A stretch of 64,000 nt of DNA from Hirundichthys speculiger (Eukaryota; Chordata; Actinopteri; Beloniformes; Exocoetidae). The notes beneath the pieces are model-generated. The model worked only from the letters and a program-made list of their open reading frames with translations. It searched no databases and was not told the origin of the DNA. A program made the translations under genes and the position numbers. Within the stretch, counting starts at the first letter, position 1. Every line of letters starts with the position of its first letter. Below, one piece after another: positions 1-64,000 of this stretch. The stretch covers positions 62,001 to 126,000 of the forward strand of contig JAGFBZ010000363.1 in the NCBI GenBank assembly GCA_018398805.1, read 5' to 3'.

Positions 1-1359
1 TCACCATCAACCTGCTTGACACGTGTGTCAAAACTACACTGATGTGTCTATGCATTTAGGAAATCTTTTGTAACATTCAGGATCTTTAAAACCAGATCTG
101 GAGGTTTAGAGCTGTAGCACTACTCGGACACACTGACTGCCTCAGGACAGCGAAGGTGCCAAAGACTGCCAATACATAACGAGATGCCTGTCCAAGTCAT
201 TTCCCTTATTGGTTTGCCACACATTACGAGAGCTGGATTGGACCAAAGGCTGGCAGCGCTTCCTCAGGCAGAACCTTAAGCTGCAATTAGCTCCGCTTTT
301 CTGACTGTGAGCAAATTCTCCGATCTGCCTCAGGTTCTCTGTTGAAACTTGATGGTAAAAAAAACTTTATTTTCTCAGTGGACAACACAGTTTTCTGCCA
401 ATGAGAGTTTTCCATGTGTGTGGAGGCAGCAAGGAAACTTGGATATTAACCTTCCCTATAATACCCTGCCAGGGTGAAACTGGTTTGGGTCTTGACCCAG
501 CTTGTGTTTGTATGGCATAATATCTGTGTCTAAATCCTGAGCACTTTTTGACCACAGAGATGTCCAGAACTTTGCAAGTACATACAGCCATGTGCAAATG
601 TCTTAGCCAACCGCAGCCTCGTTGTTTGACGAAGGTTTTGATCACATCGACAAAGCTTTCTGGATGGAAGGTGAAACATTTTGAAAAACAAAGAAAAAGA
701 AGTCCGGTTTCCTTGCTTCAAACCTTTGACAGTTATTATTGTGTTGAGGTGATGAGTGACTAGCCAGGTGATGACGAATGTTCCTAGTGTTTAAAACGCC
801 CACATTCGCCGACAGAAATTATTTCAGAAACATTATCACAAATGGTTCTTCTATTTTAGTCATGTAATTATTTACTACAATGCTAGTATCTGTCATATAC
901 GGTATTATAAAAGCTGCAAAGAGATATGAATTAAGAAAGTAGCGATACTTTCATCTTAATCATGACACCTGATTGTGGTCTGACACAAAAACATTTCAAA
1001 ATGCTTTCTTGTCTCTGAGATTCTTATTAACATCACTTTCCTTTGTCTTTCTCTTTTCTCTGTTTTTTATCATCCCTCTGCTTCTGCATGCATGTGACGT
1101 GACTTAGAAGGCGGCACTGGCAGAGAGCTGGATAATCTGTTTTCTGTGGGAGAATTACTAGCTCCAAAATACAATAAATCACAGCGAGTAAAACACCCCA
1201 AAGTAGTCAGACACGCAGGGTGGATTTTGGATCGTATTTACGCTGACTTGAATGCTAAGACACTTGAGCTCTGAGGCTAAGGCAGGTGAAAAACAAGTTT
1301 ACAGCTTTGAGCCATGCAAATCACAAGCAGCAACATCACATGAATTTATAGAAACAATA
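1..1359. other. No gene recognised
   Basis: AT-rich DNA with only short open frames that look like chance ORFs. I see no splice-flanked coding segment and no transposon motif I can name here. Confidence 0.6.
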
Positions 1360-1367
1360 CTTTAGAG

Positions 1368-1769
1368 CAGGGGTGTCTATCAACTATTTCGTCCCAGACA
1401 GCTTCAGCTTGGTTATTCAGGAACTTTAAGGCTATTTAAATGCATTACCTTTTTTTTTTTTTTAATGATATTAGATAACTGCCTCTTCTTTTAAGCTTAA
1501 AAACAGCTATGCATTCATGACTTTTTTGGGGGGGACTTTTTTGTTTCAAACTGCAAAACTAACTTTAGAAACGATTCTGACATCCAGCGGTTAATTGCCA
1601 TAATGGCAATAAAATTGTAATGCATTGTGGGACATGTAATTATGGTTCATGTACATCTCTGACACTAGGATTATATTTAAGTATATGTTTTTCTTTGCAT
1701 CCTTACACAAACGAGACAAAATGAGATGACCAGGTGGATGTGAATTGTGGGCCTTGAGTTTGACACGTG
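1368..1769. mobile_element. hAT-type MITE with 8-bp target duplication
   Basis: A 402-bp non-autonomous element. The left end reads CAGGGGTGTC and the right end is a diverged inverted copy (GACACGTG on the plus strand, preceded by GGGCCTTGAGTTT). The flanks are CTTTAGAG at 1360-1367 and CTCTAGAG at 1770-1777, matching at 7 of 8 positions, as expected for an aged hAT target-site duplication. CAGGGGTGTC-type ends are common among fish hAT MITEs. There is no transposase inside; the interior is AT-rich with a T run near 1449-1463. It would need a transposase encoded elsewhere to move. The end divergence indicates an old, inactive insertion. Confidence 0.72.
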
Positions 1770-1777
1770 CTCTAGAG

Positions 1778-2160
1778 CATCATTGGCTCCATAATTCCAA
1801 CGCCGCCTTGTCTTGTGTGCAAGGATATGCTACTTGACTGACACATTTATTGTGATTGGTGACCAGAAGTGTAAATGAAATTTCCATGATGCACAGCACA
1901 AAATAGAAAAGAAAATGAAGCAAGGCTAATACATTATTAGGTGAAATAACAGTGTCCACATTTGATGAACTTGAATATCAAGTCACACCAGAATTGCTCG
2001 TCACCTTTGAGTCACTCCTGCGGTGTATTTCACAGACGCTGTTCATGTGTGACTGACACACATATTGGAATTGCTGGCAGTTATCACGGCATGAGTCACA
2101 AATCATTGTTTTCACATTTTAAACAGAGCAAATTAGCAAGATATACACAACTGAGAAAAT
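1778..2160. other. No feature recognised
   Basis: Short unique-looking stretch between the MITE and the first LINE fragment. The longest open frame (1962-2165) has no recognisable motif and runs into the LINE. Confidence 0.5.
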
Positions 2161-2712
2161 TCTGACTCAAGAGGATGCTGAAAATAATAATCCATGCCTT
2201 TGTAACCTTAAGGCTGGATTATTGTAATGCATTGCTTTTTTTGCAGTACAAACAGTAGCATAAAAATAAAACCTTTCAGTTGATTTAGAGTGCTGCAGCA
2301 TGCGTATTAACGAGAACTGGGAACAGAGAGCACATCTCACCAGTTTCAGCTTTATTACATTGACTCTCTCTTCAATTTAGAATTGAATTCAAAATATAAT
2401 TTCTTACATACAAAGCCTTGAACATTAAGCTTCAAAAATATCTTAACCTTATAGTTCCATACTGTCTGAACACTTCACACCCTACATGCATGTTTACTTG
2501 GTGTTTTAAGAGTCTGCAGGTGTAGAAAGGTCGGCAGGGCCTTTAGCTATCAGGCTCCTCTATTACGGAACCAGCTTGTGGTCTTTGTCCAGGAGGCAGA
2601 GACCCTCTTTATATTTTAGGTTAGACCTCCCTTTTGAATAAACCTTTTAATGCTCATCTCTTAGTTATGCTGCTTTAGGCCTAGGCTGCTGGGGCGATGA
2701 TGTCCCCTGATG
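2161..2712 (+). mobile_element. L2-like LINE, 3' part, degenerate
   Basis: Translated in shifting frames, this matches the C-terminal part of an L2-clade LINE ORF2: a block resembling FVTLRLDYCNALLF near 2190-2250, VLTRTGNREHISPVSALLHW near 2310-2365, then AFSYQAPLLRNQLVVFV near 2540-2590. Many stops and frameshifts show it is long dead. The sequence around 2670-2712 (TTAGGCCTAGGCTGCTGGGG) resembles the 3' UTR of this fish LINE family. It is 5'-truncated and directly followed by another LINE fragment. Confidence 0.75.
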
Positions 2713-2744
2713 TACTGAGCATCTTCACTTCATCCACATCAGCA

Positions 2745-3240
2745 AGTGCTTTCTAGGACCCACTGGCTTCCCTCTCCCCCTCCCCCATGGACATTTACAA
2801 CACCCGGTGAACAGGACAAGGACAGCTCACATCCCGCCTCCCAGCTGTTTGAGCTGCTCCCTTCTGGGAGGCGCTACAGATGTTTAAGAGCACGGACAAA
2901 TAGAATGAAGAACAGTTTCTTCCCAAGAGCCATCACCATACTGAATAAAATCTCTTCCTGACCCTGTGCATCACTATCATCATGTGCAATATAAACCACA
3001 CTGTGCAATAAATTATTTATATTTATACTTGTATTTTATACTGTACATAGCTGGAAATATTTTACACCCTGTACACTGTACATTGCACTACTCACCCCAT
3101 ATTGTACATATGTATATATGAGACTTTTAGACTTTTTTACTATTTTGATTTATAAATATCTATTCTGCACTGACATGGGAGAAGCTCTCCAATTTCATTG
3201 TACATTACTGTATAAGGACAATAAAAGGCATTCTGCATTC
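2745..3240 (+). mobile_element. Rex1/L2-type LINE, C-terminus and 3' UTR
   Basis: An open segment at 2746-2961 encodes the end of a LINE ORF2: SHPASQLFELLPSGRRYRCL followed by RTNRMKNSFFPRAITILN. The HP-A-LFELLPSGRRYR and NSFFPRA-TLLN blocks are characteristic of the C-terminus of fish CR1/L2/Rex1-group LINEs. After the stop comes an AT-rich 3' UTR with repeated TGTACA-type words (3040-3115) and a tail ending in GACAATAAAAGGCATTCTGC. Heavy 5' truncation leaves only the last ~70 codons. The Rex1 label is by motif memory. Confidence 0.75.
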
Positions 3241-4262
3241 TGCAGTTTGCTTGTTGTCGTGGGGCTGAGTTCAAGACGCCATCATACATCTGCTTCAACA
3301 AACCTACAGTCATCTGGACAAAGCAGGTATGACAGTGAGGATCATGTTGCTCAGTTTCTCCAGTGCATTTAACACCATCCAGCCTGCTTTACTATGTAAA
3401 AAACTCCCAAATACACAGGTGGATGCCCCCACAATCATCTGGATTACTGACTACCTGACAAATAGACTGCAGATTGTGAGACTGAATGGTTGTGTGTCTG
3501 ACCAGGTGGTCAGCAGCACAGGCGCACCACAGGGGACTGTACCTTCACCACTCCTCTTCACTCTGTGCATCTCAGACGTCCTGTACCAGTTGGAGTCCTG
3601 TCATCTGTAGATATACTCAAGTTGCTGCAGTTGTGGGGTGTATCAGTGATGGACAAGAGACCATCACAGAGAACTGGTGGACTGCTTTGTGGCGTGGTGT
3701 GGGAACAACCATTTCATCTTAAATATGAAACAGACGAAGGAAATGATTTTGGATTTTAGGAGGACCAAGAATATGTCAAACAGCATTTCCATCATGGGAG
3801 AAGAAGTGAAGGTGGTGGAGGAATATAAAAACCTTGGTGTTCATCTGGACAACAGACTGGACTGGAGATGCAACACTGATGCTGTTTACAAGAATGGACA
3901 GAGGTGACTTTACTTTTTGAAGAAGCTTAGATCCTTCAATGTTTGCAGCAAGATGTTGCATTTCTTCTATAAATCTATTGTGGAGAGCCTCTGGAGCTGA
4001 TTCTGCAAAAGAGGCTACTTCATAAAATGAAAAACATCATGGACAACCCTGAACATCCTCTACACAACACAGTGATTCAGCAACAGAGTGTCTTCAGTCA
4101 GAGGCTTCTTCAGATCTGCTGCAACACAGACGCTACAGGAGATCCTTCAACAGACCACAGCAGTAACCATCTATGATGAATCTTTGAAGAGACTCAGGTA
4201 ATGATAACTAGAGAAACAATTTTCAGTTGGGAATAAATAAAGTATTTTTGAATTGGCTTAAA
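3241..4262 (+). mobile_element. LINE reverse transcriptase fragment, degenerate
   Basis: A 5'-truncated non-LTR retrotransposon. RT motif A is visible near 3350-3390 (FSSAFNTIQPALL), motif B near 3510-3570 (STGAPQGTVPSPLLF), and the motif C region is lost to frameshifts near 3605-3640. Downstream blocks include LDFRRTKN and VEEYKNLGVHLDNRLDWR (3745-3870), then YFLKKLRSFNVCSKMLHFFY (3912-3968), and a C-terminal SVFSQRLLQICCNTDATGD (4088-4145). The 3' end is a degenerate tail of GAATT-like repeats. A related 3' end occurs on the minus strand at 62473-62650. At least three stops or shifts break the frame. Confidence 0.82.
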
Positions 4263-4282
4263 TTGAATTGAGCTGAACTGAA

Positions 4283-4442
4283 TTGTGGGCAGCACAGCAG
4301 TGCAGTGGTTGGCACTGACACGCCACAGAAAGATAGGTTCACTTGGATCTCCCCATGGAGTTTGCATGTTCTGCCTGTGTCTGTGTGGGTTTCCTCTGGG
4401 TACTCTGGTTTCCTCCCACAGTCCAAAAACCTGCTGTTTAAT
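4283..4442 (+). mobile_element. tRNA-derived SINE, V-SINE/DANA-like
   Basis: The segment GCAGTGGTTGGCACTGACAC is the degenerate tRNA-related head. It is followed by the conserved core GGAGTTTGCATGTTCT, GTGGGTTTCCTCTGGGTACT and GGTTTCCTCCCACAGTCCAA, which is typical of zebrafish DANA and related teleost V-SINEs. The 3' half is missing after about 4442. Being non-coding, it relies on a partner LINE for movement. It lies directly after a LINE tail, perhaps because that tail was a favoured target. Confidence 0.8.
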
Positions 4443-4445
4443 GCT

Positions 4446-7020
4446 ACTTCAATGATCCAATTTTGAAAAGTACTTAAACTGCACATACATTCCCAAAACA
4501 AACAATAACAATGTTAACATTATAAACATATTCAACAAGTAAGAAGACACTTGAGAGAAACCACCATCAGAAATTATCTGCCTAATATTTCTAGACTCCC
4601 CTTGTGCCGCTATAACAGCTTTTTCCGTTTGACACGAAAGCTCTGACGTGTGTTTTATGACAGTGTGTTCCCCTGAACTGAGACATTGGACTTGATGAGG
4701 CATTGGCTTGCTCGAAGGGGTGGCTACTGTTGGAGGTGTGTGAGTGTATCAGGGTACTATGGCTCCAACAGTGTTTGGGTAATTGCTTTCTGTCTTCACA
4801 TGCTCAAATGCCAGAATCCATGGTTTCTGCAGTGTTATTCACCTCCCCTGTCAGTTTGTTTATTTTCTTTTTTTATACGCTCTGGATGGTTTGTGTATTT
4901 CAGAAAGGACAGTAATTCCTATGTGTGCATTTGTGTGTGCACACAACAGGGTGTTATTTGATTTTAAACCTAGAGGGTTTTCTTTGAGTTGGTTTTATAT
5001 ATCAGTGTTGGACTGCTGCTGCAGCTACTGACAGAAAAAAAGAGGGCCTAAAGGTACGACAAAATTGAGAACTCCTTTTAGTATCCTGTACACCTAAAAT
5101 AGAATATGATTTTATCTAAAGGAAATGTGTTTGGAGTCAGTCCTACAGCAGAGACGGCTAAAGTTACAATTTAAACTGGAATATCATTGAAACTGACAAA
5201 CCAACAGATGCATATGCGGCTGCCCCACTGGCATTTTCTCCCTTGATGACTTACTACTGGAGTTTGACAAATGATGTTCAAGATGGCTTGAGCTGTGTAG
5301 TGGAGCGTGCATGTGATGCTTAGACGCTCACTGTGAATCAGTGAACTTTTACATTCACACTCCTACATGCAGCACATGCTTGTCTTACAAAGACAATTGT
5401 GTATTCTTGTATCTGACAAGTCTTACAATGAAAGCATCAACAGCAAGGACTTGCAGGAGTAAAGTAAAAGTAATTCAGCTTTGCTAAAGGAGAAAATCTC
5501 CAATACATCTTCAATGCAGACATCTAAACGCCAAGCTGTGAAACGTTTTCCATGTTATTTTGTCTCAGACTTCCTGCAAGGATGTGGTTGTAGAATTAGA
5601 TCAAAATAATCCACACATTTTCTTCTCAGGACAAATCAGGACTGCAGGCAGGCCAGTCCAGTACCTGCACTCAGAGTACTTTTCTGCATTAATCATTAAT
5701 GCCGCCATTGTTAAAACCCCCTACAAAGACATCTCCCACAAATAGAAGTGGTTTCAGGGCCATTTATTATTATTATTATTATTATTTAAACCAAATGTAA
5801 AAATTAAAGAAACAGACTAATTTTAATCCAGTTTAGGCTTGTCCCTTTACCCGCAGGCTTAAAAAAAAAATGTATATTAAAAAACATTAACAATGTACTT
5901 AGACAGCACCTTCCTAGTCTGGGAACTACAAAAGGTGCTTAAGTAACCTTAAGACAAACTTTTACTGGTTTCAGGTTGTAAGTTGCAACGTTGGCTGCTG
6001 GTGTTACAGAAAGTTAAGATGACAGTTTCCTGTATAAGTGCAAGACAAACTAATAATACAAAAATAAGAGCAGAACTTGTTATACATCTGGCATATTCAC
6101 TTGCATGAAAATCAGTTCCAGCTTTGTTTAACTTAATGACAGACTTTAAAAAAAAGTGTGTGAGTGTAGAAGATGTATGAGTAATGAGAAATTTAAAAAG
6201 TGACTGCCTATCTGCCACATTAGCTTACCTAGCTGAGAGTCCTCCTCTTCACTGAGCTCTGACAGCCTGCAGGCTCAAAAAATATCATGAAATGAACGTG
6301 TCTCAAAATGCAAATCATGTTTTCCCTTTGGGAAGGTGAAGTAATGCATTTCTGCACCCTGAAAGAGAAAGCCCAATCCCAGTCAGGTGGCTTTGTTTGA
6401 CAAAGTTTGTAATACTTCTATTTCTGCGGGGTACATTATTATCAATGTGTGTGGAAAATGAGCCGATAATCGTTCTGACAGCCTCTCTTGAATGTCTTCC
6501 ATGTATGGCAGGCTCAATCAGCAGGATACCAGGCATCTGAATTGTCTGAACCTGCGGGTATCTTCTCAGCACTAGCTCTGCCCTGGCTGAAGCAGGACGA
6601 CTGTGGGAGCAATCAAAAGCCAATGTTCCAATACAAGAAACATTCAGTGAAAAGCTGCAGAGTGATGAGAGATGAAGGTGTGAGAGAGTTTTATTTCCTG
6701 AAATGTCTCTTATGATGAACACAAATGAGAGGATGAGGGAGATGTGGCATAAACACAATTAGCAACAGTCTGAATAAAACAGTGGACTGTTGGTATACAG
6801 TGTGCGAACAACCAAGAATACAGGAAGCTGTTGTTGGTATTTATGTCAAATTCTTGTGGTAATGAAAATGTAATGGACATTTTAAAAATAATACAAACTT
6901 TATTTAAAAACTGTCTTGATGCTGAACATTTTGGAGGTTTTCCCTGTGTTTCTATGCTGGTAGAGTCATATGTGATACTGCTGATCTCTTTTTAAGAGGG
7001 TTAGAAGAGCGTACCTGGCC
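4446..7020. other. No gene recognised
   Basis: Roughly 2.6 kb without recognisable coding or transposon motifs. The longest frame is a 147-codon minus-strand ORF at 6315-6758, with no motif and no convincing splice signals. There is one ATT microsatellite. Confidence 0.55.
5764..5787. repeat. (ATT)n microsatellite
   Basis: Eight consecutive trinucleotide units, perfect, inside unique-looking DNA. Confidence 0.95.
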
Positions 7021-7026
7021 AACAGC

Positions 7027-7345
7027 TAACATTAAAATCAAATCAAACTTTTTTCATATAGCACTTTTCATACATTAAAAATGCAACACAAAGTGCTTCA
7101 CAAAATAAAATATAAAACAGGATCACAACAGAGAATAAAAACCCATCCCTCTAACCCTCACATATAGACCCACGCACTCACCCACAAAGCGCACACACGC
7201 ACGCTCACAGTACAAAGTAAATAGTTTAGTAACATGGCAGAACAGTGAGGATCCAGGTGAGGAAGAACCACCTATGGGAGCCCATCCACACCAAAAGGCG
7301 CCACAGCCTGCGACCACAGGGAGCGCTACCACAGAGACCAATTCT
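7027..7345 (-). mobile_element. L2-like LINE 3' end / UTR
   Basis: Read on the minus strand the terminus has AAGCACTTTGTGTTGCATTT, then TATGAAAAGTGCTATAT and a TTTGATTTGATT tail. This is the standard fish L2-type 3' end, which some SINEs also share. The part up to about 7345 (GGGAGCGC and CACAGCCTGCG words on the plus strand) resembles the adjoining UTR. No coding sequence remains. Confidence 0.68.
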
Positions 7346-7740
7346 GCAATTCTGTAAAAGCAAATGGAGAAATCAAGTCAGTGAAACACAAAATCTATTG
7401 TCTCTAGCCAACACATATCTAAAGCAAAGAGATTGTAATAGAGTCCACAAATCATCATCGTTGTGCATCCATAGATCAACGTAAGTCTGTGGATTCAAAT
7501 AAGTCTGGGCTCATTAGGCATCTGCATCTGATTATCATGCTGTGTTTGCAAGTAGCTGAAAGCTGGCAGTGAAATGGCAGCCCCGCACCAGCCCCCCCAC
7601 CAGCCGCTGTGAATCGTGGCCATTCTAGTCAATAAATATGGTCTTACCAGAAGTGCCGTGGAGCAATTTAGAAACACCCCAGAAGTGACCGTCTGCTCTA
7701 GGCTGCTAAAAATAATCATTAAATACACATTGTCAGGGTG
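7346..7740. other. No gene recognised; possible old repeat
   Basis: Contains a C-rich patch (7590-7610) and a segment at 7612-7710 (GGCCATTCTAGTCAATAAAT; AGAAGTGCCGTGGAGCAATT) that looks like dispersed repeat material, but I cannot name a family. Confidence 0.35.
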
Positions 7741-7744
7741 TGAA

Positions 7745-8886
7745 ATGGACCTCACACAGAGATGCTGTCAGTAAGAAGGCGCAGAAGAGGTAGTACTTCC
7801 TGAAACAACTCAGGAAGGTTCGCCTGCCCCAGGAGCTGCTGATCTCCTTCTACTCTGCCATCATCCGGTCTGTCCTGTGCACTTCCATCACTGTCTGGTT
7901 TGGATCGGCCACCAAACAGGACAGGTACAGACTGCAATGGACAGTAAGGTCTGCAGAGGATTTAACTGGGGCTGACATTCCCTCCATCCAAGACCTGCAC
8001 CGGTCCAGGGTCAGGAACATCTCTGCAGACCTCTCACACCCTGCACACAAATTATTCAACAGTACCAAAACCAACCGTCACAGAGACAGTTTCTTCCTCC
8101 AGGCCGTTGCTCTGCTGAACTTGCAGTTGTCACAGTTTGTCAGAGGAATATTGTGCAATACCTCATGTCTGTAAATATTGCTTCTGTCTTAGTGTAAGTA
8201 TAGTGTACATATTTTTTGAATGCTCTGGTTATCATTTAATTTCATTTATTTATTTGAATTTTTACATTATTATTTTTTTTTCTTTACTGGACCTTGAGAG
8301 ACAAAGGGTGAAATCCAATTCCTCCCTTTACCCTCAATCTCAACCCTCAATCTCAATAAGTCACGCTCCCGTGAAGTGTTGTCCCGATTCTCAGAACATC
8401 AAGTTGAGGGACAAATTTGGAGGCCATGTCTCCGGCACCATCCCTGGGAGTAAGGGCTACCCAGAAGGCATTGCGTATTTTTGCCAAGACATCTTCGAAA
8501 AGGATGGCGACAAAAAAAGCTAGCTACAAATATAAGTATTTTTGTAGTTAATAAAGCTATAAATAAAAAAATTCTTCTTCTTCTACTACTTCTCCTTCTT
8601 TGTCGTCGTTGCCATCTTCTTGACAGACTGGACGTAGCTTTGGTGTAAGACTGCTCCCCACAGTCTAAAGATGTATCTGCACTCAAGGGGTGTCCCATTT
8701 CTAAGTCACAAGATAGACCTTACACTTACTTTTGAAGGCCAAGATTGAGGGCCGAAGATTTAGGATTAAGGGCGAGGGCTGAGATTGAGGGTTAAGGGAG
8801 GAATTGGAATTCACCCAAAGTTTGCTGGAATCAAATTCCTCATTTGTTTCCACAAACGTGGCAAATAAAGTTGATTCTGATTCTGA
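7745..8886 (+). mobile_element. Rex1-like LINE 3' part, split by a MITE
   Basis: Coding remnant 7755-8125 translates as YFLKQLRKVRLPQELLISFY, then SAIIRSVLCTSITVWFGSAT, IPSIQDLHRSRVRNISADLS and NRHRDSFFLQAVALLN. This is the region after the RT catalytic core in Rex1/CR1-group LINEs. A stop sits before YFLKQ and a block is missing between HKLFN and NRHRD. The 3' UTR runs to 8305, is interrupted by a MITE at 8306-8816, and resumes at 8817 (AAAGTTTGCTGGAATCAAAT), ending in an AATAAAGTTGATTCTGATTC tail at about 8886. Joining across the MITE restores continuous UTR, so the MITE is the younger insertion. Confidence 0.82.
8306..8816. mobile_element. MITE family A, copy 1 (511 bp)
   Basis: Terminal inverted repeats begin GGGTGAAATCCAATTCCTCC on the left; the right end is the inverse, TTGGAATTCACCC. 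Subterminal GATTGAGGG and TTAAGGG words repeat at both ends. A second copy lies at 15508-16099 with the same internal order, for example CTACCCAGAAGGCA, TTTTTGCCAAGAC, CTTCGAAAAGGATGG and GTGTCCCATTTCTAAGTCA. A pyrimidine-rich CTT tract lies mid-element. The target in the LINE UTR shows AAA on both sides, so the target duplication is short. The 128-codon ORF across the left end is not conserved as a frame in copy 2. The superfamily is uncertain; short target duplications with GGGTG ends fit ISL2EU/IS4EU-like or Harbinger-like groups. Confidence 0.8.
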
Positions 8887-9220
8887 CCGAGTCTATTGGA
8901 CCAACGCAAAGCTGCATCAGTTTACACACAGCAGACTGAACTGGCAGGAAGCTCGACACGAGAATGGCACAGAGACGTTGGTGGATTTTCAAAATAAAAC
9001 ACCACAAGAGGGCTCCGACTCAGACAGAACTGTAAACAGTTCAGTTTTTGAAGAGATTTGGACTTCGGATTTGAAGAGAAGGTCAGTTTAGAAGTCTAAA
9101 TGCTCATGTTATTTGACAACAGACATTCTTTTTAAATGTATAATTCTGGAAAGAATCAGAGCAAAAAAAACCCCAAAACACTGATTTTCACGTGATCTTG
9201 AAACCTTAAGGTTAACTTGT
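8887..9220. other. No feature recognised
   Basis: Short stretch between the LINE tail and a dispersed repeat. No motif is seen; the open frame at 8804-9091 starts inside the MITE and is a chance ORF. Confidence 0.5.
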
Positions 9221-9221
9221 A

Positions 9222-9405
9222 GTCTCACAAATCCAGTCGAGCAGGCAGAGATCAGAAGAGCTCTGCTTTTAAAAAATGTTTCTTGTGGGACTTGATTTTG
9301 CCATTCGGATTGAGAAGAAAGGCTGCAAAACCAAACCACAGTGCTCTTGTTGCCAAGTCTTTAGAGCACACCTGAGTCTGCCCACAGGTTTTGGTGTTCA
9401 ACAAC
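9222..9405. repeat. Dispersed repeat D, copy 1
   Basis: Shares AATCCAGT, GGCAGA and GCTCTGCTTTTAAAA, in the same order and spacing, with 11305-11470. A diverged continuation follows (GGGACTTG versus TCGACCTTG; CAAAACCAAACCACAGTGC versus CAAAACCGTGGTGCAG). Family unknown. A perfect hairpin follows 27 bp downstream of this copy, and copy 2 also holds a perfect hairpin. Confidence 0.5.
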
Positions 9406-9431
9406 AGGTAGACGGGGAATCCCTCATATTT

Positions 9432-9467
9432 AATGCACAATGTCATGTTTTTATGACATTGTGCATT
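9432..9467. repeat. Perfect hairpin, 15-bp arms
   Basis: AATGCACAATGTCAT (9432-9446) and its exact inverse ATGACATTGTGCATT (9453-9467) flank a 6-nt T-rich loop. A partial third copy of GTGCATTGTGCAC follows directly, suggesting a template-switch origin rather than a regulatory structure. Confidence 0.9.
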
Positions 9468-10880
9468 GTGCACAGTCCTCCAGTTTGAGTTGAACACTGA
9501 TAATATCATGGACCTCTTATATTAGAACGTTAGGAATGAACACAGCATAAAACAGCAGCTAAATACAAGGAACAGCAATTAGCTATCCATAAGGCTATGT
9601 GATCCCATCTGGCTTGAACACAGCCGTGAACACAATACTAATACTGCAGCTCTGGATGCCAGGAGATGATATATATAGGGGTAGGGGGATGCAGGATCTG
9701 TATTATAGACCCTGTGGTTTCAAACTGCTTTACACAACAGCTGTTACTGTGGGTTGCCCCGGAGCACAGAAAATTGGCAACTGCTTCTTTCGATGTGCCA
9801 GTAATTCAAACATCTACGTTCCCATCTGCTCTGCTTTTGGTGATAAATGATGTGCAGGTTTGTGAACTCGTGATTGCTCTAAATACAGTTCAACATTTTG
9901 AGAATCAAAGTTATGTGAGGCCATGGAAAATGCTTCTCATTTGCTAATTCCTCAGGTGGTCGTGATATCAAATGGCTCCTGAGCTTCAGTGACAAAGACA
10001 GGAAAGTGTCATTTCTCGATTTAATGTCCCTGTGATCCGTGGCCTCATTAACGTGGTCGATCAATATCAAATGTTTAAAGAGACATTTATTTTTCCAAAC
10101 CCTGAGACTTAAAGGATAAATCCATCAATTTAAAACTGGAGCAGACATTCTCCTTATGACCCGCTGTTTTCAGATCTTGCCAAGTGAATTGATTGCACAT
10201 GTGAAGGAAACCGTGTCGCCAACATTGGTGTTTCATTAGTTGCATCAGTCTCATGTCAAACTTTCAAAGTGCTAAAGCCTGGATGAAAAACACTGATGGC
10301 TTTTGTTTGCAGTCTTGCAGAAATAAAGCTGATTTGGGATTTTTCAGAATCTGTTGGAGGTTTGCAGCTTCGTAGAAGACAAAGCTTTTGTCTGACAGCA
10401 GTGTGGGTGTGAAAACATGCCAAGTTGTCTAACAACAAGGTCTGAGTCATCAGGGTGACCGAATAATCAGGTGGATAAGAAATGTGGGAAGAAGAAGCAA
10501 CCTACATCCACCTCAGTGGTCACCACAATCAGCTGTTACATAACTTATTTTTTAAAGGACTTGTTGTTAGAATAATAGGGAGTGATTGGCAGGAAGATGA
10601 GTTTACCAGTAAACAAGAGGTTGGCAGTTTGCTGCTAACTCTTAACAGCTCTTGACTGATTTAATAATACCCTATTAGAGGAGTCTGTTGTTTTAGAGTT
10701 CCACTCAAAAGCTTTTTTTTCCTGTAGAAAAAAAATTAGGTTCAAGGGATATTTGAGGGAATATTTAGTTATTTTAGGAGAAGTCTTCTCTTGCAACAAC
10801 TACATAGCATTACGACTAAACGGTTGCATGACTTCACTCCATCACAGCTAAGTAATTTCTGTGATGACATAAGGAATGAG
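9468..10880. other. No gene recognised
   Basis: Unique-looking AT-rich DNA. The overlapping frames at 9599-9947 contain no motif. Confidence 0.55.
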
Positions 10881-10884
10881 GATG

Positions 10885-11080
10885 GATTGTTAGCATCTTA
10901 AGTTAGCGTGAGCTGACCAAAGATAAAATAGCTAACCTGCAGAGCTAAGTTTCAGACCAGCTCATTCCACCCATTTGCAACAAGGCGCCCTGCAGTAAGA
11001 GGAAAAAGAGGCTTCAAAAGTACTTTTCAGAGGACCTGTGGGTGACATCCAGGGGATTTGTCTACTTCTTCTCAAACAAT
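10885..11080 (+). repeat. Dispersed repeat R, copy 1
   Basis: Aligns by eye with 19805-20035 in the same orientation and with 44478-44735 inverted. Shared landmarks are GTTAGCATC, AAAATAGCTAA, CTCATTCCACCCATTTGCAA and GGAAAAAGAGGC. The family is an unnamed fish dispersed repeat; copy 3 retains the terminal ACTATAGACTGTATAAAG sequence I associate with it. Non-coding. Confidence 0.65.
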
Positions 11081-11304
11081 CAATGTCTCTGAATTGTTCA
11101 TCGACATTACATCAATCAGTGGAGGCCATGGGTAAACAATGCAGAAGAGATTTCAACCATGTCTAAGGAAAAGTTAATTTTAGAAGTAAATAAATAAATA
11201 AAATGATAACACGTTTCCTTATTATAAGAACAATAGCAGAAAAGACAAGACATGGTGAGAAATATGTATTTAAACATGGAGACTGCTGCATGATTCTCAT
11301 TAAA

Positions 11305-11470
11305 CCTCTCTAATCCAGTTGGGTAGGCAGATTTTGAAGTGCTCTGCTTTTAAAATGCTCCTCGGTTCGACCTTGCACTGAGGTTTTAACAAAACCGTGG
11401 TGCAGATTGCAATACTTGGGTCACCCCTGGGTCCCACCTGGGGACCCAGGGGTGTTAATCTTGGACGGTG
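11305..11470. repeat. Dispersed repeat D, copy 2
   Basis: Second copy of the repeat seen at 9222-9405, beginning CTAATCCAGTTGGGTAGGCAG and continuing GTGCTCTGCTTTTAAAATGC. Its distal half contains the GC-rich hairpin at 11422-11454. Confidence 0.5.
11422..11454. repeat. Perfect GC-rich hairpin, 14-bp arms
   Basis: CACCCCTGGGTCCC at 11422-11435 pairs exactly with GGGACCCAGGGGTG at 11441-11454 across a 5-nt loop (ACCTG). It is strikingly GC-rich for its AT-rich surroundings. Confidence 0.92.
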
Positions 11471-11479
11471 TTGTAAAAG

Positions 11480-12599
11480 TCTGACAAGCAATATTTATGC
11501 TTTTTCCTAAACACAGTTTGAATCAGCAAAACTCTTTTGGGTATGATTTAATTTTATAAAGAAGCCAATGCTGTGCATTGTTTACTAAGTAATTAATCAG
11601 AGAGCAACAGAAAGTGCTCACCAAGGTTGTTGTTGTCTTTCTTGTTTGGAGCATTGCATTTTCTTATAACAAGATAATGTGCCATGAAGTATAATTGGAT
11701 GTGAAAGGCTAAAAAAATATAACAATAAAAAAGAAGCATTCAGTGCACCATGTTGCAGAGTCATTGTTCATAATTCATTATAATTATTTTTTTGAAATAA
11801 CAGTCATTTACTGTTGAGATATAACCCTTGAGCTCTGAGGTGAGAGGGTGAACATAACAAGTTCTCTTCTCTGTGCTTCCAGTCTTCGATGCCAAAGGTT
11901 AAACAATATTATGTAATATTCAGCTATTAAAAGCAGACAGCTGAGGTTTGAGGCAGGTTTGAGGTTTGAAAGGGGAGGAAGTGCAAACACATCACATGTA
12001 TGTTCTACTACTATGATCTCTCGGCACTTGAATCTTTCAAGTTGATTCATTGGAGTATGAAAGTATGATATCTGTGTTACAAATGTATAGAAACTATACA
12101 TACATACTATACACTATAATAGAAACTAATGAAACATTAGCTTCATTTTTGCAGGAAGCAGAAAAGAGAATAGATGCAATTACTAACAGTTATAACACAA
12201 TTGTGTCCATGACTAGCCAATGATTGTGCACAGCAGCATTAAATGAAATTCACACTCTAATGCCAAACTCAGTAGAGGGAGAAAAAGAAGAGGGTGTAAC
12301 AGTCGTCTGAAGATGCTGACTGGTGGTATATTTCCTTCACTGGCCATCCATTCTTCTAGCTGAACATCTCTCTCTTTCATACTCTTTTCTATGAAACAAT
12401 GACCTCAAAACCTACACACGGAAAATGTGATTTGATTGTTAGGTTCTTCACCTTTTAGATGACTGACTGAAAGATCTACACTGACCATGTTTACAACATT
12501 AAACCTGAAGCCCTCTTTGCAATGGTTGTAACCCAGTTTCCCCAAAATAAGTTCCCCTCAACACTAATCTGTAGAAATACTGTTCCTCCATGCTGACCT
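11480..12599. other. No gene recognised
   Basis: AT-rich DNA, no recognisable element. The minus-strand frame at 11808-12101 shows no motif or splice context. Confidence 0.55.
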
Positions 12600-12868
12600 T
12601 TTTTTTTTTTTTTGACTACACTTACATGCTGTTTTATCCACACCAAGGTGCCCTCAAAGCGGTTTACATTGGCCTTTCATTCACACTCACATTCACACAC
12701 TAGTGAGTGGCTGCTACCATGCAAGGTGCTGTCAACCCACTGGGGGCAAGTTTAGGTTCAGTGTCTTGCCCAAGGACACCTTGGCATGTGGACAGTTGGA
12801 GCCAGGATCGAACCACCAACCTTCCAGTGACTAGACGACCCACTCTACCAACTGAGCTACAGCCACCC
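12600..12868 (-). mobile_element. tRNA-derived SINE
   Basis: Minus-strand element. Its 5' end near 12868 reads GGGTGGCTGTAGCTCAGTTG, a tRNA-like head with intact A and B boxes. The body contains CCAAGGTGTCCTTGGGCAAG and ACACTGAACC. It ends in a poly(A) tract, seen as a 14-nt T run near 12600 on the plus strand. This is a common teleost SINE type whose head resembles a tRNA gene. The well-kept promoter boxes suggest a fairly recent copy. Confidence 0.85.
12805..12859 (-). promoter_or_regulatory. Pol III internal promoter (A and B boxes) of SINE
   Basis: A box TAGCTCAGTTGG is at 12859-12848 and B box GGTTCGATCC at 12814-12805, both on the minus strand and about 33 bp apart, as in tRNA genes. 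They sit in the SINE head. Confidence 0.85.
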
Positions 12869-13284
12869 ATCTTGGTGCTGAGCAGAAATTAGAAGAACAA
12901 ACACCAGAGCATTTTTCTCCACCTTTACCAGAATGATATGAAGTACAGATAGGTACAGCAGCTTGATCATTCAGGTCTTGGAAGGGAGCAGGGGCAGACT
13001 GGGTGGCTGGCTGTGTCATACAGTACAATATGATATAATATAATATGATGAAGACTAAAGATGCCACTAAAATGGACTTTTCCTTTACTGTCAGTTGCAT
13101 CGCAATGGGGTTAACTGTTTTAATAAACGAGGAAGGTCATTGAAAATTTCAGTGTAACTGAAATGTAGTGTGAGCACTTGACGACATCGATGAAGACTTT
13201 AGCAAGTCTTTAATGAATGATGCATTGGTATTGCATTGGTGATTTTCAAATCTCACAAATCTATGTTTTATTCCCTTTTAACTC
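12869..13284. other. No gene recognised
   Basis: Short AT-rich spacer; nothing identified. Confidence 0.5.
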
Positions 13285-13470
13285 AGCTTAACTTAACTTT
13301 TTTCATAAAGCACTTTAAAAACAATGCAGTTGGCCAAAGTGCTGGACATGGAAAAAGATGAAAACAAATAAAAACAAGAGAAGAATAAAAAAGAAACAGA
13401 AAACCAATGACAAGTAGGAAAAATAAAAGTCAACATCTCAAAACTGGGTTCAAAGCCAAACAATTAAAAG
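13285..13470 (-). mobile_element. L2-like LINE 3' end, degenerate
   Basis: On the plus strand the terminus reads CTTAACTTTTTTCATAAAGC and ACTTTAAAAACAATGCAGTT, then CCAAAGTGCT, a diverged inverse of the L2-type 3' end. The A-rich stretch after it resembles the preceding UTR and last codons of such an element. Only similarity at the end supports the call. Confidence 0.5.
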
Positions 13471-13885
13471 ATAAAATGTAACATAAAAGAGATGTAAAAA
13501 CAGGTGTGGGCCAGCCTGCCAGGAATTAAAACAAGATAACAAAAGGTAAAATAACCTAAAAGAGTGGGATGGTCTGCCACAAATTAAGATATGCTAAAAT
13601 AACATAAAAATTAAGAGTTAAAATAATAAGATCAATAAAACTGTTGTGTCAAAGTTAGTTAATTTAGATATAATATATTCTCATCATTCTTTTCTAAGCA
13701 TGCATCTTCAATTTTGTTTTTTATGATGGTTAATGTGTAACTATTTATTTAAAAATCTCTATTATACTATTTATTCCAATTTGCTAATACTCATTTTTGA
13801 CTTCATGGTGTGTGTGTAATGAAGGTCACTCAGGTTTCCATACGGGCTTTAAATGGCACCGTGTATTTCTCAAATAAAGGTTCGA
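13471..13885. other. No gene recognised
   Basis: A-rich DNA that may be the continuation of the degenerate LINE 3' end; no coding motif. Confidence 0.4.
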
Positions 13886-13889
13886 ACAC

Positions 13890-14382
13890 AGTGAAACACT
13901 GGAGCAGCTCTGTACCCTTGCTGGAGTGCTGGAAAGAGCCTGGGAATTTGTCCAACTGGTACACATGTTTTGTGGACTTTAGAAGGCATTTGATCATCCC
14001 TCTGAGTCTCCTGTGGGGGTACTCCAGGACTATGGCATACAGATACAAATAGCTGGCATATGGATACAAATAGCTGAAATTAGTTTTCTCCACAGAGTGA
14101 CTGGACTCTCCCTTAGAGATAGGGTGATAAGTTCAGTCATTCGGGAGAGGCTCGATGAAGAGCCGCTGCTCCAACCATGTCCCACTGGGAGGAGGCCCCA
14201 GGGCAGACCCAGGACCCAATCGGAGAGACTGTATCTCTTGACTGGCCTGGGATGCCTCGGTGTTCCTGTGGAGGGGCTAGAGGAGGTGGCCAGGGAGGGG
14301 CGGTCTGGGCCTCTTTGTTTAGGCTGCTGCCCCCACGCCCCAAATTTGGATAAGCACAAGTCAATGGATGGATGAATGGTTC
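13890..14382 (+). mobile_element. Rex3-like (RTE) LINE with internal deletion
   Basis: 13905-14036 encodes the region around RT motif A (CFVDFRRHLIIPLSLLWG in a shifted frame, for the usual CFVDLEKAFDRVPRG-LWG). The sequence then jumps to the C-terminal domain from 14083: RVTGLSLRDRVISSVIRERL, then PCPTGRRPQGRPRTQSERLY and EEVAREGRSGPLCL. It ends with an ATGGATGGATGAATGG tail, matching the GATG-type tail of Rex3. A block of the RT core and thumb (hundreds of codons) is missing. Two 21-bp near-copies (14034-14054 and 14055-14075, two mismatches) sit at the junction as filler. Frameshifts are present. Confidence 0.82.
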
Positions 14383-15295
14383 AAACATATTAATTACAGA
14401 TTCAGGTTTTTCATTGGAAATTAAGTCCTGTCAATATTAACCCAGAGAAAGTGATGTAAAATCAACTCCAATAGCTATTTTATCTTGAATTGGTCTTGCA
14501 GGTATACTCAGATTAAGTTGATTTTAACCAGAAGGAAATTCATCTGCAGCATTTGCTTTTTCCTATTGTTGTGGAAGCTTTATTTCCCCCCCCACGGACA
14601 TACACTGATATAAAGAAAAGCAGCGACAAAAAAATTATAATTTTTGTCTAATTTGTTTAATTGGGCTCTTTTTGTCTTGTTTAAGAATTGTGTGACAATC
14701 TGGTGATGGTTTAAGCCCTATTAGTGCAGAAATATAGAAATGTATAAGGGGTTCATAAATTACAAAGCTCAAGTGAGGATAATGTAATCCCTCCAGTGCA
14801 CTAGTGTCCCCTAGCTCTCTTCCCATTAGGCATGCTTGAAATACATCAAGGGACGGACATCAAGAGCCCAAACCAACTCCAGTGACTTTTTTAACCTTAA
14901 AGAGCTGCAGAATTGTATTCCTATTCTGTCCCTCTGGGTAAGCTGAAGCCCAGGGAGAGGGAAACTAATCTTTGCTCCTTGAATCCATGATCTAACTCTT
15001 CTGGTGACACACACCGTAGTGGGACCAATTTTCATATCCAAGATCAGCCTACTTCTTTTTGATGTGAAGGAATTAGTTAAAGAACAGTTGTTCTTGCCAT
15101 CATGCTGTTTGCATTGGTAAAACGTTACTCTATGATTTTAGCTGAAAGACTTTGCTGTTGTATGCAACTGTTAATTAACATCAATGGATAGGAAAACTTC
15201 CCTTCATTAGTATGTAGGCCTCTTGAGATTATCTTTTTTTTTTTAGTTGAACCACCACATGAAACAATGTGTAACTTTGGTTGGACCTTTGGCGT
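14383..15295. other. No gene recognised
   Basis: Unique-looking DNA without recognised elements; open frames are short. Confidence 0.55.
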
Positions 15296-15507
15296 GACCT
15301 CACTCCCAACTCTCTCTGGGTTGCGAGTGAGGTGCTCAAGAGGGGGAGTTTAAGAAACTTGAGGTCTTGAGGACTGAGGGAAGAACAGAGCAGGAGATGA
15401 CAGGAAGATCTTTACTGGTCTGTCGTGGTGAAGAGAGACATACCCTTGTCCATGTTTGTCCAACCTGAGGGTCCACATGCAGATCCAGGACACATGGGAG
15501 AGATTAT

Positions 15508-16099
15508 GGGTGAATTCCAATTCCTCCCTTAACCCTCGATCTCAAAAATGCAAAGCTCCCGCGAAGTGCAAGTGCTGTCCTGCTTCTCAGAACGTCAAGT
15601 TAAGGGACAAGTTTGAGGGCCGTATCGCCCTCAATATTGAGATTCTCCGGCACCACCCCTGGGAGTAAGGGCTACCCAGAAGGCAGTGCGTGTTTTTGCC
15701 AAGACCTCTTCGAAAAGGATGGTGATTGGCAGTAGCCAGTCTCATGAAGATGCCCAAAGCCCACGCAAAGGAAATCAGCGATGCAGAGAGCATTGTTGCC
15801 AAAATATCATCATCTTCTTCCTTTCCTTTTTCTTCTTCTTCTTCTTTTTCTTCTTCCTCCTCTTATTCTTCTTCTACCTCTTCTTTGCAGTCCCCGTCTT
15901 CTTGACAGACTGGACGTTGCTTTAGCGTAAGGCCGCCCCCCACAGTCTGAAGGCATAACTGCATTCAAGGAGTGTCCCATTTCTAAGTCATAAGATAGCA
16001 CTTACACTTACTTTCGGGGGCCAAGATTGAGGGCCAAAGATTGAGGGTTAAGGGCGAGGGCTGAGATTAAGGGTTAAGGGGGAAATTGAAATGCACCCC
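15508..16099. mobile_element. MITE family A, copy 2 (~590 bp)
   Basis: The left end GGGTGAATTCCAATTCCTCC and the right end (GGGGAAATTGAAATGCACCC on the plus strand) are the same inverted ends as at 8306-8816. The internal order is also shared, with an extra ~80 bp including a CTT-rich pyrimidine tract (15808-15895). The host Rex3 sequence reads GAGATTAT before it and ATATCTCC after, so the target duplication is only 2-3 bp of AT. No conserved ORF is shared by the two copies, so it is probably non-autonomous. Confidence 0.8.
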
Positions 16100-16320
16100 A
16101 TATCTCCTTGGTATATTCCTGGAAAAGCTGGAGGAAGTGGCAGAGGAGATGGAGGACTAAGGGCCCGATCTTGCACCTCCCATTACCCAATACCCAAAAC
16201 CCATTACCTGCAAATCACAGATTTAGGAGCCGAAATGCAATCTTCCACCTCCCAATACCCAAAACCCATTTTGCCGTCTCCCTTAAGCACATTGTGGGCG
16301 CGGCAATGGGCGTGTCACTA

Positions 16321-16465
16321 GCGCTTTCCACGAATTCGGTATCTTGCGGTACCTGTACTTCGCAGATTTTGGGTATTGGGTAATGGGTGGTGTGACCACC
16401 CATTACCCAATACCCAAAATCTGCGAGACACCAGTACCGCAAGATACCGAGTTTGTGGAAAGCGC
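16321..16465. repeat. Long hairpin, 71-bp arms, inside Harbinger element
   Basis: The arms 16321-16391 and 16395-16465 are inverted copies with about 7 mismatches and a 3-nt centre (GTG). The centre-proximal 35 bp, rich in GGGTATTGGGTAATGGGT, are perfect; mismatches cluster mid-arm. CCCATTACCCAATACCCAAA also occurs at the left terminus (16181-16200), so the hairpin probably arose by inverted duplication of subterminal DNA. Confidence 0.88.
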
Positions 16466-16739
16466 AACTGGCATGTCGGCGCGTAAAAGAGCGCGTCCAA
16501 ATCCTGTCATTGCGCGTCCACCCAGTCACATGTGGACTGCACAACCGGCTCTACCTCTCGATTATGCATCACTGTATTACTTTCATACATTATTCTCTTA
16601 AGGGCAGATGATGTCTGTACAGCTGTGACATGATCTCATTCAGATGTTTGCTGTGGAGGAAACGAGGAGATCACAGAACTCTGTTGTGAAAAAAGCACCG
16701 CTCCCAGCAACTATGCGTCTTGGCGCAGCTGTGCGTCTT

Positions 16740-16990
16740 TGCGCAGGGGATATGTTCAAGATAACTCAAAAAGTTATGGATGGATTTTGATGACATTTTC
16801 AGGAGTTGTCAGAAATGTGAAAAGGAAGAACTGATTTTATTTTGGGTGTGATCCGGAAGAAATCCTGGATTCTGGATCACTTTCAAATTTTCGATAACAT
16901 TGCGCTGTTTAGTTGTTTCTTGAACCCTAAAGCAATCACACAACTGCTGTGCTTGGCGGAGGTCTGCGCTCTCCGATTGCTTTTCTAGTT
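16740..16990 (+). mobile_element. Retroposon-like block nested in Harbinger element
   Basis: CAAGATAACTCAAAAAGTTA, TGGATTTTGATGACATTTTC and TTGGCGGAGGTCTGCGCTCT, followed by TGCTTTTCTAGTT, form a word order I recognise as a widespread animal dispersed repeat. I cannot name the family. It may be an insertion or a captured segment. Confidence 0.4.
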
Positions 16991-17535
16991 AATAAATGCT
17001 TTCCTGGAAGCTCACCGGCTCTATTTTCTGAGCAGTTTGTTGGAACTTCTTGGAGTACAAAAGAAATGATTAAATCATTTGCTCCACATTAGTTAAAGCT
17101 AGTTATGTATATATCAGTGCAGAGGAGGAGGAGGAAAAAAGAGGAGGAAGCTCTACAGCACAGTCCCAGACCAGCTGTCCATGAGAGCTGCTCTGATCTG
17201 GGTGAAAAGACGTTCCATGGCAGTTTGCAGGTACTGCAACCTGCTCTTAAAGGCAATGGCTACTGACGCACTGATTGGTTAAACAGGTGGAACGCCCTAA
17301 CCACTCCCATGCATAATGTGTGCATGACATCGTGGATTTCGCAGGTGAGATCGTGGGTTTTGGGAGGTGGAAGATTGCGTTCTTCGTGGGGGAACGCCCC
17401 TCCCAATACCTTTTATCCCTTAATAGCAGGTTTTGGAGGTTTGGCGCAAGATCGGGCCCTAAGTCTTTCTGTTGAAGCTGTTGTCCCTGCAACATGGACT
17501 TGCACAAGTGGAAGTGAATAGGTAGACATGTGGAA

Positions 17536-19468
17536 AAAATGATTATTGCACATTATTCGTGCAAATAATGCACAAACATAACTTCAATGGGCTTTTGTAT
17601 TTTTAAAACCCCACTGTGGAGAATGTAAATGTGTCGAATATAAAAACAGGACGCTGAAATTTGCGAATCTCTTAAATCCACATGTTATTCACAATAAAAC
17701 AAAGTATGAGATGTTAAAAGTGAGACATTTTACCATTTCATGAAAAACATTAGTTTATTTTGGATTTGATTACAGCAATACGTGTCCAAAATGTTGACTC
17801 AGGGGATGTTGCACTGCAGTAAATATCAGTGTAGCGTCCCCTCTTCTTTTAATAACAGTATATTCTTTGTGCATAAACTGTTAACAGAGGGAAATTTACA
17901 CATTTTGGCATTTGAGAAAATGTCAGTGGTTTCGAACTTTTTGTTGGTACGAACAAAGTCCAGTCCTGGCTGTGACCACGCAGAAAGCTTGTATAAATAA
18001 CAATAAAAAATGTGTGTTAAAAACAGTGCATACCCTGGCTGGTACATAGATAGTGATATAACACATAATATAACAAATACAAGCCCCAGTGCAAGAAAAA
18101 AAATTGGCCGGGGGGCAGGGGGCATTGGCAGTAGGAGTGCTTACCATGGGCTTAGGCTCCTCAGGAAACATATTCTTGAGTGTTTAAAATGTCCACGTCA
18201 AGGAGTTTTTTACTTTGCCTTTTCTTTTTACTTAAGAGTTTGGGTTTTTCAGTTGATAAATAAATAGTTGAGTTATCCCTTGCATGATTTGGCACAAAAT
18301 TGCTGTTGTTCCCTATTACTAAAACCACATGTTGTATCATAAACACACAGAATTTTGAATTTGATTTGAAAGGCCTTTGCAGAATTAATTTCCAGTGTGT
18401 GTCTACATGTTCTTGTGGCTGTGTGCATGTATGGGTCGACAGCCTATTTGGCTGTGTGCGCTGTTTGCGGCACACCTAACAGGAAATTAACTGACTGATG
18501 ATCAGTGGACATTCAGGAAAGAAAAAGATGACTGTGTTATTAAAAATGTGTCAGATGCCACTGGAGGTGGATTCACAAACAGACTTAAAGGGCCTGACAG
18601 CACAGTTCATCTTTGCCATCATCTCTTTTCAGTTTAAATATTCGAAAACAAATAATCTTTTTTTTTCCTTCTTTGGGGTATATTCATTTGTTTAGCAAAC
18701 AAATCTGATTCTGAATCAGAGCAGTCAGCTGTCCCAAGAGAAATGAACTCAGCTCCATCTCATCTGCTCCTCTCCGTTATAACAGATTGTTGGCTTGTTT
18801 TCATATGGAAAAAAAAAATAGTCTCTTGAATTTCTAATCAACATCTTCTGAGTTTAGTCTATCTTATTATGTTTAGCATTCTTGGCAACCAGCAGCAGTT
18901 ATTAAAATCTTCTGTAAACTATGCAGTAGAATCTTATTAATGCAAATTGTTTCTTTTGATGGTTAGTGAAGCAACCTTCCAGCACCGAAATCATTATAAC
19001 CTTATGACAGAATATATCATCTCATTGGACTTTTTACAAAGTTGATTGTTCATAGAGTTAATTCCAGGCCTGAAGAGGGACCAGGGGTTTCATACTCAAG
19101 ACAAACTCACTTCAAAGACGAGGACATTTGAATAACGAGTTAAATTCTTGCTATCCTGTAGTTTGTAAAATGTTATTGCTCTGTTTCTTCAGTTGAAGTT
19201 GCTGCTGTTGGCAGCTTTGTTTTTTTGTTGTCTCATTCTTAGTGAACATGAGGATTTCCTTTTCCTTTATACACATTAGCATGCAAGTCCTTAGAAGTAC
19301 GCTCCTGGGCATCTTAGGAGAGTTCAATTTTAACCAAGCAGGCAACGTTCCAATTTCCAGGTTGAATCCAAAGTGGAACTAAGCCTGGAAGAGTCTAAGG
19401 ATGAAGCTTAGCCACACAGCAGGCAGCTTTTGCTAACCATGCACCAGTCATTTCTGATGTTGCCACAG
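17536..19468. other. No gene recognised
   Basis: Nearly 2 kb of unique-looking, AT-rich DNA. Overlapping short ORFs near 17782-18267 on both strands have no motif. Confidence 0.5.
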
Positions 19469-19615
19469 AAATGACATGTGAAGCAGGATTTCCCACTGGG
19501 AATGATCACTGGCAGCTCTACGGCTCCTCCAGCGTCGTTGGAGCCACAGCAGATCATTTCAGGACCCTTCCAAGTGGAAGTCTGCAGGGGCTCAAAGTCA
19601 ATCAGCCTGCAACAC
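19469..19615 (+). CDS. Candidate host exon, phase 1-1, unidentified
   Basis: A 147-bp segment starts after an acceptor-like site (TTTCTGATGTTGCCACAG, 19451-19468) and ends at a donor-like GTGAGC (19616-19621). Only one frame is open: two bases complete a codon, then MTCEAGFPTGNDHWQLYG, SSSVVGATADHFRTLP and SGSLQGLKVNQPAT. Both boundaries would be phase 1, a pattern common in extracellular modules. I recognise no domain and see no partner exon nearby on this strand within 30 kb. Chance splice-like sites around a conserved non-coding element are a real alternative. Confidence 0.28.
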
Positions 19616-19804
19616 GTGAGCTGATGCCAGCAGCCTTGCCCGACTGTAATGGGTGTTACACTGTGACACCCAGGCAGGCCGAACTAGGGTGGGGGGGGGC
19701 CAAGCAGATTTTCATATTTCAGCTCTGGAAACACTTGTTTTTGTTGTTTTGTTAGCAACACTTGAAATTAGGATGTTTGGACAGATTTCATCAGAATGAA
19801 TGTA

Positions 19805-20035
19805 AAGTCACATCAGTTAGCATCATAGGCTAGCATAAGCTAAGCCAGCCAAGCTAAAATAGTTAAGTGTGCCTGAAATAAGGTGGGTGGTTTCCTGCTG
19901 GCTTCCAGACCTGCTCGTTCCACCCATTTGCAACATGATGTGTGCAGTACGAGGGAGAAAAAGGCCTCAAAATCCCTCCCTAAGAAAACCTTTGGGTGAT
20001 GTCACAGGGGGATTGTCTATTTCTTCTGACACAGT
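19805..20035 (+). repeat. Dispersed repeat R, copy 2
   Basis: Same order of landmarks as copies 1 and 3: GTTAGCATCATAGGCTAGCA, TAAGCTAAGCCAGCCAAGCT, GCTCGTTCCACCCATTTGCA, GAGAAAAAGGCCTC and TTTGGGTGATGTCACAGG. It is the most complete copy at its 5' side. Non-coding. Confidence 0.68.
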
Positions 20036-20650
20036 TTATGATTTAACTTATTTCACAGCTCGACTTCTGATCTACTACTAATACGACTTTAAAGCTACCA
20101 TGTGAAGGAAAGTTAACTAAGTAAATGGTCACACAGCCAAGAAAGGAAAATAATGTGTTGACGACTTGCAAACCTTGTGATACCACTTTACAAGGTATAA
20201 AAATGAGTTCATGGTTGACTTATTTAATGGACCTATGCTGACAGTTCAACTCCTATTATTGTCCCAATATACGTGCCCATAAAGGGAATCGATTTACCAA
20301 ACAGAGTATGTCACACTCGACTGCAATTAGCACTGAGTTTTCCAGTTTACTTATTAGGCTGAACATCAAAACAACACATATATCTTTAGTGTAGCTGGTG
20401 GCAGCAAATTGGAAAAATGGTGAGCAGTGAATTGGACAGAGCTACAGCTCTGTACATTTTGTACTTCCTGTCAAAGTCCAGGGCAGGTACTGTGGCGCAT
20501 GTGGAGAGCCATATTCAGTCCCTTTGAAGACTATATGCAGGGTTTAGCTTGACTTTAACTGCATTATCTGGGTGTGTTACATAGATCTTACATAGATTTT
20601 AAAGCTACAATTTCAGTCAGACTCATGCAACAATAAGTTTTATTCTAACA
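20036..20650. other. No gene recognised
   Basis: Spacer between a dispersed repeat and the Tc1 element; nothing recognised. Confidence 0.5.
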
Positions 20651-20654
20651 TCAT

Positions 20655-21700
20655 GAAAATGTATTGATTGACTGCAAGGTGCCCAGGTTCTGCTGCTGCA
20701 CAACGACCTCTTATCATCACCCCTCCACCGCCATGCTTAACAGTGGATATAATTCTTGGCTTTCACCAAACATGGAGGTTTGCATTGAGGGAAAAGTACT
20801 CTACTTTGTCAAAGTCAAAGTCAAAGTGTGCTTTATTGTCAATAAGACCATGTAACAGTAATTACACAAAGGATTGAAATTGCGTTTCCCCCAAACGTGT
20901 GCCAAATGTGCAAAGTAAAATAGAGCAAACAACATAAACATAGTAAACACAACATAAACATAGTAACACAACATAAATATAGCAATTCACAGTGTTCCAG
21001 AGGTGTAGTCAGTTTGTTTGAGGTCAGTTAGAGGTATGTTGCTGATGTGCAATAATGCAAGGTGTGATAATACAAGTCCTATTTGGTCTTATCCACCCAG
21101 AGTACATTGTTTGAGAAGTCCTGTGATTTGTTCAGATGCAGTTTTGCAAATTTCTGTCATGTTTCCATGTTCGTTTTAGACAGAAAATGCTTTCTAATGG
21201 CAACCTTTACAAACAAATCATACTATTTTAGTCTTTTCACTGAGCATGAGTCCTGTAGCTTCTGAGATGTAGGTCATAGTTTATGTATTAGATTATGTCG
21301 GTGAATTGCATGGTCAGAATGTAGAGTAAATTTGCTGGGACATCCACCAATGACAAGATTGTCAGTTGACTTGAATACTTTTCACTTGTGAAGGATTTTT
21401 CTCAGTCTAGAATGCTGAATCAAAAATAGTTTGGAAATAGTTTTAGAATCCTTCCCAAACTGGTGTGTAGTTACAGCTACTTCCCTGAGATCATTGTATC
21501 TTTCCCTGTTGGTGTTGTGTTAACAAACACTTGGATTCTCCAGAGCAGCGGGGTGCCAAAACATCTCTTTTTAATAAAATCTGTACAGCTACAGCTTAAT
21601 AAATCCTAAGGGAGGAGTAAGGGGTTACTTGCTCACATGATTTCTTTCTCATTGGCTTAATTTTCATTATATAAATAATGGTATATTTACAAAAGTTATA
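20655..21700 (-). mobile_element. Tc1/mariner (Tc1-like) transposon, dead
   Basis: Minus-strand translation from about 21520 gives ERYNDLREVAVTTHQFGKDS, then KTISKLF and LRKILHK, the paired-like DNA-binding domain of Tc1 transposases. Near 21130-21080 comes KFAKLHLNKSQDFSNNVLWV followed by DKT, holding the first catalytic Asp. A last block near 20760-20660 covers the HVW/PTVKHGGGGVMIWACF/GPGHLAV region. The start codon is lost (ACC at the expected ATG) and stops interrupt the frame. The half with the second Asp and the Glu is absent. A LINE tail is inserted right after the first Asp region. The upstream UTR continues to about 21700. Confidence 0.85.
20805..21075 (-). mobile_element. LINE 3' UTR inserted in Tc1
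   Basis: Begins TCAAAGTCAAAGTCAAAGTG and GCTTTATTGTCAATAAGACC on the plus strand, the inverse of a LINE tail ending in CTTTGACTTTGA repeats. It runs to about 21075, where Tc1 sequence resumes (TTTGGTCTTATCCACCCAGA). The flanks CTACTTTG and CTATTTGG could be an imperfect target duplication. ACATAAACATAGTA-type tandem words occur inside (20930-20985). No coding sequence. Confidence 0.65.
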
Positions 21701-23575
21701 TGTTATAAAGTTATATGTTGCTCATCACACAGTACATGTCAGAGAGTATTTTGCTCATGCTAAGACCCAGTGCAATCAGATGTGTTTTTAAAAGAAAAAA
21801 TGTTTAAAAAGATAGGGTACTAACTTTATTATCCTAAAAAAAATATCAAAAACAAAAAAAAAAAATCTCTTTTTGACATTTTACTTGTACTACTTTTTTT
21901 TCTGCAGTAATGGCACATTTGCCAACTTGAGAAAAGCATGATCTTTTTTACTTTACGTGAGGACAACTTCTCTGCTGTTGCTACTGCACAAGAAGCAACA
22001 TCACACTCAAAACTCTGTCAGTCCCTGGAAAGTTACATTCTTCATCATATGTTCTTTTATCATAACAATTCATATCATGCTAACTGATTAGACAGAAAGC
22101 AGAAGCTTCAGGTGCAGCTAAGACAGTTTGAAACGGTTTGACGAGGAAGGTTTGGACAGCACCTTTATTTATTTATTCAATGATGTCAGATTTCGATGAA
22201 CGGCTGATCATAAAACCTGTCGCTGCAGTGTTCATTAATTTGACAGCTGCATTCCAGGCTTGAGCCATGTGGAAATCGATACATATTTATTGCTTAGGGG
22301 TCCAACTTACTGAAACTGCTGTGACAGAATATTTTGGAAAAGCACCACTGGTCTCATTCAGACCTGAAACCGACGTGTTGACTAGCAACCTGATAAATGG
22401 AAAGCTGTGCATGTTTGAAAGGGACTTCAGAAGATACCGCTGTCCAGTTGATACAGACTCTTTTCAGTCACCCTGAAGCCATGTGTGTCTTCTTTTACAC
22501 AGTAGGAGACTTTACATTATACTTTTGTGGATAAATGAAATTTCAGGCTGACAGGAAATGAACCAGTGAAAGGTTATTTTCTGCTTCTTTATGTATGAGG
22601 CTCATGTACAGAAATTAGTTTTTATATATTGGATTTATGCTGTTTATTTTATCACCCAGTGAAATTTCCGGGTTTAAGTGTTTTATATGATGTGATTCAG
22701 TTCAAACTGCTACTTGAACCTGTTTAATGACTTTAAAGGCCTCCCCTAAATGCTGCATGCAGACATCTGGCACAGTAATGTGACGCTCAGTTCATAGAGA
22801 GCAGCACACAATCCTTAACTCTACCATTTAGAAAAAGATTATATAAAGTATGAAGTGTGTTTGGTGTTTCGGAGTGAATAAATATTTCATACAGGGAAAT
22901 GGAAAAAAAAACCCTGCGGTGCAGCAAATATGAACAAGGTGAAGAAAACATTTTGAGCACTTTGAGAACTTTTACTGCAGTTCCAACATGGCCTTTGCAG
23001 TATTCCAGCTTTTGTTTTACCCTTGCAGTCATATTTTAAAAGCTAAGAGCACACACACACAACCTTAAGGTTTCCCTTTCTCTTATTGATGTTTCACTAG
23101 CTTTTGGCTGTATCTCAGTGTTGTTATTGCTGAACATGGACCTAACAGAGGTGTGCTCAGTTTGAGACTCCTTCTAAAACATGACAACCGTGCATGATAA
23201 ATTTGATTAGCAATCTATTCAACTTTTGTTAATGTTTATTCATATGGTGTCATCTTTCAAATCAAATATCTATAACCATCAAAATAATTATATTAAAAAT
23301 AATTGTATTAGCACAATGAATGTTGAAACAGAGTAGTTACTAATTACTATGCACTGGAATTAACTGATCAGTAGTGAAATATCCACAATAGTTAATAGTT
23401 GAGGCAGATTTGAACCACTCCAATCTGCCTGCAGGTCCAGAAGGGGTGTGGATGATACGATTAGCACCTGACCTCGTCACACGTAGAGTGATAGATCATT
23501 AGCTTCTTTTTAACGATTTTCTTTTTATTGATTTCAGCCTCATATTTTAGCATAAACACTTAAGACCAACCATAA
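21701..23575. other. No gene recognised
   Basis: AT-rich, unique-looking DNA with A and T runs near 21790-21900. The ORF at 22267-22476 shows no family motif or clear splice sites. Confidence 0.5.
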
Positions 23576-23579
23576 AATT

Positions 23580-24320
23580 GATCATAACCTTTTACGTTGG
23601 CTGTTGGATCTTTTTTAACTGAAAGGTTGCAGCATGTGAATGGCGGAGCACCCCAGGGTTGTGTTTTCTCACCACTTTTAATTGTCCTATATCTGAATGC
23701 TTACCAGAGCCATCATCCAGGACATTACATAATCAAGTTTGCTGATGAGTCTGTTATCTTGTCACTAGTGTTTCACGACAGTCCCAACCATGGTCCATGG
23801 TTCTGACAGAATTTTTGAATGGTGCAAATCTTTTTAAAAGTCAATGTGGCAAAAACCAAGGAAATGATTGCATATTTTAGGAAGAATCCTGTAGTCATCT
23901 CCACATTGGTTATGGATGATTAAAGTTGTCAGTCAGTAAAAATATTGAGTAACCTTAATCTGTAACAAGTTGAGCCTCAGACTGATGCTGTGTGCAAAAA
24001 AGTACAACAGCTTCTGTATTTTCATTGCCATAATTTTAAGTGGACAAAACCTTTATGAAAATGTTTTACTCCTGTTTTATAGAATCTGTGCTCACTTTTT
24101 CATTTGTCTGCTGGTATGGTATAATTAGTTAAACTTGCTCAAGTATGTGGCAATGTTGCAGGTATAACATTAAATAATTTGAATGACCTGTACAGGATCA
24201 GAACCTTGACAAAAGCCTGTTCTATTGGGGCTGATCCAAGCCATCTGCTTTTTAGAGAGTTTGTGTTGCTTCCTTCCGGCTGCAGATGCTCATGGCATTG
24301 TTTCTGAGTCCATAGAAGCT
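23580..24320 (+). mobile_element. LINE reverse transcriptase fragment, degenerate
   Basis: The open piece 23597-23806 carries RT motif B (NGGAPQGCVFSPLLIVLYLN) and motif C altered to FADESVI, so the second catalytic Asp is Glu. Downstream are remnants of an LN-KTKEMI-YFRKN block (23840-23885) and of a C-terminal DPSHLLFREFVLLPSG-like block (24230-24290). Truncated at both ends, in multiple frames and inactive. It belongs to the CR1/L2/Rex1 group by motif spacing. Confidence 0.78.
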
Positions 24321-25635
24321 TTTCACTTAGTCGCTTTGAATGAACACTTCTACAATTACCATAATGTAAAACCTAATTTTTCAGTAAGCAACAAGTTGAC
24401 ATCATATAGAATTATAAATTGTTTCATTATAAATTAGTATTGATGCTGATGATGCAGAAAGGTGAGCTGTACTTTGATGTCGGTGTTTGAAGAGAAGCCA
24501 CTTTAAATGTCTAAATATACATTAGGAGTTCGATGTATTTTCTTTTCTTTTCTGTAAAATATGAGAAAAAAATGGAAGGAAAAGATAAATGTCCAAGGGT
24601 ATTAAGGTACAAACAATCCAGAGATATCCTCACCACTGTATGATCAGCATGTTACTGAATGATACATTTTAGTCACGTTTAACATTCTCACAGGGATGGA
24701 TAGATTTTATATTTTGCTATAGTTTAAGTTTTCCTCTTGTTACTGGATGACTGCAAAACATGAGGAATATGGAATAAATTATTCTTCTGTGGTCATTCAG
24801 TAAAGTACTCTTCTGCAGTGTTCTTTGTTTCATCTTCTATTGAGAACTACAAATTACTCTGCTCACGGTCTAAAAAAACTTTGTGACACATTGAGACATA
24901 CTCGTTCAGTGAATCGGTCACGCTTACAAGCAGTTAAAACCTCTGGTCCTGCACGTCAAACCTGTCACAGGAAAAAAACTAATACCCACTGATGACTGGA
25001 GGCCTGGACTCTTTCATCCTTTACATTTAACATCACAGGGCTCCTTTTCCTCTACTGGATTTTCGTGAAGCTTGTGTAACATGTTTTGAGGCTAAGGATC
25101 TAAGGATTTATGGTATTTTACAGCAGTATCTTCACAGTTTTATATTTTCAAAGGTCTTAAGGGCAATAGCCAGCAGAACAAAGCAGTACCAAAACAATTT
25201 CATTCCCACTTTGGCTCTTTGATAATTATGGGCTCTGTTACAGGAGAGACTTGGCAGGTTAAGGGAAGCATAAAACAATTTCTGATCTACTTCCTAATTA
25301 TAGAAGGTTACAACAGTTAGCAATGTTAATCAAAATATGCTAATATGCAAAAGATTTTGCTATTGTAGTCAACCGCTCTGACAGTCAAACCATTAAAATG
25401 TGATTCATCTGTGTTTTAGAAGGAGGGGAACTGGACTTGCCACTTGTGCAGTGAGGAACTATAATCTTGAATGACGGTGGGAAGGCGTATTTCTTATTAT
25501 TATTATTAAGATAAACATTTGAAAACACATGCCAACCCTTTTGTTTAAAAAAAAAAAAAAAGGTAAAAATAACACTTTGTTTAATCTGAAATCGGACAGA
25601 GCATCAGTATGATTCACGGTGAGTTGAAATCAGAC
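24321..25635. other. No gene recognised
   Basis: AT-rich DNA with an ATT/TTA microsatellite at about 25492-25508 and an A run at 25549-25561. No coding signal. Confidence 0.5.
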
Positions 25636-27076
25636 TAAAGTTAGAATCAAAATCAGAATCACTTTATTGCTAGGTACGATTTTACACATACGAGGAATTT
25701 GTTGTGGCGATGATGGTGCATGTAATTAAGGGAAAAAATATAACAATGTAAACTAAAAATATTGCAATATAAATATCTATACACAAGCTGTTTTTTGCAT
25801 TTAGGGCACAGTGACCAAGAGTGATGTGCCATGAAAATGTGCAAATGAACAGGTAGTGCGGACTGAGCGTTAGTGTGACACATAGTGTTCTGAGTTCTGT
25901 CAATGTGACAGCAGTGTCAGAGTCAGAGGTGGAGAGTGAGGGGTGTCGGGGGGTTATGGGTCTTATTGATAAGGCTGACAGCAGACGGGAAAAAACTGTT
26001 CTTGTGGCGTGAGGTTTTGGTCTTGATGGTCCGCAGCCTCCTGCCAGAGGGGAGTTACTCAAAGAGTTGGTGTCCGGGGTTAGGAGTGATCAGCCACAAT
26101 CTTTCCTGCACGCCTCAGGGTCCTGGAGGAGAACAGGTCCTGAAGAGATGGGAGATTGCAGCCAATCACCTTCTCAGCTGACTGAATGACACGCTGCGGC
26201 CTGCTCTTATCCTTGGCGGTGGCAGCAGCGTACCAGATGGTGATGGAGGAGGTGAGCCATCAATGATGGCTGTGTAGAAGTGCACCATCATTGTCTTCGG
26301 CAGACTGAATTTCTGCAGCTGCCTCAGGAAGTACATCCTCTGCTGTGCTTTCTTGATGAGGGAGCTGATGTTCAGCTCCCACTTAAGGTCCTGGGAGATG
26401 ACGGTTCCCAGGAAGCGGAAAGACTCCACAGTGTCAATAGTGGAGTCACAGAGGGTGATGGGGCGGCAGGTGGGGCTGAGTTCTTCCTTTAGTCCACAAC
26501 CATCTCCACTGTCTTTAGAGCGTTGAGCTCAAGGCTGTTCTGGCTGCACCAGGTCACCAGGTGGTCAACCTCCCACCTGTAGGCGGACTCATCCCCATCA
26601 GAGATGAGTCCGATGAGGGTGGTGTCATCCGCAAACTTCAGGAGTTTGACGGACTGGTGACTGGAGGTGCAGCTGTTTGTGTACAGGGAGAAGAGCAGAG
26701 GAGAAAGAACACAGCCCTGGGGGGATCCAGTGCTGATGGTCCGTGAGTTCGAGATGTGTTTTCCCAGCTTCACATACTGTTTCCTGTCAGACAGGAAGTC
26801 TGTGATCCACCTGCAGGTGGAGTCTGGCACGCTCAGCTGGGAGAGCTTCTCCTGTAGCAGAGTAGGGATGATGGTGTTAAAAGCAGAGCTGAAATCCACA
26901 AACAGGGTCATGGCGTAGGTTCCTGAGGAGTCCAGGTGCTGGAGGATGAAGTGGAGGGCCGAGTTGACAGCGTCGTCTACAGACCTGTTGGCTCCGTAGG
27001 CGAACTGCAGGGGGTCCAGGAGAGGGTCAGTGATCGGCTTTGAGGTGTGAGAGTACAAGGCGCTCAAAGGTCTTCA
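25636..27076 (-). mobile_element. Rex1-like LINE, 5'-truncated, largest RT in window
   Basis: Minus-strand element from near 27076 (METFERLVL-like start of the RT segment) to a 3' tail at 25636, whose inverse, GATTCTGATTTTGATTCT, is typical for this LINE group. RT motifs A, B and C are all readable. After the catalytic core come KKAQQRMYFLRQLQKFSLP, then SAEKVIGCNLPSLQDLFSSR and TLRRAGKIVAD, then a 3' UTR of about 300 bp. Disruptions are a stop and frameshift near 26489-26430 and a small deletion near 26235. The 5' end is folded back (see 27038-27185). Confidence 0.88.
26489..27067 (-). pseudogene. Rex1-like reverse transcriptase core (fragment)
   Basis: 192 codons open. Domain order: LDPLQFAYGANRSVDDAVN (residues ~18-36, fingers), LFVDFSSAFNTI (~54-65, motif A with the first catalytic Asp), STGSPQGCVLSPLLF (~113-127, motif B), and LLKFADDTTLIGLI (~142-155, motif C with both Asp of the FADD box). 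All three catalytic Asp positions are intact. The endonuclease domain and the 5' half are missing, and the frame stops after EMVVD with the thumb domain in another frame, so it cannot produce a complete protein. This would be a target-primed reverse transcriptase acting in the nucleus. Confidence 0.85.
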
Positions 27077-27105
27077 TGAGCGCCTTGTACTCTCACACCT
27101 CAAAG
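27038..27105. repeat. Perfect foldback, 29-bp arms
   Basis: 27038-27066 and 27077-27105 are exact inverse copies across a 10-nt spacer. Both arms are the same stretch of Rex1-like coding DNA (LVLSHLK region), once in each orientation. This marks the junction between the LINE body and its inverted 5' piece. Confidence 0.93.
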
Positions 27106-27185
27106 GTGTGGATCACAGACTTCCTGTCTGGTGTCCGGTGAGGACAGACTCAATGATGGCTGTGTAGAACTGCACCATTATGCAG
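27077..27185 (+). mobile_element. Inverted / rearranged 5' piece of the Rex1-like LINE
   Basis: On the plus strand this holds the LINE sequence for LVLSHLK again, then GTGGATCACAGACTTCCTGT (the WITDFLSD region, which lies ~90 codons downstream in the normal order). It ends with CAATGATGGCTGTGTAGAAC in minus orientation (the FYTAII region). It is a scrambled mosaic of the same element, most simply produced by twin priming with template jumps during insertion. Confidence 0.7.
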
Positions 27186-28590
27186 TTATCCATTATTTAT
27201 GTGTGATTAAAAATGATGTTGTCAGTGCTTAACAGATTTGTATCTCGTGACATTATTTAGCCATCACATTCTGCCCATTTCTTATTAACTTGTGGCCATG
27301 CAGTCATTGATTTTGTGACTGTACACAATATTTTCCCCACCAATGTCACCATGGGCTGCAAAGAAATGACTCATAAAAGTATGTACATTTCGTACCTTCT
27401 ATCTTGGCTGTGACATAAGTACGAACAGTTTCCTACAGTATCTATACATAAAAATAACAGTGAATCTTTGTTTTAACCATCAACTATTGTTTTTCTCCCG
27501 TATCCATGTCCCTGAATTCCCTTTTCAGCATCCTCCTGTGCAAACACAACTCATTTGTCTGTGAGTGGCTCATTCTGTTAAGGATGTGTGTTGTTAGGCG
27601 GGGACGCCGGGGTCTTGTTTCACAGCTGAATAAGCCTCGCAGCATGGGATCCAAACCTTGATTAAAAAGTAAAAGGAAAACACCCTGTGGAAATCTTACA
27701 AATGATGAATAGCTGAAGACAGAGGGAGTTAATAGCATTTAAGTGGATGCAATGCCAAGAAGCCTGTGAGGGACAGCATAAATGACTTGAATGGCCAGCA
27801 GAACGCAATTGTTAAAAAAAGATGCACCCCCTTTTAATTACATTGCATAGTTTTGATAAGTAGCAGATGTTATGCTTACAGCATTTGTTTTTCTCAATAT
27901 TTTTTCCTCAATGGACTGTGCAGTAATTTTCTTTGTTATGCAAATATTTTCCCCTACAATTTTATTCTCACTTCAGTGCATTTGGACACTTTTTCTGCTT
28001 CAGGTGAGAGGTGGAAAAGCTTTTTTAAGAATCACCTTAAATCTCTTTCATATCTTCAACTTGGCTCAGCGTCTCTGAAAGTGGTGGGCTTTACTCTCAT
28101 CAAAAGACTCCTTCCTTTCCTACGTCTTTCATGAGGAGTGCTGGAACTTTATGTTTTTTTTTTGCCTGAAAAGAACAAGAAACATCAACACTCTCACTGA
28201 TTTGAATGCAGTACTTCCCAGAGTTGATGGTTTGAGTAAGTGGAATACAAAATGTGAAAGATTTCAATTTGGACATGATAAAACACATGGCATGCTCTGC
28301 TTTTTGCTCAGACATCATAATGAGACTCTTGGTTTTAAAATCTGACTTTTCAGTTAGATTGGTCTGCATGATGTCAGCATGAGGTTGACCACATGCCAGT
28401 CAAGATTTGTCTCTAACTAGCACCATGGTCAACCGTAAGGGTGTGTCCGTTAGTGTATGTGACACCAGGACATCCTGGGTTGTAGTTTGATGATTGATTT
28501 TATAGTTGTCACCAGGTTCACCAGGTTCTGAACACCGCTGTCATCTGATCACTACCTGGTGGTAAGTTGATTTTAAAATCAACAGCATTT
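27186..28590. other. No gene recognised
   Basis: Mixed unique-looking DNA. A GC-richer patch near 27540-27660 looks unlike the surrounding repeats but has no clear coding frame. Confidence 0.45.
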
Positions 28591-28599
28591 GTGATGGTT

Positions 28600-30225
28600 G
28601 GATTCAATTACTGGGTCAGGTAACTGGATTCTACAGGAGGAGTCCCATAGGTGCCATCAAAAATCACCAATTTGGTTTCAATCTCATTAAAATTTTAAAA
28701 ACTTTAAAGCTTTCCAGGTCTTCCAGCCTTTATGTAATTTCTACACTTGACTGCCCACGTGATCACTGAGGCACATACATTTGGCTGTCATCTGCATAAG
28801 ACTGGAATGAATTGTGATGGTTTTGAAGGATGGAACCAAATGGCAAATAAAGAGGAAAAAAGAATAGAGTCAAAACCTGTGCCCTGTGGAAAATTAGGGG
28901 TGCAGAAAGCTTGATCCCTCAGGTAGGACCTGAACCATTCAAGTGCTGTGCCTCTGATGCCCACCCACATGATTCACAATTTCATGGCAGCAAAAGCAGC
29001 AGTTAAATCTGAAAGCACAAGAATAACACAGCCACAAGAGTCGGTAGCTAAAAGTATATAATTAAAAACTCTTAAATGAGCCGATTCAGTGATATGCAGT
29101 GTTTTGAAACCAGATCGAAAAACCTAAAAGTATTGTGCTTTTTCAAAAGGGTAGTTAGTTCACAGTAAACTTTTTTCACAAAGATCTTTGATACATACAC
29201 AATATAGCTTTAAGATAGACTTGAAATTGGCAATGACTGTAGGGTCCAGACCTGGTTTTTAATCAGAGGCTGAACTACTGCATGTTTAAAGATTTTATGA
29301 ACAGCATCTGAAGCACAGATGACCCTAGAATGGGAAATGCCTCTTTAAAAAAAATCAAGGTGTTAAAGATCATCTGGAGAACCTGAGGGCTTAAGATGAC
29401 CAACAATTTCAAGTAAAAAGGATTTAGACTCAGGCTTCATCAGGGTTAAAAACAGCAGAGCGGGGTGTAGAGAACTGAGGGGTCATAAGAAGAAGGTGGG
29501 ATTAAAGTCCTGGTGGAAATTACTTTTTAAATAGAAACATTTAAGAAGGTTTTCACAGACAGCAGGGGAAGGTTCAATTCAAACAATCTGTGGGGCTTTG
29601 AGATCAAAAGCAATAGTCTTAAACATCATATGAGGCTTGTGACAGTTTGAGACAATAGCAACTTAGAAATATTTTGTTTTAGCATCTGCAACAGTTGTCT
29701 GATTCTGATGCCAGCAGTCCTTCAATATTTAAAAAGATGCCTGCAGTTTGTCATTTTTCCATTTGTGTTCAGCACAATGACGCTCACGTCTGACTGCACA
29801 GGTGGCTTCACTCAGTCAAGGCTCAGGTTTTATTTTAGACTGCCTGACTTTTAATGGAGCCACTGCATGTAAAGCAGCATGGCAGGTGGAGTGAAACTGT
29901 ATGCTAAGATCCTCAGTATTATTACAAACAGAACCAGGGTATGGGCAGGAGGAACATCAAATATGACAGGTATAAGACCAGAAAACACTGCATCACAAAC
30001 CACTAAGTTTACACTGCAAGTTCAGGATGTTTATGATACAGTTACACCATAGATAGAATAAGATCAAGTGTATGTCCACGTTCATGTGTGGGACCAGTAA
30101 TGGACGCACAAGATTAAAAGAGTCACCAAGGTTTAAAAAGTCTCTTGCCATTGGTTAAACAGGGCTGCAGAGCTCATCATAATACAGCATGGATTTAATT
30201 AAAACGATTACAGATGCATTTACAT
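28600..30225 (-). mobile_element. L2-like LINE, endonuclease end to RT, degenerate
   Basis: Read on the minus strand, 30130-30065 gives TGPTHERGHTLDLILS, the conserved end of the L2 apurinic-like endonuclease domain. A decayed linker follows. 29040-28990 gives VILVLSDLTAAF (RT motif A), 28970-28880 gives VGIRGTALEWFRSYLRDQAF, and 28830-28770 covers the VPQG and YADDTQ regions in broken form. No frame is longer than about 60 codons. An L2-like element continuing to the 3' tail lies at 34950-37300; this copy lacks a recognisable tail. Confidence 0.75.
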
Positions 30226-31665
30226 GTATAAAGTTATTTGATTAATGCTGTAATTGGTGCACATAAAGCACATAAAATTTGCAAGACCACTGAATGTTAT
30301 TTGAACCAAAAAGGTTTTAAAATGTATTTCCATTTACATGCTTCACCTTCTCAGATAGAAAAAAAAAATCCCTCTACACCTCTTGGACTCCTTGTGCACC
30401 AGAGAAAAGACATGTTTTTCCACACAACACCTTTTACTTCTGTTTTTTGGCACAAGCTCAACACCTCTGATCGATTTTGCTGCTCCACTTGTCTGTATAA
30501 TAGGGGGATCATACCACTGGCAAACTGTCACTAAAATTTAATATGGAGCATTGCTCCAATGCATCTGTCTTAATCTGCGAGAGCCTCTTTTGCATTTAGC
30601 TGGAACAAGATGACAAATGAGCTCATGGGCTCAGACAGACACACAGACGAATGGAAAGAAAGTCAAGAACGGAAATAATGTAGACAGGTGGACAGAAAGG
30701 CATGCGGCAGAGAAACTGAATCAAATACAAATAAATGTATCTATGCAAAACATTCAGTCATCCAACATTACCTGCTGCTGCAGAAAAAACCCTTCCCTAT
30801 ATGTTTACTTGTCATCTAGTTACGGTCTGAGATGTTTACAAAAGGTGTTTGTGAATAAAAGCACTAGTGTGATATTGAGCAGCCTCTTTTTAGTGCATTT
30901 ATCAAACTGACTCATTTGACTTCTGCATCCATTCTTTTTCATTATTTGTCTCACTCTGTCAATAAAAGTCGCACTGTTTTCCAGCCAGCGCACCTGCTGA
31001 GAGAAGCATTTTCAGTTTTATCAGCGGATATAGAGGCACACAGCCCCCCTCCTCCATGACCAACTTCACCTTCTCCATCTTGTTCTCTCTGCCCTGAGTT
31101 ACACACAGGTGTGTGTGCTAGGGAAGGACAGGAAGCATCCTGATCAGAATAAAAGCTGGGTCTGCTTTAGAAGCAGCACAATTAGTGATACAAGCCCAGC
31201 TGCAAACAACAGGTTAGCCCTGTAGAGACATTAAAATTCTGACTGGGACTGTGTGAATATAGGAAACCATATTAAAAAATGGAAATCAAGGAAGTCAGAT
31301 GGAAAAACCCTCCAGCTTCACCTGTCAAAACAATTTCACTTAACAGTCACCATTTAAACTCAATGCAAACGAAGGATATGATGTTTTAGGTGCTACAGTT
31401 TCCAAAAAAGCTGGGTTGTTGGTATTTACCTGAATACATGCAGTTTCACAGCCTTTTATTTTTCCTTTGTGGAATCTTATTGAATATATCAAACTAAAAA
31501 TAAATGTGTATTTTTCAAAAATAAAGTTCTTCCTCTTATTGTTCTTTTTCTTCTATTGGTTCTCAGCCTTACCAGTGTGGCAACTGCAGGACTCCTAAAT
31601 ATCAGGCTTTTAAACCCCTCCTCAGAAACCTGTGGGTGCTGCTGGAGGGTTTGTCTTGTTATATT
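30226..31665. other. No gene recognised
   Basis: Unique-looking DNA. The block near 31000-31140 is moderately GC-rich and may be conserved, but no firm coding signal is visible. Confidence 0.45.
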
Positions 31666-31667
31666 TA

Positions 31668-31745
31668 AACCAATCAATCAATCATTCAACCTTAATTTAT
31701 ATAGCATTTTCCATCAGCCAGTGCCAAACCAAAGTGCTTTATGCA
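31668..31745 (-). mobile_element. L2-type 3' end
   Basis: AACCAATCAATCAATCATTC on the plus strand is the inverse of an (ATTG)n tail, followed by TTTATATAGCATTTTCCATC and CCAAAGTGCTTTA. This is the canonical fish L2-like terminus. Only the last ~75 bp are present. Confidence 0.72.
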
Positions 31746-32120
31746 CTCTGTGGATAACTTGAATCAAACTGGGCAGCAAGTTTTATTCTAACCTTTTGTC
31801 TTCCAAACCCAAATATTTCAGTCTTGTCATTACATATTTACATATTGCTTTTCTTTACATAGTCTTGTTTTGCAACATTTCCGTCTTTTCTACCTCAGTA
31901 GTTCCTACAGCTCTGAACGTCATCCTTGTTCTTGATAAGCAGCAGTAGTACATTTCCCTTTCATTCCTCTGTTATTGAACAACTTCAGGTTAAATACTGC
32001 ACTCCCTTCTCTCCTGGACGCTTCCATTCTTCCATCAGTCATCAGGACCAGCTGTCTTTCCATTCATATTCCTCTTTAAAGCTGCTCTTACTTGACCTTA
32101 CTAATCTTTGGCACTTTTTT
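31746..32120. other. No gene recognised
   Basis: Unique-looking spacer up to the hAT target site. Confidence 0.45.
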
Positions 32121-32396
32121 GTCTAAAATAGGGTTTCTCAACAGGGGTGGTACCGCCCCCCAGGGGGCGTTCTGAACCTTCAGAGGGGCGCTGGAAAGTC
32201 AGGGCTGAGAGGAGGGTGCTTAGACACAAATGAGGGGCAGCACGCCTTGAGAACTCTATTTTAAACTTCCATGGTTTCTCAAGGTTTATTTTATAGTTCA
32301 AATGTACTCAAGTTTCAATAAAATGTTGTGCTCAGATTTTCTTTCAATAAATAAAGCTGTTGTCTGAGACCAAAACCCCAAGTCTGCTGCTTCCTT

Positions 32397-32831
32397 CACT
32401 GCAAATTATTTGGTTCTTACCAAGAAAGAAAAACTTAAATTTAGAAGCGTTAGATATTTTTTCTTGTTTTAATAATTACTTTCTTATTTTAAGTCTCAGT
32501 ATAATCTTATATCAAGTAAAATTTTACTTTTTTGTCTCAAACAGGCAGGGAATCCTAAAATGAGACAATTAACACTTGAAATAAGATGTTTTACGTTTTT
32601 TCCTCCTCCTCATCTCCTCTCCTCATCAAAATGAATCTTGTTTTAAGATTCAATAACAAATTATACCTTTCTTAGATCTAGAAACAAGTGTTCTCTACAA
32701 GCTTAATTTAAGAAATCGTACCAAGTGAAATTATCTTGCTGCACGGACAGATTTTTTCACTCGTTTTGAGTACCTTTTTCCTTAGTTGTAGTGTTTTTAT
32801 CTTGTTTGAAGACCACCTTTTTTTTGCAGTG
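32397..32831. mobile_element. MITE with CACTGCAAA ends, nested in hAT
   Basis: Inverted ends CACTGCAAA (32397-32405) and TTTGCAGTG (32823-32831) bound AT-rich DNA with repeated CTTATTTTAAGT-like words. This build is common among short non-autonomous DNA transposons in fish. I see no matching target duplication, so the family is uncertain. Confidence 0.6.
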
Positions 32832-33046
32832 TTGACCCAGTAAAATCTCCTTTTCTCTCTGCGTCACAACCAGACGAGCCGAGCGTGATCAGTCGCCATA
32901 GTAACGCCCATAAACACACAGCAGCGGAGAAACTCCTTCCCAACACATTCATTCAACAACCAGTGAAAACATACACTGATTAATCACGTTTAATCAGAAA
33001 TATTTACAGTACAATCAAAAATGGCCTATAGCTGGGGCTCCATCAG

Positions 33047-33080
33047 TGGAGCCACTGATGGAGCTCCATCAGTGGCTCCA
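33047..33080. repeat. Perfect 34-bp palindrome
   Basis: The arms TGGAGCCACTGATGGAG and CTCCATCAGTGGCTCCA are exact inverses with no spacer. An additional GGCTCCATCAGTGGA lies immediately upstream (33036-33050). It sits in the hAT element just before the transposase remnant. Confidence 0.93.
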
Positions 33081-33310
33081 TTCAATATCTGCCGATCATA
33101 TATGGTCGACAGAAACCGGGGATTCGCCACCTTATTAAAGCAGTGCGTTCCCCAGGTTCTGACAGTACACTGCATTTTGCACCATCACAACTTGGTGGCT
33201 AAAAAAAAATGTCCCCATCACTCAATGAGTCCCTGAATGTGGCACTCAAGGCCATTAACAAAATAAAGGCCCAGGCGCTCAATGATCGGCTCTTCAGACA
33301 GCTGTGAGGG
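33081..33310 (+). pseudogene. hAT transposase remnant
   Basis: An open segment gives RNRGFATLLKQCVPQVLTVH followed by CILHHHNLVAKK. After a frameshift near 33185-33230 it continues as ALKAINKIKAQALNDRLFRQ. The VHC-IH-LV-K and N-IK-ALN-RLF blocks are typical of hAT transposases related to vertebrate ZBED/SCAN-type domesticated proteins. Zinc-finger, catalytic and dimerisation parts are missing, and a stop follows RQL. It would have bound transposon ends in the nucleus; it is inactive here. Confidence 0.7.
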
Positions 33311-33531
33311 TAAAATGATGACATCAGTCATTGTCGACAATTAAATCATTTTCTGCAGTCGGCAAAGGTGGGTTTCAATTATATTATTATAAAGGCCTGT
33401 TCACACACAAATAAATGTGTAGCTAATTATAACATTTTTATAGTAGCCTAGAGGTCAGATAAGCGTTAAGAGCATCATGGTGGCCCAGGGGGGCGTTTGT
33501 TCAAAAAAGGTTGAGAACCCCTGGTCTAAAG

Positions 33532-34290
33532 GTTGATGTACCTTCCCACCCCTCCCTCTCCCTCCCTTTTTTCAATCATCAGTCCTCCGCAGTATTCTTT
33601 CTATCTTACCCTCACACTCTCCTCATTTGCAAGCACATTTGCATGCCTATCCTTGATCACCCAGACCCACTGCACACCCTTCTTATCTCTATCACTCTGT
33701 CTCGCCAGCAGTACGAATCCATTTCTTCATCATAAACCTTCCATTTATCCTTTTCCACCTCACTCTTTGACTCATGCCTTCCTTTTTTGATCTCTCTTTT
33801 TATCCCACCTCTTTATCACATTTAAAAATCTGTGAAGAATCAAACTGAATGCCAAATAAAATGATTTAATAACAAGATGATTAAGAAGTAAAGTTCTAAA
33901 TTGGATTCTATAGTGTAAAAAAATGCAATAATAACCTCGATTTTGTAAACAAAAAAACAAAACAAAAAAAAAGCTTAGTTTTTTTTTGCTTTAGCCAAAT
34001 TTAAAATGAAAGCAAATATTTACTGAGGCAGCAACCAGGGGTGGAGATTATTCATTATCTTTTAGTGAATTAAAAACACAGTGTGACTGGAATACCGTGC
34101 AGCCCACTTGCCTTCAGGAAGGACTGGAGGGATGCTCGGGCCATGTTACCCTGAAAAAATGTGTTCCCATGGTAACTTTAGTCATCCTTATCTAAGCTTT
34201 AATTATTAATAATCCCCCGCTGCGGCGCATTGTCCTCTGTTAAACAATGTCTAAAATTACAGGTTTACATGTAGCCTGTTAATGTCCTAG
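33532..34290. other. No gene recognised
   Basis: Pyrimidine-rich on the plus strand (33541-33800), then AT-rich. No element named. Confidence 0.5.
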
Positions 34291-34305
34291 GTGGTGGGGG
34301 CGGGG

Positions 34306-34777
<472 letters not shown>

Positions 34778-34949
34778 GGAGTGTTCACATCTAATCATTT
34801 CTAAATGTAAATGGTTTTTTATTGCAGATCATTTGTCATCACATTATTGAGAGAGTAAAAAGAAAGCAGATTGATTGAATCGCCTTACATGTATTTCCAT
34901 AATGTTTACAGGAGCAGCATGTAGCGATGCGATACTATATGAAGTGTAC

Positions 34950-37300
34950 GTTAAGGCAAGGCAATTTTGTTTCTAGAGGCAATTTAAAGTGCTTTAAAAA
35001 GTTAAAAACAAGAACATCTGAGACAATGAATATCAAGAGCAGGAATAAAATCTGTTACGACTAAAAAAAAAAAAGATCAAAACAACAAACAATAAAAGCA
35101 TGAGAGAAATAGATTCAAAGAAACAAAGGAATAAAACAAGTTTGGGGTTGATAAGGAAAAACATAGCGCTGTCACAGTGCATTAACAGGTGTAGCAGAAA
35201 ATTAAACTGAGCAAAGCCAGATTAAAACAGCAGAGTTTTTTAGTTTAACATTAAAAGTGACTGAAGTTGCAGCACATTTAAGACAATTATTATTCCATCT
35301 GGGTGCAGTGTAGTAGTTAACGGCTGACTGCCTACAGATGAAGGATTTCAGTGCCCTCCTTGGTGCAAATTCTACAAGGAGATCAGAAATATTTTGTGGC
35401 CTCATATTATTGATCATTTTGTAAACAAGCACTTCAACAACAGATCTGGAAGTCACTAGTAGCCAGTGTAAAGATTTAAGAATCAGAGTAATGTGCTGAG
35501 TTTTACCTGGCAGCTGTACTCTGAAAGTGCAGAAGCAGTCCAAATGTCTTTTTGGAAACACCTGACTCAGGACCTGTAGTCAAGTCTGCTGTGGGAGAAC
35601 TCTGTAAATCTGCCCTGGACATGAGATTTTTGACTCACAATATTCATTTTAAGTGATAAAAAGCTGATTTAGTCACGCTTTTGATGCGGCTGTAATCAGT
35701 GTCATCTGCATAGCAATATTGTTGTCATGCTTGATTTGACCGAGGGGAGGCACGTGGAGGCAAAATAACGGCGGTCCAGGAGCACGTGGTGCGACTCCAC
35801 CTGTCATGATGATAAGGTCAGATTTATGCTCACTCATAAAAACAATGTACAGCCTCTGCCTTCGAGATATGATCTGAACCAGCTGAGACCTGCACCTGAT
35901 TACCCCAGCCACTTTTTTAGTTTGTCAAGAAAGACTTTATAGTTCACAGTATCAAATGCTGAACTACAATTAAGCATCAAAACTGATGTTCTATCTGAGT
36001 TGCATTTGCATTTAAGAAGTTGTTCAGTGAAATCACAAACAGGTTTCTAAATATTTTTTCCAGTAAAGGAAATATTGTAAATTAGTCTGTAATTAATTAT
36101 TTGATCGTGATAATTAATATTACTTAATGGCAACAATAATAATAATAATTAGGATTCAAGCTGTATTTCTTTGGTTGAGGCTTGATAACTGAAGTATTTA
36201 AAGATTTAGGAAAAGATTTAGCAGTGAAGCATTGGCAGGTTTCAGCATGTTTATAGACGAGTACAAACAGAATTAAAGAAGCTGATCGGCAGGCTGTCTA
36301 AACAGGATGTTGATGGATTTCGATTCCCAACTTCTTCCCTGAAGGTTTTAGCACTGATAGTGATAACTGCTGACAGTAAAAGTCTATTGCTGTGTAGCTG
36401 AAGTCCTGTTGACTAAAATCTGATGTTTTTCTTTTTCTTTTTTTTTTTTTTTTTACATCAAAAAAGGTGCAAACAAACTCATTGAAGCGATTCTGTGGTA
36501 TGAGATAAAGGATTTAATTTGTCAACAGTGGGAAATGGCAGCTGATTGTTGTTGATATTCCTGCAGATGTTATTAGAAAATTAGGCTTGTCTAGTCTAGG
36601 CTTTTGTATAATAAAGTGTGAAGATTGTCTTTAAAGATCTGACAGTATATTTGCAACTGACCTTTTATCCATCTGTGCTTTCGTACTGTTTCTTTCCTGA
36701 TTTGTAACAGGTGGGCTGTTTCTCCACGGCGCTTTCTGCTTGCTAGATAATATTTTTACTTTTTCGCGTGCAATAAAGTTAATGACTCAGACGCCGACAT
36801 TGGGCTAATTGTCCTAGACATGACTTCCATAAAGAGGAGTTTATTCAGTCCACTGTGTGTCCTTGTTTGTTTATGGGTCCTTTTAAATGCTGGACCAGAT
36901 TGAAAGTTTCAAATTGACCAAACAGTTTACTTGCAGTTTTGCTTTTGGATTATCAATGAGTTTGTTCAAATCACTGTTTGGAATATCATGAAAATGAGCT
37001 TGTGATAACAGAGAGCAGCCCAGTAAAGCTGTCAGCAAAAATTGACCTTGGAGGGTCTCTAAATGATCATTTATAGGAGGAGTTTTGACATCCATGTCAA
37101 GACACAATGCAGAGTTATTCAAGTGAATCAAAATCACCACATGGTAGCATTTTGCTCTGAAATGAATCTTAACATATAACAGCGACACCACCACCTAACT
37201 GGTCAGTTTGAAAAAGAATAATGACGTAGTGAAAACTGGTGCATCATTACAACTAATCATAAAATCTATGCACAAAGCAGTAAAAATTGTTCATGAAAAA
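34950..37300 (-). mobile_element. L2-like LINE, endonuclease to 3' tail, degenerate
   Basis: The longest traceable LINE. On the minus strand: endonuclease block GGGVAVI and the following strand near 37200-37100; IDNPKAKLQVNCLVN near 36960-36915, then a GPTHNQGHTVD-like block near 36860; linker KQKAPWRN near 36740; RT motif A as SVLMLNCSSAFDTVN at 35993-35949. The C-terminal part, with HITLILKSLHWLLVTSRSVV then YKMINNMRPQNISDLLVEFA, is at 35510-35345. A 3' tail remnant lies at about 34950-35000. Stops occur throughout. Motif C is not readable. Confidence 0.82.
35202..35561 (-). pseudogene. L2-like ORF2 C-terminal fragment
   Basis: 119 open codons. The body matches the post-RT region of L2 LINEs: QHITLILKSLHWLLVTSR, VLVYKMINNMRPQNISDLLV, and APRRALKSFICRQSAVNYYT where a longer SDS-LLTVPRTR-type block has partly been lost, then APRWNN. 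No catalytic residues lie in this part. It is a fragment of the element at 34950-37300. Confidence 0.75.
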
Positions 37301-38740
37301 TTACTTGATATTATGAGATTTACATTTAGCAGAGTTACCTTTTGTAAAGCAAATAGTGGGAATCTGAACAGAATGGGGACATGCGAGGAAAAAGTTATGT
37401 TCATGTTCCTGTGCACATTTTTAAAATCTGTTCTCAGTAGAAACTTGTCATTCTAGAGAAAACTGCATCTGACATTAACTGAAGCTGACCACAACCATAA
37501 AAAGGAGGAATCATCCAACTTTTAAGAAATAAATGTTTAATCACTCTGCTGAGACCTGTTAGTACAGAAATATTGAAATGAACTCTTGGATTTGGAGAAA
37601 AAAAAATTCTCAGACACATGTTTCTCATTACAATTATTTTTATGACTGATAACCTGGTATGGATTTCCTTCACCGCCCAAGGTATTACATTAGAAAGCTA
37701 CACTGTACAGTAGCTGTGCTTCCACAACATGTTCAAAACATGTTAAATGCATGTTTTGAACCATAAAAAAGAAAAGAAAAAAGCAACAAAAAAAAAAAAA
37801 AGAAAAAAAAATGTCTGTTGCATTACTAGACATGTTGCAGCTGTACTGTGTGCAGTCTCCACAGTGGCTAGCTATCCCAGGCTAAGGGCTAATATTCATG
37901 GGAGAAAATATATCCAACACTCCATATCTCTTTGGCTGGCAACTCTCTCATGGCCATTTATTCTGCACATGCTCACAGCATATATCACAGTGCACGCAGG
38001 CACTCACATTCGTTTAACATGACTTTGCCACTATTTATCAAATTATGCTTAACACTGTCAAACTGAGGCAAGGACAGCAGGTGGTAAAAACATGGGAGCA
38101 ACACAAGGGAGCATGACAAACGGACTAGCAGGGGAAAGAAGGAAAACAGGTTCATATATACTCAAAGAAAGAAAAAGAAAAAAAAGCCTAACCGTAATAT
38201 GAGGAAAAGTGTTAAAAGTTAAAACCTTGGAGCTTATGTTATTTAATTAAAAAAAAAAAAAAAAATCAATTGTTTATTATTTATGAACGCTTATAAAGAT
38301 TGAAATGAAGATCAGAGGGATAAACTAAAAGTAAAGGTGCAAGCCCAACACTGAACTTAAGTTATCACACTAGAAATTGGTTTTAAGAGTTGTTTTTATT
38401 GCATGAACTCAAACCATCACGGTGGCAGATTTTTAGTTGTTTTTAGTTGAACCCCAATATATGGTGAAGCCTCATTTTAATGCCACAATCCATGTTTGTG
38501 TTTTTATGGCTTCTGATTTAGCCTTCAACTGGTTTTTTATGGTTTAATGCATTTTTATGTTTTTTATGTATGAATTATTTTAATTGTGTGACAACATTAT
38601 CAACAACTGTATATTGCACCTTTTAAATATTTCACTCTAAGCACTTTCTTCTGGACATTTTTATTTTTCAGTCTTCAGTGTTTGAATAACGTTTCTTCAG
38701 TTCTGCTCAGTCCCTGTTCTATGCATGTGTGTGTATTCCA
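37301..38740. other. No gene recognised
   Basis: AT-rich. A-rich tracts at 37765-37811 and 38249-38265, and a 12-bp-arm hairpin GTTCAAAACATG...CATGTTTTGAAC at 37731-37761. No coding signal. Confidence 0.5.
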
Positions 38741-38744
38741 TCTA

Positions 38745-38905
38745 TATACATGCATAAAGCCAAAAGCCAAGCTGGAGAAGCATGTTTTCAGTTTCCATTT
38801 AAAGGTGTCAAGTGTTGCAGCTGCTCTGCATCTTCTGCCTCTTCTCATTCGGGCTGCAGTCAGCAGATTTACAGCCTCCCTCCTTATTTCTCTGTATCAG
38901 GATGA
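38745..38905 (-). mobile_element. L2-like LINE, last codons
   Basis: Minus-strand translation near 38830-38755 reads AAATLDTFKWKLKTCFSSLA followed by FGFM, matching the DTFK--LKTHLFSLAF end of L2 ORF2. Heavily degenerate, with no recognised tail. Confidence 0.58.
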
Positions 38906-40189
38906 CCAGGAAACCGAGTTAGCTTTTCTACTTGAGTGCTGCCAGTAACTGATTGCCTCCCCATTCCACAGCCTCCCTCGTCTGTATTACACTGATCTTT
39001 AGTGACTCCAACTATTATCTGAACTCACAGCTACCAGAGGACGGTGTCTGGAGGACTCATTATCTGCACCTGCTCCCCAGGATTGAAGCAGTATAAATAA
39101 AGCCTTTACTTTTAACCTTCCTTTAATTACTCATTTGGTCTAACTTTACCTATCAAGCTATATTACTTCACAAGTCTGCCTTGATCTACATGGAATCATA
39201 AAGAAGAGTTATTATCAATGTGTTACATATATCTACACTTACGCTATAAAAGAAGCATGAGTTAATGAATGTTGTGTCCAAAGGTCTTTAAAGTAACGAA
39301 GGCAGACAGCTGTTACCGCTGCACAGTCAGGACTCCTGCTGAAGCAGGCACAGTGACACTACATATGATCCATGTAATCCACGCAGCTTAAATGCATTTG
39401 TCACAGCAGGTTACCATTCCAGGGAATGCAATAAAAGTGAACAAGTTGACAAGAAAAATGTATATTTTCTTTCTCCCCGCCTAATTGGTTCATTTCTCAG
39501 ATAGATGAGGGATAACTTATGCTGATTAGGTAATCCATATGAATTAGCTCAACTGCGCACTGCATTAAAATAAGATGAGTGTTGGGAATTAGTTTTGTCT
39601 CTGCAGACTCACAACTGTGGAAAGATATACATGAGCTCATTACTGATACTAAGCAGCTGTCATTTTTTTATTTGAAAAAAAAAAAAAAGAAAAAAAAATC
39701 CAGAATCCATCCCGTGGGGAAGAGTGACCACAAAAACTGAAACTAAAATTAAATGCAAGGGGAAAAAAAGAAGGCTTCGGTGCACGTTCATAAATGCAAG
39801 CTCATATAATTATCATTAAAAGTCCCATATTAAGCTATTTTAAATAATAAGTAGAAAAGCACAGATTGTCATTTGCTAACAGGCAAAAATTGATGATAAT
39901 CCTAATTTTATGTCAGGAATAAACAATATTTATGAATTATGAATAATTACTGTTATCCTATCTAAATGTGTGTAACTTTTCAGCTTTAGGGAGGCTGTCA
40001 TTGACCCTGAAGCTGCTTCTTCAATTAACTTTTTTTTTTGATTTGTAGCTAACCCACAGCAGTTGAAGGCAAACGCAAACTGCAAACAAATGCGACTGTA
40101 CAGGGAAAAAATACCTAATGTTCAGGCGGCCTGTAACTGCTGTGTGAACAGAGAGATGAGCTGAGAAGAAAAGCTCTCACTGTAATCAG
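38906..40189. other. No gene; possible conserved non-coding stretch
   Basis: No repeats recognised. 39440-39680 has a unique character with homeodomain-type ATTA words (CTAATTGG, CTGATTAGGTAATCC, TTAAAATAAG) and could be a conserved non-coding element; this is inference only. A-rich tract at 39675-39700. Confidence 0.35.
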
Positions 40190-40235
40190 TTAACCTTTGT
40201 GTCGTGTTCGTTTCTCCCCCCTTACTTTAGTGCTC

Positions 40236-40253
40236 CCGGTCAAATTTGACCGG
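40236..40253. repeat. Subterminal palindrome of piggyBac element
   Basis: Perfect 18-bp palindrome CCGGTCAAATTTGACCGG, 42 bp inside the left end. Related sequences near the right end (41354-41370 and 41532-41547) suggest these are transposase-binding subterminal repeats of the family. Confidence 0.85.
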
Positions 40254-40501
40254 CCTGTTTTAACCGCTTCTACATTAACAGAAAAACCACTGCTTAACAC
40301 CAAATTTTATTTAACTCCTTTTGAAGCTGTAAACAATGTCTCAGACCACTGGTTTATATGAATAACTGCAGTGAATATACATAAAATAGACACAGAAATA
40401 GTAAATTGTATTCCAAAATTATCATTTATTATAAAAAGAAAGTAACAAAAATCAAAACAGTGACCAAATTCACACATCAACATGAGCCTATCATTTGTAT
40501 A

Positions 40502-40537
40502 TGTGTGTGCGTGTGTGTGTGTGTGTGGGGGGGGGGG
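40502..40537. repeat. (GT)n followed by a G run
   Basis: A GT microsatellite (one GC interruption) runs straight into 12 consecutive G, inside the piggyBac element. Confidence 0.93.
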
Positions 40538-40664
40538 CTGTGTCTTCACATGTGTCTTCACACACCGGAGTGGCATCCTAACAATATTTTCTACTCTTGC
40601 TCTTCCTCCTCTTTCCTGGGTGGATGAATACCAGAGCAAATTGCCATCCTTGCACTGGAATATC

Positions 40665-41108
40665 ACGGGACAGCTCCCACCGCTACACCGGGCTGTGAGC
40701 CGGAACGTGATTGTTCAGCACCAGACAGCTCCCACCACTTCTCCGGGCTGTGAGAGCTGTCCGGTGCTGAACATTCACGTTCAGCACCGGACAGCTCTCA
40801 CCACTTCTCCGGGCTGTGGGAGCCCACCATTTCTCTGGGCTGTGGGAGCTGTCCAGTGCTGAACATCCACGTTCAGCACTGGACAGCTCCCACCACTTCT
40901 CTGGGCTGTGGGAGCTGTCCGGTTCAGCACTGGACAGCTCCCACCACTATTCTGGGCTGTGGGAGCTGTCCGGTGCTGAATGTGAATGTTCAGGACCGAA
41001 CAGCTCCCACCACTACTCTGGGCTGTGGGCTCAAACGTGAATGTTCAGCACCGGACAGCTCCCACCACTACTCCGGGCTGTGGGAGCTGTCCGGTGCAGA
41101 ACGGGAAT
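40665..41108. repeat. Tandem array of hairpin-forming ~65-bp repeats
   Basis: About seven units, several partial. The unit runs GTTCAGCACCGGACAGCTCC, CACCACTTCTCCGGGCTG, TGGGAGCTGTCCGGTGCTGA, ACATTCAC. Each full unit is itself a stem-loop: roughly 21-bp arms around a ~16-nt loop. Unit starts are near 40665 (partial), 40713, 40779 (with an internal deletion and re-start at 40824), 40871, 40923, 40988 and 41043. The array also folds on larger scales because neighbouring arms are complementary. ORFs through it just repeat a SGLWELSG-type peptide and are not genes. Confidence 0.9.
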
Positions 41109-41258
41109 GTTGTCAAATAATTCAAAGGGATCATATCCAGATCAATGTTGTCTTCTATTTCTGAGACATCGTCCTCTATTTCTGGTTGAACTTCAATCCC
41201 CTGTTCATCAGGTTGAAATAAAAGGTCCAGAGCTTCTCTGACAAGAAATCATCTGATC
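41108..41258 (-). pseudogene. piggyBac transposase N-terminus remnant
   Basis: Minus-strand frame from about 41255: FLVREALDLLFQPDEQGIEV, then QPEIEDDVSEIEDNIDLDMI and PLNYLTTFPF. The REAL-L-F opening and the acidic E/D-rich stretch are typical of piggyBac transposase N-termini, which precede the catalytic domain. The position ~300 bp inside the right end suits a 5' UTR plus start. After about 50 codons the frame runs into the hairpin array, so the catalytic DDD domain and the Cys-rich C-terminus are absent. No intact start codon in this frame. Confidence 0.58.
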
Positions 41259-41639
41259 GGGTGCCTAGTCTACGTGTTGGTGGTGGTGTATTTGTGGTTG
41301 TGTACAATCTGATGGTGAACACAATCTAGGATCACCCATTAATTTCCTATGGTGGTCAATTTTGACCGGGAACACCACAGGTGTTACAAAGTTGAATGAA
41401 CTACTCAAAATTCAGAGAAAATGGTGATCAACAATTATATATGTTCAAATGGCTAGTGTGGAGGATATCATAAGGCCCTGAGACAATCAAATGTAGAACA
41501 CAATATTTATGATTGATGGAAGCAGGAAATTGGTCAGATTTGACCGGAACACGACAGAAAGGTTAATCTACATTTAAAGCTTAATTTTTGGTCACAAGAT
41601 TTTTGCCAAGACCAAATAAAATGAGGTTGTAACTACAAG

Positions 41640-41985
41640 CTGCCCGAAAGGAGCTTTCGTTCAAGTTTGTCAGGTAAGGTGTTTAGAGATAAAGTAAAGA
41701 GCTCAGTCCTCTGACAGGGGTTCAGTGTAGACTCATTGCTCATCTGGTCAGGAAACCTGCCAGACAGCCTCAAGGGAATGTGTTTCAGATATATCCCTTT
41801 GAAAGAGGACAGGACTTTGGGCAGATCAGGATTCACTGGTGAGATTGTACTTTTTTTTTTGACTTGGGAATGCCTTGGTGTGTCCTCAGCAAACCTGGAG
41901 GAGGTAGCTGTGGAGGTCTGGGGACCTCTGCTCGGTCTGTTGCCCCTGTAACCTGATAAGAAAATGAATGGGTGGGTTATTGATG
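41640..41985 (+). mobile_element. Rex3-like LINE 3' end, highly diverged
   Basis: Order and spacing match other Rex3-like copies: GTTTAGAGATAAAGTAAAGAGCTCAGTC (split frame), CATCTGGTCAGGAAACCTGC, GGGAATGTGTTTCAG, TTGGGAATGCCTTGGTGT, AACCTGGAGGAGGTAGCTGT and GAGGTCTGGGGACCTCTGCT, ending CTGATAAGAAAATGAATGGG. An older copy than that at 59874-60558. It begins ~80 bp beyond the piggyBac element. Confidence 0.7.
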
Positions 41986-44475
41986 TTTCCAAATGATTAC
42001 ATATGATATTGTACTTGCTGGTTAGTCACACTTTGCTGGTTAACTATACTTTATAAAGTCTAAAGTGAACTGTACCACCTTGAGTATCTGCTGTCTCACG
42101 GTGCCAAAGAGTTGCAGCAAAGATGGAAAGGAAGATCAGTGACAGCCTCTGTCACTGATATTCTTTTCTTTGCATCCTTTACAAAGGTTTTATATTATTT
42201 TTTTTTACTTCTGCAGCGTATGAAATCATGGAGACCATCACAAGCTGGAGCTGTGCTCCGAGAGTATTAATAATTGTGTCTTCATTGTTTATGTTGTTTA
42301 GCCTTTGACAAAGAGTAACAAGTCTTGTTTGAGTTGGACGTTTGCATTTTCCTTTGACCCTAAACCTACCCTCAGCGCACTAAATACAGCCTGTTAGGCT
42401 ATTGTGGGTGATGTATCTTGGTGTTGTCAGTGCATATCAGTATAGACAGAATAACACTCCCATCTCTTCTCGCTATACTCTCATGCAGAGCTGCATTGCA
42501 CTGATCCCCCGGAACTACCTACGCAGATGTCATCCATTGGCATGTGGACTTTAGACCTCTGTCCATATGTATCAGGCTTCCAGGTGTTTGCAACAGATCC
42601 TGTATATCCTGTGAGCTGTGAAACTGGAGCCAACAGCACATGCAGGGTCCTTAAACTCCAGACTGACCAAGTCAACACCACGTGTCCGGATTGTCCTTCA
42701 AAAGATTTCTTAACAATCTCTGCAGTCTGGCAGGGCACATGATCCTGCTTAAAAAAACACTGCATTCAGGGAATTGCGGTAGATATTGAAGCAACATCTA
42801 CCCATGAATGATGGGATGGTGCCCCTTTATGCTTGACATCCGGTCTTGACATATCCTACTTCTCGCTTTTTACCCATGCCATAAATGTGAATCAGATGAG
42901 GCCCCCTTAAGGCATTGCCCCATGATCTATATGTGATTCTCATCGTAAGCAGAGCTCATAATGGACCTCTGACTAGTACACAGCTAAATATGCTGTTCCA
43001 AATCTCTTCACATTTGGGTTGTTATAGTTTTCTATTAAGGACTTCAGCAATTTCTGCCTCAGTGCCTCTTCTGTGGGATCAGGCTCTTGGGAGTCCACAT
43101 CTCTGTCACCCATTTTTTTTGCTTTTTTTGCTTTAGACATGTCCTGACCCAATTTTCTAATCTAAACAAAATGACCCATTCCAAGGGTGCTGACATTTAC
43201 AAACAAGTCAATTTTCCTAATTCCCAACAAATTAGCTTAAAAAACTAAGCATTGACTTGTAAATATCTCTTGACAGATGCACTCACACCATAATCACTGT
43301 CATTCATCACTTTTGAGTGGTTTGAATTTTCTGGCTGAACAGTAAATACAACATTATATAGGGGATGCAAATGCTGAGATATACTACACAGGATTGTTCA
43401 ACATAGTCTCAACCCTTGGCAGAACAATCTTTAATTGGAAAGGTCTTTATTACCTTTAGCAGATAATGAATAAAGCATGTTACACACAAAACACAAGTTT
43501 TTCTACTCACTGTTTGTAGCAGGCTCTTTGTATTTTAGATGACAGTGTCCTAACACAGGAGAGCACAAGTTAGTTTAATTTACACCTTATTTTGCAAAGC
43601 AGAATTGTTTTCAGGCCCATTACCCTTGTAATCCACAGAGAATTGCAATAATGTGGTTTTCCACTGGCTGATACCTTTGTTTTCATTTAGCTTCGCTTGC
43701 TTAATCAATCAGGCACGAGCATATAGAAGGTGGGAGAGCTAACAAACTGACACCAAATTAATGGCTCATCCTCTGTGACGATAATGATGTCTACTTAATC
43801 TGGAGTCCTTATTTTGGTGCTGCTTGAGTGTGACATATTGGTTTATTCATGCATGAAATTTCCCCTGATATCTATCAGAAGTAATAGAAAATATATCTGT
43901 TGATAAAAGCCAAGATTTATTATAGCTCACATTTGCATCATAAAGTAACCCAAAATGAAGACGGGCCTGTAATGATGAGTTTTTACTTAACAATGCCTCA
44001 GAGCTCTGGATGAGTCAAGGTTACAGCACAAGCACACTTTGTTTACATGCAAAAAACATCATTACAGAATTTCCATTCACATGCATGAACCACACAAAAG
44101 CATTGCCTTCAAGAAAAAGTTTAATTCTGCCTCAGAGGTTGATGCTGCTTTCATCGTGACCTTCACCACACTGTTCTAACTTCCATATTTGTTCAAAACC
44201 AGACACGAGAGGTCTGACACTTCTTTGGATAACTGAAAGATTATCGTAATATGTAACAAAACCACTTTGGTTATGCTTATGCTTTTCTCTTTGCTCTTTC
44301 ATATATTACATGTACCTTTTTTCAGAAAAAAAACATTTAAAACATTTGACATGTTTTAAACGTTTGACATGTTAGATATTAGATGATAGAGAGCTTTAAA
44401 AATGGTTAAGATCAAAGGGAGGGGTTAGGGTTGCATAAAATGTAATACAAAAATCTGTGCTTTTATCTCATACAA
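41986..44475. other. No gene recognised; one short ORF of note
   Basis: Mostly unique-looking. A 71-codon ORF at 42527-42742 has several Cys and two N-glycosylation sequons (NST, NTT) but no recognised domain and no convincing donor. 43620-43780 is ATTA-rich and may be conserved non-coding DNA (inference). Confidence 0.4.
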
Positions 44476-44477
44476 CA

Positions 44478-44735
44478 TGACTATAGACTGTATAAAGAGG
44501 ACTGGACAAAAACTCTGTGACACTCATAATAAAGAGTGCTTTGGAATCCCTTTTTCCTTTAACTGTGTGGCACCATGTTGCAGCTGGGTGGGACAAACAG
44601 AGCCGGAAGCTGACTGGAACTCTGCCACCTTAGTTCTGTTAGTTTTAGCTTGGCTGGCTCAGCTTATGCTAACCTACGAAGCTCAATTTATATTCATTAT
44701 GATGAAAGCTGGTCAAACATCCTCATTTCAAATGT
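44478..44735 (-). repeat. Dispersed repeat R, copy 3 (inverted)
   Basis: On the minus strand AGCATAAGCTGAGCCAGCCA, AGCTAAAACTAA, TTTGTCCCACCCAGCTGCAA, CATGGTG and GGAAAAAGGGAT follow the same order as copies at 10885 and 19805. It then extends to a terminus whose plus-strand form is ACTATAGACTGTATAAAGAG. This copy shows the family end best. Confidence 0.68.
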
Positions 44736-44739
44736 CTCG

Positions 44740-47700
44740 ACCAAAATGAATGCGACTTGGCCCTCGACTACACTCAAGTCGATTGTAGGCTGTTGCACCT
44801 GACAGAAGGGACAGTTTGGCTGCCAGCTTGGTGGTCTTCTTCTTTGAAGGCCAAGGCCAAGTCAGAGCCTCAGTCTTTTGATATAATTAACAATACAAAA
44901 ACCCTGATCATCACATTATCAGTTCAGATTAGTAGCCTGATTTATGATTCTGTGTAGCATATACACACATAGATTATCCATGGGTCCTGCGCAGTCTTTG
45001 GTGTTTTTAATTTAATTGTGCGTTGTTTTTTGTATCACCCTGTAATTACACTAACAGAGGGCTAGAGGGCAGCACAAGTTCTTCTCTGCAGTGCTGTAGT
45101 TTGCAGTGCTGAACTTCCTTTTGTTTACTTCTTTGACGTAGATCACACTTGAGAATAGAGTTGACCCTGATACATGCTTTTTTTAAAATTAATACAGTCA
45201 AACTATTCTACCTGACTTGAGAGCGGCAAAGAAAACGTATTCACGGGAAATACAAAGACATAGAAGAGCAATCATAATTCTTCTGGTCTGCGTTGGCATG
45301 AAGCATAGTTGTATTTGGACAGAAGTGCACATCAAGGGAGCGGGATAGCTTTCGCCAGAATGTTCACACTTATGGCATAGGTACCCTAAGCATTAATAAG
45401 GCTTAGGAATCCCAATGCTCTCTTAGCTCTTAATTCACAGCTCAGATGTCAAATTCATGGAAAATGCTAAGTAGCTTTAGTGATGACAACAAGCTGTTAA
45501 TGTCATAGACTGCAGAGCAGCTCTCACATGCCCCTAATTATTTGTACATGTGTGGCTTCATGCAATTTTACCTGATGAGGTACATAAAAGTTCAAACCCT
45601 GTGCCACTGTCATGGATGCGAATTCTAACTAAAGAAACCACAACCAGTGTTGTACCATGCTGTAAATATGCTTATTTCTGTGGCAATGTTGTAAAAAGGT
45701 GCAGTCCCTTCGCTGATCACAAATCAAGGAAATGCACTTTTCTGTACAACTGGGATTGAGACAGTTTAGCAAATCGGATGTAGCCCCTCGTACATGACTT
45801 TTTATTATTGCACAGTTTCACAAGACCTGGCTGGAGTTTTCTCTCACTGGTATCACAATGTTGCAGCTAATTTGCTGTACATTTTGGAAGATCCCATCTT
45901 CAAATGGGTCACATTTAATTCAAGATCTTACTACAGTTAAATCATATTATGGATTTGAAATGAAAGACTTAGTCATGTTGTGGCATTGGAGTGTTGAAGT
46001 ACAGGAGTGTTGAAGTACAGCAACTCCAGCTTCTGTAAAGTAAATGACATGATTAGCAGTGGTAGAGTAACACGCAATGTGCTATTTGGGACTAACTTGT
46101 ATTAAAAATCAAGTTTAAGAATATGATGCCTAAGGTAGCCACAAGCCATCCAGAGCATCAGGATTGCCTTTCTGTTTAATGTGTATAAAGGATGTGAAAT
46201 GAGACTATTTCATGATAGCTAATACCCTCAGATACAAGCCAAACCCAAATTAACAACAAAAAAAAAAAAAAAACAAAGAAAAGAGGCATTTTGTTGTTTT
46301 TTTCACAAGATAAGCGAAATATCTTAAACAGGAGATAACATATCTAAAATATGTAACTTATTTACATATAACATAAATGCAGCACAGGCATTCAACAGAC
46401 TCATGTTTGTGTTGCTAAAACTTCAGAGGGATTTACACAGGCTTTCATTAATTTCCTGCAGTCATCTCTTGATCCTCCCATAACTGCAACTTATCTAACC
46501 CTAACATTTAACCTAAAGCCCCCAAAATTTGATCATTTGAAATTTGATTGCTGTAATCTCAAAATTTATTCTGAGGCCTAAATTTGCTAAAACTGCTGTG
46601 TCATGCTGTGTCATGACTTAAGGCCATGACTTTTCGCCTCAAATCCTGCCTCATTTGAGGCCACCGGTTGTTTTGGTACTAGCTCCATCAAGCAGCTAAA
46701 TTACATCTAGACAGATCCCAAGGTTGTTGTGTTTTTCCACTTTTCGTTTAGATGAACTGCCCGCCTTTCTGTCTCTGTCATTCTGAACGATCCAGCGTTC
46801 TGAAATGACCTCCCTGAGTCTGCAGACTTAGAGAATAGAGAATAAACTCCGTTTTGCACCTCAGTCGTATTCCAGCCTTTGTTTAACAGCCGCTTGACTG
46901 CCTCACCAGAACATAATTGGAGTATAATTTGAGTATGAGATACCTAAATTTAAACACAACAATTGTCATTTAATGGTTGAGCGTGTTGGGGAGTTTAATA
47001 AGAAAGTCTAATAAAAGTGATTATACACACACACACAAAACACTATCTGCCCATCCCTGCAAGCAGCTTTGTGATGACCTACCTGCAAACAGGTCAGACT
47101 GACTGCTTTATAACCGCTCACCTCAAAAATAAATCACAGGAAGGAAAAAAGAAATCTCAAAACCTTTTAATTACAGTGTGGTGACATCTTGGTATTTCTT
47201 GGTGTTGACATCAGACAATTTGTTATATTTATGATACTTTGCTTCGTTCTTTTGTTATTCATCTTTAGCGATGCATGCAGAAAAAGAAGTTTATTCTGAA
47301 AAGTCCTCAATGATCTCGATAATCCAGAATACAGAGACACGTGGTTTCTCAGTCAGACATTATAACAACCTTCATAAATGACTTTTATATCAAATAAGCT
47401 TTAGATAAAACAAAACAAAAATACCCCCCCCCCAAAAAAAATAAGAAGAAGAATTTATGAATCTATGAATTACGGAGAAATAATCTCAGTGTCAAAGATC
47501 TTGCAATGCTGAAAGTCAGCTGAGGGTCTAAACACTGCGGGAAATAATAAGAGTTGAGCAACAGTCATGAACCATCTCAGAGTCTTGGCAAAACAGGAGA
47601 GACCACATAAGGAATTAAAGATAAAAAGGGCATTTGTTAAACCAAAGAAGAATTAGAATGACTTTTCCTAAAGAAGCATTGGTGCGTCAGATAGTTGAGC

Positions 47701-48635
47701 AGGTGCACCATATACAGAGACTATAGACCTTGTGCAGCTGGTCCCAGCTTCCTCCGTTTCTTTCCGCCTCAATTTCCTGTTAGGCTTCTTTTAATAAAGG
47801 CCACAAGAGCCACAAAAAAGAAAAAAAGTAAATAAGTCATCAGGGTTAATGAGATATCCACAAAAAATACAGCAGCTGAGGGAAAATCCTCAAAATCTGA
47901 GGGAAAGCCCTGAGATAGATGTCACAGAGGGAGCAGGCTTCGGGCCCAGCTGTCTAATTTAAACCAGTAAGTTTTATCTTACATCTAGCACACAGGCAAA
48001 GATACGGAGTCAGGCGGTGGTCGAAAAGGACGACTGAGGCAAAATGAAGTTTTAACAGATTATATTTCCAGAAAAAAAGAAAATACAAAAAAAAAAAAAA
48101 AAAAATCAAAAAATGAATAGGAACACTGGTTAAAAGCTGTAAAAAACATAGCCAACTTAAATAAACACAAATTAAAAGAAAATGATAGACCCAAGCAAAC
48201 ATGTAGCGGCAGACAGCGTCAAACATTCAGTAACACCACACAGTTTCCCAAACCAGTGAACTCAGATGATAGTTTCAGGCTGTAGCACATGGGGTCAAAA
48301 ATGATTAAAAAATTAAAAATTAAATAAAGCACCCACTAGGACTAAGCAGGACCACAACCTTACCTCTCGCCCCTTTCACGGTGCTTATATACTGAAGTGT
48401 TGGTAAGGAATGCAGGAGTGTCGTGCAACGTCTGAGCCAAGTGGTGTGTAATATGGTAGTTGGCAAGAAACAAAACTGCTGGTTATATGTGCACAGAATA
48501 AAGGATTTATCACTGTGAAATAAATTTTCACAGTGATACATTTTCACAGTGGGTGATTTTGTTGCACCTTCCCTCAATATTTGTCAAGATGGTTCACAGT
48601 TGTCATGAGAAAAAAAATGTGACTTACTGTACTTG
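44740..48635. other. No gene recognised
   Basis: Nearly 4 kb of AT-rich DNA with poly(A) runs at 46259-46274 and 48089-48106. A 16-bp tandem duplication, GAGTGTTGAAGTACAG, lies at about 45988-46020, and a small hairpin (TATCACTGTGAAA arms) at 48508-48538. ORFs lack motifs. Confidence 0.5.
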
Positions 48636-48639
48636 TGTG

Positions 48640-48975
48640 GAGCCCCGGTAACCCTAACCCAGGCAAGGGACATCGAGCTCTGGCTTTTATTTTATTCATA
48701 GGAGTCGACTGAATCGTGCTTAGTCTGGCCCGTCCCCCAGGACCAATTTGCCTTGGGTGACCCTACCAGGGGCAAATGTCCCCGACAACATAGCTCCTGG
48801 GATCATTCGGGCACACGAACCCCTCCATCACGTTAAGGTGGCGATTCAGGGAGGGGATCCAAGTCTGTGTAAAGCTGGTCCCAAGTCTATATAAATGGGA
48901 TGGTTGGTGTCAGGAAGGGCATCTGACGTAAAACATTATATGGAACACAATGATCCACTGTGGAAACCCTGAAAG
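48640..48975 (+). mobile_element. Retroposon 3' region (LINE/SINE, family uncertain)
   Basis: CATCACGTTAAGGTGGCGAT, AAAGCTGGTCCCAAGTCTAT and GTGTCAGGAAGGGCATCTGA, followed by CGTAAAAC, then AGCCGAAAGAAGAAAAAGAAG as the tail, make up a 3' module shared by several teleost LINEs and tRNA-derived SINEs. No coding part. The upstream part (48640-48790, for example GACCAATTTGCCTTGGGTGA) probably belongs to the same element. Confidence 0.6.
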
Positions 48976-49945
48976 GAAAAAGCCGAAAGAAGAAAAAGAA
49001 GATTGATTGCCTCTGAATGTGGGAACCAGGTCACCGCAGGCCTCAATGTGGTTGCATGAGTTGCATGTACTGTAGCTTTTCCTGTGTTTTTAACCAAGTA
49101 TGTGATTTTAAGTGCTGATGTTTCAAATGATCAGCACCAGGAATTGAATAAAGTATCTTGAGATTTAACTGCGAATCTTTGTTGGGATTTTATCAGCGTC
49201 AAGCCCCGGCTTTAGAACTGTGTAATAATCTTATTCAGTGTCGTCCCTGGTCTGTCACCTGAAGCTAAAAGATTCTCTCATCTCATGTAGTAATTTTTAG
49301 CGCTGGTTTCCTTACTGATGTCATAAGGAGAAAAGCTGCCTCAAAGGAAGGCAAATCTGCAGATCCGTGAAAAGAGATGGAGTCCACCCCACACACTTGA
49401 ATGGCGACAGACATGGTGACTATGAGCATGCATGATGAACAGATGTGTGTGCGTGCACACAGGTATGGAGAGATTGAGCTGACAGATTTCCTCGAGAGCC
49501 TGAGGCAGTGAGTGAGGACATATGCTCTCGGCGCCTTAGACTTTTTTGCTGTGAGATTAAAGAGGACTTGGAAACACAATCATCCGTTTTCTGACAGTTA
49601 TGAAATTGGAAAAGAAAGGACCAAAAAAAACCCAAAAACATCCGAAATGACACAGCTATCAATCAGAAAGGATTGCCAGTGGGATTATCAAACCCATTCA
49701 GTTACGAGTTACTATGTTTGAATAATGAGGAATAATATGGTGGATAATAATAGTGTCGGTGAAGTGGCGATTGAGATTAAAATAATGAAATTGACAAGTG
49801 GGTTTGGGTTATGAGCCTAAATACACTTCATAAGCTTGAGATATCACAGTTGCAATCTGATTGAAAAGTTTCAGATATTGTTCATTTACTTCTTTGAAGA
49901 CAAAAAGGAAAAAGTTAATTTAACTGAATCTGACCACAACAAACA
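48976..49945. other. No gene recognised
   Basis: No motif in the open frames of either strand. Confidence 0.5.
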
Positions 49946-49946
49946 G

Positions 49947-50065
49947 ACCAGTGTTCCCCAATTCTGGTCCGTGAAGGCCACTGCTCTGCATACTTGAGAC
50001 GTTTCCTGCTCCAACGCACCTGATTCAGATATAATGGATCAACATTCACTTGTCCTCAAAGTTTC
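49947..50065. mobile_element. hAT-type MITE, one end
   Basis: CAGTGTTCCCCAATTCTGGT, GAGACGTTTCCTGCTCCAAC and GCACCTGATTCAGAT follow the consensus order of a common fish hAT MITE (CAGTGTTTCCCAAC...CTGCTCCAACACACCTGATTC). That family is nearly palindromic, but the inverted second half is absent here. Confidence 0.65.
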
Positions 50066-52041
50066 CACAAGTCTGTTACTGATCCATTCATTCAACTGAA
50101 CCTCAAAACTTGACAGTTTTCTGACTCCGTCTGCAACAACAAGTTTAACTTCAGTCCATCCCTCTCCTCCACAGAGAGTACCATGAAATCTGTCCGACTG
50201 CTACAAGCTACCATGCTAATGTAAATCTGGACAAAGATTATTTTCAATAACCATGAAGCAGTTGTACTTAGCCTCAGAGTTCACTCTTTAGAGCTCACTG
50301 AAAGAAAATTCTTTATAAGCAATTAATAGTGAAAGAGAGAAAAAAATCCCTCATCTGAAGTTAATCTGCAGTTTGTGTTAACTTTCTTTTATGTATGATC
50401 CTTGTTGGGAGCTAAAGTGGACTTGGTTGTTCAAAACCTGCATTGCGGATGGGAACACTGAAGCAATGAAACAACTTGCCAGCAGGTAATAAACCTGTCA
50501 AAAAATCCTATCCAACATCAGCTTGGAAAACCTTGGGCTTCACTGTTGGACTATTCTCCTATCCTTTTCCAAGTTTCTAAAGGCTAACATTACACATACA
50601 TACATACATATAATTGCAGTAAGACTTCTTATTTTTCAAGTACAGTTTGTACAGCGTGATTGGAAATTGAAGTTGGGTTTAGGTAATAGAAGGTGACAAA
50701 AATGGAGACACTGGATTAGTTCTGATCTGGGTCAGTGACAGACCATGGTTGTGCTTTCTAACAGTTTTTAGATGATAGTTACTTTCTACACCCAAATATG
50801 TACACTATCAAACATAGAAAAACATTTACACACGCATATACCTAAGATCATTACATCAATACTATGAACAAAATCAAAAATAGTTTTGACTCTTTAAATG
50901 AACAGATATTTATTTTTTTCCAATAAAAAAAACTACTGGCAAGCTACTCAAACATTTTTGTAAAGCTATCAAACAAACATATTTGATATCTCACATCAAT
51001 TTAAAAAAGGTGCATTGCTTATTAAAATAATTAGATTTAAATTAATACCTTTAATTAAAGTAAATGAGGTTCAGTATTTTTTTTTTTATCTCATGGAAGC
51101 TTTAGATGAGAGAGATGAGTTCCATACCATCTCCGCCATGTTTGTTTTCATCAGCACGCTGTGCTGCAAGGCTGCATTCAAGGTGTAATGTAAATTCCCA
51201 TGTTCCCTCGTTTGCTTGTCATTCTTTCAGCCTTCTCTGTTTTTTCCTTTTTTTTATGTGTAACGTGGGAAAATACTGCGAATATCAATTCAAGTTAGCA
51301 ATTACCAAAATTATGACCAAGTTAACAAGTAGTTTTGTGGCATGAAGGGGTATTCTTTATTTTCCTTATTGAGATATCGTTTTACTGAGCAAGGCACTGC
51401 CGTGTTGACAAAAATATATATGTTATCGGGACTATTCGTCGTGATATCGGACTTATCGGAATGACGTCATAATTTCCTGTTATCGGCCCGATAATTATCA
51501 GGCCACACCTAGTTAAAAGCATCTTGTGATGCTGCTTGCTTCTCTTTTTTTATCCCTCATATGTTTCAGTGTACCAGTTTGAAACGTGTTTGAGTAAATG
51601 GGGTGTAAGTGGTAATCCATGATGACACATGTCATCATAGGTTATCACAAATGTGTACTAAAACATATTTCCAAGAGAAAACTACATATATTATGATAAA
51701 TCTCTAAGTATTTTACTGTCTCACCATCGGAAAGGAACCCTGAAATGCAATTTCTTTCAAGGCACTGCCATTTTTGATCCAAATACTTGTTAACAGGCAG
51801 CCCGGCGTACAAAAGCTGAGAAGGCACTGAGGTCATGTTACACGCAGTCAGGTTCAAGTCACTTTTATCTGAATAAATAGTAAAGGTAGCCCCGTGTAGA
51901 GAATTAAGACCTGCATAGTAAGAGGTGCAAACCAAATATTTCCTTATGCACAAGCCTGTAGGACATTTGGAAGTTGGATATTGTGGCTCGAATTTTTTAA
52001 AGGACATGATCAATCACCATTCCAACACCAGGCATACTCAC
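50066..52041. other. No firm gene; possible old transposon near 51400-51515
   Basis: A (CATA)n stretch at about 50597-50613. 51415-51515 (ATGTTATCGGGACTATTCG, CCTGTTATCGGCCCGATAAT) resembles a degenerate fish DNA transposon, family unknown. A 122-codon minus-strand ORF at 51645-52013 (Cys-rich, with an NLT sequon) is unidentified; it is in the candidate intron of the exon at 52042-52227. Confidence 0.35.
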
Positions 52042-52227
52042 ATAGGCTATTGAAACAGGCTGTCCTGCTGGGACAGAACATCCCTGAGGCAGAGTGTCTG
52101 AAGGGGACCTTTGAGAGGAAATTCGCACATTATGAGCCACTGTGCCTTGAGATTTGAGTTCATGCCATTTTGGGTTAGATACAGGGGCTTCACAGTCCAC
52201 TCCATCTCGCCTCGAGCAGTCTTCAGA
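52042..52227 (-). CDS. Candidate host exon, phase 0-0, 62 codons, unidentified
   Basis: Minus-strand segment with good splice signals. Upstream is a CACTAAC branch-like site and a pyrimidine tract ending TTTTCTCACCCCACAAG; downstream is GTGAGT directly after the last codon. The 186-bp interval is exactly 62 codons in an open frame: SEDCSRRDGVDCEAPVSNPK, then WHELKSQGTVAHNVRISSQR and SPSDTLPQGCSVPAGQPVSI, then AY. The composition is hydrophilic and Ser/Pro-rich, as in a disordered region. A second frame is also open for most of it but stops before the donor. I recognise no family. No linked exon was found. Chance or a pseudo-exon cannot be excluded. Confidence 0.42.
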
Positions 52228-52311
52228 CTTGTGGGGTGAGAAAACCGAAAAGCCAACAGGGGTGTTAGTGAAGGGCAGTCAGAAGAGCAATTTGCCCACC
52301 TGGGCACAAGC

Positions 52312-52331
52312 TGAGGTTTGATCAAACCTCA
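52312..52331. repeat. Perfect 20-bp palindrome
   Basis: TGAGGTTTGATCAAACCTCA, with no spacer. It lies ~85 bp upstream of the candidate minus-strand exon. Confidence 0.92.
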
Positions 52332-52407
52332 ACTGATTCACATGGGGTAAAAGTTTCTCAAATGTAAAGTCCGGAAACACTATTATGGATGAAAGCTTTA
52401 GGATACA

Positions 52408-52460
52408 TTTCTGTTCTGTTCTGTTCTGTTCTGTTCTCTTCTCTTCTCTTCTCTTCTCTT
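52408..52460. repeat. Compound (TTCTG)n(TTCTC)n microsatellite
   Basis: About five TTCTG units followed by about five TTCTC units: a single-base switch inside a pentanucleotide array. Confidence 0.95.
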
Positions 52461-54231
52461 TGTAAAATCTATCAAAGACTTAGTCAGACAGATAAGATAA
52501 ATCTAGAACAGGCTAATTTCATCCTATATGAAAATCTGCTAAGCACCAGTGGTTAAGCATAAAGAGTGACAGAAATATATTGGGTGAAAATGCAGTATAT
52601 CAGCAGCTTTAGACTAATTATATTGCTTATATGAGAAAACTAGATGTGGGTTGCTGTGCCCTTTGCTCACCACTCATCTTGTCGCCTCTCTTGCTGTCAA
52701 ATGCTCAAACTTACATGGAAGTTTGTGAATCTTTTGAGCTGTAGAGGGTAATTTGCTCCCTACTTGTAAGATGTCTAAGACAAGGTGGAAAAAGAAAATG
52801 AGACAGCTCTAACAAAGCCAGGCCTGTCAGAAAAAATTAAACCTCAACACTTACCAAGTACACTGTTGGGCTCTTCTTAACATAAGGCCCATTTACTTAC
52901 CATTCACAGATAATCTATCAATAAAACAGATATCTTTCATAGCAGTTTCACACTGAGAACATGCCATTGGTTTTTAATGAATGACACAAATGGATCTTAA
53001 TGTTCCAACTAATGCATTTTAACGAACACTCTTTTTGAAACAAAATGACAAGTAGAGTCCAAGTCATATGTCATTATGGCCTGTGCCATTTCCTGTTTTT
53101 AGCCCAGGGCAGATAATATTCATATCTGTGAAAAACTGCTGGTCAGAAAAGCTTTGCTTTCAGCCTGTCCTACTGCAATGCTGATGTCCTGGTGCTGATG
53201 ACTACTAGATGGATTCTGATGTAATTTAGCACAAATAGCCATGCTGGCTTGAGAATGGCAACGAATCCCTTTAGTGCCTTTAGGCTCATGTTTTGACTTG
53301 ACCAGTACTTTTGGGCAAAAACCAATACATTCTTAAATTTGATGGTTCATTTCTGTGCTGCAGTTTGGTCATCTGACCATATTCATTGTGCATTCAAAAC
53401 ATTCATTCAGGCTATGATTTTGGGAAACAAAGATGTTGCTTAACAAAGCAGCAGACTATATACAATCACAGTTTACATAGTTTCGAACTATGCTTTTAGA
53501 AAACGCTTGTGTCACAGCTACGTGGTTTAGAGCATGTAATGTGCTGATGTTAGGAATAATGTTATCAGGAGTCGTACTTCTGATTGATTTACCAATTCCA
53601 GTCAGTAGAAGTCAGTATATGTTGTATTTCAGTTACACTTGGGTAAGCTCTTTCAGTCATGAGTATCACATCTGACCTAATTTTTTATGCACGACTAAAC
53701 TTCACAGTCAGCACAGGCTGACTAAATTCAGCTGTCTAAAGTCAGCATGTGCAGGCACAAAAAGAGACTGGATATATTGTACTTTATTTTGTTTTGATGG
53801 CTTTAAAGAAAAGAAAAAAAAATAGACGTATGTTTACATTAGTGTCGGTCCAGGGCAGTTTTAAACAGACCTGCAACAATAATCTACATAAATTTCTAAG
53901 GTGCTGAAACACATCCCTGCCTTGGGTTAGATATTTAAGGCTTGGAAAACTATTAGATGAAGGGGTGGTGTTGCCTCGGTGCTGATTAGATTTATTTTAT
54001 ACAGAAGATGGCTTTCAGCTCTTTTACTGTCCCTTACCAAGTGAGGTGTCATCTTTTCTCATTCATTGGCAACATTGCAATGCAGGCAAATAGCAAACGG
54101 AAACAGAAACACAGCATATATCTCAGGTACCTCAATAGTGATTTTGACATTACGGTTTGTTTTTTTTTTCTTTCTTTTTTTCTCCATCTTCTTTCTCAAT
54201 CTTTCTCTTTTTTTATATGTTGGGGAAACAG
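52461..54231. other. No gene recognised
   Basis: Unique-looking DNA. The last 110 bp (54157-54219) are strongly pyrimidine-rich on the plus strand, preceding the candidate exon. Confidence 0.45.
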
Positions 54232-54428
54232 TGAAAGTGGTGCACTACCATGACCAGGTGGTGCTGAGAAGGAGCTTCCTCAGATATTTCAGTCTAATGG
54301 AGACGCAGCGGCTGAAAGGAGCGAGAAAGAGGTTGACCCTGCCACAATAACAGCCTCCGAGGTTTCACTCCAGAACGCTGCTGATGGAAACCCACCTCAA
54401 GATGATGTCTGTAGGCGACACAAACATG
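54232..54428 (+). CDS. Candidate host exon or exon remnant, unidentified
   Basis: Follows a long T/C tract (54157-54219) and an AAACAG acceptor; ends before GTGAGC at 54429. Two frames look coding. From the acceptor one gives KVVHYHDQVVLRRSFLRYFS and runs to a stop at 54348. The other opens after an inner acceptor (ATATTTCAG, ending 54292) and gives SNGDAAAERSEKEVDPATIT, then ASEVSLQNAADGNPPQDDVC and RRHKH up to the donor in phase 1. The second has the more protein-like codons. The frame conflict could mean use of the inner acceptor, a frameshifted pseudogene, or chance. No homologue recognised. Confidence 0.3.
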
Positions 54429-56492
54429 GTGAGCCTTCGCAGAAGACGGGGCCCATAAAGAGTGGAGGGAGTACGTAGCTCAAATAATGGATAATTTATA
54501 ATGACAATACACACACACCTGCAAGCCAAATACTGCTCTGCTATAAAATACACATATTTCCATATACAGCAAATGTGAATGTGAACTTTTTTCTACCATT
54601 TTTCAGCTTTGAAACACAACGAATGTGACTGATAAGGCACAACTTATCACTAACATTTATCTTAATTGAAATAGTAGCGAGGATGATGGGTTACTCATTA
54701 AAAAGCTTTGCTCTAATGAGACTGTAGTACACCGTGACGTTATCAATGACAGAGAATGAATGATGAAGCTAAAGAATGAGATTGGCCGAGCACACATACC
54801 ACCACCGGCTCATATGTGAACACCCCAGCAAGTCTCACATGTATCCCACTTAATGATGTATTACTCTCAACTGATTCTATTTAATTAAACCTTTAGGACA
54901 AGCATTATTTCAATATATAATGGCACAGACTAGCAGGTACTAATAGTTCCAAAAAGTAATCTGGCTCATTTGAGTCTTTCCAGTGAAAGTATAGGGTGTT
55001 GATGGTGGCAAAAGTTACATTTAAAATAAATTATTAGCCAGCGTAAAAATGTAGTTTGACTCAGTTGGCTCAGGGCAATCTAGTCAGCCTATACAGTGTT
55101 TGGGTATATTATGCAAAGTGCGGAGGTGCTGTGATTTCTCACAGCTTGACAGCTAGTGAGCGACTAACATTTGGCTTTGTGAGCTTAAAATGCATTTCTG
55201 TATACTGTGTAAATGTATTTCTCATGCTGACATATTCCATTAATAGAGCTGTTCAAAGGGAAAGATGCTGTTAAACGGTCCACAGTCCACAAGTAATGGG
55301 CACGAATAAAAGCTTGTTGCCTTCTCATCTTTAATTAAGACCATGCGGAGAAAAGTGAAGAAAAATTCACTATTTAAAAGATAGCTTTCATGAGAATGGA
55401 TTATGTTCTTTTTCTGAAATTAAACATGTATTGAGTCTGCTATGTTTGTCCTTTTTTTTCAACAGTTAAAGCTTGTGGTGTTCCCTGAAAAGGTCCTTTA
55501 CCTGCTCACCCAATCATTAAATGATTTAAAACACAAATAAAGACCAAACATGATGGCAGCACGTGTTGATGCTGCGGCTTCCAGATCTCTTCTATGGTGC
55601 CTTTCTAGCGTGTGTACTTAAATTTGATTGTGTTCAATTATTGTATTTACAGTGGGATATTTACATATTGGAGTATATTCGAGAGCCACACTAATGTTGT
55701 TGCATTGTTTACAATAAAATGACAATAAAGTAATTTTGACTGGACGTGGCAGAATTTGGGAGTCCAAACTTGATTCATTTTTAATAGTATCCAGCTGCTT
55801 CAGACTTTGTGTGAAGGGCTTCTGGGAGCCAGATCGCCTGGAATTAGGCTGAAATGATGAACTGAATTGGCACAACGTATGCTCTAACATCTCACATGTA
55901 ATGAGCAACCCACATCATCAGTAAATTGATTTTTTTTTTACAAAGAACATATCTCACCTCCGTTAAATTTCATCAAATGAAAATCACTAATGGCACTTGT
56001 ACATTTTGCTCGCTAAAAGCTCAGACTCCATCTTTTCATGCATCTTTGCCCTCCCGTGTAACAGTTATGGAGCAATGTTGCTTCTAAATGGTGTTATTTA
56101 ATTATAGTGTGGCACCTCTAACTATTATGCACACTGATTTTAATTGATCTGTTAAGCCCTAGTGTTTCTATACTTCAAAAGTGTGCTGTTTCTGCTGGTT
56201 TTACAGCTGTCAAAAGTGTAGCAACCCACTGTAAATGCCTTAAGTCTGTTACTATTAGGACATGTATTGTTATTATTATCATTGTTATTATTAGGTATCT
56301 TTTATATGGAGCTTTTAACAGCTGGAATCAATGACACTTCTGAGAATCCAATGAACACTTGGAAGTAATATTGTTTAAAAAATGATGCTACAAGGTTTAA
56401 GCCACTAGCCTCTCTTCAGTGTGTGTATATGCTGAGATGCTTAATCCCCTCTCTTTAATTAGCAACTGTTTGTGTGAGTGTTTATATTTATC
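54429..56492. other. No gene recognised
   Basis: No recognised repeats. 54770-54900 and 55950-56160 are ATTA-rich, unique-looking and might be conserved non-coding DNA; sequence alone cannot show this. Confidence 0.4.
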
Positions 56493-56540
56493 TACACACA
56501 CACACGCACACACACACGCACATACACACACACACACACA

Positions 56541-56582
<42 letters not shown>

Positions 56583-56584
56583 TA
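56493..56584. repeat. (CA)n then (AT)n microsatellite
   Basis: Interrupted CA repeat to 56546, then a nearly pure AT repeat to 56584. Confidence 0.95.
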
Positions 56585-56770
56585 AAAGAGCATTGATTAA
56601 AATAAAAAAGAGGTTGTGGGCTAGATATCCATTACTGGTGTGTCATCTGGAATTGGCTGTGTCTCAGAGGTATAGCTGGAGTGCAGCAGATGGGTTCCCA
56701 CTCCGGTGAAATGGGAAACCAGTCTTTATGTCAAGATAATTTTTTTTTTTTCCAATAGCACCTTTCAAGG

Positions 56771-56771
<1 letters not shown>

Positions 56772-56835
<64 letters not shown>
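56772..56835. repeat. (AT)n microsatellite
   Basis: About 32 uninterrupted AT units, likely polymorphic and able to extrude as a cruciform. Confidence 0.95.
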
Positions 56836-56841
<6 letters not shown>

Positions 56842-58320
56842 ATAAAATGAATCATTCTAAGGCCTATTTGGGGCTTTGGAGGGAAATAAACGTAGCTGTA
56901 GCTGTACATATTTTTGTATCAGATGTTACTTAGTCACACTTTCCTTACAATTTCTCAAATCAGTGAGAGAATTCATCCATTAAAATAACATACTAAGAAA
57001 AAAACATATCTTTGCATATAAATGACTTCCAAGACAAAAACACATGCATATCACAACCCTGTTGTTTTTTTAGTGACTGTCAGGGTCCAAATATGTCTCA
57101 ATCAATGAGTCATTCAGATTTCAGGAGGACTCTTATGCTACATAACCAGGTGGGAATAGAGATTATTCAATCTCTCCAACCTCTAACCTTCATCTTGCTT
57201 AAATTCATGCTGCATTCTCTTTAAAATGTAAATGGAAAGTCAAAACTCTTTTGCTCTAGACTTGTGGCTTTGCTAATAACAGCAAATCCTATCATCAACA
57301 GTTATGTAAATCATGTAAACCTAAGGGGGAAAAAAAAAACAAAGAATGCTTTAAAAAATTTTCTCTCGTGTTTTCTATCCCTGCTCAATAGACTGGCTTC
57401 TTATTGCTGCTCTTTGATTTTTGCCCTGTTGTTAGATGGACCTTCCAATTTCTAATTTTTTAAATGAATGCACACCACTGGGGGGCATCATAAAAACAAA
57501 CAAATACCCCCCAGGAAACAACAACAACAACAAAACAAACAAACAAACAAACAAAACAAAATGGACATGGAAACATTAGGTGAAACAGTGCCCATGTAGG
57601 AGTAGTTCTTCATGTAAGCCATCAAAAACAAAACAAAAACACACTGATTACTGCTCACTGATCTTATGTTTGCTGGAGGAATTACAACATCATGTTTCAG
57701 CCTACATATCAGCAGTGCAATGTTTCAATGGTACCTAAAAGAAGAATCATTATGAACTATCAATAGCTGAACTGATGGGTCAAACTCTTTGAGAAAGAAA
57801 GTAAAGACTCAAGTGTCAGTTTGGTGTGCAATAGTGTAAACTTGGTATTCAGTGTACGTGTCAGCATGAACTCTTATGTTAGGTACTGCACAGTTTCTTA
57901 TAAAGTTATACCTGCTTCAAGTGCTATTAATGGCAGTTTGTGTCTCAAATGCATTTGTATGAATGTACAAAGCTGTTCTCCCAATCTCAAATAAGACACA
58001 CCTTGCAGAAAAGAGGGTTGGAGTCTAGGTGAAGTGACTCCCTCCATCCCTTGCAACTATATGATATGAATAGAGAGGTTAATAAAATATTGAAAGAGGA
58101 AACTGTGTACTGTAGCTTTCTCTTAAAACCCAAACCTTTCAGAGACAGTCCATTAAGACCTCTGGAAACTGAGTCAGACATGTGAAAGAACAAAAGTCAC
58201 AATGCATTCATGGTGTCTGAAAGAGAAAGTGCCACCTGGACGCAATAGAAAAAAATCTGTGTAGATCTCTGAAAGGAGGGGGTGCTTTATGAACCTGTGT
58301 GTAAATGGGTGAGTGCAACT
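56836..58320. other. No gene recognised
   Basis: AT-rich. Holds the AAC/AAAC microsatellite at 57515-57560. No coding or transposon motif. Confidence 0.5.
57515..57560. repeat. (AAC)n / (AAAC)n microsatellite
   Basis: Four AAC-type units, then AAAC-type units with slight interruptions. Confidence 0.92.
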
Positions 58321-58329
58321 TATAGATAA

Positions 58330-59140
58330 CCCTCTGCTCACATGTGTGCGCTGGAAACGCCGTCAGCGTCAGTCTCCATCGACTTTCAATACGGTCACGT
58401 CAAACTTTGCCGAACTGAATTGTGGGTTCCATTGCGTCCCGGTGACAACGTAGCTTCCATCAAATGTTGGGGAATTTTTTTTTAACATTTCCCATTTCAA
58501 CGTATGCGTCAGCCAATCAAGTTGCTACACAGCCAGAGCTAGCCAATGAAATCGTACACGGGGCCTGGACTGATTCAAAGCACACAGCTCATTGGTGTCT
58601 CGAGTAGGAATTAATTTGATTGGTTGTTTTTGGTGTGACAAAGGAACACCAGAAGCACCATATTTAGAGAGTTGCTGCAATGCAGCTGTGTGAGTCCTCC
58701 GCAAATAGCTTCGAGCAGTCCAGAAGACGAGAAAAGCGTTACGTAAATGCAGTCCATAAGACACTTGTGGCGGCCATTTTTTTCCTCGCAATAACTGTGA
58801 AGCATTTTGACAAGTGCTTTTAACAAGTGCAGCAGGATCTATATATTGATGTTTTAACAGCTGAGTAGCTGCTGCAGCTAACATTTTAGGTTCCTCAGGG
58901 ACCTCTCTCAGAAAGGAGGACTGACAAACTATAAGCTAAAACTTGGAGTTGCCAAACCCTGAGTTAAGAAAGTCTGCGTTTTCAGTCTCAAAATGGGGGT
59001 TTAGAGTTGGTTATGTCAACTCTAACTATCAAAAACATCATAAATGGAGCTCCATCAGCCATGATTTACCATGGCAACACCATGGACCATTTATGAGCCA
59101 GGCCATGTTTCTCACAGCTCTCTAATAGGGTACGTTCACA
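58330..59140. mobile_element. CpG-richer transposon-like region, family uncertain
   Basis: 58330-58600 is unusually CpG-rich for the window (GCCGTCAGCGTCAGTCTCC, CGGTGACAACGTAGCTTCC) with CCAATCAAGTTG and CCAATGAAAT words, a style common in fish non-autonomous DNA transposons. 58900-59140 (CTCTCTCAGAAAGGAGGACT, CTGAGTTAAGAAAGTCTGCG, GTTCACATTCCCATCG) resembles a Harbinger-like repeat. A possible other end, ACTTTCTGAAACAGGCCCCA, lies at 60810-60829 beyond later insertions. The 119-codon minus ORF at 58525-58884 has no motif. I could not fix boundaries. Confidence 0.35.
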
Positions 59141-59284
59141 TTCCCATCGTTAACAAAGAAAACTAACATTCGCAAATAAATAAATAAATTTCAAACTAAA
59201 AATAAATCGAATAACCCAGGGTATTTTTTGTGAATTATAGCATCAGATTGGTGAAATTTGTGATACACGGAAGGATAAGATTCA

Positions 59285-59662
59285 TGCTATGTTCCAAAGG
59301 TGCTTTATTCACAGTGCAAGTCCAAACTTACAGAAGCCTCCAAACGGTGGTGGGGCAGCAAGGCCAGAACAGGGAGTAAACAAGACGGGCATGGGCCGAG
59401 ACGTCAGAAAAAATAAACAGACAAACGGGCAAACAGAAAAGGAAAGACAGGACTTAAATACACAGAGGGAACAAACGAAATGCAAACAATCAGGGAGATA
59501 CACGGGGGGAAGTAAAGGTACACATCACAAATACAAGACAGATCTTCAAAGTCAAACAGGAAACATGGTAGACGAAGGACAGGGGAGATGAGAACACCAA
59601 CTAAACAAAGAAAGCACAAGAAAACCAAAGAATGCCTGCCATGGCCGACCCAGACCATGACA
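59285..59662 (-). mobile_element. Possible solo LTR or LTR fragment
   Basis: Read on the minus strand it starts TGTCATGGTCTGGGTCGGCC, has a pyrimidine-rich first half, a TATTTAAGTCCTG TATA-like box near 59452-59464, and an AATAAAGCACC polyadenylation-type signal near 59298-59308. That order is U3, R, as in an LTR, and the TGTCATGG start matches LTRs I have seen in fish. I found no target duplication, no second LTR and no gag or pol nearby. Confidence 0.42.
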
Positions 59663-59873
59663 TTATGTAACTGTGCAGAAAAACGGTAGACCTAATGCTC
59701 TTACAAAACTCATTGTATGCCAAACTATATATTTGGATTCTCAATATACATTCCTGATGCAAATGCAGACCAGTTCTGCCTCGTCAATCAATAAAACCAC
59801 ATCTGTCATTGTTTAAATGTCTCTATATAATGAAATTAATGATGAAATTTAATTTAATAAAATTAGTTTCCAT

Positions 59874-60558
59874 AAAAGAGGAAAGGGTAGAATGCATTCC
59901 TCCAGGTTGGGAGTGAGGTTCTGCCTCAAGTGGAGGAGTTTAAGTATCTCGGGGTCTTGCTCACAAGTGATGGGAGAAAGGAACGCGAGATCGACAGATG
60001 GATTGGTGCAGCGTCTGTTGTGGTGTGGACTCTGTACTGGTCGGTTGTGGTGAAGAGAGAGCTGAGCCAAAAGGCAAGGCTCTCTGTTTACTGGTCGATC
60101 TTTGTTTCAACCCTCACCTACGGTCATGAACTGTGGGTAGTGACCGAAAGAACGAGATCGCGGATAGAAGCGGCAGGAAATGAGTTTTCTCCACTCCGTA
60201 GGGTGGCTGGACTTTCCCTTCGAGATAGGGTGAGAAGTTCAGTCATTTGGGAGAGACTCAGAGTAGAGCTGCTCCTTCACATCGAGAGGAGCCAGTTGAG
60301 GTGGTTCGGGCATCTGGTTAGGATGCCCCCCAGACGCCTCCCTGGAGAGGTGTTTCAGGCATGTCCAACTGGGAGAAGACCACGGGGAAGACCCAGGACA
60401 TGTTGGAGGGATTGTATCTTTCGGCGGGCCTGGGAACTCCTCTGTGTTCTCCCAGAGGAGCTGGTGGAAGCGGCCGAGGGAAGGGAGGTCTGGGCCTCTC
60501 TCCTAAAGCTGCTCCCCCACGGACCAAGTGGGAGCTAATGGATGGATGGATGGATGGA
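59874..60558 (+). mobile_element. Rex3-like LINE, 5'-truncated, 10-bp target duplication
   Basis: Bounded by TAGTTTCCAT at 59864-59873 and again at 60559-60568, a perfect target-site duplication. Starts within ORF2 (GAATGCATTCCTCCAGGTTG) and ends with about five GGAT units, the GATG-type tail of Rex3. The frame is open to the natural end. It is the best preserved of four Rex3-like copies in the window and so the most recent insertion. Confidence 0.92.
59930..60538 (+). pseudogene. Rex3-like ORF2 C-terminal domain (open)
   Basis: 202 open codons from an internal Met: FKYLGVLLTSDGRKEREIDR (residues ~4-23), YWSIFVSTLTYGHELWVVTE (~54-73), AGLSLRDRVRSSVIWERL (~93-110), IERSQLRWFGHLVRMPPRRL (~118-137), ACPTGRRPRGRPRTCWRD (~144-161) and EGREVWASLLKLLPHG (~183-198). 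This is the thumb and C-terminal part of an RTE-clade reverse transcriptase. Motifs A-C and the endonuclease lie upstream and were never copied (5' truncation), so no active protein can result, although the frame has stayed open. Confidence 0.88.
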
Positions 60559-60721
60559 TAGTTTCCATGATGAAATTAAACCTGTTTCAATTTTATGAAG
60601 AGGAAGAGACAGTGAGAAACGCGGGGTATGTGGAACATAACCTGCTCTTGGCCAGGTTTAGGTCACAGAGTAAGTAACTATGGTAACTTCATAATTGTTA
60701 TCTTTCCTTTTTTAACTGTGG

Positions 60722-60797
60722 TCATTGTTTTTAATTCTGTAAAGCACTTTGTGTTGCATGTCCTTGCAGGAAAAGTGCTCTACAAATAAAGATTGAT
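60722..60797 (+). mobile_element. L2-type 3' end with (ATTG)n tail
   Basis: CTGTAAAGCACTTTGTGTTG, GAAAAGTGCTCTACAAATAA and AGATTGATTGATTGA form the canonical L2 terminus in plus orientation. Only ~75 bp; inserted within the transposon-like region at 58330-60840. Confidence 0.8.
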
Positions 60798-61054
60798 TGA
60801 TTGACATAACCAACTTTCTGAAACAGGCCCCAGCTTCCAGGATGCTTTTGAATAAAACCATTGGCACATCAAAAGCCCCCAAAATGAAAATACTTGATTG
60901 TAATCGACTGATACCTTTGAGTCAAGTAGCCAGGCAGAGAAGATGCTTTATTTATTTAGTTCATCCTTGAATCTTGTGAAAAATGATTCTGTAAAAATGA
61001 TTTTGGTTGTGAGTATCTGGTTAAATGCACATATTTTCATAGTTTAGTCTGCAC

Positions 61055-61090
61055 CATTACAGACTAAACATATTTGTTTAGTCTGTAATG
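61055..61090. repeat. Perfect hairpin, 16-bp arms
   Basis: CATTACAGACTAAACA and TGTTTAGTCTGTAATG are exact inverses around TATT. GTTTAGTCTG also occurs just upstream (61042-61051), consistent with template switching. Confidence 0.92.
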
Positions 61091-61733
61091 ACTAAAAATA
61101 TCATATTTGTTTTCATAGATTTAAAGGCGAATGATAATATAGCCCAAACAAACAGACAAATTAAAGGTGGTATCAGGTGAGCTAAAACAGCAAAGCAACT
61201 TAAGCTTATATATAATTTGGAGAAAACAAATTGCAGAATCTTATTATATGTTACAGTATTGCTTTGGCAATAATTTTAAGGAGCTCTGTTTTATCATAAT
61301 TAGAAGCTTAATATATTTTCTGTTCAGGACATTCAATTACTGATAGTAATTACTGTGTTCTCTCAGTTAACACTGATGAAAAAGCTCCATAAAAAAGAAG
61401 CTTTTTTTTTCATAACGTAAACACGGGGACTGTGGTTTCTACTTACCATCAGTGACACTTAGAATTCAGTAAATGCATATGACTGTATCTTTCAGAGCCC
61501 AATGAGGCTTTTACTGAGAACAGCACACTAAAAGCATCGAGCATCTGTATTTAATGTATCACAGAGCTCTTTCCCCGAGAGCAAGGGAGCAGCCGAGCTC
61601 TTAAATGAGCTCAGAATCAGCTTTTAGATCTCGAGGTGACTCTCAGTGAGTTGACTCCCAGACGGGAGCCGGGAGAAAACATATCAACCTCTTCATTAGG
61701 CAAATAAAGGCAGAGCCAGGGTCAAAGGCTTAC

Positions 61734-61737
<4 letters not shown>

Positions 61738-61772
<35 letters not shown>
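61738..61772. repeat. Poly(T), 35 nt
   Basis: Uninterrupted T tract; no retroposon body recognised on either side. Confidence 0.95.
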
Positions 61773-61775
<3 letters not shown>

Positions 61776-62472
61776 GAAAGCCCAGTAAAATTACACAAAA
61801 GTACTGAGAGGCTGGCAAACACAGATACGATATTTGCCATGTTTATTGTGTATCCTGTTTTTGAAGTCTTGGGTTGGTTTGGCTTGGTTGGTACTTCTTC
61901 AGATTATAGTGAGGACAGAGATGTTGTACAAAAAGATATCTGAGGGATTAAAGCAGGATCTGCCATTCTGGCTGAACTGACAACTGTATGAACGCAGAAA
62001 AGGAAAAATTATCACTGAGATTTATTCTGTGCAGCTGCAACCAGGAAATAAACTGACGAAACAGTTGTTCATGATCATTTGTGTTTGTTACCTCATTTTC
62101 GTGAGCCATCAAAATGTTATCAACAGTCTATGTATATTTTTTTGAATAATCTTTGCACTTTTTTGAGATCATAAAAAAACATCAGTGGTGAAGGTCGGTG
62201 AGGGCAGCAGTCCAGGCCCTATGAAGTCCCTTTATCTGTTGTGTGTTTCTTTCACAAATACATGGCCGTCTTTAAATCATGTTTACGATGATAAAGTACT
62301 CATTCTTACAAGGACTTACTGACAGGGAGAGAGTTTCATACTGCTTGAACCCCTTGGCCTTTCCTTTATCACTGTCTGTGCTTCAAAGTATCAATTTTCT
62401 CTTGTGATGATATCTGTTTCCCATGTAGAAAGTTTTTTTTTTAATTGCATTTAATTAATCAAGAATGCTTAA

Positions 62473-62650
62473 ATTCAAAAATACTTTATTGATCCCCAAA
62501 GGGAAGTGAAATGGTTTCCCTGTCATGATTTAAGCCTCTTCAATGATTCATTGTCGATGATTATTGCTGTGGGCAGATCTCCTGATGCGGTCTGTGTTTC
62601 AGCAGATCTGAAGAAGCCTCTGAGTGAAGACACTGTTGCAGTCAAAGGCT
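62473..62650 (-). mobile_element. LINE 3' end, same family as 3241-4262
   Basis: Inverse of GTGTCTTCACTCAGAGGCTT and CTTCAGATCTGCTGAAACAC, then AGACCGCATCAGGAGATC, matching 4088-4150 (SVFSQRLLQ region). The tail side reads ACTTTATTGATCCCCAAAGG on the plus strand. Only the last codons and UTR are present. Confidence 0.75.
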
Positions 62651-63240
62651 TCTTATATATATATACATGAGAAAGAGAGAGATTTAACATCAGCCAAAAA
62701 ATAACATTTACTCACTGTTATAAATAAAGGATGTCTGTCATCTTTAATGTATTTGAAGGGGAGCTGATGTGATGATGTCATTATAAATGATGCACTTTTT
62801 CTGTTGGTCTTTAATTTACAGGCAGCATACCTACACGGGTCTAAATTAGTGCAAATAAAAACAAAATTAGTATCTAGATTGAGATGCATGTCTACTTCCA
62901 CTAGAGAATTTCCTGGACTTAGATTCTTGCTCAAATTTAGCTGTATCACCTTTAAACAAAAACACAGGAAAAGAGTTGGCATGCTTCATGTGACATGAAC
63001 TCCAGACAGCTCATAAGATGACGCTAACCTTCAGCTGCAGGGTAGGCTGTAGGTGCAAATGATGACCACCAATGTGGTTTAAGAGGTCACACAACTTTCT
63101 TATGTCACATAGAGGTTTAGCATCAACTTAAACTCTAAACATCAGCGAATAGAGTGACAGTGCAATTACCCCAGTACATCTGAAGCCATGCTGTTATGAA
63201 TCATTTAGCATTACATCTGACATTTCCCTACTGAAATGTC
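62651..63240. other. No gene recognised
   Basis: Unique-looking; the minus-strand ORF at 62653-62982 has no motif. Confidence 0.5.
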
Positions 63241-63244
63241 TTGA

Positions 63245-63530
63245 TGAGAACACACTGTATGTCCCTTCCAAAATCCCAAAGTACACAAGTCTGCATCAGT
63301 GGAGCCTTGATAAATATGCAAGTGACCCATGCAATGGACCCTGACATGCCCATATACCATCACAAATGCTGCCTTTTACACCTTTCAGTGATAGCAGCTG
63401 GGATGGCATTTCTCCTGCTGAGATGTGAGACCAAATATCAGTTCTTTCCTCAAAGCAGTCCAACACATGAACTCATCAGATCACAGATCATTTCCGCTGT
63501 CAGTCTGTCTGTTTGTCCATCTGAGATGAA
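63245..63530. mobile_element. Degenerate transposon-like fish repeat
   Basis: CAAGTGACCCATGCAATGGA, CCATATACCATCACAAATGC, CATGAACTCATCAGATCACA and CCATCTGAGATGA keep the order of a widespread fish repeat I know by sequence but cannot name (compare GTCACCCATGCCATGGGCAC and CGTCAGACCACAGAAC in typical copies). The 110-codon ORF across it is not a gene. Confidence 0.5.
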
Positions 63531-63566
63531 CTTTGTTGATATATGGTATCATATATCAACAAAGTT
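63529..63566. repeat. Perfect hairpin, 17-bp arms
   Basis: AACTTTGTTGATATATG (63529-63545) pairs exactly with CATATATCAACAAAGTT (63550-63566) around a 4-nt centre. It sits at the end of the transposon-like repeat. Confidence 0.93.
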
Positions 63567-63635
63567 ACACTAAACTGTTGCATAACAGTTTCATGTTCAC
63601 TTTTGGAATGCTTTTCGCCGACGATTAAATCAAAC

Positions 63636-63745
63636 TCAAATGAAACTTTATTTATATAACACTTTCATACGTTAAAAAGTAAAAGATCAGGTGAAAGCTA
63701 AATTAAAAAGGTGAGTCTTGAGGCTCCTTTTAAAAATATCAAGTC
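63636..63745 (-). mobile_element. L2-like LINE, last codons and 3' tail
   Basis: Minus-strand reading gives RLDIFKRSLKTHLFNLAF (63745-63692), then CGTATGAAAGTGTTATATAA and an AATAAAGTTTCATTTGAGTT tail. A clear L2 ORF2 end with its short UTR. Confidence 0.82.
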
Positions 63746-64000
63746 TCAGGGTTAGGGTTAGCCCTAACTTAGCTCTCCCATCAGCCAGGTCTGGTCCTCC
63801 GTTCGTTCATCCAATCCGTTGTCGCCACATCATTGTTTTCTGCTCCAATCTGCTGTCGGCATTTACTGAAAAAGAAGAAAGACTACATATCCTACAATGC
63901 CATTTTGTTTACCTGGCCAGGTCTTTGTCTCCAAACATGTGTTTTAACCGGCAACAGCTGGGCTAGTTTGCTACATTTCTAATATAAAGTAAAGACAAAA
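63746..64000. other. No gene recognised
   Basis: Contains CAGGGTTAGGGTTAG (63749-63763), two telomere-like units, too short to call. Nothing else identified. Confidence 0.4.

What the first reader, a model, noticed from the sequence alone, without database searches (positions are those of the whole stretch)
40665..41108. Tandem array of stem-loop repeats inside a piggyBac element
About seven head-to-tail units of ~65 bp, each an almost perfect inverted repeat (~21-bp arms, ~16-nt loop), sit inside TTAA-bounded piggyBac ends. A transcript would be a string of short-hairpin-like structures, a possible small-RNA source or a barrier to replication. The array lies where most of the transposase should be, so it may have expanded from one small palindrome. 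I know of no described piggyBac family with such an array, but I have not searched.
Basis: partly seen in the sequence, partly recalled or inferred. Interest (0 to 1): 0.75.

Follow-up and report, generated by a model that had tools for sequence, protein, structure and literature searches.

The report
Hairpin-repeat array inside piggyBac jumping genes
A broken fish-type jumping gene carries a row of mirror-image DNA repeats, and copies of it with such rows lie in many places of the same genome, so the repeats are real cargo of a transposon family and show how hairpin DNA is copied and flipped, although nothing indicates that they have a function.

Summary
The array is real. It occupies 40667-41111 inside a TTAA-bounded element at 40190-41566. 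It has eight loop cores; only three units are full 66-bp hairpins.

The host genome (1.04 Gb) answered late. It holds 3,152 matches to the repeat arm against 4 for the reversed control. Of 40 array loci (39 fetched plus the window), 39 have a piece of this element within 120 bp of the array and 25 have both termini. The array is cargo of a multi-copy, non-autonomous piggyBac family.

Copies in the same genome suggest the history: a long copy with a DDE transposase and no array (L168); an internally deleted copy without array (L172); type B with an [inverted 53 bp - array - second direct copy] module; type A, including the window, with a further deletion. Flipped units and spacers and matched arms fit replication template switching; this is inferred, not shown.

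No function is indicated; no small-RNA data were available. Tandem repeats inside DNA transposons are known, including piggyBac-superfamily Pokey. This is a new variant of that kind.

The parts
40190..41566 (-). whole non-autonomous piggyBac-type element (gene sense on the minus strand), type A
   Evidence: TTAA at both ends, 19/20 bp matching inverted ends; paired ends found in 25 of 39 fetched array loci
40190..40209 (+). left terminal inverted repeat with TTAA (3' end in gene sense)
   Evidence: 1,310 genome matches at up to 2 mismatches against 20 for the reversed control
41547..41566 (-). right terminal inverted repeat with TTAA (5' end in gene sense)
40190..40500 (-). 3' untranslated region and 3' end of the element
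   Evidence: hits of 90-99% identity in the fetched loci that have it; K2P on the first 300 bp of 26 elements, median 2.4% to consensus, window 1.7%
40552..40666 (-). segment S2: transposase codons 109-139 of P0003 numbering (VIFQCKDGNLLWYSSTQERGGRARVENIVRM) fused to a short tail that resembles the 3' end of the transposase gene; the DDE domain between is missing
   Evidence: 30 of 38 residues identical to P0003; the join is inferred by comparison with L168
40667..41111 (+). array of 8 palindromic units, all in one sense (3 full 66-bp units, 5 truncated)
40750..40801 (.). junction palindrome U2|U3: perfect 23-bp arms, 6-nt spacer ATTCAC (inverse of the commoner GTGAAT of the window)
40842..40893 (.). 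junction palindrome U4|U5: perfect 23-bp arms, 6-nt spacer ATCCAC; junctions with this spacer recur in other type-A copies
41112..41281 (-). remnant of the transposase N-terminus (interrupted frame)
   Evidence: BLASTP to P0003, 32 of 58 residues, 1e-17, for 41048-41248, which includes some array; reading to 41293
41282..41566 (-). 5' untranslated region and 5' end; most fetched copies with both pieces have about 300 bp more near 41274-41281
   Evidence: split hits at right 163-170

Best explanation
The element is one copy of a multi-copy, non-autonomous piggyBac family in a teleost-like genome; its array is inherited cargo. Steps suggested by comparison of copies: (1) a copy with a full DDE domain exists without an array; (2) an internal deletion joined codon 139 to the 3' end of the gene; (3) downstream of the first S segment a module arose, consisting of an inverted copy of the first 53 bp of S, a palindromic repeat array and a second direct copy of S (type B); (4) a further deletion removed linker, first S and inverted S, giving type A, to which the window belongs; (5) both types spread as TTAA-bounded elements. 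Inferred: step 3 and the later gain, loss and flipping of units come from polymerase slippage and template switching at hairpins, and movement is driven in trans by a related transposase. The array itself is most likely neutral; if transcribed it would form long double-stranded RNA.
For: 39 of 40 array loci (window included) have an element piece within 120 bp; types A 11, B 21, other 8 of 40. TTAA at both ends in 23 of 26 paired elements, window included. Of 7 loci that I chose from the protein search (not at random), 6 lack an array (L168-L170, L172-L174; L168 has one isolated arm-like 13-mer) and L171 is type B. L172 has S joined to the 3' end without the module; L168 keeps the sequence between. 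First and second S copies differ at the same positions across elements, e.g. one column C in 20 of 20 first copies and A in 27 of 31 second copies, so the duplication precedes the spread. All 16 type-B elements measured have units in both senses; 9 of 10 type-A elements have one sense only, L146 being the exception. Spacers occur in both orientations within the 10 type-A elements, 23 against 12. Of 151 junction cores, 25 have perfectly matched 22-nt arms. Template switching between inverted-repeat arms is reported to homogenise arms and invert spacers (PMC8604942, passages) and to create and keep hairpins (PMC8794818, abstract and start of the introduction).
Against: The order of steps is read from single copies (L168, L172), not from a dated tree. 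The seed sequence of the array is unknown; a similarity between unit spacer and flanking codons was not above shuffles (11% as good). L143 has an array without element parts, so a source outside piggyBac is not excluded. Of the 151 junction cores, 38 have six or more arm mismatches. Inverted-spacer junctions of the window copy recur in other type-A copies, so they were probably inherited and are not separate events; 12 of 44 substitutions against the working unit are at CpG, where independent decay can imitate pairing. Sampling was of listed exact arm matches on contigs C6-C287.
Confidence: 0.85

Rival explanations
1. A pre-existing dispersed palindromic minisatellite was captured by the element from elsewhere in the genome, as ribosomal spacer repeats were by Pokey.
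For: L143 holds 12 arm matches and no element part in 6.5 kb. The unit is GC-rich (60%) against 39% for the rest of the element. Repeats from ribosomal spacers are reported for Pokey and capture of a tandem repeat is the model given for miDNA4 (review).
Against: 39 of 40 sampled arrays have element parts within 120 bp, and S occurs in both orientations in 18 of 21 type-B loci, which points to an event inside the element. Only one candidate donor was seen, and it may itself be a remnant.
Confidence: 0.25
2. The array is functional: its transcript is a string of hairpins that feeds small-RNA silencing, or the array helps the element to spread.
For: Strong folding; perfect junction hairpins of 23 bp; many copies (a rough 300 arrays from 3,152 matches divided by 10.2 per fetched locus).
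Against: Five of eight units in the window are truncated and loop-centred arms carry mismatches. Unit number and sense differ between copies. Array-free siblings also exist in numbers: of 85 exact left-type ends on contigs C4-C287 (of 100 listed), 64 have no listed exact arm match within 3 kb, an upper limit for array-free ones. No Rfam match. No small-RNA data.
Confidence: 0.07
3. An assembly or cloning artefact.
For: Palindromic tandem repeats are hard to assemble (general knowledge).
Against: Arrays with element parts stand in 38 of 39 fetched loci on 26 contigs, with no N in those 39 loci.
Confidence: 0.02

Closest known systems
Pokey (piggyBac superfamily, Daphnia)
   Same: piggyBac-superfamily element inserting at TTAA, with repeats that vary its length, and deleted copies (PMC4912750, passages)
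   Different: Pokey repeats come from ribosomal spacers and sit in elements of 4.5-10 kb; here the units are palindromic and, in type B, bounded by inverted and direct copies of the element's own coding segment, in elements of 1.4-2.9 kb
Tetris (foldback transposon, Drosophila virilis)
   Same: apparently non-autonomous DNA transposon carrying internal tandem repeats (PMC4079207, abstract and section list)
   Different: Tetris repeats are about 220 bp and lie in its terminal repeats; here the termini are about 20 bp and the array is internal; kb-size satellite arrays as in Tetris were not seen in the 40 loci (longest about 1 kb, L160)
miDNA4 and Xstir MITEs (Xenopus)
   Same: tandem repeats riding on a non-autonomous element (known here through reviews PMC12628747 and PMC9659126, passages; originals not read)
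   Different: miDNA4 is given there as Tc1/mariner; neither is described in those passages as a hairpin array
BrickBuilt (Porphyromonas gingivalis MITE)
   Same: minisatellite inside a MITE (PMC4596501, abstract and section list)
   Different: bacterial, 23-bp unit
piggyBac elements of other fishes (P0005 Gadus morhua; P0009, P0010, P0014 Pleuronectes platessa)
   Same: related N-terminal region and acidic linker
   Different: no array peptide in 26 of 26 proteins P0001-P0026, though the search could find only short proteins

Membership tests
piggyBac superfamily | TTAA target-site duplication | tested here: met
   TTAA at both ends of the window element and in 23 of 26 paired elements; no empty site was compared
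piggyBac superfamily | DDE transposase of the DDE_Tnp_1_7 family in the family | tested here: met
   L168, with the same ends: PF13843 1.3e-56, PDB 6x67 1.3e-60; the shorter P0003 scored 21.1 bits, below Pfam's cut-off of 22.4
piggyBac superfamily | transposase domain in the window copy itself | tested here: not met
   only N-terminus, codons 109-139 and a short tail remain; no Pfam or PDB match for the window pieces; the copy is non-autonomous
MITE (miniature inverted-repeat element) | short, non-coding, multi-copy, with terminal inverted repeats | tested here: inconclusive
   multi-copy and without transposase domain, but 1.4-2.9 kb with transposase remnants
foldback transposon | long terminal inverted repeats, often with internal tandem repeats | tested here: not met
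   terminal repeats of about 20 bp; the 53-bp inverted copy is internal
satellite DNA | long arrays independent of a mobile element | tested here: not met
   longest sampled array about 1 kb (L160); one array of 40 without element parts; a sample, not the whole genome
microRNA or other known RNA family | match to a curated RNA family | tested here: not met
   0 matches at gathering score in the window
hairpin small-RNA source | phased 21-24-nt reads | not testable with these tools
   no read data
template-switch palindrome | homogenised arms and inverted spacers between related copies | tested here: inconclusive
   both patterns present, but shared within type A and partly at CpG sites; 38 of 151 junction cores have six or more mismatches

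The most novel reading that the evidence does not exclude
A single replication template-switch accident inside a transposon made a self-perpetuating palindromic module (inverted stem, hairpin array, second stem) that keeps expanding, flipping and repairing its own arms while the transposon carries it to hundreds of sites, and whose double-stranded transcripts also feed silencing of the whole piggyBac family.
Probability: 0.1. Interest if true: 0.75.

Novelty: new variant of a known kind. Interest (0 to 1): 0.42.

Why it matters
Many dispersed copies of one palindromic module, with array-free siblings and a long relative in the same genome, are a natural replicate experiment on how hairpin DNA mutates: unit gain, loss, inversion and arm repair can be counted against the age of each insertion. 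It also adds a clear vertebrate piggyBac case to the question of how minisatellites are born in transposons.

Tried and rejected
My first reading, before the genome answered, was that the array had replaced the acidic linker between the transposase N-terminus and the DDE domain. In relatives that linker varies in five-residue steps (17 full linkers in 26 proteins). The fetched copies rejected it: type B keeps the linker and holds the array elsewhere; the window's position is best explained by a later deletion.

Array encoded as protein: the 136-residue frame 40754-41161 gave 39 candidates and none with E up to 1. Origin of the unit from neighbouring codons: not better than shuffles (11%). The matched arms of the window as independent recent events: given up after comparison with other type-A copies. 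Pfam and PDB gave nothing for the window's transposase pieces.

Not in print: eight literature searches on this question (one search returned no paper) showed no title on a piggyBac family with a hairpin array. I saw listings and the passages named in this report, not full texts; passages of two further papers (PMC2884549, PMC3212995) held none either. The library lacks most subscription papers and Repbase was not available. Searches were on miDNA4 and template switching.

Full report
What is there. The window element runs from 40190 to 41566. It begins and ends with TTAA and its first and last 20 bases match as inverted repeats in 19 of 20 places. The array fills 40667-41111. Eight loop cores lie in one sense; U2, U6 and U8 are full 66-bp units and the rest are cut at one or both arms. 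The array is 60% G+C against 39% for the rest of the element. Both strands fold far better than shuffles (z -16.1 and -18.4, 0 of 100 shuffles as good). The strongest are centred on junctions between units: 40750-40801 and 40842-40893 have perfect 23-bp arms around a 6-base spacer (-48.0 and -48.6 kcal/mol alone, against -46.6, -45.0 and -36.8 for the loop-centred U6, U8 and U2). The global fold pairs distant units, so 'a string of short hairpins' describes only the span-limited fold.

What the element is. On the minus strand the array is flanked by transposase remnants. 41048-41248 matches P0003 over 58 residues (32 identical, 1e-17) and 40574-40666 matches its residues 109-139 (30 of 38 identical over the aligned stretch). 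P0003 and its kin come from a search that returned 25 proteins at E up to 10, the query among them, four of them named to Gadus morhua or Pleuronectes platessa. A copy in the same genome with the same ends, L168, has a 430-residue frame matching PF13843 (1.3e-56) and the transposase chain 6x67_C (1.3e-60), followed by a 149-residue stretch in another frame. The family is therefore piggyBac; the window copy is non-autonomous. That the host is a teleost is inferred from these names.

How common. The arm pattern has 1,558 + 1,594 matches at up to two mismatches in the 1.04-Gb assembly, against 3 + 1 for the reversed control. The 100 listed exact matches fall into 39 loci, all fetched. They average 10.2 matches (window 11), so about 300 arrays is a rough figure, biased low because the sample is rich in exact matches. 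The end pattern has 1,310 matches against 20; both ends of an element can match. Of the 100 listed exact ends I used the 85 on contigs C4-C287; 21 have a listed exact arm match within 3 kb, a lower limit for array-bearing ones. The transposase search scored 150 of 2,658 candidates and listed matches of which only the first, L168, reaches past residue 153 of P0003.

Where the arrays sit. With the window, 40 array loci were classified by one script: 25 with both termini, 12 with one, 3 with none; 39 with some element piece within 120 bp. Eleven are type A (array directly beside the N-terminus, as in the window), 21 type B, 8 other. An earlier script with other criteria paired the ends in 26 of 40. 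L143 has an array and no element part in the 6.5 kb fetched. L142 appears split by another insertion, and L141 and L152 hold fragments.

Architecture of type B, in gene sense: 5' end - untranslated region - N-terminus - acidic linker - S1 - inverted S (first 53 bp) - array - S2 - 3' end. S was found in both orientations in 18 of 21 type-B loci, and some type-B copies lack S2 or the 3' end. In L132 and L133 the module occurs twice. S1 and S2 differ at the same columns across elements, so the duplication is older than the spread. In L137 and L171 the array begins at both ends with a similar unit in opposite orientation, so the module there is a large palindrome; in L150 the second end is less similar.

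Order of events. L168 keeps the DDE region. L172 lacks it and has no array; its codon 139 is followed by sequence like that at the 3' end of the L168 gene (that these are the last codons is inferred from the ending of P0009). L169, L170, L173 and L174 are array-free copies with a shorter S. Type B adds the module to an L172-like form. Type A lacks linker, S1 and inverted S. On the first 300 bp of the 3' end, ten type-A copies differ less among themselves (median K2P 2.4%) than from the rest (4.7%), which fits type A as the younger set. The order rests on few copies.

How the array changes. All 16 type-B elements measured have units in both senses, 9 of 10 type-A elements in one sense only. Spacers occur in both orientations even within the mostly one-sense type-A arrays (23 and 12). 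Of 151 junction cores in 39 of the 40 loci, 25 have perfect 22-base arms, 25 one mismatch and 38 six or more. In the window the two perfect palindromes differ from each other at two arm positions, and both differences are mirrored in the other arm; chance placement alone gives 0.0016 before base matching. Against this: junctions with the same inverted spacers recur in other type-A copies, so they were probably inherited, and 12 of 44 substitutions against the working unit are at CpG. Arm homogenisation with spacer inversion is the reported footprint of polymerase template switching (PMC8604942, passages; see also PMC8794818, abstract and start of the introduction). I judge this mechanism likely but not shown.

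Function. None is indicated. Truncated units, mismatched loop hairpins, varying unit number and array-free siblings speak against a conserved RNA product. No small-RNA data were available. If the locus is transcribed, long double-stranded RNA is expected from the fold.

Known relatives. Repeats inside non-autonomous transposons are well documented: Tetris (abstract), BrickBuilt (abstract), Xstir and miDNA4 (through reviews). Within the piggyBac superfamily, Pokey carries ribosomal-spacer repeats (passages). Eight searches (listings seen) showed no piggyBac family with a palindromic array and inverted-direct duplication module; Repbase and most subscription papers were not searchable. Verdict: new variant of a known kind.

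Noticed in passing
window 34316-34766: About 50 copies of a 9-bp unit (ACAGGGCGT type), bounded by short inverted flanks (agcaggtta / taacctgct); perhaps another minisatellite inside a small element.
   Followed up: no
window 16360-16426: Perfect palindrome with 32-bp arms and a 3-base spacer; the outer flanks look inverted too, perhaps a foldback element.
   Followed up: no
window 27038-27105: Perfect palindrome with 29-bp arms at the edge of a reverse-transcriptase fragment (26489-27067, RVT_1 3.2e-22).
   Followed up: no
L143:2958-3500: The only one of 40 array loci without any piggyBac part; it also contains an unfamiliar stretch between units. Possible donor or remnant.
   Followed up: partly
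L132 and L133: The inverted-S/array/S module is present twice in tandem, so the module itself can duplicate.
   Followed up: partly
P0002-P0024: The acidic linker of the fish piggyBac transposases varies in steps of five residues (16, 21, 26, 31, 36; 19 in another group), a coding minisatellite (17 full linkers of 26 proteins).
   Followed up: partly
L168:1623-2912: A long transposase copy with the family's ends and no array; the tool reports one in-frame TGA in the match. Described only.
   Followed up: partly
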